64,000 nucleotides of DNA, from assembly GCF_030704535.1 (NCBI RefSeq), contig NC_081822.1:36391001-36455000 (forward strand), given 5' to 3'. Below the pieces are notes generated by a model. That model was not told the DNA's origin. It saw only the letters and a program-made list of their open reading frames with translations, and did not search any database. The translations under genes were made by a program, and so were the position numbers. The stretch comes from Vitis vinifera (lineage: Eukaryota; Streptophyta; Magnoliopsida; Vitales; Vitaceae). Positions within the stretch are counted from its first letter, which is position 1. Every line of letters begins with the position of its first letter. Of this stretch, positions 1 through 64,000 are shown piece by piece.

Positions 1-778
1 ATTTAGTTTCCAACTATTGATGTGTTTATTAGATAGAAGATAAATTAAAGTTCCAATTTTATACTAATTTAGAATTTTATTATAAAATATGTAAATTTTA
101 TAATTTTTTTAAAATATAAAATTTATTTTATTTAATTATTTAGCTTTTTTAGTTTACATAATTTTTAGATTTATAAAATTGATAAATTTATATGAGTTAA
201 ATGAGTTATAACTACTAGGTTGGCCCATAAATAATTCATTTTGATACACTAAGAATTATTTTGTATTTGGTTGAGAATTATCACAATTTAAATTAATAAA
301 CTTTTTGATAATTTATTCCTTTTAAGGAATTTTCTATTCACTGAAAGAATTTTAAACTTTTGTAGACATAATTTATAAAGTTGAGATATTTTAGATATTA
401 AAACTACTTGATTTTGATTTTTAATAAATATTTTTTCATAATTAAATATTTAGTATCATTTACTATATTTATATTTATTTTGAAATGAGTTATAATGAAA
501 ACCATATTAACCTAATATTAAAATAGTGATTATTTAAAAAAAAATCATATAGTTTTCTTTTATAGAAGGACATTATAATAAAAAATGTATGGTGAATTCT
601 CATTAGTTAAATTGTTTTGTAAACAGTTCAATGAATTCTTGATTTTGATTTGGATTCCATTAATTGCATTTCTTCTTATTTTGATTTTGATTTTTTTTTT
701 TTTAACTTTTCCATTATTTTTATTTAAAATACCTAGACATAAAATCTTATTTCACTTGGATTGGATTAATTTTTTTTT

Positions 779-780
<2 letters not shown>
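1..780. other. AT-rich upstream DNA, no gene seen
   Basis: The stretch is strongly AT-rich with many short homopolymers. An open frame at 585-1142 runs through the simple repeat and out of register with the real first exon, so it is not a gene. I see no recognisable element. Confidence 0.6.
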
Positions 781-784
<4 letters not shown>

Positions 785-809
<25 letters not shown>

Positions 810-840
810 GAGGAGGAGGAGGAGGAGGAGGAAGAGGAGG
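785..840 (+). repeat. (GA)n followed by (GGA)n microsatellite in the 5' leader
   Basis: About 26 bases of GA dinucleotides pass directly into GGA/GAG trinucleotides. A further short GAGA run lies just before the ATG at 889. The purine tract therefore probably lies in the 5' UTR or core promoter of the Ycf45-like gene. GAGA/CT tracts are common in plant core promoters; a regulatory role here is inference. Confidence 0.85.
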
Positions 841-888
841 GTGTTAAAAGGCTTCTTGCAGGAGTGTTCTTGGGAGAGAGAGAGAGAG

Positions 889-3800
889 ATGAGTGTGACA
901 ACGCTAACTTTCTTCCCCATCTCCAAACCCTTCTCCATCTTCCATATTCACACCTCCATTTCTCTCAGAATCAACCCTTGGCCACCAATACGACGTCGAA
1001 TGGTCTCCAAAGCATCTCACAGTGCCCACCTTGGTTTAGCCGTTCAGGACGATTTCCACGCTTTTTTGGAGGTAGCCCACCGTTTAACTCTTTCACTTAC
1101 TTTCTCTGTGTATTAATATCTCTTAATTGGCCTCTTTGCTAGTAATTCTCGATGCCCTTTTCCACTTTATTATTCACACTTGACATCTACACTTAGAAAT
1201 GTATGTGTACACCTGCATATTTCTCTGAATTTGATACATAGCATCTAAAGAGAGGTTTTTTCCCACTGTTTTGTTTGGTTGGGCTGTTATTTGAGGTTCT
1301 GTTAGGCATTTTATTTGATGGGTTTTCTTCCATTCATATTTTAATGGATGTTTCTGAAGAAACCGTTGGATTTGTTGTGTTGTGTTGTACCCATGTGCCC
1401 CAATCCACTGTTAAGTTGCTCTGAAGGTAAAAGGTTCATCCTTTTTAGTGCCTAAGATCCCCTGGTGGTCGATTTAAGCTGTGTATTGTGAGGGTTGTTA
1501 ATCAAGTGGCTGGATTGGATTATTTTCTGCTATATCATTTGGTAGGAATTCTCAGGTATGCTATGTAATGTTTGCCTTGTACTCTGAAGTTGAATGAATT
1601 GCAATCTGATTTGAATCCATTTGCTTGTGGCAGATTCTTCCTTGTGATTTGCGTAACAATCTTCTGAATGAACCGAAAAGAGCTCAACTTCTAGAGGTGA
1701 TTTATCCTCAGCTCTGTGAAAGGTTTCTTGGATGAGTATTGTACTGTGTTTATCTAGAATAGTTGGGAGATTATGCAGTGTCTACGACACTTCTGATGCA
1801 TGTTTCTATAAATCAAATTTTAAGTTCCTGCTATTCTTGTTCTTTATATTCATCCAAAAAGAATGGGATTGCTTTGGGATGACAAATTGAATTTAGGATT
1901 TTGTTCCTGGATGGGGGTTCAGCAAGTTTGGTGCCTTCAATTATATTCAGTATTTTGCTCTTCTATGGCAGGGGCCAGCAATATCTGCCATATGGAAATG
2001 TTGAGATCAACACAAGTCCTAACTATATTGTCTCCATCTTTTGGGTTTCAGATTTCATTGTTGTAGGTTGATTGAATCCTATTTTGTTTTATAGACTCTC
2101 CAATAACATCTCATCTATTGTTCTGCTGTTGTTTTTAAGAGGAAAAGTGCATAAGGACGCCATAAGTTGTGTTGGGAATAAACTGAAGGGGAAGGTTGAT
2201 TGCAGTTAAAGGAAACTTTAGCTCCAATTAAGATGAATACACTACAGTTTAAATGATGTCTTTATTGATTTTTATAAAGGGTACTACAGATTACAAGTAA
2301 CTTATTCACATCTCCAATTGCTCATTATTTGAATGTCAAAATGAGCATCATCTTGAAAGTTAAGGTCCTTCAGAAACAGATTTTATGGGCTTGTTGCTTT
2401 TGCAGCAAATGATGGTTATTTACTACTATGTTAATAGGTCATTTTGGATCTGGGTCGGTTGCCAGAAGCTCGCTATTTGGGTGACTGCGGTGGCAAGTAT
2501 TTGAGGGATACTCAGGTAAATGCATGCTTATGAGCTGTTAGGGTTATCCACAGTTTTTGTTAACAAAATACATAAAACATGTAATTTTGCTGCTGTTTGC
2601 TTCATTGATTTCACCTCTTCATAGCGTATAAATGCAAATTTTATAGAATTAGGGATGAAATTTCTTTATACCAAGAAAAATATAGGAAAGGAACAATTTC
2701 CCAGTGGGTTTTATTTACCTGTTCAAGACATATCCTATTAGCTAGGTATCAATGGAAGAATTGGAGTATGCTCAAAATGCTGTCGGGGAATTTGGAGGGG
2801 ACAATAGAGCTGGCATTGAGGGTACCTTGCACAGGATATCTGCAATCAGGAGTAGGAATGGAGTGATAGTTGGTTTGACTTGCCGAGTTGGTAGGGCTGT
2901 CAGTGGTCATGTTGATATGATCCGTGATCTGCTTCCATTTGGGGAGAGCATCCTGTTTGTTGGGAGGTCAGTTTGCTAAATTTTATAGTTAGCATATTGT
3001 GATAGGAAAACTTTGGGGCTATTGGGTGTCTGGCCATCCCATGGAAATGAAATTGTTCCACATAATTCAAAGGAGTCTTAAGGTTTTCTTTTTACTAATA
3101 TTCAAATCAGTTACTCCAAATTGTGTTAACTATTTTTACAATTTCACGAGATGTTATCTTTTACATTTTTATTATCACTTATACGTATTGTCACAATTTT
3201 AAATTTTCTCCATGAACCCAATTTTGTTTTGTAATGAAAAGCAGTATTGTAAAAATTGAAGGAATCCTTTTTATTTTACATAGAATATGGGGGCTCACAT
3301 TTATAATCTTGAATGTGTTCACTAAAGTTAATCCAGCCATTGATCAAATTAACAATTTCTTGTATTGTGTCATTGTTCTCTTGGCAAAGCACATTCTCAA
3401 ATTTAGTGCAGTGACATAGAATATTTTGCTTGACACTAGGGTTTGCCACAGGATGGTGGTTAATCTGTGAATATGTATTATACTCTATTAAAATTTACAT
3501 TGAAGGTACAGGGAACCTGGTTTTACATAATTATAACATACTATCATAAAAAATACATTTATTTCTTTTGAATTTGACAGGCCTGGAGTTGGTAAGACCA
3601 CTGTTATGAGAGAGATTGCACGGGTCTTGTCCGATGAGCTTAACAGAAGAGTGGTATGTTGAGTTTCTTGTTATCACATCTTCATCTGTGTCTCTCACTC
3701 ATATGTTCATCTTCCTTAAGTGTCGTGAGTTGTCTACAATGAAGTTATTTTAACAATTGGTGGACAGGTGATTGTTGATACTAGCAATGAAATAGGAGGG

Positions 3801-6800
3801 GATGGGGATATTCCACATGCTGCAATAGGAGGCGCAAGAAGAATGCAGGTTCCTGAACCCTCCATGCAACACAGGATCATGATTGAAGCTGTAGAGAATC
3901 ACATGCCTGAGGTGATCATTGTTGATGAGATAGGCACAGAAGCCGAAGCTCTTGCTTGTCGTTCTATTGCTGAGAGAGGCATCATGCTTATTGGTACTGC
4001 TCATGGAGAGCGGCTTGAGAACATAATAAAGAATCCCACTCTTTCTGATCTGGTTTGTTCTGAACTCTTAAAGAAATTCTCAGCATCAAATCCAAGATTT
4101 TTAATGTCCCATGTATAAAATGTCACATTGCTCTGCTTTCTTCTCTTACAATTTTTTCTCCTATAATTTTAGAACTATTAGCTTAAAGATAGCTTATGCT
4201 ACTTAGATTGGGTTAATCAAGAAGCAACTTGCTGCTTTGTAGATGATAAGCAAATAGGATAGGAATGGAGAAAGTTATAGTCTAGATTCCTTGATTCTAC
4301 TCATATGTTACCTACAAATCCAATTGAACCTTGGTTCTAAATTTATCATTGTTCTGTCTTCACCCCTTTTTAATATTTTTTCTTCTATAATGATGTGTCT
4401 TTATACAGTGGATGTGGGCATCTTACATTTCATTAGTACTTCTTTGTTTATGTAGTAATTCAATATTACAGTGAGAACAAACAATTCTCAAATGTTTGAT
4501 TCCTTTTTCTCTGTCTGCTTCAAACATCACTGTGGTATCTGTTGCCTATCCACTTTACCATCCCAGGTGATGATATAGAGAATTAATGTAATTGTGAAGG
4601 CTTTGGCTGATGGTTTAGTACCCATATTTGTTAATTGGATTTGTTGTTTATGCATTGGTTTAGGCTGAGAGAGACAAATTTCATGCTGATCAATAATTGA
4701 AAATGGTATCTATATTTTATTTCATTATATGGGTAATAGAACTATGTGGCAAAAATTAAGGTTATAAGTTGGATGAATTAGGTTTCATTGATTTCAAATA
4801 TTATTTTTATTGCCCCAATAGCAGGTATTTGTCCCGCTGAGGAAGCCTTCTCCTTTTCATCTGTTGTTATCTCTTTGTTAGATGTGGGCCTTTCGTCACT
4901 TCTTTGGATGGTGCTTTTGTGAATGGAATAGATGCTTTTGGTTATAATGAGAAGCTGTTGCAGTCATAGAAAAAAAATTGTATAGGCTTATATATATTTG
5001 TCTATTTTTTACTTTTGGAACTCCTCCTATTATTGTCATTATTGAAGTCTGCATTTTATTACAATTTTATTTTGATAAATGTCCAAGTTTTGTTATATAA
5101 GAGACAGCATTTTTTTTTCCTTTGAAAATTATGTACTTTTCTAACAATACAGTTTTCTCTTACTTTCTCGATTGTATGTCAGCTAGATTTTAGCTAATTT
5201 CCAAAAATAGACACTTTAAAATTCTTGACATTTTTACAGCATGTCTGGTATATGTTTTTGAGATCGTCATCTTTTCTAATAGTATTCTGGATGTTGTTTT
5301 GGTGCATACTGACCACTCAATGTGAGAGATGTCAAGTGACATCTCAAGCTTTACTAGTATAGCACCACTTCAACAGGGTTTTGCTTGTGATGAATATATG
5401 TTTTGATATCTTTACGCACACATTCTGTTTTACTTGTTATATGTTTTAGTCTGTCAAAGACTTCTTAGGATGTTATTTCTATTTCTCTTCTAATGATGTT
5501 CCTGACATCTCACCTATTGCTAGTACAGTCCTCCCAGTGAAACTTTTGAACTTTCCTAAACTGTCCGTAACCTTGCTGTATGTTCCTCTCATAAATTCTC
5601 CGTAGAGATCAATGGTAATTTATATGAAAGTCTTTAACCTCATTTCTTAGTGCCTCAAATTTCCCCCGCTATGGGGCTCTTTTAGCGATTAAAATTCCCA
5701 TAAAACACAAAAGAGAGAGCATTATGTGATGTAAATTATTTGACAATGGTCTTTTTGACCCATCTCAGACATACTAATTGATTGATATGATGCAAAAGTT
5801 TGGAAAGAAGGAACACATTTCTCTGACGTATTAAGTTATCGTATGCTTTCATATATAAATTTTGAGTTAAAGTTTCACCTTGATTGCTTTTGTTGCTAAT
5901 ATTCAGGTTGGGGGAATAGAAACTGTTACTTTAGGAGATGCTGAAGCTCGTGCTAGAAGATGTCAGAAAAGCATTCTTGAACGGAAAGCTCTTCCAACAT
6001 TTCCTTTCTTGATTGAGATGAGAGAAAGACACTATTGGGTTACGCATTGGGTATGTCAATCTACCCCTAGTAGTAAAAAGATGTTTTAAAAGCAGTGGGG
6101 AAGTTTGAAAATTTTCATCTAAGATTTTCCATCCAAAACATTAGTGATATCCCTTTGAAATTAAAACTCTTTCAGAAAGTGGTTAAAGAGGAAGAGAAAG
6201 ATCGGTTTAGAAAAATAGTGATAAAGTTTATTTCACCCCAATATCTGAAACTCTACCCCTAGTAGTGAATGAATGAATTTTACAACAAAAATACCATGAT
6301 AGTTTACATGCAGAATGTATTACTAACTGGTGGACAGTTGCAGTTTTCCTATTAATTAGTGACAAACTGAGACCTTATTAGATTACTGATTCGATTCATT
6401 CATTTCAATGATACTTTTTCCTTTCTTCTTCTTCTTCTTCTTCTTCTTTTTAACTTTTTCTTTTTTCCTTTTTCCTCTTCTTTCTGCAGACACAAAGGAG
6501 TGTGGATATGTTGCTTCATGGAAAAAGGCCACTGGTTGAGGTAATCATATTAATAGCTAATTGCTCTTCTCATTACTGAAGTCTTGGGATTTTGTTAAAG
6601 AACACCCTTCAACCCACCAAAAGAAAACAGAGGGGAAAAAGGAAATCTAAACGAATTTGACCACACTTGCTGACATGAGACTTGGAATATACTCTTTTTT
6701 ATAGGTTTTATTAGAACCTATTACTATTATTGCAGGTACTTGGAATCCTTTTGAATCATTCATTCATTTGGATCAAACAGTGCTCTATAAATCATCATTG

Positions 6801-8299
6801 ATGATGTTTTTTTTTTCCTTATTAAGTTGTCAGGTCTTGAAAAATTTTTAGGGCTTATTTGGAAACTATCATTTAAATCAGTTTTATGTTTTTTTAGAAT
6901 AAAAAACAATTTTCTAACTTAGAAAACTTGTTTGTCAAATTTTTAATAGAAAACAGTTTTATGAGATTGATTATTATTATTATTTTTTTCTGAAACGATA
7001 TGTTTTTTTCAACAAATTTGAGGTGTTTTCGGTTTTGTAGAGTGTTTTGAGCAACAATTGAAAATATGGAGGACTCTTTAAGAACTTTTGTTTTTTAAAC
7101 AGATGTACAATACTTTCATGGAGAATAAGCTGAGAAAATTATTTTGCATATTTGAGTTCTCAAACTTAATTTTATTCCTGGAAACAATTAAGAACTATTT
7201 TTAAGAATTGTTCTCCAAAATTATTTTTTAAAGCTGTTTTCGAAAACAAACCCTTAGTTTCTAGAATCTGATGCTAAAGCTGTGCATGGTGCTGCTTTTT
7301 GGCAGTTTGTGCAATGTGCCTTATTACACATTAAAGCACTTCAAGGTAGAAGACCTTTGAGGTCTAGAACCAACTCAGTATAGCTGAGATTGAGATTCTT
7401 TAGCAGAATAGAATGCTCAAAGAGTTTTTCGAACTTATTTATTCATTTATATATTTTGAGAGCAATCTCACATAGCCCTTTCCAAAGAATCAACTAGCTA
7501 AAAGTTGCTGCTTCATCAGAAGAATTGGATTACAGTATTAAAAATCATGGAGTTGACTGATAACGATTCTTATCGAACTGGCCTAGTGGTGTTTTTTTTG
7601 TGATAAATATCTAAGTACCACCTTGCCTGAAAAGGCTTTAATCCTCACATCCAGAAGCTTTTCTCAAAGAAGGAAACACAGAACACTTTATATATTCATC
7701 TCTCCCCTTCTCTATGCATTTCTAGGAGATATTCATGAGTGGGGCTCATCCCTCTCCTCATTCCTCTACCACAGAACTTTCTGGGACTTATTCACACACT
7801 TTCGAATCTTTCCTTTTTGTCATTGACATTTTTATCCCCTTATATCACATTTATTTATGATGACCAACTTGTCGATGTTTTTTCAAAGAAATTTAACAGG
7901 AGTTTTATGGCAACACCAATAAAAATAGGGACCATGGTTTCCTATACAACATAATAGTTGATGGAGAACTTCAAATCCTGTAGACAAGATGGCTTGTAAC
8001 TAACTATATGGCCTTAGGAAGAGCAGAATCATAGCAAAATATTCATGGTTGATCCAGATTGTTGGGCCAAGGCTAAGGCCCCTTATTTAGCTTAAGTCTA
8101 AGTTTTAATTAATTTATTATTTATTTTACTTTACTTTTTGGAAGAGGGTGGTTCAAACATTTCCTTATCATTATACTGCTCTGCTCTTAAGTCTGGCCAC
8201 TGATACAGACTGCAAAACTGAATTTTGCAGGTCAGGAGGAGGAATGATCAGTTCGAGGTTGTAATTGAGAGAGGTACATATGATGGATCTGAGATTTAG
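889..8299 (+). CDS. Ycf45/SpoIIIAA-like P-loop ATPase, nine exons
   Basis: Exons read by eye: 889-1071, 1634-1696, 2438-2515, 2746-2966, 3581-3653, 3768-4052, 5907-6050, 6490-6540 and 8231-8299 (stop TAG). All joins are GT-AG and in phase, giving 388 residues. A Walker A motif (GRPGVGKTT) spans residues 181-189 and is split by intron 4. A Walker B motif (VIIVDEIG) lies at about 255-262, followed by the family stretch [13 protein letters not shown]. The layout is that of plant and algal Ycf45-like proteins, which resemble bacterial SpoIIIAA. The first ~35 residues are rich in Ser, Phe and Pro with few acidic residues, consistent with a plastid transit peptide. The start was chosen as the first ATG in frame with the exon-2 junction; an upstream open extension has only a GTG. 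The precise role of the family is poorly defined; a plastid function is inferred. Introns 6 (4053-5906) and 8 (6541-8230) are long. Confidence 0.88.
6850..7254. mobile_element. MITE-like AT-rich element in intron 8 of the Ycf45-like gene
   Basis: The element begins AGGGCTTATTTGGAAAC and ends with an imperfect inverted copy (GAAAACAAACCCT on +). The interior is AT-rich and non-coding. A related interior, with the words GGAGAATAAGCTGAGAAAAT, recurs near 28330. No convincing target duplication was seen, so the class (hAT-like or other) is open. Confidence 0.5.
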
Positions 8300-9844
8300 T
8301 TTCCATTTTCATCAAGTTGTATCATTCTCCACTAGGTGGCTGCTAGTCATTGTTACAGACTCCCTTGTGTGGAGTCGCTCGAAAATTTGTTTAGTTTGCT
8401 ACAAAAGATGTTAAAATTTGTACTATTTTTTTCTTTAATGATTTATATTTTGAATAATTTAGTCACAAGGTCTATGGACAACCCATTCATAAAGCAAGAC
8501 AACTTCAGCATTAGCAGATGCAAAGTGCATAATCCCTTAATAACAATGTTACATGAGCATATTCTATAATGTTAAAGCTGGAATGATCGAATGGTTCAGT
8601 CCACTAAGGAGAACTAAGTGTTACAATGTCATCATCTTGCATAAAGGTTGCATGCATTGTAGATTTCTCCAGGGTAGATTTCCCATTTTAGATTTCTCCA
8701 ATGTGAGCTGTGCTCGGATATTCCCAGCCATCTCTCCATTCTTTCCCTTCGCAGTTGTTTCTGACGTCTTTTTAAAAAAAATTGACCCTTCATTCTTCAT
8801 TGTCTCTTCCAAAATGTGAGATCTGTCATTATAGTAAAAGGTCTGTTCCTTCTTGATCCCTTCCTCTCTTCAATGATCATTTGTACAATAATTGAAAGAT
8901 CGGGATAAGTCAACTCTTACAGATGAACAGTGGGGTGACCCCCTTTTGATACCCAATATTATTTGGCTTCGATTAGAATTGCATATTTAAAAGACAGTTC
9001 CATAAGGATATAAACTAAAATATAGTTCTGCAGTGGATTTTTTGGGTAAAGGTCATTCAGAAGAGTGTATTCACTAGAAAACAAATACGTGGAGATGAAT
9101 TTATGGCATGATACACCCATATTTAAAAAAGAAACACAAAACCGTGGGACTTGCACTATTAGTATTATAATGTAAAGAAACATAAAATCATGGTACCTGC
9201 ACTACTATTATAGATTTATAATGTACATATGAAATAGTTTTAAGCTAGTTTGGAACTATGCTAGTAATAATCTGCCATTGGTAGTTTAGCAACTCATCTC
9301 CACTGCCTCCTCTCCATTATTTATGCTCAGGAAGATGAATGTGTGTTGAACCCCTGATCAAAGGTCAACTAACTCAAAACCTGTGTGCTAACATAATTTA
9401 TTTTTACACTTTGTTGTTGATTGATACTTTGTCTTCCAATGAAAAGACCATAATATACCATGGCATTTAAAATCTAGAGCCAGCATGCCCAGCGCCGGCA
9501 AACGTAGCAGAGCCGGAACAAATGCTAGTTATATATATATATATTAATGCATCCATGCATGGATATATATATGCTATCACCAACATGGACAAGCCTTGCA
9601 TCTATTAGTTGGCCGGCATTCCTCCACAATCTTTATCATATTATCATGTGATTTGTAATCTACTGTGTCATGTTGAGAACCATACATAGTAAATTGAAGA
9701 TTCTCAGAGAAGAACATCCAATATGATAATCATTATCTCATGCGGACTGCTTTGTCATGTTTCAAATAATGTTCTAGTTAGTTTATTAAATGCTTTTCTG
9801 AGTTTCACTCTGCTAAGTTCTCAATTTAATACTATAGGCCGGCC
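8300..9844. other. 3' UTR and intergenic region
   Basis: It holds the likely 3' UTR of the Ycf45-like gene and then the promoter region of the first flavin oxidase. A (TA)n run lies at about 9531-9545. Short open frames on both strands show no family similarity that I recognise. Confidence 0.6.
9551..9564. promoter_or_regulatory. Perfect palindrome containing CATGCATG (RY-type motif)
   Basis: ATCCATGCATGGAT is its own reverse complement and carries CATGCATG, which matches the RY/Sph element bound by plant B3 factors of the ABI3/FUS3 type. It lies about 410 bases upstream of the chosen start of the first flavin oxidase. Such words also occur by chance in AT-rich DNA, so function is only a possibility. 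Confidence 0.3.
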
Positions 9845-9976
9845 ATGTTTATACTCTCTGCATTGATCTCTCCATCCATTTGTCCTCAACTCATGATATT
9901 ATTCTCACCCTTGTCGTTAAAAGCCTACTCACTCTCTACAGTGTCCATCTCCATCTCAATTCGAAGAACCATAGCC

Positions 9977-11599
9977 ATGGTGAAGTCCCTAGGGAACCTG
10001 CATTTTCTGTTCATACTAACCTTCATAGCCTTTGTTGTTGCTTGTTTTTGTGAACCCACTGACCTCATTTCTTCTTGCTTAACTCGGCACAATGTTAATA
10101 ACTTCACGGTATTGCCTCACAAGCAAAATGAGTCCCCAGCTTACTATAGGCTCCTCAACTTCTCCATTCAGAATCTGCGGTATGCTGTCCCTACTGCCCC
10201 AAAACCAGTTGCCATTGTTCTACCACAGAGTCGAGAGCAGCTAGTGAACACCGTGTCATGCTGTAGGGAAGGATTGTTTGAAATTAGAGTAAGGTGTGGT
10301 GGACACAGCTATGAAGGAACTTCCTCGGTTGTTTTGGATGGAAATCCATTCGTGATCATTGATATGATGAGTCTAAACCAGGTTCTGGTGGATTTGGAGT
10401 CTGAAACTGCATGGGTTGAAGGGGGTGCAACACTTGGTGAGACTTACTATGCTGTTGCAGAAGCGAGCAATGTACATGGGTTCTCAGCCGGGTCATGCCC
10501 AACTGTAGGTGTTGGTGGCCACATTTCTGGCGGTGGATTTGGGTTGTTGTCCAGAAAATATGGTCTTGCAGCTGACAATGTGGTGGATGCGCTTCTCATT
10601 GATGCAGATGGACGCCTAGTAGACCGGGAAGCCATGGGAGAAGATGTGTTCTGGGCAATTAGAGGTGGTGGCGGCGGTGTTTGGGGGATTGTATATGCAT
10701 GGAGGATCAAGTTGTTGAAAGTACCTGAAATTGTAACATCCTGTATAATGTCGAGAACTGGGACCAAGCTCCATGTAGCTGAGCTAGTCCACAAGTGGCA
10801 ATTCATCGCACCCAGGTTAGAACCTTCATTTTATCTATCAGTTTTTGTTGGTGCTGGTTTACTGGGAGGGAAGGAAACTGGGGTTTCAGCTTCATTCAAA
10901 GGGTTCTATCTGGGTTCAAGAAGCAAGGCCATGTCGATCCTGAACCAGGTTTTCCCAGAGCTAGGCATTGAGATAGAAGAATGCAGAGAAATGAGCTGGA
11001 TTGAATCCATCGCATACTTCGGTGACTTGGCCGAAGGAAGCTCCATCTCTGAGCTGAGGAACCGATACCTGCAAGCCAAACTATACTTCAAGGCCAAATC
11101 AGACTATGTGAGGACTCCCATTTCCATGAAAGGCCTGAGGACTGCCTTGGACACTCTTGAGAAGGAGCCAAAAGGTTACGTTATCTTGGACCCTTATGGA
11201 GGAGAAATGGAGAGAATAGGCAGTGATGCCATAGCTTTTCCTCACAGAAAAGGCAACCTGTTCGCAATTCAGTATATGGTGGCCTGGGAAGAAGACTCTC
11301 TTATGAGCTACAAGTACATAGATTGGATAAGAGGATTCTACAAGTCGATGACGCCGCATGTTTCATGGGGTCCAAGGGCTGCTTATGTTAATTACATGGA
11401 CCTGGATCTTGGAGTGATGGAAATGGTGAATAGCAGCTTTTCATCTGGTGATCCTGTGGAGATTGCCAGGGCTTGGGGTGAGAAGTATTTCTTGAACAAC
11501 TACGAGAGGTTGGTGAGAGTGAAGACACTCATTGATCCAAACAATGTATTCAATAATCAACAGGGCATTCCTCCAATGCTCACAGCCGGATTTAAATGA
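9977..11599 (+). CDS. Berberine bridge enzyme-like FAD oxidase, copy 1
   Basis: A single exon encodes 540 residues. The start at 9977 (GCCATGG context) leads straight into a hydrophobic signal peptide, residues ~9-25. The upstream in-frame ATG at 9845 adds 44 residues and buries that signal, so it is less likely. Residues 105-113 read VRCGGHSYE with His110, and 172-182 read [11 protein letters not shown] with Cys174. These are the His and Cys that carry FAD bicovalently in BBE-like enzymes. The C-terminal BBE domain ends with the usual [16 protein letters not shown] and a GIPP motif. Members are secreted or vacuolar oxidases of alkaloids, monolignols, cannabinoids or oligosaccharides; the substrate cannot be told from sequence. 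It forms a tandem pair with the gene at 18790. Confidence 0.93.
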
Positions 11600-13992
11600 C
11601 AGGAGTGAGTGGCTGAGAGAGAGAGATGCATACTTGTAAGTTAAGATTTACATATAAAAAACCTGTGTATGTATGTGCTATAGACGTCTTGTGATGACAG
11701 AAACTACTAGAGGGTTGTCTGTTTGTATGTTTGAGGTAGCTCGTGTGTATCTGCCATAGGGTTGTGTGTGTGAGAGAGAGGAGAGGGGGGTGGTTGGCTA
11801 TTTGGGGTCATTCTTGTGAGAGTCCTATTAGTTTGTAGTGCATCTATTATTGATGGCACTTCTTTCAAAACATGTTTTAAAAACATGTGTTTTTAAAGTG
11901 TTTTGATGATAAGATATATAGTAAAAAAAAGTGCTTTTTAGAAGTAGTTATCATGTGCTAGTTTAAAAATTACTTCTAAGTAATAATTTAGATTTTTTAA
12001 ATATAATTTTAAAACTTTACCAAACAATTTTTATGAGGGAAGCACTTCTAAACACCAAGTCTAGTTTTCTTGATGCATGTTTTTGGTCTATTGTTCTATG
12101 AAAGTATGAGGAAAGGAAAAAATAAAGTATTAAAAAAAAAATCATTTTTTCATGTGTCATTTACAATGAAAAACTGAAAGAAAAATCTAAAAGAAATGCT
12201 TCAATAAGTCATTGAACATGAAATTATTTTTTTCTTAATATTCTAGAAATGTTTCAATAAAACAGCCTCCCTAATTTTTTTTTTAATCATTTAATATCAT
12301 TGAATATATTATTATTATTATTATTATTATTTTTTTTTTTTTAAAAAAAAAGATTTTTTGGCAAATCATACTTTATATTTTTATTATCAATGAATCGCTT
12401 TGAAGGATTCTTTACATTTTAAGAGTAATTTTCGAAATTTTAATTTTAATTAGAAAACATGCTCTCAATCATATGATTAGAGAGCACCTAGAATGTTATC
12501 AAAATTGCTCCCAAATAGACTTTAATTCATGATTAAATTTCATGAATTTTGTTGGATCCTTCTTGGTTGACTCCAAGTTCTTAATTGTGGCCCAGGAAAC
12601 TTATGGTGGGCCCAACCTTGGACGAATGGCCTAGAGGAGATGGGCTTGGGATAATGACACTAGAACGAACACCTTTCCCAATTATTAGATTAGAACTTGA
12701 AAGAGAATTAGGGAAATTCAATGCCCAAGATGTCTCATGCATACTCCTAACAAGTGAGGTTGATATCTTTTTTGTCATTGTGATATGAATAGGTGGATTT
12801 TAGGCTATAAGATTAAGGTGTGGTTGCGAATGTTTCTAGTTAAGGTATTTTTTTTTTTTTTGGAATAATGTTTTTCATGTTAAAAGTATTTTTTAGAAGT
12901 ACTAATGAATAAACCTAAGAATTGATTTGTGAAAGAATTTTGTTAAAATGCTTTTAATTTATTACATTTTCATTAAAAATACTTTTATAAAGAATCCCTT
13001 GAAGTGTTAATATACATATATATTTCAATCATTAACAATCTTAAAATCACTTTCAAATGAACTCTAAATGATGACTAACTATAGTCAAAATCGAATTTTA
13101 TTACTGCCCTCCTAGATTCCAAGCTCTTGATTGTGGGCCTGACCAACTGGCCTTGAGGATATGGTCTTGGGCAGTTGGGATCCTTCATCTACATCACCCA
13201 GCTGGTTCAGCTTGGCCCTTGGCAAATCTCTGTCGTTTTGTGAAGTTCCTTTTACAAGTGCTACAACTCTAGCTCATTAAAAACAAGATTTTTGGCAAAT
13301 CATATACACCTCTTAAATTTTTTTTTCAGTAAACACCTATTAACATCCCTAATGTTATAGGTGTATGTGAATATTTGAAATGTCTTTTGTAGTGGTCTAG
13401 TGTCAGCCCGTTAGACCCTGAGAAAAATTTGGAGTGAATTTATGGGGTGTGACATCTAGCATAGGCAAGATTTGTTAGGGAACATGCAAAGAGAAGTAGT
13501 TTATCCTAATTACTAATTATTTTGATAAAGATAAGATTTATTTACTGTGAAAATTGTAATTATTAATTATTTAGATACGAATGAAATAAGATATGGGACA
13601 AAACCTTATTCCACTTCAACCAATTAATATAACATTTAGCTAATAAAAGGGCTTTGATACCAAACTTATGTACAAAAAGCACAAGAATAAAAGGAAAATA
13701 GAAGCAGCAAATGAAGATTCTAACTTTTATTGAAGCTCTCTAGAGGAGTTGTATGGTCTCAATTTTTTCTCCAATGTTTTCCTTTTTACTAGTTCCTTCT
13801 ATTTATATACAAATGACAAACTAATTAAAGGTACCAAGAAAAGCTAAGAATCCTTTTCTTTATTCGCATAGTAGTACATGGTAATGAGGAGCCAATTTGT
13901 AGAGCAAAAGATTAGGGAAAGCAACAATGTAGAGACTTTTCCAAATTTTTACATTGTGAATCTTGCCAACTCTTTCAATGTGAATGTTGACA
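11600..13992. other. Intergenic AT-rich region with repeat remnants
   Basis: About 400 bases after the stop still align with the region downstream of the second oxidase, so the gene duplication includes 3' flank to about 12010. Two degenerate direct copies of a ~75-100 bp stretch containing GATTGTGGGCCTGACC-like sequence lie near 12560-12660 and 13105-13180. ATT and poly-T runs lie at 12310-12345. No gene is supported. Confidence 0.5.
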
Positions 13993-13997
13993 AGATG
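13993..13997. repeat. Target-site duplication AGATG, left copy
   Basis: The five bases before the LTR at 13998 are repeated exactly at 16363-16367 after its other end. Confidence 0.8.
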
Positions 13998-16362
13998 TGT
14001 CACGCCCCAAGACCCACTCTAAGGGCGTGACGGTCATTTCACACCTCAAACCTAAAGGCTTGAACTGTAATCTGACCAAAACAATCATATTGTAACTAGA
14101 AGTAACCAAGTACTAAATACCTATTTAGAGTAACGGAACAAAATTCTAAAATATTTAAACTTAACTTTAAAACTAAGCATCCATCAACCAAAATCCATTA
14201 TCCAAATAGATTGCAAACTCAAATAAATCAAATGCTAATAAATTTTCATAATCTCAACTTCAAACTATCATAAAAAAATTTGTAAGTTCAAATCTAAATG
14301 GCTTCCAAAAACCAAATAATCCAAATGAACATAAACTCATAAGCTAACAATGTCCAAAAATAACATTCTAAGCAAAATCCTAATGATGACCTTTCCTCGA
14401 CCTAGCCATCACTCCTCGCCTGAACTAAGGGTATTTGAAAAATTATCAATAAATAGGAATGAGCTCAAAGCCCAATAAGGAACATTAATGCAGTCAATGG
14501 ATCAAATATTTCAAGTTCACTTGCAAAATAGGAGATATTATAACTAATTATTTTCATAAACATTTGAATCAGTTTTGTCAATTCATTCAAAACTTTTAAC
14601 TGTACACTTTCATTTCTGATTCAAACATTTTCATATCAAATTCAATCAAAACATTCAAATTATTTATTTATTCTGGTTATCAAACATCAAATAATGCCCA
14701 GTTATGTGAGACTTTTCAAATAGGTGGCTAACCTCAAATTGTTCCTTTATGATGGACGGAACCAAACACTACTAGTACTAATAACCTCTAACTAAACCCG
14801 TAGAGGCTGGGGTCCAAATCAATTACATTATTCACCAAAAAATGTAAAAGTCAACTATTATACCCCGTTGATAAGGGTTAAAAAGCCAAAAGTCAACTAT
14901 TATATTCTGTTGACAAGGGCCAAACAAACTGGAGTCAAACACTTATTTCAATTATTCAAATTTGTAAAATATAATATCTTCACATTTCTCTGTTATAAAC
15001 AAAATGTAAGGTTCTAACATACTTTTCATGCAAAACATATTTGATCCATGCATAAAACGAATAATAACTGAAAACGTTTTCAAATGATGTATATGAAAAT
15101 TTGTTTCTAAAAAAAAACAACTGTATTAATTTCCCTTACCTCAAAAGAAGTCCTAAAAAACTTTAGAGAAAAATAATACTGAAAATCTACTCTTCACCTA
15201 ACAAAATATAAGAGAAATAACCATTACTATTTATCTAAAATTATAGGTTTGACAATCCTAAAATTTTAGGTATTCAAATTAACGTTTTTAATTATGAAAG
15301 ATAATTTAATCTATTCCTATTTTAGAAAAATTAATAAATTTCTAATTCATATAAAACTTAATTTTATTTTCAATTTATTTCTTGGGACACAACTTAATTT
15401 AATTAAACTATAATTTATTTCACTAATGAAATTTTATGTTACTTATTAACTTAATATTTATTATTAATCTAATTATAATTCTATAAATTTAACTAATTTG
15501 TACTTCACCTTATTTATTTATACATAGTTTATTCTATCACTTTCATATTTTCCAAAATTACCATAACACTCACACAACTATCATTGTAATATATATAAAT
15601 ATGTACATACCATCCACCTACTCACACACTCCACATTTTATTATTAATAATATTATTATTTTCCTCGTTCCTCTATCTTCCAGTCCCACACACATGCAAC
15701 TTTTTTTCTCACCATTCTTCTATTTTTAGTGCACACACGTTCCTTTTCATTTTTTATTTATTTCATTACTTAAATCTATTCATCTAAGAAATTTTGAATT
15801 TCCCTATTTTTATCAATAGAGCAATCTATATTCATAATTTCAATATTTTGACCTAAATTTTTTTAAATAAATTAACCCTAACCTAAAATCGAAATCTTCC
15901 AAAGAATTTTTTTTTTCATCTAAAAACTTAAGATTTCTCAATTTCCAACAATAAATCAAAATATTAAATTTCCAATATTTTGACATTAAAAAAAATTTAA
16001 AAAAAATAAACTAACCCTAATCTAGATTTGGATTTTCCAAAATATATCTAATGTGTTTGAAATTAACTAATGAATCTAAAATATTAATCTAGGGGTTAGA
16101 ATCTTACTTATAGAGATTTATTCTTCAAACCTTGAAATTTGATTCCAATCTTACGTTCTTTGTAATTTTGTGAATAGGAACGCTATTCAGAAAAGAACAA
16201 GAAGAACATAATTTCTAATTTATACATAGAGTATTTATTCAAAAAATTGCATTTTTACCCCTCTTTCATTTTATTAAATTAATCAATTAATTCATTAATT
16301 AATTAATTTAATTATTATTAATATTTTCCTAAATTACCCTTAAAAAAAACTTGGGCATTACA
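13998..16362 (-). mobile_element. Solo LTR, probably Ty3/gypsy, 2365 bp
   Basis: The + strand begins TGTCACGCCCC and ends GGGCATTACA, so the unit obeys the TG...CA rule. It is flanked by an exact 5-bp duplication (AGATG). On the - strand it would start TGTAATGCCC and end GGGGCGTGACA, an end pair common in long LTRs of plant gypsy elements. It carries no coding frames, no second LTR and no primer-binding site, so it is best read as a solo LTR left by recombination. Orientation is inferred from the TGTAATGCCC start. It separates the two flavin oxidase genes. Confidence 0.75.
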
Positions 16363-16367
16363 AGATG
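16363..16367. repeat. Target-site duplication AGATG, right copy
   Basis: Matches 13993-13997 exactly and marks the right border of the solo LTR. Confidence 0.8.
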
Positions 16368-18404
16368 ACAAGTCTTGGCATTTTTTTTCCTTTAAATGCT
16401 AACCAATCTTTATTTGTACATGTTTATAATATTATTGCATGAAATACATCAATGCTGGGCATTGTCTTTATTGTTGTTTTTCCTTATTATGGTTTCATTG
16501 CATTTTCCAAATTGTAATTATTATGATATAATATTTAAAAGCATGAAATGATGTAATACAATAACTTTTCATTAATTAATTAATTAATTATAATTTCTAG
16601 TTCCTTAATATGTTTTATGTATATAAAGTGGTAGACCAATACCATACACCAATCAATTTAGAATAAAGGAGCAATGATTTCAAAAGATATATCAATTTGT
16701 TATTTCATTGTAAAAGATTAGGTTAATATATTTTTCAAATTTTCAAGAAAAATATCAAAGATTTCAGTTATATGATTCATAAAAATGTTAAAAATTTCTT
16801 GATCCACAAATTAAGGCATAAGATCAAAGATTTCCTTTTTTACAAGATATATATTTATATAGGCGAGGTACATGATAAAAATGGATCTAACTAGGTCATG
16901 ATAGACTATAGACTATGTTTCGTGTCCTTGTTTCAAGACTTTTTTTTGTTCTAAATTGTTTGTACAAAAAAGAATATTTTTCAAATATCTTATTATTCAG
17001 GGTTTATAAAAAGAATGTTTGGGCTAAGGAAGAGTTACATGCTCTAACTATGTTCTCACCAACAAGTTTGCATTATTTTAAAAATAAAAATGTTGACTAG
17101 TCTGATTAACTTGATCTGAGTAACCAAATTGGTTTGATTAGTTGATGATACATCAGTTATCTAAAATTTTCTTTTGGTTTTTTCCGAATTTTAAGGTTTC
17201 TAAATTTATAGGTTGATCCCAAAGTTTTTAAAGGTGTTAGGCTATTACTAATACAGTTTCATAAGCGTATTCTACATTTTGATTAAAAAAAAATTTTGGT
17301 TTAAAAACAAAAGATTATCTATAATAACTTTGTTTTTTCTCAAAAATGTTTTAAGAATATAAAGACTTAAATTTCAAATCAAGAATTAATAATTTGTTGA
17401 GATGTATGATTCATAGTAAAAGAAATAAGAAAATAGTAAATATTTTCATAAAGTAAAAAAACAATGTTAGCATAACCATATTCATAATCTAATCAAACTA
17501 TATTTTTTAAGAACATCCCAAGAAAAGGTAAATGAGCCTACAATATATCTCCATAAACTATAATAACTAAAATTATGTATCATGTGTTATATAAAAAAAT
17601 ACGAACAAAAGTTTAGGAAATATACAATTAATGTAATAAAAGTATACATTTTTAGATAAATCTTGAAGTGACAAATGACTTCTACTACAACCAAGTATAA
17701 TAGAGAAGTTAGCTGAATTTCCAGTTACATAAAATTGAGCAAGCAATTGACTAGATGATCAATTTTCATAATTACTAGTGTTGCAAAGAATTTTCACTAT
17801 TGTTAACCACCTTTAAACTACTTTTCAACTAGTTAATATATTCATACCTAACTAATCATTTTCTTAATTGATTAGTTAATCAATTCATTAATTGAGTTAT
17901 TAATCCACATTAAAAAAAGACTAAACAACTTATATTAGCTATTAATGATTTACAAGTCATCACATCTTTGATGTGAATGCTAACAAGTCTTCCTCTACTC
18001 GATGTGAAGGTTTGACAAGTCTAATATGAATCCTAACAAGTTTTCCTCTCTTCAACAAGTCTTCTTTTTTTTTTTTTCACAAACAATTTAGCAATTCAAT
18101 GTGAAGGTTAATTTGACAAGTCTAATATGAATCCTAGCAAGTTTTCCTCTCTTCAACAAGTCTTTTTTTTTTTTTTTCACAAACAATTAAGCAATTTAGA
18201 ACCAAAAGCCTTGGAATAAGGACAAGATGCCTACCGTTTCATGGCCCTGAATCCTTTTTGTCAGGTGCCTATGTAAAATGTCTTTAAATTGGAAAAACAA
18301 ATAGCACCTCAAACTTACAAAGAATTAAGATAAAAAAAACAAAAAAAACAAAAAAAACAAAAAATGATGAGTATCATCGTGGGTTGTTGTAAGTTTTCCT
18401 TTTT

Positions 18405-18444
<40 letters not shown>

Positions 18445-18600
18445 CTATTCGAGACAACTTTTCCATAGACTTTCGATCTTCTTCTTCTTCTTTTTTTTTT
18501 TTTTTTTTTTTTTGAGTTGCCACCTATGACTTTCCTGTTTGAAACAACTTTTCGGTAGACTTTCGATCCAACCAAACCCGTTTTTGTTTGAACATGTGTT
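16368..18600. other. AT-rich intergenic DNA between the two oxidases
   Basis: Very AT-rich with long T and TTC homopolymer tracts at 18400-18512. These tracts create a spurious Lys/Arg-rich frame on the - strand. Apart from the ~97-bp tandem duplication listed separately, I see no gene. Confidence 0.6.
18002..18196. repeat. Two-copy tandem repeat, period ~97 bp
   Basis: The block starting ATGTGAAGG, with GACAAGTCTAATATGAATCC and a long T tract ending CACAAACAATT, occurs at ~18002 and again at ~18099 with few differences. Shorter CAAGTCTT echoes around 13990 and 16370 suggest the same local sequence flanks the solo LTR insertion. Confidence 0.75.
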
Positions 18601-18789
18601 TTAGTTGGTTTATTAAATGCTTTTATGAGTGTTTTCGATAATTTAATGCTATACATAGGCTGGCCATGTGCATTCATCTCTCCATGCTTTTGTCCTCAAC
18701 TCCTGATACTATATGTTATCAACCTCGGTGTTAAAAGCCACCTACTCTCTATAGTCTCCACCTCCATCTCAATTCGAAGAAGCATAGCC

Positions 18790-20565
18790 ATGGTGAAGTA
18801 CCTAGGGAACCCGCATTCCCTTTTCATAATAACCTTCATAGCTTTTGTTGTCCCTTGCTTTTGTGATCCCACTGACATCATTTCGTCTTGCTTAATCCGG
18901 CACAATGTTTATAACTTCACGTTATTGCCTCACAACGGAAGCCAGTCTCCAGATTACTATAGGCTCCTCAACTTTTCCCTTCAGAATCTGCGGTATGCTG
19001 TCCCCACTGCTCCAAAACCAGTTGCTATTGCTATACCACAGAGTCTAAAGCAACTAGTGAACAGTATGCGGTGTTGTAGGGAAGGATGGTATGAGTTTAG
19101 AGTAAGGTGCGGTGGACACAGCTATGAAGGGATTTCTTCGGTTGTTCCGGATGGAAATCCATTTGTTATCATTGATATGATGAGTCTAAACCAGGTTTCG
19201 GTTGATGTAAGGTGCGGTGGACACAGCTATGAAGGGATTTCTTCGGTTGTTCCGGATGGAAATCCATTTGTTATCATTGATATGATGAGTCTAAACCAGG
19301 TTTCGGTTGATGTGGAGTCTGAAACAGCATGGGTTGAAGGGGGAGCAACACTTGGTGAGACGTACTATGCAGTTGCAGAGGCGAGCAATGTGCATGGATT
19401 CTCAGCCGGGTCATGCCCAACTGTTGGTGTTGGCGGCCACATTGCGGGGGGTGGATTCGGGCTGTTGTCGAGAAAATATGGTCTTGCAGCTGACAATGTG
19501 GTGGATGCGCTTCTCATTGATGCAGACGGACGCGTACTAGACCGGAAAGCCATGGGAGAAGATGTGTTCTGGGCGATTCGAGGAGGAGGGGGCGGTGATT
19601 GGGGGATTGTCTATGCATGGAAGATCAAGTTGTTGAAAGTACCTGAAACTGTAACATCCTGTATAATGTCGAGAACTAGGACCAAGCTCCATGTAGCTGA
19701 GCTAGTCCACAAGTGGCAATTCATCGCACCCAGGTTAGAACCTTCATTTTATCTCTCAGTTTTTGTTGGTGCTGGTTTACAGGGAGTTGATGAAGAAACT
19801 GGGGTATCAGCTTCATTCAAAGGGTTCTATCTGGGTTCAAGGAACGAAGCCATGTCAATCCTGAACCGGGTTTTCCCAGAGCTGGGAGTTGAGAAAGAAG
19901 ATTGCAGAGAAATGAGTTGGATTGAATCCATCCTCTACTTCAGTGGCTTGCCTAATGGAAGCTCCATCTCTGAGCTGAGAAACCGATACCTGGAAGACAA
20001 ACTATACTTCAAGGCTAAATCAGACTACGTGAGGACCCCAATTTCCATGGAAGGCCTGGTGACGGCCTTGGACATTCTTGAGATGGAGCCGAAAGGGTCC
20101 GTTGTCTTGGACCCATATGGAGGAGAAATGGAGAAGATAAGCAGTGATGCCCTACCTTTTCCTCACAGAAAAGGCAACCTGTTCTCAATTCAGTATATGG
20201 TGGCCTGGGAAGAAGACAGCACTGCTATGAGCAACAAGTACATAGATTGGATAAGAGGATTCTACAAGTGGATGATGCCGTATGTTTCACAGGGTCCAAG
20301 GGCTGCTTATGTTAACTACATGGACCTTGATTTAGGACAGATGAATAGCAGCATTTCATCTAATGATCCTGTGGAGGCTGCCAGGGATTGGGGTGAGAAG
20401 TATTTCTTGAACAACTATGATAGGTTGGTGAAAGTGAAGACATGCATTGATCCGGACAATGTGTTCAATAATCAACAGGGCATTCCTCCAATGCCCACAG
20501 CCAGGTTAAATAATAGAAGTGAGGGGCTCGGAGTAAGCGAAAGATGCATGGTTGTAAGTTACTGA
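18790..20565 (+). CDS. Berberine bridge enzyme-like FAD oxidase, copy 2, with internal duplication
   Basis: A single exon encodes 591 residues from the ATG at 18790, which aligns with the start of copy 1 and opens a signal peptide. It is closely similar to copy 1 along its length. Residues ~105-139 are repeated exactly at ~140-174, so there are two RCGGHSYEG motifs (His110 and His145) before one [11 protein letters not shown] (Cys209). The motif [13 protein letters not shown] of copy 1 reads [13 protein letters not shown] here. The C-terminus runs 17-18 residues past the copy-1 stop, because a small indel shift near 20500 bypasses the old TGA. The duplicated piece lies in the FAD-binding core, so correct folding is doubtful. 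It could be a decaying gene with an open frame, a functional variant, or an assembly artefact. Confidence 0.85.
19102..19311 (+). repeat. Exact 105-bp direct tandem duplication inside the oxidase gene
   Basis: Copies at 19102-19206 and 19207-19311 are identical base for base as far as I can read, and 105 is divisible by three, so the frame stays open. Copy 1 of the gene has this segment once. Identity implies a very recent event or an assembly error. Confidence 0.92.
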
Positions 20566-23500
20566 TTTACATATTATTAAAAACTTGTGTGTATGTGCTA
20601 TATATAAACATCTTGTAATCACAGAAAGTAGTGCTATAGGGATATTCTTCTGGTTTCCCAATGGACCTTTGTTTTTATATGAATTGAGAGAGAGAGGTAG
20701 GTGAAAGCGCATTTAGTTTATAGTGATTTTATTAATATTACTTCTTTCAAAAACATTTTATGTTAGTGTTTAGGCACAAATAAATAAATAAGGTGTCTTC
20801 AAAGTATTTTTTTTATCACGCTCACGAGATGTATAGCAAAAATGTGAATTTTTTCTTTTATAAAATATCTATCCGTGGTGGTCCAAAATTCACTTTATGT
20901 AATTATTTAAAATTTTAAATATAATATTTAAAACTTTAACAAACACGAAAAGGTTAATTTCTAAGAATTAAGAATTATGAAGTATTCATATTCCTTCATA
21001 AATCGCAACATCTAAACAAGCTCAAAGGGTTCATTATTGATGTTTAGTTTAAAAAAAATACTTAAAAAATGCAAAAATATGGTTTTATCATACTTGGTTT
21101 ATGATGGAAAACAAAACGGAAATCTTTGGCTTGTTCCAAGCATAAAATTAAAGAGATGCTTCAATACAAAGAAAAAAAAAATGAAAATTTTGATTAAGTA
21201 TTGTGTATAAATGAGAGTAGTAAAAGCAAATTTTGATTAACTACGAGGATTGATTCAAGGCAACAAAACTAATTGTGTTGGTTTCTTTGATTACTAGCTA
21301 GTAATGGTGGCCAAATGCACAACATCATGGTAGTTTGATCTTGATAGATAGCCCTCAGTCCAACCCAATAAATTAAAACAATAAATAAATAGTTTTAGGA
21401 CGACAATTGATTGATGGGATATGATGGAACACGATATATACATCATAAAATATCATTTTTAATATATGTCGTAAGCATTAAATCTTAATTTAGTATATAC
21501 AATGGAATATGTTATATTATGTTTATATTTAGTTCACAAGATAAATAAAATATATAATATAATATATATTATTTTTCAATATCCACTAATTTTTTAAAAT
21601 AAAAATCACATTGTATTCTAATATTTGCAATTAAAAAGATCTAAAATTTATCTTCGTTTAACAATACTCATGATTATGTAATATATACATAATAAATAAA
21701 TTAGTATTTTTTTTTAGTTCTTCTTTTTTAACCACAAATTAACTACTTCAAATAAAAAATTTTAATTTAAAAAATAACTAATATAAAAAATTTTAAAAAT
21801 GATAAAAATAAATTTATGATACATACTATATGTATATCCTATATTCTAATTTAGGATTTAGGATTGACATATTTCATGTAAAAGAAATAAATAAATAAAA
21901 AAGATGAATAAAATATCTTATTACTTATTTTATCTCACTCTTGGTTTTACATTGGATATGATAAGTGATCAGATATGATATATTGATATATTATTTTATC
22001 TCATCAAGTGTTCTATTTCATTATCTAAATATGAAATAAGATATGATCTTTTTTTTTTTTATTCTATTATATATTATATCCAACCAACCAACCAACCAAA
22101 GATTATACAAGGGAAATAATTGGATGTCACATGTTACATCCCATGAAATAAAATTTTAATGTAATGTTGATCCAAAAACTTTAAGTTATTAAATAATAAT
22201 GAAACAACAATGTAATAAAATAGAGAATATAATAAATTACTAGATTGAAATTAATTTTGAAGAAAAATATAAGGGAAAAGAAAGAAAATAAAAATAGATT
22301 TAAAGTTAATAAATTATTTTTATATATTTTTTTCAAACTCATTTCATTTTTTTTCTTCTTTTATATAAAAAACAAATAATTTGAAAATACATAAATTTTT
22401 AACTAATTTAAATTATATTTAATTTTATATTTTTTGTACTAATTTAATATTAATATATTTTTGTCTTTTCTTGCTATTTTAGTATTTTTTTTTTCCTCGT
22501 GCAAAAACTTTCGAATTAATCAAATATGCAAGTCAAGCTCCAACCAAGTTTTCCATTGGAATGGGAGAAAACTAGGATGCGAAGGAAGTTGATGATAGGT
22601 ATGAGAAGATTCGGCTCAATGGGCTCAATCTTGGGCCTTATTAGACCAGCTAGCAGGGCTCAATTAGGTTTTGGGTTTTTGGACCAATTTTAGAGCCTCC
22701 AAAGTCATGTTGAAGTGTGTATGTGTATTACGGATAGATGCATAGGAGGGACGACAAATAGAAAGGAGAGACTTGAATGTGAGACTTTTAGTTAATTAGA
22801 ACTCCAACACCACATTAAAACCTAGTTTGGGATAGCACTTAATTTCTACTACAGAAGTTAGGATTATAATTTAGATAGGTTGGGTGGATTAGAAGGTTAA
22901 CTTCTTGTTAAACCCGTCGTCAATATGTCTAATCCATGTCAAATCCAATTCAAAGTTAGGTTGAGAATTCCTAACCAATGGTAAGCCCATTAATGATTTG
23001 AGTTACTATGAGTTCATACAAGATATCAAACAAAATAATTATTTTAGGAAATATAAAATAAAAGTAGAAAATATAAAATATAGGTCATTTTATAACATAA
23101 GATATTAAAAGTTAAATACCTCAAAGTCATCAAATAAATTATTAGTCCTTTAATATAAATAACTATTCATAACAAAGATATTGAAAGATCTTTAATAAAA
23201 TTCACTAGTTTAAGATAATTTAAAATTAAGAAAAATTAAAGTTCTTTCTTATCATTTTATATTTTTAATAAAATAATATACAATATAATTATAAATAAAT
23301 AAATAAATTGTGCATGGGTTCAAGTTTTAGAGGGTTGTTGGTACCTTTGGGTTGATATTTTTCTAACTTAAGTATGATCTTAAGAGGATGATACTATACA
23401 AGAGATAACTAGTCATTACAGAATGCTTTCATAATCGATCGCTAAGACATTGTCTGCCCTTATATGATGTGGTATCAAAGTCAATTCCTAACTTGGGACA

Positions 23501-23939
23501 TGTTTGGTTGCATAACGGGTCTCTACCTCTCTAGTTTAGTAATCTTATGATACATAATGAAAATGTTGTAGTGGGTACCATATATATAAATGAATTTCTT
23601 TCAATCATGTATGCATATTTTGAAGTTTTGGAAGCCTTGGCCTAGGGTAAACAACATTTGACCTGGGAAATTCTTTTATATAGCTTAAGCTATCAATTTA
23701 ATCCAAAAACTTGAAAAGCTACCGGGTAATAGGCTACTCTTCCTCTTGTCCATGTTGTTTTTCCATGGAAACAAACAAATGCCTTCCACACTTTCCTAGA
23801 CATTGCAGAGATGACTATAAACCAAAGTCTTCACAATGAGACAACAGGCATGAAATGATTGATGGGCTCCTTATTTTCAAACTTCTACTCTTTTTTCAAC
23901 CAGAAATCTTATCCCAAAAGAAAGATCATCCTGAATTAG
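20566..23939. other. AT-rich intergenic DNA
   Basis: To about 20945 it still aligns with the 3' flank of copy 1. The rest is very AT-rich with an (ACCA)n run near 22080. No frame is supported by family similarity. Confidence 0.55.
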
Positions 23940-24960
23940 ATATTATATGCACCCTGCAATGATTCTTTCTTTGCCTCTTTTACTTTCCACTGGAACAAAC
24001 AAATGCTTTAACCTCCCCAGCTCCATGGCTAATTTTGATGTGACTCCACAGTTCACAAAAGTTCAAATAATCACGGAAAATTGGATTTCAGTGATCAATG
24101 AGATTCCACTATTTGCTTCAAATAATATATGTGGTACTTAAAAGTTAGAATGTGAATGATCACATAGAATAAAAGAAGAGAAAAAACAAAGGGGGAAAGA
24201 GGACCTCAGTTGCTCCCACAGAAAGGCTTAAGCTAAAGTTTAACTCCCTCATTTTAGGGTTGATGCAACTAGGAGTCGGACCACTAACAAAAAAAGGCCT
24301 AACAGGACATCAATTGTTCATTCTCTCCCTGTTCATCAATTTCCTCAAAGGATCTTATGTTCTTCAATTCCCTTAAAGGACCTTCTGAACTTCAATTACT
24401 TCAAAGGGCATCATGTTCTTCAGTTCCCTTAAAGGATGTCATGATATGAAAAGGAACAAGTTCTTCAATTTCCTCAAAGGATGGGTTAAAGGTTTCAGAT
24501 CAAGCAGGTTCCTGAAAATTCAAGAAAAACCACTGTCAAGAAAAAGGGTCCCCCAGAAAAGCTCCACTCCAGAGAAAAAGTGGTATGATTTTGCCCAAAA
24601 AGCAAAAGATTCAATGTCTAATAAAATATTAAATAGCTAGTGAAACTACAACCAATTGAAAGGTAATTCAACTTGGAGTGCTTTTCCCTAGTGGCTAGTG
24701 TATTTCGTATCACAGTGTGTATGGTTAGTCTTTTGTACTGTGTGGTCCCAGTGTGTAAATGTCTGTCTTCAAGGTTGTTGGTCTCCCTTTATCTATGTAA
24801 GTGCCCCTACATTTAACGAAGCTTCCCTATCATTCTAATTCTTTTCCTCTTAATTGTTTATATTCTCTGATTCTTATGTTTATGCTATGATGATTAATTG
24901 TTTGTTCTGTACTATCTCAGGGATACTGCACTATTTTGGCACCAGAGCCAAGGTTCAGGG
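23940..24960 (+). pseudogene. Relic duplicate of the movement-protein locus
   Basis: Upstream sequence (24095-24185), a ~60-bp coding piece (24256-24316) and the downstream region (24690-24925) each align in order with 25630-25720, 26261-26325 and 26745-27000 of the intact locus. The coding match covers the codons around GLVQLAVGPLTRQG but differs by substitutions and small gaps. The remaining coding part is absent and replaced by 28-bp repeats and a Lys-rich open frame (24413-24640) that I do not recognise. This is a decayed tandem copy of a virus-derived gene. Confidence 0.65.
24331..24487 (+). repeat. 28-bp tandem repeats in the relic locus
   Basis: Four head-to-tail copies of exactly 28 bases lie at 24331, 24359, 24387 and 24415, with core GTTCTTCAATTCCCTTAAAGG. 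A fifth starts at 24460 after a 17-base spacer. The period is not a multiple of three, so the repeats do not encode a regular peptide repeat. Confidence 0.85.
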
Positions 24961-25999
24961 AAGATTATTAGAGAGTAACTCTGTAACAGGATCACTCCAC
25001 CCCTTGATTCTGAATAATTGAACCAGAGATGGACAAGAGGGGAGTGTAGCACTATGAATAATCACATTTTCCCAATAACATATCCATGCTAGAAAGAAAG
25101 ACGACTGGTTTGAATTGGTTGATGCACTCACTCTTTTACACCATAATCTAAAAAATTGGCTTCAAATAATTGATGGATACTGTAAAAGATGAAACATGAA
25201 TGTTGATAAGTTCCTTATTTGAATTGAAACCATAACTCTTCTTTTCCCATAGATTTTATCCCAAACAATTGATAATTCTAATTTAGATAGCATAAATTGC
25301 TCTCGTATTTATTTTTCATTGATGTAACGATCCACACCCAACTGTGTAGATATTGTCCACTCTAAGATTCAAAGGGATCCTCATGACTTTAAAATTCTAC
25401 ATGATTAAGAGGAGTCCATACATAAATAGTCCCAGTAACTTTCTTCCTTCTTCCTTATCCAATGTAAAATATTACAATTGAAACAAACAATGCTTTCACT
25501 ACTCTACAAACTCCAAGTAATCAGCTTTCTATGATATCCAGGTATTATACATCCAATAATGGCAGTCATTGAACGTCAACTTCCAGGACTAATTAACTTT
25601 TATCTTACCTCCACTACATGAGATATCATAGGGTTCCATTATTTTCTTCCAATAGTACATGGAACTATAGAAGTTAGGATATGGATGGATCATATTCAAC
25701 AAAGAGAAACGACAAACGTGGAAAAGAAAAGATTCCAAGTGCTTTCCAATACTTAATGTGCAAGGCAAAGACCATTTCCACTAGTCTCATATCATATTTA
25801 AGTTTCTCCTCTATCTTGACAAATGATTGTGTTGCAGACTAGAGCACTCTCCTCAGTATCTTTCTAAGCTTGCTTCTTCTTATATTTTCCTTCTCAATAA
25901 GGCAGTCAAGTTCCGGAAGAACCCTCCTGAGTGCAACCCCAAGTAGGTATTTTTCTATTATCTTTCTTATTTTCTTTCTAGTTACTGAGAATTTATTGG

Positions 26000-26689
26000 A
26001 TGGCATCCTTATTTAGTTGTAAGTCATCTTCTAGTAAAGTTGTTGTAGATAGTGAAGAATATAGGGTCAGTGTTGAGAAGAATTTGCACAATTGGAACAT
26101 CCCAAAAGAGAAAATCTACAAAACAGGATTCTTCAAATCCAACAAGTTAGTGAGAACTGAAAAACAAACAATGCCACTGTCCACTGGAGATCAAATTATA
26201 AGATTACTTCCACAAGAGCATTTATACCGATTCCAAGACGAGGATTGTTCCCTCCATGTAGGGTTGGTTCAACTAGCAGTTGGACCATTAACAAGGCAAG
26301 GTATTAATGGAACCTCAGTTGTTTTATGTCTCCAAGATAATAGGCATAGCAAGTTTGAAGACTCCTTGCTAGGAAAGCTTCAATTCAGTCTTTGTGATGG
26401 ACCCATATATTTTAACTGCTTCCCCAATTTTTTGGTGTCTCTAATGGATCGAAGAGTATTCGACTGCTTGAATTTAAGCATCAAAACAAATGGCTATAAT
26501 ATGGTACAAGGATCACTGCCGATAGCCCTTGAATTCCGTGTCGTTTACAAGATAATGAAAAAAACCCCAGCTGTGCCAAAAGCCTTGGCAGAATACCCAG
26601 GAGGAAGAGTCCTTTTAGAAGAAAAAATTGGAAGATCAAATGCTGTTTTTCCAGCATCAGTCAAGTGGAGCGAAGTCGAAGATGCATAG
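26000..26689 (+). CDS. Endogenous homologue of 30K-superfamily viral movement proteins
   Basis: An uninterrupted frame of 229 codons. The middle of the protein resembles the 30K movement-protein core: a beta-rich region with LCLQDNR (Asp113 in the position of the superfamily's conserved Asp), then DSLLG, GPIYFNCFPNFLVSL (134-148) and TNGYNM..GSLPIALEF. In viruses such proteins enlarge plasmodesmata for cell-to-cell spread; homologues integrated in plant genomes are known, many of them pararetroviral. No replicase, coat-protein or reverse-transcriptase frame lies next to it here. It sits in single-gene context between the oxidases and the cupins, with a 3' flank shared with its relic copy. An intact frame beside a decayed duplicate could mean selection or recent arrival. 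Alternative: a plant protein with chance likeness, which I consider unlikely. Confidence 0.72.
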   Translation: MASLFSCKSSSSKVVVDSEEYRVSVEKNLHNWNIPKEKIYKTGFFKSNKLVRTEKQTMPLSTGDQIIRLLPQEHLYRFQDEDCSLHVGLVQLAVGPLTRQGINGTSVVLCLQDNRHSKFEDSLLGKLQFSLCDGPIYFNCFPNFLVSLMDRRVFDCLNLSIKTNGYNMVQGSLPIALEFRVVYKIMKKTPAVPKALAEYPGGRVLLEEKIGRSNAVFPASVKWSEVEDA

Positions 26690-27009
26690 CAGTGGATGCT
26701 ACCAGCTGAAGTCCCTCAACTACTTTACCTCAAAGTGAGCCAGATAAATGTATTTCATATCAGTATGCATTGCACGGTTATACGTGTGTTTTGTCGTTAG
26801 TTTTCCTGGTGTGTGTATATGTATCTTCAAGAATGCTTTTCTCCCTTTATCTCTGTAAATGTCTCTATAAGTCTATAACTAATGAAGTTTGTCTGTTATT
26901 CCAACTCTTCTCCTCTTAGTTGTTTATCTTATCTGATTTATGTGTTTGTCATTGTGATGGCCAATCTATTTGTTTCATAGTATGTTCTGTACTGTTTGCA
27001 TCAGGGCCA

Positions 27010-28700
27010 AGGTTTAAGATTGCTATAGATCTGACAATACCTGTGTTGTACTGAGCTCTCTAGTTCCGGTTTTGGTTTCTAATTGGCACTTCTTAGAGCT
27101 GGTGGACAGCAATGGGGTTTCTTATGGCAAATTCACTCGGATCATTTGGTTGGACGCCCACTAGTGATGACAATACTTAGGAAGTCAGAATGCATTATAT
27201 ATCCCAAAGGGTTCTGGTTTATGATTCTTCCAAGAAAAGATTGAATCTGTCAGTGGTTATGCCGTAAATAAATAAAACATATTTGTTATTGAAATCCATG
27301 ACAGTTTCCTATGATTATACACTAATATGATTGGGGAACAAACATGTCCGGAAAAAGTAGCAGTTAGGCCTTTAAGTTTAACCAAGGCTGGTTTGAACAA
27401 CTTCTGCTATTGTGTACGAGGCATTGTAGAAGCTAGCCTTTTTGAATCTCACTAACAGGTCTGGGAATCCTATAGGTTCTCAGTCTCATCTGAAGATCCA
27501 AGGATTCAATATTAAACCAGGATCACATATATGCCAACTTTTTTTTTTTTTGCTGGAATTGAAGTGGAAACCTATTGATGAATGCTGTAAGTTTTCCGGT
27601 TTTGGAGGATGGATGATGTCCTGCTCTTGGGAAAGACTTGAGGAGACTTTGGAAAGACTTTGATCTTTACTATTTTGGAAAGAACTTTGATATATAAAAA
27701 CAAAAGTTTAGGTATTGTTTGGTAAGTGTTTTTTAAAATAACTCTAAAAAATAGTTTTTAAAAACAGTTTTTAAAAATTGTTTTGTTTTGTAAAATAAAA
27801 GTTTATTTGAAAACCTAAAATGTTTTTAACTTGTTTTTAATATTTTTAAATATATTTTAAAAATAACTTTTACATTCACAACTTTATTTTTAATTATTAT
27901 ATATGTGTATTATTATTTTTTAAAACAATTCTCAAAAAACAAGTAAAAACAACTAAAAGACATTAGCTGAAAACATCATATTTTTTGTTTTAAGAACTGA
28001 AAACAAAAAATAGTTTTTGATTGTCAAATATATTTTCTAGTTTTCTTGTTTTAGAAAATAAAAATTTGTTCTTGAAAATAGTTGCTAAATAGACCCTTAA
28101 AGCCTCTTTTTGGAAGTTGTTCTTGACAACCGTTTTTTGTCCTCAAATAAAAATAGTTTTCTAAAGTAGAATACATATTTGAAAAGCTTTTGATAATTTT
28201 TTTTTTTTTAAGAATTTACCCTAAAAATACCTTTTTTTTTTTGAAAGAACTCAGGTAATTTCAGTTTATTTTTAAAATAGGAAGAATATTTTAACTTTTA
28301 ACTGTACATAAATGTGCAGTACCTTTATGGAGAATAAGCTGAGAAAATTGCAATTCATATTTAAGTTGAATTTTATTCTTGAAAATCATTAAAAATTATT
28401 TTTAAGAATAGTTATCCCAAACTATTTTTTGGAAACTATTGGAAAAAACATAGCCAAAAAAAGCTCTAAGTGCATTTTTTGATCATATATTTTTCTTCCT
28501 TTTTTTTTTCAATGAATAAATGTTTTATAACACTACATAAATTACATAAAATGCTAAGGACCCTAGAGGAATAGTATACTCAGGACTAGAATGATTTTGC
28601 CACAAGAAAAATGGCACTGTGTCAATCCCTACCCAAAAATGCCCTAGGACCTTCCAAGACATTCTGATGATAAAATCTGCCAAACTCTCAGACAATGGAC
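27010..28700. other. Intergenic region with AT-rich MITE-like DNA
   Basis: 27010-27700 shows no recognisable gene. 27707-28097 and 28098-28455 are adjoining AT-rich non-coding blocks, described separately. 28460-28700 is unremarkable. Confidence 0.5.
27707..28455. mobile_element. Two adjoining MITE-like AT-rich elements
   Basis: The first block begins TTTAGGTATTGTTTGG and ends with an imperfect inverted match (CTAAATAGACCCTTAAA). The second, from about 28098, shares an interior with the element at 6850-7254: GGAGAATAAGCTGAGAAAAT followed by TTTTATTC and AATTATTTTTAAGAAT. Both are non-coding. Ends are approximate and no target duplication is clear. Confidence 0.45.
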
Positions 28701-28960
28701 CAAAATTGACTTGATAAAATCATGTACACAAAAAATAAAAAAATAAAAAAAAAACCCAGAATTGGCTTCAAAATATTGTTGGACACTGGAAAAGATGAGA
28801 AATGAATGGATCACAATAAATACCAGAGCAAAAGACCCAATAAACTCAATGATCTCTTTTAGTTTAAAAGATATGACCCACTTAATATGAAGGCATAATT
28901 AACTATATTCATAAAAAAATTCCCAGGAGCAGCGTAGAGAGGAGACCTCAAAATTCAGCA

Positions 28961-29595
28961 ATGGCATGTTTGGGTTCAGTCAACCAGTCTGTGGTAGCAC
29001 TCTCTAATAAGTTCCACAACACCAACACCCAAAGCCTCCCAACCAAACACCTGTCTTCTTTATCATTATTTAGTGGTTCTTCTTCTCCCTTATCAACAAA
29101 ATCACCCAAAACCTACAAGCCAACTTACAGAGTCAACACTGGGATTGTGAGGGCAGAAGCTATGACAACTGAGAAGCTGGGCATCAAGATTGAGAGGAAT
29201 CCTCCTGAGTCCAGACTCACTCAACTGGGTGTCAAATCTTGGCCCAAGTATGTTTTCTGCTCTTTTTCTTCTTCTTTCTTCCATGGAAAAAATTGAGGAA
29301 AACAACAGAAAAAGTGGTGTATTCATGTGTTTATAAATGCTTTAGGGTTGTCGATGGGCTCATGTATGTGGGTTATTGAATATTGAACAGGTGGGGGTGT
29401 GAACCAAGCAAATTCCCATGGACGTTCACAACCAAAGAGACATGTTACCTACTGAAGGGCAAAGTGAAGGTATACCCAGATGGGGCTAATGAGTGTGTTG
29501 AGATTGGGGCTGGTGATTTGGTGGAGTTTCCCAAAGGAATGAGCTGCACTTGGGATGTCTCTGTTGCAGTGGACAAGCATTACAGCTTGGGCTAA
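28961..29595 (+). CDS. Small cupin (DUF861/Cupin_3-like), plastid-type N-terminus
   Basis: Two exons, 28961-29247 and 29391-29595, join in phase (CCCAA + GTGG gives PKWGC), for 163 residues. The C-terminal ~90 residues form a single cupin fold: KWGCEPSKFPWTF, ETCYLLKGKVKVYPDG, then EIGAGDLVEFPKGMSCTWDV. This matches the plant RmlC-like cupin group with DUF861. The first ~65 residues are Ser/Thr/Asn-rich with no acidic residue before about residue 66, typical of a chloroplast transit peptide, ending near a VRAEA-like cleavage area. The metal-ligand histidines of classical cupins are largely missing. Function is unknown. It is paralogous to the gene at 31574. Confidence 0.9.
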
Positions 29596-31573
29596 TTCAC
29601 TAGTCTTCTGCAGCCCCTTTGCCTCTCTTCTTATCAATAACTGCATGAAATGAAGTATTGGGGTTCTAGAAGTAGATCTTAGGATACAATCAAACTCATA
29701 TGTTTGTCTCTCTGTGTAATTTGGTTGTGGAATAAGATGTTCTAGCCCTTTTATTGGATAAATGCAGAAAATTTTGGGTTTTTCTCAGATTCTTGTTTTG
29801 AGGCAAAGATACGGAGAAGGAAAATTGTATGGTAATTCTCTGCCATATAATAACTAAAGGTGCAAGAAAAGGATAGTTAAATCTAAACAAAATGACGTCA
29901 AAAGAGAGAGAGAGATAGCAAAATTAATTGTCAAAGCAACCAACTTGAATATTCAGAATGAAAAACTACTTTTTGACAAGGGAAAATATTAAAAGTAGAG
30001 TGGATTCTACTTTCTACTTGCTACTTGAATTTAGTATTTGATTTGATTGTGGCACCAACTCGCTAGTGGAATGTATCCATGAGTGGGCTTACTTTATAGC
30101 CTTATGAATATGAGATGCTTCCTTTGTTAGTTATAAATAAATAAAAAGGAAAAGGAAAAGAAAAGCAAGAGTTTTTCAGAAATCAGATCATGTGGGGATG
30201 GGTAAGGGTATAGGAGAATTAGGGCAGTTGGAGGTGAGTTGCTCTGCGAGGATGCCCCACACCCACTTTCTAAAGAGACTTCAGAGTTTGAAGGAAGGAA
30301 GAAATATGGTTAAAAGGAAAGATTGAAAGATTGAAAGATTTTAGAAGTTGAAAAAAGTCCATGATTTATGTTTAATAAAACTTGGATGATACTATAAAAA
30401 AAAATGAGATTCGAATATAAGGAAATAAGAGTTCCATATAAAATAACCTAAACATGAAGGTCAAGGATACCATGCTCACTTTACAAATCAAATTCATCAA
30501 CTACTTTAATTAATAAAATATGTAAATAGTAAATTCAAAGATTTATCCCACATCCTTTCTATCCCCATCCCTCTTCTTTCGAATGTCCCTTGTTGTTGAA
30601 AAGTTAAATAATAAATATTACATATATTACTTGTTCCTGAAAAATTAAATATTAAAAAAAATGGTGAATTCGATAATTCAAAAAGAAAAAATAATTGAAT
30701 AAAAAATATCAAATATAGTACGGAATTGAATCATGAGAGATATCATATCCTTATATATATATAAAAGAAAAAATCAATTAACAAGTAATTTCATTTAATT
30801 CAATAATTCAATTCACTTTTTTCAAAAAAATCAATACTTTCGATTTAAAGATATATCAACGTGTAATTTGCATAATTAGTTCATATTTAAAAACATTTTA
30901 TAAATAAATCTTTTTACTTTGATCCAAAATATTAAAATTTACACGGGTGAATAGCCTTAAATTGTTCCACTTATTAGTGGATAAAATGATTTTTTTTTTT
31001 TTTTATAACAATGGATAAAATGATTTCTAATCAATAGTCTACCAAAGAGTGAAGAATTTATAATTAATAATGTATTAAATACTAATAACACCCTTATTAA
31101 TTAGGATTGCACTACATCATTACACTTATTAAAGGTAATGAAGGTCATATCACTTATTCCCAATTCGCCAAGACTATTAATAAAAATAAAGATAATTTGT
31201 TGTATTTTATTCACGAAATCATTTGTTATACAAATCGTATTTGATTAATAAATAAATTGAATTGAATTGAAGAAATATTTAATTTAAATAATTCATTCAC
31301 ACCACCGTTATGATCCATTTGATACTATCATCGCTCATTTAATTCATTTACAACTTCAAATGTATACAAAGTATAAATTACCTTATTTTCTTAAAAGAGG
31401 TATATGCGTGTTAATGTACACGGCATTTCTTTGAATTTTATATTCTAAATTGATTTGATCAGACTAAAATTTTAGTATATTTAAATAAGCCAAAAACTTT
31501 ATTGGTTGCACAGAATCCGGCGTTAGATTGAATGAAAGTATTTTCTTGGGGGAAACTTTCCTGAGAAACAAAC
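29596..31573. other. Intergenic AT-rich DNA between the cupin genes
   Basis: Includes the 3' UTR of the first cupin and AT-rich DNA. Short open frames here have no recognisable similarity. Confidence 0.6.
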
Positions 31574-34500
31574 ATGCCTTCCAAGTTCACAAAATTAGCG
31601 AGTAGCAATGCAGCAGCAGTCGTGATACTACTACTTTCTGTGGCTCTAGTAGTTTTTACGAGTAATATGACAAAACCCAATCCCCAAGAAGCTTCAACGG
31701 CGATCATCGAGATTTTTGGAGTGAAGATTCACAGGAACCCTCCTCAGGCCACACTCACCGATCTGGGTGTCACTTCTTGGAAAAAGTAACACCCTTCACC
31801 TCTCTCTTTTTCGGTCCCTTTTTTCAGTTTTCTTGCATTCACTTTCTTGGCAAACAAACGGGGGGTTTACAGTGAAAAGTTGGAAGTTTGCTTCTTTGCT
31901 TCTAATATGGAGAAAATTTGTGATGTGGGTCTGCACCCAGAAACTATTTTCTTGTCCTGAGGGGGTTTGGTGTAAAATTCTTCTGAAATAATCGATAAAA
32001 ATCATTCCTTTTGAGTCTATTTGGGCTTATTATCACTTGATTTCTTATCCCCTCAAACATGTACTCGAGTACCCTTTCTGTTATATTTGTTGCTGAGAAT
32101 AAACCCATTAGGAGCGGCAATGAAAACCCTGATTAACTTTTTGAAAAAGAGTAAAACCTAGAAAAGCATAAGAAGATAGTCATTTGTAGGGTTGATTTCC
32201 ATCTCCAAATTGGAGAATTCTTCCCAAAAAAATTTGGTCAACTGAGACTTGTCCCTTCTCTTTATGAGACTAGTGAATTTATTTTCATAATTGGGCCAAT
32301 TTGATATTGAAATACAATCTACAATGGATGTCATCTTCCCTTTCCCATGAATTCATGTCATTGCTGGTTAGTTACCCTTCATGTAAAAACTTGAGAGGTC
32401 AAGGATTTGACACCGGCACTATATTTAAGTTTGAAAGTGTGAAGAATCACTTCATACTAATCTGAATAATATAAATTTCATGGTAGTCTTCTTGCAGTGG
32501 TAGTCTATGTAAGGCAATGCCTTCAGTTTGCAGCCTAGGATCAAGGTTCAAGATCAGGCATTATCTTAGATCATGTTCTGTGCCCTCATATATAGGTATA
32601 GAACATTTCCATGTAGTACATATTCTTCTGCATGCATTGCCATTTTATTCTTTTAGTTTGGCTTGATATCATATTTGTAGTCTCCCACACCTTGGAGAGG
32701 TCTGATGCCCAAGACGATGGTGCGGTCTGATGCCCAAGACAATGGTGCTTGAATTTGGAGTACAATCACAGGATCATGAGGCTAAGGAAAAAATTTAATT
32801 AGTGGGATAACTCAGGTGAAAATTTTAGTGAATTTGATGTGCTGTTGGGAATCAAGTATTGGCATAAGCTGATTATACTGTAAGAGGATGGTTTCCAACC
32901 TGGGGTTGGTGTAAACATGATTAATTAAGTTTTTTAATCAGAAATAAAAGAATGGATGAGAGTCTCAGCATAGAACATGAAGAAGATCAATTTTAATTGA
33001 GAAAAAAAAAAAAAGTTAGATAACAGGGTTAACCAGTTGCCTGGATCAGGGATGAGTTCAATATTTGATGTTTCATTTCATATCACCTTATCAAGATTTC
33101 TAATCTAGTAAATGAAATAACCTAATATATTGTCAGGTTTTACATGAGAATGCACAAAGGGGACCCACTGCCACCCGTTAAGGTAGCCCAATTGGTCAGG
33201 GCACACTGGGAAGTGTGGTCCCAGTAAGTGGCACATGGTCTTGGGTTCAAATTCTGTCATTAATGATACCTTGAATTTATCTGATACTAGTTGTTGCGGA
33301 GAGATTACCATTCCGAGGTTTAGGTCCTCATGGAGAGTCCTAAGGGCTTGGCCATGGAAGGTTCTTCGAATTTTAAAAAGGAAAAAAAAAAAAAAAAAGA
33401 GACCCACTGCCAAAACACTGATAAAAAATTTGTCACTGATATGTTCCCTTTCTTTAATTTCTTTCTTGGAGCTGATTACTCTGCTGAGATATATTTTGTG
33501 GCCTTAGAGTTATTTGTTTATTTAATTTTTGGTCCCTTTAAATTTGAATGTTGACCAATTTATTTTCAATTGTTAAGTTTATTTGCTATGCTACAGTGTC
33601 CCTTTGTTCATTAATGGTTGGATTCTACAGATTACATATGCATACTTTGTGTCAAAGCTCTTGATTTTTGCAAGACTTTGTCCCTTTTGATTGACTATAT
33701 ATTATTTGAGACTTTTAAGAAATTGAAAACCATGCAATCCAAATGAGATGGGTGCCTGCCTAGGGCGGGGCAGGTGGTCAGTTACCTCAACTCTCTTGCC
33801 AAGTCTCACCATCAAGTACACAGGATAGTTAGAGGGTTGAATGGGGTTGGGGTCTACCTGTGTACAGGATGGGTTCTGTCTTCTGTAATATTCATGCTGA
33901 TAAGACCAATTAGCTCCCATCATGTAGCCCAACTGGCTCCATCTCAAAACCCTAATTTCATGCAGAGGTTTAGAAAGTCTCCATATGTTCAGTTTATCAA
34001 AACACCGCTTTCAATGATACCATATTTTAGAAAAGGCCTATACTTCCCATACAAAAAAAGAGGTGTATTATCTTGTAATAAAGAATCATTTGACATAATA
34101 ATATCAAACTTGATGTTTACTATTGATTACACTTTCAAATAATATATTCATTAACTAAACACCTAATCTATACTGCTGCCACTCCTTTATTTCTGCCGTT
34201 GACATTGCCCTGCTTCTTTCCTGTTACTGCCAATGCCCTTCAACAACTTCTACAGAAATGTGTCTGTGTTCTTGGCTCTGATTTGTACAAGAAAGGTTTG
34301 AAAAGTTTTGTACTTGTTGCTGTATTTCATTAGCTGCCATGAATGAAGACATTGAACCAAAAAGGAATAGAGGTCAAACGTTTGAGACACATGCACCATC
34401 TATGGTTTTTCTACTTTGCTACTTCATATATTATGGCATGTTTCTGTGTATGGGCTAATATTGAATGAACAGGTGGGGATGCTCTCCAAGCAAATTCCCA

Positions 34501-34680
34501 TGGACATTTGAAGCTAAAGAGACAATGTATCTGCTGGAGGGAAAAGTGAAGGTTTACTGTGATGGGCATGATGGATTCTTTGAAATTGGAGCGGGTGATT
34601 TGGTTGAGTTCCCCAAAGGAATGAAAGTCACTTGGGATGTCACTGAAGCTCTGAACAAGCACTACTCCTTGGAGAAGTAA
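31574..34680 (+). CDS. Small cupin (DUF861/Cupin_3-like), membrane-anchored-type N-terminus
   Basis: Exons 31574-31785 and 34473-34680 join in phase (AAAAA + GTGG gives KKWGC), for 139 residues. The cupin part (WGCSPSKFPWTFEAKETMY, LLEGKVKVY, EIGAGDLVEFPKGMKVTWDV) is closely similar to the neighbour at 28961, and the intron falls at the same codon. The N-terminus is different: after a short basic start, residues ~13-31 form a hydrophobic stretch (VVILLLSVALVVF), reading as a signal anchor or signal peptide rather than a transit peptide. The 2.7-kb intron holds a SINE. Function is unknown; a change of compartment after duplication is inferred. Confidence 0.87.
33162..33412 (+). mobile_element. 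tRNA-derived SINE with 12-bp target duplication
   Basis: GACCCACTGCCA occurs at 33162-33173 and again at 33401-33412. The 227-bp body between them carries a box-A-like TAGCCCAATTGGTC (33184-33197) and a box-B-like GGTTCAAATTC (33244-33254), and ends in an A-rich tail of about 20 bases. These are hallmarks of a tRNA-related SINE. It lies in the same orientation as the cupin gene whose intron it occupies. Confidence 0.85.
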
Positions 34681-36599
34681 TGCACCTAAGCCGAACAAAC
34701 ATGTTATGGGGCCTAAACCATGAACTTTTCATCCTATCTTAGACTGCGAGGTGTATCATACTTCCGCTACATAACACTCTTAGGCATGCAGCAATACCTT
34801 TTAATATCAGGGATTTATCCAAGCATGTTGAATTTTTGCATCTAAGGCCTCCATATCTTGCAATACATGTTTGCTGATGAGAATCCTTATGTTGCAATTC
34901 TTATTCATGTCGGGGATTGTCTTTACATGCTGCAATTTTGATCTATTTCCTGTTCTGTGTTGATGGCATTGTTAGAACAGAGCATGGGATTCACTACTTG
35001 TCTTGATGACCTCAGAGAGATGCCTTTAGGTCATATTATATACATTCGACCCAATAAATTTCAGTGATTCTTTAATCCTTTCACTGATTAATTAGGAATG
35101 TGAGCCAGAAGTTGGGCAGAAATTCAGGTTGATTAGGTTTTCTGGCATCTTTTGTGATGAATGTTCGATTATAATTTTAAGCAAATATATATAAGAGGTG
35201 GGCTAAGGCATCTCTTGTAGATGAATATTTCACAAATGTTTGAAATAGATATAGATCTTGCCTCCTCATGAATCATCTGATCAAACTGAACTTCTTACAA
35301 AAGATGGTTCCCAAGGGAGTCATGATCTGTTCATCTACTGAGAGACTTCCTCATACTCATGAGCTTAATATCCTGGGTCAGAATAAGTTGGTAGGATCCC
35401 TTTTACACCACGGGGTGGAAAAAAAAGGAAGAAGAGGGATGGGATTGGCAGCTACAAGACTATTTTTCTAAATTCCTCGATAGAGAGTTGTCTTGTGCCC
35501 TTAGACATTCTCTACTGTTTGCTTGTGCCAACTTTAGTTACAAATACCCTTTTTGTTGAAGGATGTAAGGCTATTTATCCGAATTCATTAGAGAGAGTTG
35601 TATCGTATCCTCAGTTACTCTTCACCTATCCATCGGTGTTAGTGTCATGTCAGTGTCGGATTCAAGTACAGGTGCTCTTTTGTTGAAGGTTGCTGTCTCT
35701 ATGGCCGTACTTTTCATGTAGACCCTTCATGGATAGAGGGTAAGAGTTATATATCAGGGATCATGGTTAAGAATTTGTTTTGTTGTAGAAATGTTTTGTA
35801 AAATAATTGAAAATACAAAAAAAGAAATATTTTAGAAACTTTTGCATTATATATAAATGTATAATATGGTTATGGGCTACTCTTTTAAAACTGTCTTAGT
35901 GGTGTTTGCTTTTTTTTGACTGAATAGGAAAAAGTCAAAGTTAAATAAAAAAAATTAAAATATTTGATTTTTTCTATTAAGTTAAAAGTAACCTATTGAT
36001 ATTATTTAATATAATTAAACTGAATATATTAATAATAAATTCACTTTAATTATATTGGATGATGTTAACATGTCACTTTTAATTGAATATTAAAAATAAA
36101 ATATTTTGATTTTTTTTATTTAACCAAAAAATAATTACCACCTTCGACTTTGTGAAAAAGAAAAGATAAAAATTTTAAAAAATAAAAGATAATCTCTATA
36201 TTTCTTGTAGAGTTTTTTTCATCAAAGAAATAATGTCTCAAATATAAGTAAAAAACAAGAAGTTCAAACTAATTTACTTTCAAATAAATTTCATATATTG
36301 CATTTTTTTCTTATTTTATTTTTTATTTTTAAGATATATACCAATCATCAAATATTGGTACCATGTGTGAAAATGAGTGTAAACCATGTTTTAAGAATTT
36401 TTAATTCTTTAACACTATCATAAACCTACAATTATTTAAATAATATCAAATGTGATACATATTTTATTTTATTAAGTTATTTAACCATAACAATTTTTTT
36501 TTTTCAAAAAAAAAAAAAATTATTTTAGAATCCAATACCAATTGTAGACATTTAGACCGATGCTTCTAGAGACTTAACTGGATAATGGATTAGCAACTG
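34681..36599. other. 3' UTR of cupin 2 and intergenic DNA
   Basis: No gene is supported. Open frames at 35268-35471 and 35495-35686 have no recognisable product. The last ~700 bases are AT-rich. Confidence 0.6.
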
Positions 36600-36604
36600 A
36601 ATCA
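36600..36604. repeat. Target-site duplication AATCA, left copy
   Basis: Exact match to 37789-37793, flanking the TRIM element. Confidence 0.85.
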
Positions 36605-37102
36605 TGTATTGCCAGCGAAAGCTTTGATGCCAACAATGTTAGTTCAAGAACACAAAGATAAAACAATCACACATACGGTACACGAGGTTTTAACGTGGTT
36701 CGGCCAACCATGCCTACGTCCACGGATGAGAGAGAATAATTCCACTATACAATAGAGAATATTACAGAGGATAGAACCAGATACAACTATTGGGTTCCCG
36801 AAACATCCCATGTTTCCCCACTCCTTGTATCCATACCTTACTACGAGCCATCTCGCTCCACCAGGTACCTCTCGTTCTTCCTCACATCTCTATCCACCTC
36901 GTATAGTCTCTATAGGCCCATCTCCATCTCATAACTTTTTCCCCTCATAACCTAGAATATTTATAGAGATATTTCTAACAACCTTCCTTATTCTATAAGG
37001 AAGTCTAATATTACAATAATATATCAACCTAGAAATATTCTATACAATATTCTTTACAAAAAGGAATATTTACTAATTAGGAATTTGGGACAATTCCCAA
37101 CA
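36605..37102 (-). repeat. 3' LTR of the TRIM element
   Basis: 498 bp, the same length as its partner at 37291-37788. It contains the word GTTTTAACGTGGTTCGGCC that is common in plant LTRs. Confidence 0.93.
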
Positions 37103-37290
37103 ATCTCCACCTTGGACCAAATTACATGAAGTTAATCTTCAATCTCTCCATGACACAAACCTTTTTGTATCATATCACCACGAAAGAGCAATTGACTCCA
37201 CCTTCAGTGAAAATTCCTTTTGTTTTCATCTTGTGTGCTTTGTGATCTTTTACTCTTCCAGAAATCTTCAACCTAAGCTCTGATACCAAT

Positions 37291-37788
37291 TGTAGTGCCA
37301 ACGAAAACTTTGATGCCAACAATGTTAGTTCAAGAACACAAAGATAAAACAATCACACATACGGTACACGAGGTTTTAACGTGGTTCGGCCAACCATGCC
37401 TACGTCCACGGATGAGAGAGAATAATTCCACTATACAATAGAGAATATTACAGAGGATAGAACCAGATACAACTATTGGGTTCCCGAAACATCCCATGTT
37501 TCCCCACTCCTTGTATCCATACCTTACTACGAGCCATCTCGCTCCACCAGGTACCTCTCGTTCTTCCTCACATCTCTATCCACCTCGTATAGTCTCTATA
37601 GGCCCATCTCCATCTCATAACTTTTTCCCCTCATAACCTAGAATATTTATAGAGATATTTCTAACAACCTTCCTTATTCTATAAGAAAGTCTAATATTAC
37701 AATAATATATCAACCTATAAATATTCTATACAATATTATTTACAAAAAGGAATATTTACTAATTAGGAATTTGGGACAATTCCCAACA
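37291..37788 (-). repeat. 5' LTR of the TRIM element
   Basis: 498 bp, directly preceded on the - strand order by target site AATCA (37789-37793) and followed by the primer-binding site at 37277-37288. Confidence 0.93.
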
Positions 37789-37793
37789 AATCA

Positions 37794-38816
37794 TGCTTCA
37801 ACTATTAGATCCATATTCCTAAGCATTTGGTGCGTGCTTTGGGACCCAACAAGGCAACAACTGTCTTGCATTCCTTCATTTCCAAGTTTTGTCAACTCTC
37901 TCAAGAAGAATGTGTCTTCTAGATTAAATCTTGGAGGGGTCCCCATAAATCAATGATTCATTTGAATCAAATTGGTTCAGTGATCCAAAGTAATTGGACA
38001 ACAATTCAATAATAAAGAGGGCTAAATGTAGATGGGGCCACTCAGATTTAGATCTTCTCCCCTTGGAAAATCATGTCTGTCTCAGACTCTTAGGATGGGA
38101 CTTATTGGTATTTCTAGGAAGACATACACGGCTCTTTTAATTAACATTTAAGAAGTTTTCTTAAATGAGCTTAAAAAGTACTATAAATATGTAACCTCTC
38201 AATTAGACATACACCCTGTAACTTTTTTGGAAGTAGGTCTTTCTTTGTCTTCATGTCAACACCTTATTATGTCATCCTCTGATGTCTCCACCCACCTCAC
38301 GTGGGTCCTCTAACCGCTGCCATCTTCAACCCCAACTCAATATTATATAAAAGATTTTACACAATTAAGTTCATATTATGGTAGGCATAATTAAGAGTAT
38401 TTTGACTTGCTTTATTTATCCTTATCCTATAAAAATATTTCAAACTCATCCTTATCCTAATCCTTAATTATGGCAATAGGGAAATAAATATTAAATATCA
38501 AAATTATGGTAACCGGATAAATTGAAAAGAAGTGGCCAAACATCAGATTTAGAGTCTTAGAGTTGTGACCACACAAATGTTTTTTTGGTTGAGACCCTAA
38601 AATTTGGCAACTTATTTTTGAAACCGCACTAAAAGGATAGAATTATTCCAAATTTTGAATCCTAATCACACCCACTTTCCTCCAAACTCATCATCCACCA
38701 TCCATCCAATTCATTTTCCTTCCTCAACAAGCAATCCAACGATCATCATTGTTTCCCCCATTGGAACCCACCTCTTCATTTTTGAGGATAAGATGGTAAT
38801 TCACCTTCTAATTCTC
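37794..38816. other. Upstream region of the fructokinase gene
   Basis: No gene is supported. The TRIM insertion ends about 1.1 kb upstream of the fructokinase start, so it may contribute to the distal promoter. Confidence 0.6.
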
Positions 38817-38824
38817 TATATAAA
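38817..38824 (+). promoter_or_regulatory. TATA box of the fructokinase gene
   Basis: TATATAAA lies 65 bases before the chosen ATG, which would put transcription start near 38850 and give a short leader. Confidence 0.6.
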
Positions 38825-38888
38825 CTCAAGAAAGAAGAATTCAAACACAATAGTAGAGAAGAAGAGAGAGTCATTTACTTTAGAGAAG

Positions 38889-40860
38889 ATGACGATCACA
38901 TCAAAGAGCCCTTTGGTCGTGGCCTTTGGGGAAATGCTGATCGACTTCGTCCCCGACAGTGCCGGCGTTTCCCTGGCTGAGTCCACCGGATTCCTCAAAG
39001 CTCCCGGTGGCGCTCCGGCCAATGTGGCCTGCGCCATCACCAAGCTCGGGGGTAACTCCGCCTTTATCGGCAAGGTTGGTGATTTTTTCTTTTTTTTTAA
39101 AAATTTTTATCTGGAGGTGATGTGATGGAAAACGTGAGTTTGTCGTTTGGTGTTGCAGGTGGGAGATGATGAGTTTGGGCACATGCTGGTGGACATACTG
39201 AAGAAGAATGGGGTGAACAGTGAGGGAGTGTGCTTCGATGCGCATGCAAGGACGGCGCTGGCGTTCGTGACGCTGAAGAAGAATGGGGAGAGGGAGTTTA
39301 TGTTTTACAGGAACCCTAGCGCGGATATGCTGTTGACGGAATCTGAGCTGAACATGGGGCTGATCAAGCAGGCCAAGATCTTCCATTACGGATCCATAAG
39401 CTTGATATCGGAGCCATGCAGATCGGCTCATATGGCAGCCATGAAAGCAGCTAAGGAGGCCGGGATCTTGCTGTCGTATGACCCCAATGTCCGGTTGCCT
39501 CTCTGGCCGTCAGCTCAGGCCGCCATTGATGGCATCAAGAGCATCTGGAACCACGCTGATTTTATTAAGGTAGTGGGGTTTGTTGGAAAAAGAAACATGT
39601 ATTTTAGGGTATGTTTGTTTGCGGAGAGTTTATGGAAAGAAAGTAACAAGAAGATTAGAAAAAAGGAAGAATATTTGGGATCAAAACTCAAAAAGTCAAA
39701 ACATTCTCACTGTTACCTTCTTTAACTTAAATAAATATAAGATAGTTTGATGAAACTTGAAAGGGTTATTCTTTATTGAATTTTTAAATGGGGGAATATT
39801 TGATTATTTGTGAGAATACATTTTTTTAAGGATTTTTCCAAGAAAATTGAGAAAATTTTCTTTTTAACATTTTTTCACTTATTTCCATTTCCATTATTGA
39901 AGCCGGAGAAACTCATTCTAGGTGGCAAGTAAAACTTTGAGATCTGATGGGGTGTGTGTTGGTGGGGTGGGGTGAAAAGGGATGATTTTGACATGAAATT
40001 GATGGAGAAAATGATGACAGGTGAGTGATGATGAGGTGGGTTTCTTGACACAAGGAGATGCAGAAAAGGAAGACGTGGTGCTGTCACTGTGGCATGACAA
40101 CCTCAAGCTGCTTGTGGTCACTGATGGTGAGAAGGGTTGCAGATACTTCACCAAGGTATATGTTACCAACTCATTCCAATCTTCATCATCTTTAATTTAG
40201 TCCTAATAGTCCTAAAATAAAAATGGTACATATGAACAGGGGTTCAAAGGGAGAGTGGAAGGCTTCTCAGTGCAAACAGTTGACACAACAGGGGCTGGTG
40301 ATGCTTTTGTGGGTGCTCTTTTGGTTTCCATTGCCCAAGACCCTTCCATATTTCAGGTTCCCTCCCTTCCATTTTTCTCTCTTTTTGAAAAATCAAACAT
40401 GCTTGGTACCATAAAAAACTGTTCCCTACCATAACAAGACTTTTCACAATTTTATTTTATTTTATTTTCTGAAAATAAGTTGTTTTTTAAGAACAAATTT
40501 CAGCAATTTATTCAGTTGAAATTCAGATATTTTTAGTTGTTTTTGATAGAACAATAATTGAAAAGATTAACAACTTTCAGAGGAATAAACAAAAAAAACT
40601 GTTTTCCATATTTGAAGTCCCAATAAAATTATGTCCAAAAAGTAACTGAGCGAAAATATTGGGAAATAGACAGTTATATTCTAGTTATGATGAGGGTAAT
40701 GTAAATGAACTGTGAAATGTAGGATGAGGGGAAACTGAAGGAGGCACTGAAATATGCTAATGCATGTGGAGCAATTTGCACAACTCAGAAAGGAGCAATA
40801 CCAGCACTCCCAACCAATTCAGATGCACTTGACCTTGTTAACAAATCCAAGGCCAAATAG
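38889..40860 (+). CDS. Fructokinase (pfkB family), cytosolic type
   Basis: Exons 38889-39074, 39159-39569, 40021-40155, 40240-40356 and 40723-40860 (stop TAG) are each in phase 0 and total 328 residues, the usual length for plant cytosolic fructokinases. It phosphorylates fructose at C6 with ATP, feeding sucrose-derived carbon into glycolysis. The first pfkB signature region ([16 protein letters not shown]) starts at residue 40. The second ([13 protein letters not shown]) is at 259-271 with the catalytic Asp265. [12 protein letters not shown] lies in exon 2. No transit peptide precedes [15 protein letters not shown]. Intron 4 contains AT-rich MITE-like sequence. It is transcribed towards CLPX, with stop codons about 960 bases apart. 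Confidence 0.95.
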
Positions 40861-41819
40861 ACGATACCGTTTCCTCTCTTTTCTATATTGATATATCTAT
40901 GTTCTTCCTTCCTCCTTTTTTGCCTGTCTTCTCTTTCTCTTTCTCTTTCTCTCTTCTTTTTCTGTTTTTGAGATAGTAAATAAACCTTTTTTCCTTTTTT
41001 ATTTTTATGTCTTGAGTTACTCTTTATATTTATCTGTAACGATCACATGCTTCCCCATGTTAAATACTATACCACCTTTAAAATTCTTCTACATTAATAT
41101 AAAAAACTCACAATCCTATCCTATACCAGGGTGGGTCAAGGATCCACTTTAATACTATTTGTTTTGTCTCAAGGACGGGGACGGTCAAGACTAATATCGT
41201 TGGTCAGGGATCAACTCTAATAAACTCTCAAGATTCTCAGCATTTAAATGATTAAGGTTGGTAAATAAAACAAACAACTCATTCAACATGAATATTTTTC
41301 CAAACATACAAACAACAAATATATAAACAATCCAAATAAAAAAAAGGGGCCTATGTACAGGGGAATACAAAACAGCCATGACAATCTACAACCATGTAGG
41401 AGTGAAGAATTATAAGGAACAAGTTCACCTAAGAAGACTGCACGGATATAACAAGTAGCTATACTAGTGCCATCAACACGCAAAATGTATAGAGATGGAT
41501 TCAGCCGTCCAACAAGCCAAACATATAAAAGAACTATGGAAAAATTAGAAATATTATTTATGAATTACTTCACATCTGTGTAAAGTTTAACCCCTTCTCT
41601 TCAATGGTGAATATTTTGTACAATGAGCTCCTAAACTTAGCAATGCTATGCCTGACCTTTTTAATTTTATTTCCTCTTTTCTATTGAGATTAAAACAACA
41701 GAAGCTATGCTGTTTTACAAGGGGATAAATTACACCGAATTATGAATGTGATTTTTACAACTAAAAAAACTGAAGGGTCAATTTTGGACATGGCAAATCA
41801 ATGACTTGAGGTAGGAATG
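40861..41819. other. Convergent intergenic region between fructokinase and CLPX
   Basis: It holds the two 3' UTRs facing each other. A CT-rich run lies at 40930-40960 and an AATAAA-like signal near 40978 on +. No other gene is seen. Confidence 0.65.
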
Positions 41820-44800
41820 TTACATGCTCATGGCTCTTGATGAGACCTCCGACTCGGCTTCCTGCAATTCCCCATCCCCTGCCTCGCCACCACTCTCCTG
41901 CAACAAACACAAACAAACATATACATATGACTCAACTCAACAAAGCATCAATCCCAACCACTGGGGGTCCGCTGAATCAACTGTTTTTAACCAAGAGATG
42001 CAATGTTGGTTTGTTATTTGTGATCCACCCATCACCACTTATATTTTCTCTGCACTTGAGACTTGTGAAGGGGATAAGAAAATAAACATAATATCATGTC
42101 CTTTTTTTTTTATAGACAAACAAGGCATGTATTAAGAAACGTCAAAAAGAGGAGGTACATCCTACATATACAGGCAGTAAAGAGCATCTAAGAAATTCAA
42201 AAGAGAGGGATTCTCCAAAACCAAGGACTCCTAGGACCACTCAAAAAGTGACAGAAAGAAGAGATCCTTCAAACTTTGGTTTGACAACTCTTCATCTTCG
42301 ATAGTCTTTTGGTTGCACTCTCTCCAAATGCACCAAAATAGGCAAATCAGAACCAATCACCAAATTGCTCCTCTTCTTCTCTAGCCCCTTAAGTTTCCAT
42401 TCTAAGATAAGATTTCTCACTGAAGCCGAGAACACCCAATTGAAACCGAAGATTGCTAACAACAAGATCCAAAACTCTTTTGTCTTATCACAATGAATCA
42501 AAATGAGAGCAGTTGATTCTTCACTAACTTTACAAAGGCTACATATGTTGACCATGGACCATCCCCTCCTCATTAATGTGTCTACAGTTGAGATATTCCC
42601 CTAAACAGTTGCCCAAGCAAAAAAAAAAAGCTAGATCTAAGAGAAGCACGGGATCTCCAAATCTCTTTGGTTGAGAATATTAAACTATTCTCAACCATTA
42701 GAGAATTATAAAATGACTTGACACTAAATTTTCCCCTTCCACTTTTAACGGAAAAATGTGCTCCAAAAAATGGGTCACTTCCTCTAACTCCCAATCTTGA
42801 AAGAGTCTTCTAACTTGTATCTCCCAATGACCACCTCTGCCCCCTTCCCTTTCCCATAAGTTTACTACTATAGCATTTTTATGGGATGTTATCCTGAAAA
42901 GAGTAGGGTAAACATCTTTCAACTTAGACTCCCCATTCCAACTGTCCCACCAAAATCTTGTGCGTCTACCATTTCCTATTTGGATATTAGTTCTCAAACT
43001 GAACTCTTCCCAACCTTTTCTAATATCTTTCCAAAGGCTTATTGCATAAGACTCTCTCACCCCTCTAGTAATCCAACCCCCCTCCACCTCCCAAAATATT
43101 CCAAGAATGATTTTCCTCCACAAACTCTCCCCCTCAAGGGGAAATCTCCATAACCATTTTCCTAGCAAGGCTCGATTAAGAGCCTCCAAACATCTTAGCC
43201 CTAACCCTCTATGCTTCTTATCCTTACAACATCCACCTAGTTTACCAAGTGGATCTTTCTCCTCCCTTCCGAATCTCCCCATGGGAAGTCCCTTTGAATT
43301 CTCTCCAATTTGATACTTACTTTTTTAGGAATCACAAATAGAGACATAAAATAGATAGGGAGGTCTCATAGAGTGCTCTTAATATCATGTACTGGGAAGC
43401 CTTCCTCACACACTTGATTACAAAAAGGCCATTAGTTTGTCTTACATAAATTATGTATTACCCCCTACGGCCCATGGGTGGATCTCTCCCTAAATGGACA
43501 TGCAAGTTGATGATTGTTCAATGGAAGTGGGTCATACAACACAATTCAGTGATATGAATGCACACAAAGGTGACTTGATCACCAAAGGCATATCTATAAT
43601 TGTTAACTTGTAAATCATGTTGTATATCTTGTATGGTATCATCTTCATATATCATGTTCTTAGACATAATGAAAAAATAAATAGAAACAAATGTGAATGT
43701 AATATACACGCACACATACATATTGGGAAAATGAAGTAAAGGTGAGTATCATATCTAATTTCATGAGTGATGGCAAGATCAAAAGGACTTAAAACAAAGG
43801 CATTCACCTATATCATAGATAAGAAAACATTGAAAACTAGATTTTTAACAAATTCAACTTCACATGAGTATGTGACATTTTAATGCATAGTTTCATGATA
43901 ATATCAACAAAACAAGCTGATAGAATTCTTAACTATGATTATTAGTACCACTTATCAAAAAAAAAAAAAAACTATGATTATTAGTACCAAGTTTCGATTA
44001 GCCAAATATACATGTATGCATCAACATGTGTCAAGTGTCTCACACAGTTTTAAAAGGTGTGCTAGCCCCAAGGGGCAACCACTCCCTAGTGATAGTGTCT
44101 TGCTTGCTAAGACATGCACCTTGTTGATGAAGTATGTCTTGCCTAGTTTACTTTTCCTTTTTAAACAATTTTATTCTTGAAATTTCTAGTTGAATATTGA
44201 AATTACATAATTTCATTACTTTGTTGTTGACTGTTTCTTTTAGATGTTTGGAATCTTAAATTTTATATTGATTGGATTAGCTTTTCGATCATGTTTTATA
44301 AAATTGATATGCATCACAAGTTGTATTTCAATTCACTCAGACGTGCACCTTTTGTTGTGTATTGCACCTAGGCTGTAACAGACTTTTGCTCTTAGATGTG
44401 CCTTACAGCCTTTTAAAACTATGGTGTGTCATCTTCAAATTTCTAAATATCCAAAATCTTGAAAAAAAAAATAAAAAATAAAAAATAAAAAAAATAATTG
44501 AAATAGAAAAACTTGTACTAAACAAAAACTTTCCATTCATATTCAAGATTAACATTCAAATCTTTCAAACAATCCCCAATACTAAGCACAAGAATAGATT
44601 TACTTAAGTCTCAATCTTTCATGTGTTCCCTACAAAACTCATGCTTACTTCTTCCTTTTTCTTTTATCATCTACTTCTAACTTTGAAGTACATTTTATAA
44701 CATTTAATCTAATAATTTTTTTAGAAACAACGTTTTCAAATTTGATTTTTATGAAGTTATTAAAAACAGTCAAAGGTACTTGTATAGTTGTATAGTTGAA

Positions 44801-46374
44801 TCAGCGTTCTTATCATACATTGCATATGTATCATAGGAAAGGTGATGAGTATAGTTTTTCATCTCTGTATCATACTGTGTACTTCAAGTTTTTAACTATG
44901 GATATGTCTGAACTTACCACTGGATCTTTCAACTTGGTTTCAGCAAGGTAACAATCCAATGCACCGTCTCCACGAAGGATTTTCCCTCCACATCCAGGGG
45001 CATTTACTGAACCCACTGACTCCTCATCAACCACAACAGCATCTACTCTATCCTTTCCTGTCTTAACATCAGGAATCTGAAAATACATGCACAGAAATGC
45101 TTCCATGATACATCATAAAACAATAACATGCTTGGTTCACATTTCATTGTACCCAAATTTTAGAAAAATGACCATTAGGCCATGCATACCTCATACATGG
45201 CTTCAGTTAGAATGCTCTCTAGTAGGGCTCTTAAACCCCTAGCACCCGTATTCTTGACCATTGCCTTCTTTGCGATCTGTCTGAGTGCTTTCTCTGTAAA
45301 ATGTAGCTTTACCTGCAATAACATGAGAAGGTTGTAGAACAACAACATGGAGGCCTAATGCAAATTCATTTGAAACTGAAAGCTCGCCTAAGAGATACAT
45401 GGCCAGATGCTTACATTGTTCATGCTAAACAATTTCTTGTACTGCTTACCAAGAGCATTTTTTGGTTCTGTGAGAACCTGTTACAAAATGAAACCAAAGC
45501 AAGTACATAAGCTACTTCACAAATGAAGAGGATACAGTATAAAATTAAGAATATTGAAAATTCTAGTTTCAAGTTTCTCTTGCCCAAATCTATGTAGCAG
45601 TTAGTAATTATCTGAAGCCACGTAAAAACTCAAATTCAAAGATACAATCATACAACAATAAGGAGATTGAGTGCCAATGACTTGCAAGTGAGTAAATCAA
45701 GCAATGACAATCGTGCAAAATGTAGAAAGGAACAATTTTCAGAAACATCTTCCTCAGACAGATAGATAAGCAAACACAACCAAAAATGACAAGCCTATAT
45801 ACACAATAAAGAAGTCAATTTACCTTAACAAGTTGATCCTCAGTCAGAGCTGACAAACTAACTAGAATAGGAAAGCGTCCAATAAACTCTGGTATGAGGC
45901 CATATGCAATAAGATCACTACTTTCAACCTGAAAATGCAAAGAGAAAATTTGTAAAAGAACCAGGATAGAGGGTGGAGAGTGGGGAGGGGTGGCAGCAAG
46001 CAAAAAGCTTAATATATGGGAGTTTTATTAAGGACTCTCTCTCTCCTAGGTACTTAATTCTTTTGTTCTCCAATATATTTTTGTCTAAAACGAAAAACTA
46101 AAGAACTAGTTTCATTGTTGGTCTGGCCAAGGTGGACTATCAACAAAGAAAATGTGTAAGTTCTAAATTCCAGTTTCTATAAATCTGAAGGTTAGTTTTC
46201 CTCACCGATTCTAGTAAGGATGATGTCACCACAGCATTGGTTAACCCACCAGTTCTCATGTTAGCACGAACAGGTGCTCCAAAACCAATTGAAGAATCTT
46301 GCCGTCTGGTAAAAAAACCATGTAGGGTTCCAAAGTTTAGGCCATATTATTCAAATATATTACCTCTCTCTCTC

Positions 46375-46410
<36 letters not shown>

Positions 46411-49400
46411 ACACACACAAACACGCATGCACACACACACATACACACACACAAAAGGCATTTGATCAAAGATTTTACCAGGGAACCATGTTATTAAAAG
46501 TGCATACCTATCTGAAATGGTTTTTTCTAAATCAACAAATGCTCCACCACATATAAAAAGGATATCTTTTGTATCTATCTGCAATTCATTAAAATGTAAT
46601 TATTAGAACGAAATTAGCAAAGCAACAGCTATCATGAAATAATGATGTAGAATTGATAGTAATCAGATGAAGGAAAATTCATACATTTGTTCTCAGTAAA
46701 CTACTCAAACCAAATATAATGTTAATTGACACATTAGCTGAATCAAACACTGGAGGAACATGGTGAAAATGAAACTAAAACAAGAAAACTGAAAAGAACA
46801 TTTGAACTGCCATCAACTGCCAAAAAGTTGTACTGGTATGCCAACAAACATCAGCAAGCATGTGCCTGCAGAAGGATCTACAAATTAGAGACACATCATT
46901 CCACAAATATCTCAAGAATTCAAAGCTACACATTCTCCATGACACTTGTGAATGGAAAATTTGCACCTGAATTTGAGACTGTACTTAAAAGACTATCATT
47001 TTCAGTTCACTTGCTAATAATTCATCTTTCATGTAAAATAACATCATTCGAATGCAACCAAGTGAAATCACTTGAATGCTGTGCATATCCAAGCAATATC
47101 CAGATCAGAAAGAGCTTTTATTAAATGGAAAATTTTCCCTAAATCCACAAAAAAAAAAAAAAAAAAAAAGGTTTTAAGTTTTTATCATCAGTTGAAGTTT
47201 GACAGACTAATAGTTCTTTTTTTCACTGGTCAGGACCTCCAATGTACATATCTAAATTTCTTTCTAGTATAAAGGACATACCTAGCATCTTTTTCCTCAT
47301 TCAGCACTTAACAAGTATGCATATTGACCAAATATCAATATTGTCACAAGTACATTGCAGTCCAGGCAATGGAATTTCTCCAATTCATTCTTGTGTCATT
47401 AGAAAACACAAAAAAGATTCTCAATTCTTTTCCTTGGTTGGTAATGACCTAAATTCCAAAACTCGATTTATATATCTGTGCATTCTTTCTACAGGATAGA
47501 ACAATATTGATCGTACAGACATGTTTCTAAATCTTGTACTTTGTCACCAAGTAATGATCTAAACAATATTGATTTGTTTGATCTAGTTAGTGCATTCACA
47601 TATGCAAAAAAAAAAAAATTACATAGTAAATTTCCAGTGATTTAACACTTTCATAAAAATAAAAATAAACATATTAATCAATGACCAAGGCTGAAAGCTG
47701 AAATCCCCAACATCTAGACCCTAGCATAAATAAGGCTTTAAACAAAAGCCCATATCTAAAACCACATAACCAAGAAATCTACTGCTAACAATAATTATGT
47801 AATACAACCAGAAACTTCCACTTAAATTAATAAAAAAAAAAACTATAGGTTAAAAAAGGGCATATTCAGAACTCAAAAACAAATACAATTACTTTCATAA
47901 CACAGAATCCAATTCATACAGAATGTTATAAATGCAAATTTAGGATTCAATGACAACAAAATTACTGCCATAAAAATGTAAAATTTTGTCAATGAAATGG
48001 TTCTAAACATTAATATCAATAAAATGATTATAAATCACACTAAAAACTTGTAAATAAGATAATAAATCCAAAGGAGCACAAGAAGACATATTCAGAACTG
48101 ACATACCTGAATATTATCACCCCGAGGATGCTTCCTCGCTCCCTTCTCAGGAACATTCACTATCTGGAGAAGACAAAAACATTATACGTTCAGGACACCA
48201 ACAAACGATGATCCAATGGTTATATAACAGGCATGGCTGATTTCAAAAGCAAGATAATCCATTTAAGCATATAAATATTTATAACGTGAATTGTCTTTTC
48301 ATTATTTTATATACTGAGATGACAGCTGATCCTTTAATAAATCTCCCCTTAGTCAAGCTGACTGATATGGTTCCACATCCTCCTGTTCACCATTCTTCAT
48401 GAGACTAGAATCACCTAGTCCTCCTCTTTGATCCATTTTTTCCCTTTGATAGGCCCTTCATTTCTCCATTGAATTATCACTTTATCTATCAGCTCTTCTC
48501 TAGCTAACAACTCTTCTTATTCACTTGTCAATTAAATAATTTCCTCAGATCTAGAATCCAAAATCCGTACAAATTCCCCCTATCTCCCCATGCCTCCCAC
48601 AAGCACCCAACTTGAGTTCAAAAAAGGAAAAAGAAAACCTTTTGCTTAATCCCTCTCAAAATCTTATACCCTGACCATTTCAAGTCCTACAAGACACATT
48701 TGTATGCCTTCACATCAATCTGTTTATATTTTCCTAACATCTATTCAACTTTCTCCTGCGAGGTAGCATCCAATCAAGCTATTAACTGTTTTGGAGGTAG
48801 CTAGTTTCAGAAAATTAAATACCTCACATTCACCAAAAGGGATAAAATAAACAGTGACTTTATGTTTTCATGATTCTACATGTTCCAGAAAGGAAAGCAT
48901 AGAGTAGAATCACCACAACCAGCAATCATTCTAAAATAAGTCATAAAAGTTTGATGACATAGAAATATATAAAACACTGAAGAATGTAAAACTGATCCAC
49001 TCACAGTTCCTTCCAGCATTTTCAGTAATGCTTGCTGAACACCCTCACCAGAAACATCTCTGCTAAGGTTTAAGCTCTCAGCCTGCAAAAGGTTTCCACA
49101 TTTAAGTGCACTTTTGGTTTTACAAAGACACCTAAATTTAAATAAAAATAAATAAATAAGCTGGAAAACTGTGGAACCTTTTTAGTTATCTTGTCAACTT
49201 CATCGATATAGACCATCCCTTGTTGAGCTGCTTGTACATTGAACTCAGCAACCTATAAGCCAAATTTAAAAGCATGCATGCATGAGTTTTGTGATAAACT
49301 GAACAAGCAAACTTAGTAAAATAGCAAACAAAATAAATAAATACAAGGAATACAATTTGTTCACATTATTGAAACCAATGTAGTGAAGAACAAATTCTGG

Positions 49401-52400
49401 GATTCAACTACAGGAACAGTTGTACTCAATCCAGGAAGGTGCAAGGGAAAAGGCTCCTTGACTCCATTCAGCTCAAAATTTTGAAATGAGCAACTCTAAT
49501 ATAATATTGCACGATATTATATTAGAACTCCCACCACATTTACCAGAAGTAACCCTAATATAAAGGCTCTCCAATGCATTGTATATCTCCCCATTCTAGA
49601 ACCACCACTAGATTCACCAGAAGTAACCCCAAAATATATCCCCTTCCTATGGATCAAAATACATCCTATTTTAACAATATAGCATCAAGGGACTTCTAAG
49701 AAAGACAAAAGAGTCTAAAAATCTATCCTCGCTAAATTAATTTCTAACTAAACAAATAGCAAGATAAACTGATTGAATTTATAAAGAAAAATCTGTAAGT
49801 GAAGAACATATAATTCCAAATATCAAGTAATTGAAACAAATGGGATTAATCGACACAAGAAAAATGCAGCTAAAGAGATGATGTGAAGTTCGCAAGAGGT
49901 CCAGACAATCACTCTTGAAGGGTTGTGAATATCTGCAGTAAAAGTAATTCTGTCCAAGGGAATTATCTATGTTGCAGATAGAAGCATTACTTTGGGCAGC
50001 CTTCCTTTCTATTAGTAGAATAGGCAACAATGTTTAACTATTGCAGATCATCAAATGGAAATCCCACCCACAACATACACAAAGCTATGAGAACTCTGCA
50101 TATCCAACCTACATAGTTCAAAATATAAGAGCAAAAACTTCAAAGTAGCAAGTATTCACATGCAAAACATGGTGGACAAGATTCTAAAAAAATAATCATA
50201 CCGTAAGCAATTTATATAATATTGACTCAACATCTTCTCCAACATAACCAGCCTGCAAAAGAAACAGCATTCACCTCCTTCAATGCAACAACAAACCATA
50301 AAACAAAAGAAAATGAAATGTCTGAAGCAAGAAAATAGCAGCCATGGCTACTAATGAAAGCAAAGAATACTGATGAATTTTTTTTTCTTTTTTTGATAGG
50401 CACATAAAGGCATATTAATCAGTGCCAAGCCAAAAAATAAAAAGGGGGTGAGAGGAGGGGTGCACCCATGTACACTGGTAGCATACAAAGGGAACCACAA
50501 AGAGTATGAGCTTAAGAATAATGAGGAATAATACTCCTGTTGTTTTAGTTTTACAAAATTAAACATTAATGATCAAAAGAGCAAGTGAATACCATGTAGT
50601 GTGGCATTGGCAAGTTTTTCCTTCAACATTGGGATGCGCTTTTTTAGTGAAAGATACCAGATAGGTTAAGAACTGAAGAACACCCATTACCATTATGCCC
50701 ATTAAAAGCTAATGGAATTAAACCTTGATTTGGATGTTAAAAGTTAATATACAAAAATTGGCATGCAAACAGATATTAAAAATATATAAATTTTGTACAA
50801 TTTCAATAATAAGTGAAAAATAAAGTAACACTCACCTGTGTAAGGGTTGTTGCATCAGCAATGACAAAGGGCACATTCACAAAACGAGCAAGTGTTTTTG
50901 CAAGTAATGTTTTTCCTGTTTCAAGTTAATGTGCATTAGAATGGTGGTCTAAATTCAGCAGCCTCTTATCACACTAAGAAATAATGTAATAGATATCTTC
51001 AGATCTGAAGCTGCCAGTGTTCAATTTATGCCACAACTAAACTCAAATCATAAAATAGGGCCTATACCTGAGCCAGTTGGACCCATCAAGAGAACATTGC
51101 TCTTTTCCAGCTCCACAGAATCATCATCAACCTCTGATGTACCTGATTCTGCTCCTGACCTAGTAGTCAAATGCACAAGTTTAGTTTTATCCAAGGAACA
51201 AAAACCTGCAGCTTGAAAAGGTTACAACAAAATTTCCCAATTGTTACATATGTATTTCTTTTTTAGTAACAAGAGAAATATTAGCACAGAGCCTTCTTAT
51301 ATGATAGTGAGGTAAAAAAAATAAGATGAAAGAAATCCCATTAAGAACTAACCCTTTCTGCAAGGAGCCGTGATATATCCTTTTGTAGTGATTATATACA
51401 GCCACAGATAGCACCTACAACAGAAAGATAAACCAACCCCAACACAAGGCTTACTACAGATCCAAGATATGCTCAAAAATGGTCTTCCACATATAGGATA
51501 CTTCTCCCATTCTCAAATTAGTATATTGCACACTAGTAACTAGTTGATATGAAAATTATGTTTCTTGTGTCTGAAACATGTTAAGACCCCAACAAAAATG
51601 GCCCACCTCCCATGTCTGACACCAGTTTGAACGCTTAAAAGAGTGTCCCCATTTACCTATTTCAACAATGTAGACCTCTATCCCAGAGAACTATTAGAAT
51701 TTATCACTTCATTATTTAACTCCCTATGGTTCTTCCACTGTTCCAGATACACATAAAAACACATACCAATGTATATGTTATAACAAATTCACAAATATAC
51801 ACACATATAGTTGTTTCCCTGTATCTATATTTTCATGGAGTTTAACATGTCCGGCAACCAATGTCTCTCCTATCACAACACTCATGTCCATGTGCATATA
51901 CCATAGAAAACCATTATAACAAGGTAGTTCAGTCAAGAAACCTAGGAGCATTTAAAAGTTAAGGGACTGAAACAAAGATGGTTAGCAGGCTTTCCAAAAA
52001 CACACCTATCAAAAAGCCCAAAAGAAGATGTGAAATTGATATGAGCTACAATATTCCAGACATGAGTTATAAGAACCACTACAAAATGTATATGATGAGC
52101 AAAAAGATATATAACGACCCAATATACAATGACAATGGCAAGATTTGTTAAACACACAAAGTCTTTAGCATAATTCAGTATGACCCCAATAGCAGAGTTC
52201 AAAATGATTGTAAAGCGGGAAAAACCGACGAGAGGAGCATTAAGTTCCCTAAGAACCACCAAAAAGTCCGAAAATGGAATGAAATCTAACTAAATCATAT
52301 GCACAAACTGGTGGGGCATCAAAATTGACAGTAGTAATTGCATAACTCTTAAACCTTTTTGGCTCTTTCCTGCCCAATGACAAACTTGTCAAGTCCCTTG

Positions 52401-53221
52401 CAGATCTCCTTCGGCGTCGGCAAATCCTTCCCTAAATTCGACCCACCCCACCCATTCCTCTCCCCAAATGACCCATTTCCTCCACCACCACCACCATTAC
52501 CCCCTACACCAGGTCCGGCCGCCCGAATCACATTAACTCCAGGAGCAAATGGCGGCCCCGGCGGTGCATGCACTGCCAGCCCATTTCCCGACGGCGGAGG
52601 CGGCGGAGGTGGCCAATTCTCCGGCGGGTCGCCTCCATAGGACCTCAAAGTCTCCCAAAACGACATCCTGAGCCTGCTCCCATAGTCTTCCTCATGACCA
52701 CCACCGTTTTTGCTGCTCTTCTTCTCGTTATCCTTTCCTTTTGGATGATTCGTATTTGTATTGTTGTAATCGGACCTACCAATCTCCACGAAACTCCCCT
52801 GAAGTGGGGCAATCTTGTAGGGCCTGAAATAGTAAGCGGTTTTGCAATTAGGGCAAAGATTAACCGCCTGATAACTCCCGCCACTTCCCTTGGAATTGGA
52901 ACTATCAGTGGGAACGGCAGGTGAGAAATTGGATGGAAAGTGACGATTAGAGAAGAGGAGATCCATGACTTTTGAGCATCTAGGGCAATTGGCTTCTGCC
53001 CTAATCTTCCGCGTCTGGAAACCGTCGGAGCCGCCGTGGTCCCACTTGTACCTCTCCTGAACTCCGATCAGCGACTCCCGCCGGCGGTGGGAACCCATAT
53101 GCAGGCAGTTCGCGAACCGGGTCGAGATGGGCGACTTCTGCATGAACCGGTGGTTACACCTACCCACCATCAACAACCGCTCCACCACCTCTCTCTTCCC
53201 TCTCAATACTCCACCAGCCAT
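41820..53221 (-). CDS. ATP-dependent Clp protease ATP-binding subunit CLPX, mitochondrial type
   Basis: Fifteen exons on the - strand: 53221-52355, 51414-51353, 51159-51068, 50915-50836, 50252-50202, 49252-49178, 49082-49005, 48163-48107, 46578-46508, 46305-46206, 45928-45824, 45477-45415, 45312-45190, 45076-44918 and 41897-41820. All keep phase and give 686 residues. CLPX unfolds substrates and feeds them to ClpP. Visible parts: an Arg-rich N-terminus with little acid (mitochondrial presequence); a CPRC...CPNC zinc-type pair at 79-82 and 123-126; a Pro/Gly-rich linker; Walker A GPTGSGKT (336-343); pore loop GYVG (369-372); Walker B VYIDEVD (398-404); the ClpP-docking IGF loop (484-486); and sensor-2 GAR (590-592). 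An in-frame ATG at 53293 would add 24 residues and seems less likely. The last intron is 3 kb because of a LINE insertion. Confidence 0.95.
42089..42099. repeat. Target-site duplication TAATATCATGT, left copy
   Basis: Eleven bases repeated exactly at 43380-43390, on the two sides of the LINE. Confidence 0.85.
42100..43379 (-). mobile_element. 5'-truncated LINE (L1-like) in the last CLPX intron
   Basis: The insertion is bounded by an exact 11-bp duplication. It reads on the - strand and ends in an A tract, seen on + as a T run at 42102-42111. Broken frames at 43282-42698, 42794-42582 and 42573-42292 (-) give the region after the LINE reverse transcriptase (GGLGxR-like [17 protein letters not shown]) and then a zf-RVT-like CSLCK...H..C module. 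The 5' part, including the reverse transcriptase core, is missing. Its sense is the same as CLPX. Confidence 0.85.
43380..43390. repeat. Target-site duplication TAATATCATGT, right copy
   Basis: Exact partner of 42089-42099. Confidence 0.85.
46364..46452. repeat. (CT)n/(CA)n microsatellite in a CLPX intron
   Basis: A short CT run is followed by about 70 bases of imperfect CA repeats, within the intron between exons 9 and 10. It is likely polymorphic. Confidence 0.9.
50363..50529 (-). mobile_element. LINE 3'-end fragment in a CLPX intron
   Basis: A ~135-bp insert (50379-50513) sits between AAGAATACTGATGAAT and AAGAATAATGAGGAAT, a 16-bp duplication with two mismatches. The left end is a T-rich run followed by GATAGGCACATAAAGGCAT, close to the start of the 42100 LINE on + (ATAGACAAACAAGGCAT). 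It is therefore a very short 5'-truncated copy, or a SINE sharing that tail, on the - strand. Confidence 0.6.
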
Positions 53222-55900
53222 CTTCCTACTTTCTCTACCACAATGACATACAAAAATCAATACAACCAATTCCCAAAATGTGGGGTTTTTCACACAGATG
53301 AGAGAGATGGCAGATTGGGATCTGTGAGCATTATAATACTATTTTTCTTTCCAATTTTTTCTTATATACTGATGGGATGATTGGAATTTGGGAATGAAAA
53401 AAAAAAAAAACCTTGAAAAAACTGAAAATTAAAGAAAGAAAGAGAGGCAAGAAAAGCATGAAGGGGGAATTGGAATGTATGCATCCATGAAGGGGAGGGG
53501 AGGGGAGGGGAGGAGAGGGAGTGGAGAAAAAGATAAAGTTGGGGAGTGTTTGTAGGAGATGATGGATAAATTGGGAGGATTCAAACATGACCAATTTTCT
53601 TCTGGTTTTTTCTATTTCTTTTTGGCGCTTTGACCATGTCTCTTTTTCGTTTTTACTTCACCCATCCCTTGTTTTTACTAAATAGTCCAAGGGTAAATCC
53701 AATCCAATTTCTATTGCTTTCAAATGGGTTTTTTTTTTTTTTTTTCCCTTTTTAAAATTTTTTTCTCTTATTGGTGTTTCTAATTTTGGTAAGGGCCAAA
53801 ATCCAAGAATTTTATTTATTTAAATTTGGATAAAATAGAAAAGTTATTCATCATATAAATTCAAAAGAGGTATTAAAATGCGTTTGGGAGGACAAGCCTT
53901 ATGCTTTTCTAGATTTAAGAAAAAGCATTTTAACCAATTTTTCTTATTACAAATTTAGAAACTCTGTGATGTCAGTTTGGTATCATACCTAATACATGGT
54001 CTCGACTTATGTGGTAAAATTTGATTCATTGAAATCTATCAAGATATAATGAAATAATACCAAATTTTAAAATAATAAAATCCATAGATTTGATATATTA
54101 AAGTTTTTGTACAAAATTATCTTATGTTGTTTTCTATAACAAAAGAAATGTTTTCAACTTTTTTATAAGCTTTTATATGTTTTTTAAAAATAAATTTTAT
54201 ATGTGATGTTTTACTTTAAATTGTTTTTCATATTTGTCTCATTAATTTTGAAAATAACGATAAAAAAATAAGTAAAAATAATTAAAATACATTTTTATTG
54301 TAAAAATCTATTTGTCTTTTTGTAACTTTTGAGAATATAAGTTTTCAATTTATTTTATTATTTGCAAAAGCATTTATGCACCTTTTTTTTTTTTTTCTTA
54401 TTTTCTATATTTTAAATTGATTTTTAAGATAGTTTGTAAAAAAAAAAAATTTGAAAATAACTCAAATTTATTCTTAAAAATTACTCTTTCTTCAACACAA
54501 GTTCTTAGAAGGTTTTCCACTTAAAACCTATCAAACATGTCTTTAAAAATAATCAAAAACCATTTCTAAATAGCATTATTATACCCTTGGGGAACAATTT
54601 AGAACCTTTTGTTGAAAGCAAAATTCCAATTTAGAAATCATGTTTATCAAATTTTTGACAAAAATTAGTTTCTCAAAAATTTGCTCTTAAATTAAGTTGC
54701 TTTTTAGGAATAAATTTGGATAGATTGGGATAGTTTTTTACAGGATATTTTAAGTAATAATTGAAAATATATATATAAAAAAAATTATAAACTACGTGAA
54801 AAATGAGTAGACAAGATTTATTTGATATTAGAAATAAACTTTTATTCCCTTAAATACCTAAAAAATATTTTAAAACTGATTTCAAAGAGATCCCCAAGCA
54901 TGCGCTTTATTTCCGGCACCCACTTTCCTTGTGTGAGACCAAACACTTGGCCCATATTCCTTTTGTGACACAAAATACTCGGCTCAAGTTACTAATTTTT
55001 CAAATTAAATTGGTCAAAGCTGAGGCAAAATTGAATTACGTCATTATTTTTATGTTAATGAGTTACATTAATTAGTTATACATTTATAATTTTGTTCCAA
55101 ATAATACTCATCTAGGTCTATGAATTTCCAATGGTCTAATTTAGATCACGCAACATCAAACCTTAAAAGAAGTTAAGGATGTTTGATTGTATCGAAATCC
55201 ATAAATAGTTTATGTATTCGCTGCTAAGGAATATAAGGTATTATATTGAAGATACCAAACAAAGAGTAGGCATGATTCTCATGAGTCCTTGCTAGAAGTC
55301 GGAACATAACTTTTAGGTAACTAAAGGTATATAGTAAACCAAATGAAGGGAATGGCCAATTATTAATTTCTTTTTTTTTTTTTAATTTTAGTTTTCTAAG
55401 TATAAAATTTCCATCCAAAAATTTGGTAATAAACCAAATTAAATTGAAAAGTTGCACACACACGTATATATACATTAACTATGGATTATATTATTCATTT
55501 AGTACACATTTTTCAGTTTCAATAGAATACAAGACCACATCATATGGTTTTTTCTACAATTGGACCACTTTTGTATGAGTGTTATATATATAAAACTATA
55601 ATAATATGATTCAAATAGATTGTAATAATGTGATTTGAATAAACCTTAAGATAACTTATTATAGTACTATTTAAGCCTTTTGGCCCATAATGTTCAATTC
55701 ATTTTTTTTGTTTGGCTCAAATTAAAAAAAAAAATAACAGTAAGAATAAAATTGGTTTATGTCTTTAAATCAAGTTGAACCAACCAAAATGAAGTAAATT
55801 GAGTTCAATTTATTAAACCAAACCAAATTAATTAGATCAATTTCTCATTAAGTTTAATTAATTTAGCCTTGATGCATGAAAACCATCTAAATCAACTTAG
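53222..55900. other. CLPX promoter region and AT-rich intergenic DNA
   Basis: 53222-53650 would hold the CLPX leader and core promoter, with a G-run listed separately. From 53650 to 55900 the DNA is AT-rich with blocks resembling the MITE-like repeats near 28 kb (about 54580-54880). No gene is supported. Confidence 0.55.
53492..53510 (+). promoter_or_regulatory. Perfect G-quadruplex motif upstream of CLPX
   Basis: Four runs of four G separated by single A (GGGGA repeated), 270 bases upstream of the CLPX start. The G-rich strand is + and so is the CLPX template strand. One-base loops give a very stable predicted quadruplex. A regulatory effect is inference. Confidence 0.6.
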
Positions 55901-55927
55901 TTTGATATAAATCAAACTAATTGAACA

Positions 55928-57036
55928 ATGTATGTATTAGATATAAATCAAAGAGAAAGACACAATGGGAAATCAAATGATAAGAATTCAATAAAACTCA
56001 TACAAGAGTCAATGATGGTAAATACGACTCCTATCAAAATCTTAGCGCAAAATAAAAAGAAGGAAGTAAAAGAGATTGGACCAACCCAAGAAAATAAGAG
56101 GTGTTGGTTCACCTTAAAGGAATTAGAAGAGAAGAAATATCATTTTCCTGACTATGATGTGCCTAGCATGTTGGAAAACCTGCTCTAGAAAAAAGTTATT
56201 GAGCTACCTGAGTGCAAGCTTCCAAAAGAAATGGATCATGTTAATGATCTGAACTATTGTCATTACCATTGAATCGTCAGTCACCCAGTGGAGAAATGTT
56301 TCATCTTAAAAGATCTCATAATGAAAATTGCTAAACAATGAAGAATTCATCTGGATCTGGATGAAGTAGTAGAGTCAAATCATGCTATAGTCACATTTGG
56401 GTCCTCGATCTTGTTTTGTTATATGTTCCACCTAAGACACTAGAGGTATGCACCGATACTATCCAATGCGAGTCACCAAAACCAAAGCAAACACAAGTGT
56501 CATGTCAAAACTCCTTTCTTCACTTCTATTTTGATAATGAATCAATGTCATATAATGAAGAAGGTTGGACATTGGTGACACGAAGAATACCTCACAAGAA
56601 GCAAGTATCTCATCCATACCCAAAGGAACAACATAAGCAAAATATTCATCGATATCTGAAAAAGAAAGAAAAAAATAAACCTAAAAGAAAACAAGATATT
56701 GTACAGGTTGATAACCTTTTAGTACAGAAACTCATCACCCCTGTCACCTTAGGATAATACTTTCCTTTAGAGTTCTTCAATAGAAGGATGATGACATCAA
56801 CCCATATGGTCTCTTGTCATGAAAATTCGGAAGAAGATAAACCAAGTGAAGATAAAGAAAGCGTTTTCGGTATAAAGTCGAGCAAAACCAAGGAAAAGGA
56901 TGAGGTAGTAGCAAATCTACAATGCTTACTCTCATTCTTTGGTATCTATGAAATGTTGCAACTTTATGAGAAAACACAAATTGCATTGATCCAGATACAT
57001 AGGAATCCATCACTCTATGCTACAAAAATAAAATGA
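55928..57036 (+). pseudogene. Degenerate Ty3/gypsy (Tat-like) gag remnants
   Basis: Pieces of one gag-like protein appear in different frames and across stops: FPDYDVPSMLENLL near 56150, then NYCHYH and SHPVEKCFILKDLI near 56260-56330, LDLDEVVESNHA near 56355-56390, EGWTLVTRR near 56560, and a final part at 56788-57036. I recognise these as the C-terminal gag region typical of plant Tat-lineage gypsy elements. Protease, reverse transcriptase and integrase are not found downstream. Confidence 0.65.
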
Positions 57037-57901
57037 GCAAAACAATTTGAGAACAAATGCCACAGTTGTGCAACCATCACTTTCAAATTTTACCACAATT
57101 GTCTTCAAACCTTAACATTCTAGTGATGCACCTTAAAGCATGAGCCTAAACTGCATATTGCTTCTATCATACAAAAGCTTAAACTGTAGTGAAAAAAAAA
57201 AAATCATTCTTGGCAAACTTCTTAAACCGAGAAACAAACTCTTTGTATTAAAGAAGTCAAATTTAGAGATTCCAAACTAAAATCTCCAACTTCTCTACAT
57301 ACAAGTGTTCTTTTCTTTCAGCATGACGTGTTCTGAAAATGGCGATGCAACCCAAAAGCTAAATCCAAAAATGAAGTTTCAAAAGTCAAAATCAAACTCC
57401 AAACATTCTTCAACAAGCTTTTGAAAGAATATCAAACACAAACAAAAGTGTCATTCATCCATCTTCAAAGCTAAAGAAGACAAGGTTGGGTTTTTCAAAA
57501 CACTTGAGGAAATTGTTGATAAGTTTACTTGAGATCAAGTCATCATTGACCCTCATTTAAATTTTGCTCCAAGAACACGTGTATACCACCCTTGGATTAA
57601 AATCAAGTCCAAGCTTAACACATTCTTCAAGAAGCTCGTAGAAGAATATCAAACACAATACGAAAGTCTCATTCATCCATTTTTAAGGTTGAAGAAAATC
57701 AAGACGAATTCAAAGGACTTTTTTTGTTCTCCAAAATGCTTAAGAAAGGTCTTCACAAGTTTGGTTGAGAATAAGTCATCTTTGACCCTCAATTAAAATT
57801 TGTTCCAATGATGTAAATTTATGATTCTTCGATCAAACTCAAGACAAGTGACGTTCTTGGCCTGCATGAGCATAAATTGCATATGGCACACAAAAAAAAA
57901 A

Positions 57902-58100
57902 GGGTCTGCTAAGTTGAAAACTTGAAAAGGCGGCTTAGGCAAAAGTTAAGACTTTCTTTTAGTCTTAGCAAAAATTAGAGTGTAAAGAAAAAAAAAGTCT
58001 GCTAAGTCGAAAACCTTAAAATGTGGCTTAGGCAAAAATTAGGTCATATGCTCACAAGATTAAATTTTTTTTTTAGTCTTGACAAAAGTTAGAGGATGAA
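57902..58100 (+). repeat. Two-copy direct repeat in the retroelement 3' part
   Basis: GTCTGCTAAGT(C/T)GAAAAC followed by GGCTTAGGCAAAA and AGTCTT-CAAAA-TTAGAG occurs at ~57903 and again at ~57997. It is followed by GGGTACGTAGGCAACTTAGG near 58143, a string I associate with Tat/Ogre-type elements. Confidence 0.65.
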
Positions 58101-58325
58101 AAAAAAAATGGAACCACGTTTGACGTGATCCCCTCTCTTTGAAGGGTACGTAGGCAACTTAGGGAAACCACTTGAGTTCGGTTACTACCAAAAAAATAAA
58201 AGTTTCATTTTTATTAATAAATGAATCTGGCTAACAAATGCTAGACTTTATTACATTTTAATAAAAATAAAAAAATAAATGAAGGAAAAGAATGAGAACT
58301 AAAACTAAGTAAAAATGTACAACGG

Positions 58326-61300
58326 TCACATCCACACCAAGCATGCAAGCTCGTCATGTTGAGTCTTTAAGGCTTCTTGAAGTGTCTCTAAAGTCTTGAC
58401 ATTGACATTAGTAAGCACGGGGGTTTGGGCGATAATGACGTGTTCTTTCCTCAAGCGAGAAACATCATTTTGTTTATTGGTTATAATCTCATCGATCTCC
58501 AAGATTGAGTTGTGAAGACACTCTTTTTGTATACCTAGTTGCTCCAATTCCTTATTAAGTGCTTCCTGTTTAGCATCGAGAGTAGCTAAGTCAACCTTTA
58601 ATGATTGACAACGGTTCGCCTGTACACCCTCAAAGTTCAAAACATTCATAATCTGAGACGCAACAATAGCTAAACGTTCTCTTTGTACTTCCGGAGATAT
58701 CTTCATAGAATGGGTGCGTTGCATTACATCGAGGTGATCTACACTTTCCATGTACTTCTCAATCTGAGACTTCAATGGTGAAGGGTCCATTCCAATCTTC
58801 GTGATAGCATTGAAAAACTCATCAATTTTTCCTCTTAATAATAGGAGACACTCATTGGAAGTTTTGATAATCATCTCCTTAATGTCTTCTCCTATCATAA
58901 GTGCTGCTTGGCGTTGGGAATTAAGAATGATTTGTCCGACGTCGAATGCGCGAATGGAAGTAGAAGGAGCAACCATAGTAGGACATGAAGATTGTTGTTC
59001 AGCAATTAAACTTGCAACTGCTAAAAGTGTCAATTCATCATATGTTGTATCTCCAATTGTGGCCTTTTGACCTTGAGATTCAATCAGAACACCACTTAAG
59101 ATGTTTGTAATACCTTCATCACCCAAACGAGAATGAGGCAAAGGTAATGAGATGATAGAGTGATTATCTCGTTGCATAGTCAAGGTAAAGAGCGTTGACT
59201 CCCTAGTAGCATCGACAAATTGGTTGTCACCCACCACCTAAGGCAAATATTTATTTTTGTTAGTATCAATGCAAAATAAAAAATAAAAAATTACCTCTTC
59301 ACCATCAAGTTCCATCGGTTGAGTAGAAGTTAGGATGTCAGCAAAGAAAATATCTGCATCAAGAGAATAAGAGTTAGTCTCATCATAGTACATATGGTTG
59401 GATCTAATTTTTCGACGTTTGAAGTGACATTCACTTTTATTTTCAGAGTCATCGTTTGATACGTAAAAACCTTGTGCATTGTTATGTTGCTTAAAAGTCT
59501 TGTGACATGAGTGAGTACTACCACCATTGAAAATAGTTTCCTCATGCTCTGAGTGTGTAGAGGTATTAGTTTGATGTTCACCCATTAAGCGCTTAGAAGA
59601 AACTCTTGAATCATTAGCTAAATCATCAAAATCATTCTCAACATTGTCTTTAACATTCTCCTTAGTAGAAACACTTGAGTCATCCTTGCACGTTCTACTC
59701 TTTAAAGATTTTGAGGATATTTGTCGAGAAAAATCAAGAGGAAGCTCTATACAAGCAATAGTAAGAATTTCCTTATCAGGATTACGCACTTTGATCCACC
59801 AATCCGCATATGTTTTGGTGATTGAAACTTTTTCAAGACTATGATAATCGGGTATAGTAACTTTGGAATAGGTACCAAGCCTAGTGCATGACTCCCAATG
59901 TTGATACACCGCCTCTAAAGTTCCAGTGCGAAAAATCTCTAGCAAACCTCCCTGGAAGGTCTTGAGGATACCCAAATTGCTTGGAAAATCGATGAGGATA
60001 ATACGGTTAGATCACCCGATGGTTACCTTGTCATAAAGATAAATAGCTAGAGCAAATACTTATGAGATAAGAAGCTTTAGTAACACTAATAAATTCATTA
60101 TTAGTTCAGTGCACACGCTCCTTGTGGCACAATGCCAAGTGGTCCAACTTTATGCCTTTGCAAGACATTATCAAAGCTTGAGCTTGAAAATCATCAAAAC
60201 ACTTAGCAGAAAACTCGTTAGCATAATAAGTCATCCGTGGGGGATGGTTCCAAGAAGGAGAAATGAAATGGGTGTTGAAATATTCACCTAACCATCTGTA
60301 TAAGTAATGAATAAATGCATTAGTCCCAGGTTTCAAAGAACAAGAGATTTCATTTAAGTCGTTTGTAAATACTTGCTAACATTGGAACAACAAAGCTAAA
60401 TGTCTCACCTTGAGCCATTCTACTAGCTACCTTGAAGACTCCAAGACAAATCAAATTGACACCCCCTCAAGGAAGAACAAACTTATATAACCAACATGCT
60501 AAGAAAGCGGTCAAGTAAGTCTCTTTAACATCTGCCTTTACTACGCCAAGGTTGTCAAAAACTTCCATCTCCGATTGAGTACAAGATTTAATAGGATCAA
60601 TTTCCCTGGAGGGGTTATGAGTCTCCTTAGGCCTCTACGCCTTATTCCTTGTACTTTTCTTTGGAGGTTTTGCATACTTCATAGAGCCTTTGTACCAAAA
60701 TGACACCCAAAAGGCTAACTTGACTAAAGACTTCTCTTTCGTCTCAGAGCAAATTCGATGATATGCAAGGAATAAATTTTGACAACTTGGTGGGAGTAAG
60801 GACTTTGTTGCATCATTAGATAACTCTTCCGTGCTCGGTACCATCACATCATAAAAAGATCCAATGATTGGTAGTCCAGCAATACGATACAAGTCCCAAA
60901 AGGAGATGGAAACCTTTCCAATGGATGTATGCAAGGTGTTAGTGATAGGACACCAACGTTTGCAAAAGGCCCTAATCACAAAGGCATGACGATCATAGCT
61001 GAATAAGGATGCAAAAATAGCTTCATAAAGCTTACGTCCTTTAAGAAATGGTCTATGTTGACCCAATACTTCCTCAACCCATTCCCAATATCCTTTGGTA
61101 AAGAAAGATTCCCCAAGTACTTTGAATTAGCTTCCCTATCTAGCTTCTCCATCACAAACACGAGAACCCAACAATCCAAATTCATCATGAACTTCAATTG
61201 TAGTTGGGTGAGAGGAATTCGATAGCAAAACATTAGAAATAGGTTTCACCTTATTAAGTTTCAGATTGCTGATATTTGTAAGCTTGCAAGATGCAACTCG

Positions 61301-61465
61301 GGACCAGGAAGAAATGTGTAAGGGGTCCTTTGTCACTGGCACTGACAAAGATTGAAGGTCAGTAAGTGACTTATGCACTGACAAAGTAGTCCATTCCTCA
61401 AAATCTTCACTATCATCTTCAAGAATGATTACGGTCATCTCTTTGAAACATTTGAAGAACACCAT
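58326..61465 (-). pseudogene. Plant mobile domain (PMD) ORF of a retroelement, broken, antisense to gag
   Basis: Frames on the - strand at 61465-61136, 61066-60635, 60336-60106, 59975-59238 and 59237-58326 line up as one former protein. The N-terminal frame starts MVFFKCFKEMTVIILEDDSE. The next contains GQHRPFLKGRKLYEAIFASL and DLYRIAGLPIIGSFYD, the core of the plant mobile domain (aminotransferase-like PMD). The C-terminal frame is rich in coiled-coil heptads (58330-58700). At least one frameshift lies near 61110-61140, and stops separate the later frames. PMD ORFs in antisense are known as extra genes of some Tat-lineage gypsy elements, which matches the gag remnants upstream. Confidence 0.65.
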
Positions 61466-61523
61466 CTTACAAAAAAAAAAAAAAAAAAAAGATGAATAAA
61501 ATATGGGTCTAAGTTTTTAGATG

Positions 61524-61960
61524 CCACTATGCATTTAAGTCAAACCAATTTGCATGGGTGAAGACCTTAACACTCAAGTCGTATTAAGTATTGAAAGTAT
61601 AACATCGTGTAGCATTAGGGCCATAACTTATTTGCATGGATACCAAGTATTATTCTGGTTTTAATTAAATGTTAAAACTTGAAACACCACTATGCATTCA
61701 AATCAAGCCAATTTGCATAGGTAAAGACTTTAGCACATAAGTGCTGAAAATATAACACTGTGTAGCATTAGGGTCATAACTTGTTTGCATAGATACCAAG
61801 TATTATTCTAGTTTTAATTAAATGTTAAAACTTGAACACTACTATGCATTCAAGTGAAGGTAATTTGCATGGGTGAAGACTTTAACACATAAATGCCAAA
61901 AATACGACACCACTTTGCATCAGGGCTACGACTTGATTACATGAGGGGCAAACTTTAAAT
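61524..61960. repeat. Tandem repeat, period ~150-165 bp, about 2.7 copies
   Basis: The word CACTATGCATT(C/T)AA(G/A)T with GGGTGAAGAC, GTGTAGCATTAGGG and TGTTAAAACTTGAA recurs from 61524, 61687 and 61839. The repeat lies between the PMD ORF and AT-rich DNA, where Tat elements often carry tandem repeats. Confidence 0.8.
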
Positions 61961-62368
61961 ATTCATAAGATTTTTTTTTATGGATATTTAAGTTTATTAA
62001 AAATTCCCCTCAAGCATTAAGGTAATTTAAAATTAATTAAATTAAATTATCTGAAATCAAATTCATCTCTGTGGATAATGAAGGCCGACACGTGTTCGAA
62101 AAATGTAAGTCTTTTTTTTCCTTGAAAAAAAAATGTTAGCAAAAAAATAAATAAATAAGGAGAACATGTGTCAACATATATATATAATAGAATAATTAAA
62201 TTACCAAATTAATGAGATTACTTCTTACAAAAAATGAAATTTAATGTTCAGATACATAATATTTTTTTTAACCATAATTATATAAAATTATAAAGAAATA
62301 ATTTTGAAGTATCGGATTATGAAAACCAAAATACAATTTAATGAAGTCCAAAATAAATAAATAAATAT

Positions 62369-62634
62369 AAATTGTCATGCTTATCCATTAGATATGGTTC
62401 AGGAACAAACAAATTCATAGGTAACAAAAATTACATGGCTAGTTTTAATTTAAAACAAGATGGTCATTGGTCGTGAATGGTAGCTTAAATTTCAAACTTC
62501 CCCAGTGGTTATATAAATTGATTTTAAATTATAAATTGTCATGCTTATCCATTGAATATGGATTAGGATCAAACAAATTCATAGGTAAAAAATATATAGG
62601 TTAGTTTTAATTTTAAAAAAGATGGTCATTGGTC
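62369..62634. repeat. Direct duplication, offset 164 bp
   Basis: AAATTGTCATGCTTATCCATT through GATGGTCATTGGTC occurs at 62369-62472 and 62533-62634 with about a dozen differences. No coding content. Confidence 0.8.
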
Positions 62635-63018
62635 CGATTATATAACCTTCAAATTGAAACCTTATAACCATGATCTTATTCGTAAATCTTTGAAAAAAAA
62701 TTACAAATATTTTTTTCAAATAGACTGTTAATATTTTATGAGGTTTATACTACAATATTTCCATCATTCCATTTATTTATACATTATTTGCAATATCCTT
62801 AAAGAATCAAAATTGTTTTATTTTTATGTTTGGATACTATCTTACGTTCAATAACTACCATTATTATTTCTATTTCAATATAAAAAATTGATCAACCATG
62901 ATTGTGGAATGAAAATGTTGTGAGCTAAACAATTTAAGCATAAATAAGTAACATTTATATAACTGTTACTTTTATTATTAAGCACGTTAACAAATAAATT
63001 TTGCTTACCATTTTCTAG

Positions 63019-63616
63019 GGTACAAGAATTCAAGTTGTGTTATTTAATGATGCAATTGATATATTTGACAAAGATTTTGTCACAGAGAAGACATACTTTA
63101 TTTCAAATGGGTTGGTTAAATAGGTTAATACTAATTTTTGGAATGTACATGACAAGCTAGAATTGATGTTATCTACCCATTCTAGAGTTGAGGAGATTGA
63201 GACTGATATTGATATATCAAAGGCTACTTATAACTTCCTCCAATTTATTGAAATAAGAAATTACATCAACACAAATACTCTTATTGGTATGTATATATAT
63301 ATTATTAAAAACTATCATTGTTTAGATTTTTTATTATGAATTTAAATATCATACATAATTTATTATAATATAAATACTTTCCTTAATTATCTTACAAATT
63401 CATTGAGTGTTGTTACTAGTGTCCTGTAAAGTCAAATGGAGCCAATGGTGATACTTTTAAGAGAAACATTATCCTAACTAACTCACTCAATGACACCGTT
63501 ATGATAACATTGTAGGAAGATCTTGCAACTAATGAAGGAAAATTACTAGAGCAATTGGTGGCCATGAAACCATTCATAGTTTTATCACATACAAAAGTGA
63601 TGACATATAAAGGCAT
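63019..63616 (+). pseudogene. RPA70-like OB-fold pseudogene fragment
   Basis: 63019-63286, preceded by TTTTCTAG, reads GTRIQVVLFNDAIDIFD and then KTYFISNGLVK, like the first DNA-binding OB fold of replication protein A large subunit. 63423-63616 reads CPVKSNG, IILTNSL..TVMITL, then EDLATNEG, like the second OB fold. In-frame TAG codons at 63121-63123 and 63513-63515 break it; the second stands where the family has Trp. It could come from a host RPA1 paralogue or from the RPA gene of a Helitron. Confidence 0.7.
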
Positions 63617-63698
63617 GTATGTAAATTATTTGATTTTAATTTAAGTTGTTTTCTTATTATTATTTATATCAATTACTAAAAAAATTAATCCTTAAATT

Positions 63699-63886
63699 GT
63701 TAAGAAGGAAAGGTCAATATTGTATTAATTGTATATGACAAAATATATTGTATTAATTGTATATTTATTCAGTTGCCTTTTATACCTAGAATAGATTAGC
63801 ATAATTGTAGGAAATCTCTTGTATAAATCTTCGTCTCCTGATTCAATAAAATTATTCAAGGCAAATATTATTTTTTCCTTTTTACA
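63699..63886 (+). repeat. 5' LTR of a Ty1/copia element
   Basis: The 188-bp block starts TGTTAAGAAGG and ends TTTACA, immediately followed by the primer-binding site. It includes TATA- and polyA-like words (TTCAATAAAA). Its other LTR would lie outside the window. Confidence 0.75.
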
Positions 63887-63898
63887 TGGTATCAGAGC
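63887..63898 (+). promoter_or_regulatory. Primer-binding site (tRNA-Met) of the copia element
   Basis: TGGTATCAGAGC directly follows the LTR end CA. Confidence 0.85.
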
Positions 63899-64000
63899 AG
63901 GAAACGATACCCTAGCTCTCTGCCCTCTTTCTTTTTGCCGTTCCTTTTTTTGTTGTTTCTCATAATCATGACGGAACAGCAACCTTCGAATGGAGGCAAA

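What the first reader, a model, noticed from the sequence alone, without database searches (positions are those of the whole stretch)
26000..26689. Intact 30K-type movement-protein homologue as a stand-alone plant gene
An unbroken 229-codon frame carries the core features of the plant-virus 30K movement superfamily (the conserved Asp at 113, GPIYFNCFPNFLVSL, GYNM..GSLPIAL), yet no viral neighbour genes flank it. An intact frame beside a decayed duplicate suggests possible domestication of a viral gene for plasmodesmatal biology or virus interference. Recent integration is the plain alternative.
Basis: partly seen in the sequence, partly recalled or inferred. Interest (0 to 1): 0.8.

Follow-up and report, generated by a model that had tools for sequence, protein, structure and literature searches.

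The report
Likely domesticated plant-virus movement protein gene
A grape-like plant carries one intact, stand-alone copy of a virus movement-protein gene that related species keep with the same ends and, in one of them, on what looks like the matching chromosome, so it is probably a viral gene the plant has taken over.

Summary
Window 26000-26689 (+) is an unbroken 229-codon frame matching Pfam MP (64.3 bits, cut-off 23). Among 150 scored matches in its own genome it is alone: the other 149 are at most 41% identical and many sit in long florendovirus-like frames. No capsid or polymerase remnant was found beside it. A decayed tandem copy lies upstream. Four relatives (94, 73, 72, 67% identical) form one clade with it (100/99). 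All five proteins have 228-233 residues, end at the same place, and share a one-residue insertion and changes at sites that viral relatives conserve. One relative (P0006) is on a contig of 95,693,666 bases; the CLPX homologue found with the window's neighbouring gene is on a contig of exactly that length, so the locus is probably syntenic. The decayed copy's flank differs by about 0.33 changes per site; a neutral frame would rarely stay open that long. Recent integration is unlikely. Best reading: an old caulimovirid MP kept as a plant gene. Expression, dN/dS and function are untested. Intact endogenous MP genes are already known in plants; a stand-alone one with cross-species orthology evidence is the new part.

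The parts
26000..26689 (+). Intact stand-alone movement-protein gene, 229 codons plus stop
24221..24328 (+). Decayed MP fragment of the upstream tandem copy
23849..23973 (+). Repeated block upstream of the decayed fragment, matches 25195-25321
24104..24198 (+). Repeated block, matches 25634-25724
24699..24974 (+). 3' flank of the decayed copy, matches 26749-27029; lies upstream of the intact gene
25195..25724 (+). Upstream region of the intact gene that holds the partners of two repeated blocks (25195-25321 and 25634-25724)
26749..27029 (+). 3' flank of the intact gene, partner of 24699-24974; found nowhere else in the genome
24937..24948 (+). Weak match (2 of 12 mismatches) to the tRNA-Met primer-site motif of caulimovirids; a lead only
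52349..53221 (-). CLPX first-exon frame, the neighbour used as synteny marker; not part of the element

Best explanation
This is a domesticated viral gene. A caulimovirid related to, but distinct from, the host's own florendoviruses integrated long ago. The stretch holding the movement-protein part of its first open frame was kept, with a stop right after the MP domain. In this genome the stretch was duplicated in tandem and one copy decayed. The intact copy has been kept as a plant gene while at least two, probably five, lineages diverged. It most likely makes a small jelly-roll protein with the 30K core, acting, as viral relatives do, on plasmodesmata or on RNA or protein cargo; the lineage has lost charged residues that viruses conserve (K95, R112, E128), so the viral activity was probably altered rather than kept whole. 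Shown: intact MP-family frame, single copy, clade, shared end and insertion, decayed tandem copy, contig shared with CLPX. Inferred: single origin, selection on the protein, expression, place of action.
For: MP family match. Only close copy among 150 scored of 641 candidates. Clade P0001, P0003-P0006 at 100/99, P0007 sister at 100/99. Same end and one-residue insertion in five of five, absent in P0007 and in the five other relatives aligned with them. Of 46 columns conserved in 41 non-clade MPs, 39 are invariant within the five, against 117 of 218 columns overall (hypergeometric 8.5e-7). P0006 and the CLPX homologue P0165 are listed on contigs of the same length, 95,693,666. Flank divergence from the decayed twin is 0.32-0.34, at which a neutral frame stays open in about 1-2% of simulations by substitutions alone (0.0185 at 0.15 and 0.0065 at 0.20 per lineage) and in 0 of 20,000 with indels added. 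The predicted fold matches viral MPs.
Against: No expression data and no codon-level dN/dS. Protein databases list open frames only, so broken relatives are not seen. Replacements are more conservative than neutral in only 1 of 4 comparisons at the 5% level (P0005, 0.003; P0004 0.057, P0006 0.068, P0003 0.42). The window gene has 9 derived changes against 3 in P0003, 2 unresolved, which could mean loosening. The MP fragment pair (0.32) is no less diverged than the flank pair (0.32-0.34), though on 84 sites only. The gene pair on one contig is chromosome-level evidence from one species.
Confidence: 0.72

Rival explanations
1. Old endogenous caulimovirid remnant without function: an inherited fossil whose frame happens to be open, with the other open copies seen only because databases list open frames.
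For: Endogenous caulimovirids abound in this genome. Conservative-replacement test mostly not significant; faster change in the window's lineage.
Against: Five open frames with identical ends; per pair, a neutral frame would keep no stop in about 2-4% of simulations at 69-75% identity, and in 0 of 20,000 with indels at the divergence of the twin. The conserved core of the protein is spared.
Confidence: 0.17
2. Independent integrations of an unknown caulimovirid group that encodes a free-standing MP, in each host species separately; openness was kept by selection in the virus.
For: Some caulimovirids have a separate MP frame (general knowledge; BFVD lists stand-alone MPs, e.g. figwort mosaic virus). 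Only proteins of the relatives could be seen, not their flanks.
Against: No other copy above 41% identity in this genome, unlike the multi-copy endogenous families. P0006 shares a contig length with the CLPX neighbour. No viral neighbour genes here.
Confidence: 0.07
3. Recent integration of an exogenous virus fragment.
For: The frame is intact and close to a viral family.
Against: Old diverged tandem twin; relatives at 67-94% with the same ends; no close viral relative in IMG/VR.
Confidence: 0.02
4. The locus is kept as a source of small RNA against related viruses, not for its protein (the hypothesis of PMC2714080 for grape inserts in general).
For: Proposed in print for grape (PMC2714080; abstract and part 1 of 5 of the text read).
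Against: Gives no reason for conserved ends and protein core; the resident florendovirus-like family is only about 40% identical in protein, leaving little shared sequence.
Confidence: 0.02

Closest known systems
Florendovirus ORF1 movement-protein domain (Caulimoviridae; endogenous in Vitis, PMC4241990)
   Same: MP at the start of the frame, similar N-terminal start (MSSIF.. against MASLF..), about 38-41% identity over nearly the whole gene.
   Different: Florendovirus ORF1 is a 205-216 kDa polyprotein, multi-copy; this is single-copy and ends after the MP domain. In the tree it is not within the resident florendovirus-like clade.
AtMP of Arabidopsis (caulimovirid-derived MP fused to At1g37113; Carrasco et al. 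2019 as described in PMC10377300, section 17 read)
   Same: Caulimovirid MP retained as a plant gene; the only functional precedent found.
   Different: AtMP is a fusion transcript; this is a free-standing frame with likely orthologues in other species. No phenotype known here.
Endogenous 30K MP homologues of euphyllophytes (Mushegian and Elena 2015; not held; seen only as cited in PMC8346255 and PMC10377300)
   Same: Intact MP homologues in plant genomes, many transcribed.
   Different: Cited for wide occurrence and positive selection at codons; whether this gene or its relatives are among them could not be checked.

Membership tests
30K movement-protein superfamily (PF01107) | Profile match above the curated cut-off | tested here: met
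   64.3 bits against 23, residues 35-189 on profile 13-179 of 191
30K movement-protein superfamily (PF01107) | Conserved aspartate in the core (motif recalled) | tested here: met
   D113 invariant in 47 of 47
30K movement-protein superfamily (PF01107) | Jelly-roll-like beta core | tested here: met
30K movement-protein superfamily (PF01107) | Moves nucleic acid through plasmodesmata | not testable with these tools
   No functional data
Florendovirus (as a virus or provirus) | MP fused to capsid, protease, RT and RNase H in ORF1 | tested here: not met
   Stop after the MP domain; no such remnant found near by
Florendovirus (as a virus or provirus) | MP groups with florendovirus MPs | tested here: inconclusive
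   Clusters apart from the resident florendovirus-like clade; deep branches weakly resolved, root arbitrary
Domesticated viral gene | Orthologue at the corresponding place in another species | tested here: inconclusive
   P0006 and CLPX homologue P0165 on contigs of identical length, 95,693,666: same chromosome, interval not seen
Domesticated viral gene | Frame kept longer than neutral decay allows | tested here: met
   Neutral simulations against the decayed twin and between relatives; assumes the twins were identical when formed in the host
Domesticated viral gene | Purifying selection by dN/dS | not testable with these tools
   Only proteins of the relatives were available; a substitute test was significant in 1 of 4 comparisons
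Domesticated viral gene | Expression and host phenotype | not testable with these tools
   No RNA or phenotype data

The most novel reading that the evidence does not exclude
A plant-virus movement protein was captured as a free-standing plant gene before lineages of the grape family split, changed at otherwise conserved charged sites, and has since served the plant's own cell-to-cell traffic or its defence against virus movement: a stand-alone, orthologous domesticated 30K gene kept for tens of millions of years.
Probability: 0.35. Interest if true: 0.85.

Novelty: new variant of a known kind. Interest (0 to 1): 0.62.

Why it matters
A 2023 review says there is currently little evidence that plants domesticated caulimovirid genes, and names AtMP as a main case (PMC10377300, section 17 read). 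For florendoviruses the orthologous dating it cites is 1.8 million years in Oryza, though conifer caulimovirids reach 75 million (passages). A free-standing MP gene with likely orthologues would make an open question, whether plants reuse viral plasmodesmata proteins, directly testable by gene removal and localisation.

Full report
What is there. The window lies in a 495.6-Mb genome of 21 contigs at C18:36391001-36455000. Size, contig number and florendovirus load suggest Vitis vinifera; that name is my inference and comes from no call. The frame at 26000-26689 is open for 229 codons and matches the viral movement-protein family PF01107. Its neighbours are ordinary plant genes: berberine-bridge-like oxidases at 9845 and 18625 and a PfkB kinase exon at 39183, a cupin at 28961 to about 29596 and a CLPX exon at 52349-53221.

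Alone in its genome. A protein search scored 150 of 641 candidates. The window gene matched itself at 100%; the other 149 rows are 37-41% identical. Many lie in long open frames, up to 1783 aa, as expected for florendovirus ORF1 (205-216 kDa polyprotein; PMC4241990, passages). The window gene begins where that frame begins but stops after the MP domain. tblastn with 109 MP-bearing proteins, profiles and Pfam on nine open stretches showed no capsid or polymerase trace near by; I did not run a dedicated reverse-transcriptase profile over the region.

Relatives elsewhere. One search gave 13 proteins. P0002 (18 member sequences) differs from the window protein by one residue (228 of 229). P0003-P0006 are 94, 73, 72 and 67% identical, with 229, 233, 230 and 228 residues. 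The profile search gave 108 proteins; beyond P0007 (52%) identities are 32-56%, those above 48% covering only about half of the gene. In a tree of 85 proteins (72 of the 109 proteins: P0002 and those under 195 aa left out; 13 of the 20 loci) P0001 and P0003-P0006 form a clade (100/99) with P0007 as sister (100/99), apart from both resident endogenous groups. All five end W[S/T]EV, two residues, A, stop. P0007 and five further relatives have Pro at that place or read on, and lack the inserted residue G104. At sites conserved in 41 non-clade MPs the five carry K95 to G or A, L102I, R112Q, E128Q, I221V and P229A, while P0007 keeps the common residue. Change on the stem and conservation since then fits a shift of role followed by constraint; that is an inference.

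Synteny. P0006 is listed on a contig of 95,693,666 bases (two contigs are counted for it, the longest shown). I searched with the CLPX exon, about 26 kb from the MP gene. Of 236 hits, 120 were listed; P0165 (123 of 154 residues identical) is listed on a contig of exactly that length. The two genes are thus on one chromosome-size contig in another species; by chance this would happen about once in the number of chromosomes. Its identity, 80%, is above that of every named plant among the 120 (best 69%), though over a different stretch, so a species of the grape family is likely but unnamed. Nothing of the kind could be tested for P0003, P0004 or P0005, and the interval itself was not seen.

The decayed twin. 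Four colinear blocks repeat upstream of the gene, each above the best of 300 shuffles. They include an MP fragment and the 3' flank. The flank pair differs by 0.32-0.34 changes per site, the MP pair by 0.32-0.33 and the block at 23849-23973 by 0.50-0.52 (the block at 24104 was not measured). The 3' flank had 2 matches in the genome, both in this locus (that search skips very common words). If half of 0.33 fell on the intact side, a neutral frame would survive in about 1-2% of simulations by substitutions alone (0.0185 at 0.15, 0.0065 at 0.20) and in 0 of 20,000 with indels at 0.1 per substitution. With recalled plant rates of 2.5-6.5e-9 per site and year, 0.33 means roughly 25-66 million years, a rough guide. 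All this assumes that the two copies were identical when formed in the host.

Results against. Replacements were more conservative than neutral in 1 of 4 comparisons at the 5% level. The window gene has 9 derived changes against 3 in P0003, with 2 unresolved. The MP fragment pair is no less diverged than the flank pair, on 84 sites. Databases list open frames only. There is no expression evidence; several relatives come from short assembled contigs that could be DNA or RNA.

Mechanism, with steps marked. Shown: a viral MP domain cut off at its end, intact here and conserved in relatives. Inferred: transcription from the duplicated upstream region; plasmodesmatal location; altered cargo binding because conserved basic residues K95 and R112 are gone. 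The functional precedent, AtMP, is reported to affect development, germination under salt and resistance to an RNA virus (PMC10377300, section 17). I put about one in three on a plasmodesmatal or virus-movement role; retention as a protein gene is more secure than the role.

Known or new. Endogenous MP homologues in almost all euphyllophytes, with transcripts, are reported by Mushegian and Elena 2015 as cited in PMC8346255 (passages; the original is not held). Grape MP-like inserts were noted and not analysed further in 2009 (PMC2714080, part 1 of 5). In the nine searches named I found no report of a stand-alone MP gene with orthology evidence across species; most subscription papers were out of reach.

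Noticed in passing
G000:C17:149795-474675 (own genome, outside the window): 47 of the 150 scored MP matches lie in this stretch, many about 6.2 kb apart and in open frames of up to 1764 aa: a large florendovirus-like array near a contig end.
   Followed up: no
window 19102-19313: An exact 105-bp tandem duplication inside the oxidase-like frame 18625-20565 keeps the frame and repeats 35 residues.
   Followed up: no
window 25154-25202 and 28760-28808: A 49-base stretch upstream of the MP gene recurs at 86% identity upstream of the cupin gene; possibly a small mobile element or a shared promoter piece.
   Followed up: no
window 42698-43282 (-): A 194-codon open frame that looks, by recall only, like part of a LINE-type reverse transcriptase protein.
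   Followed up: no
window 24330-24436: Short 28-base tandem repeat (3.8 copies) directly after the decayed MP fragment.
   Followed up: no
protein P0007 (52% identical, 282 aa): The sister of the clade keeps the common viral residues and reads on past the clade's stop; it may be the nearest pre-domestication relative.
   Followed up: partly
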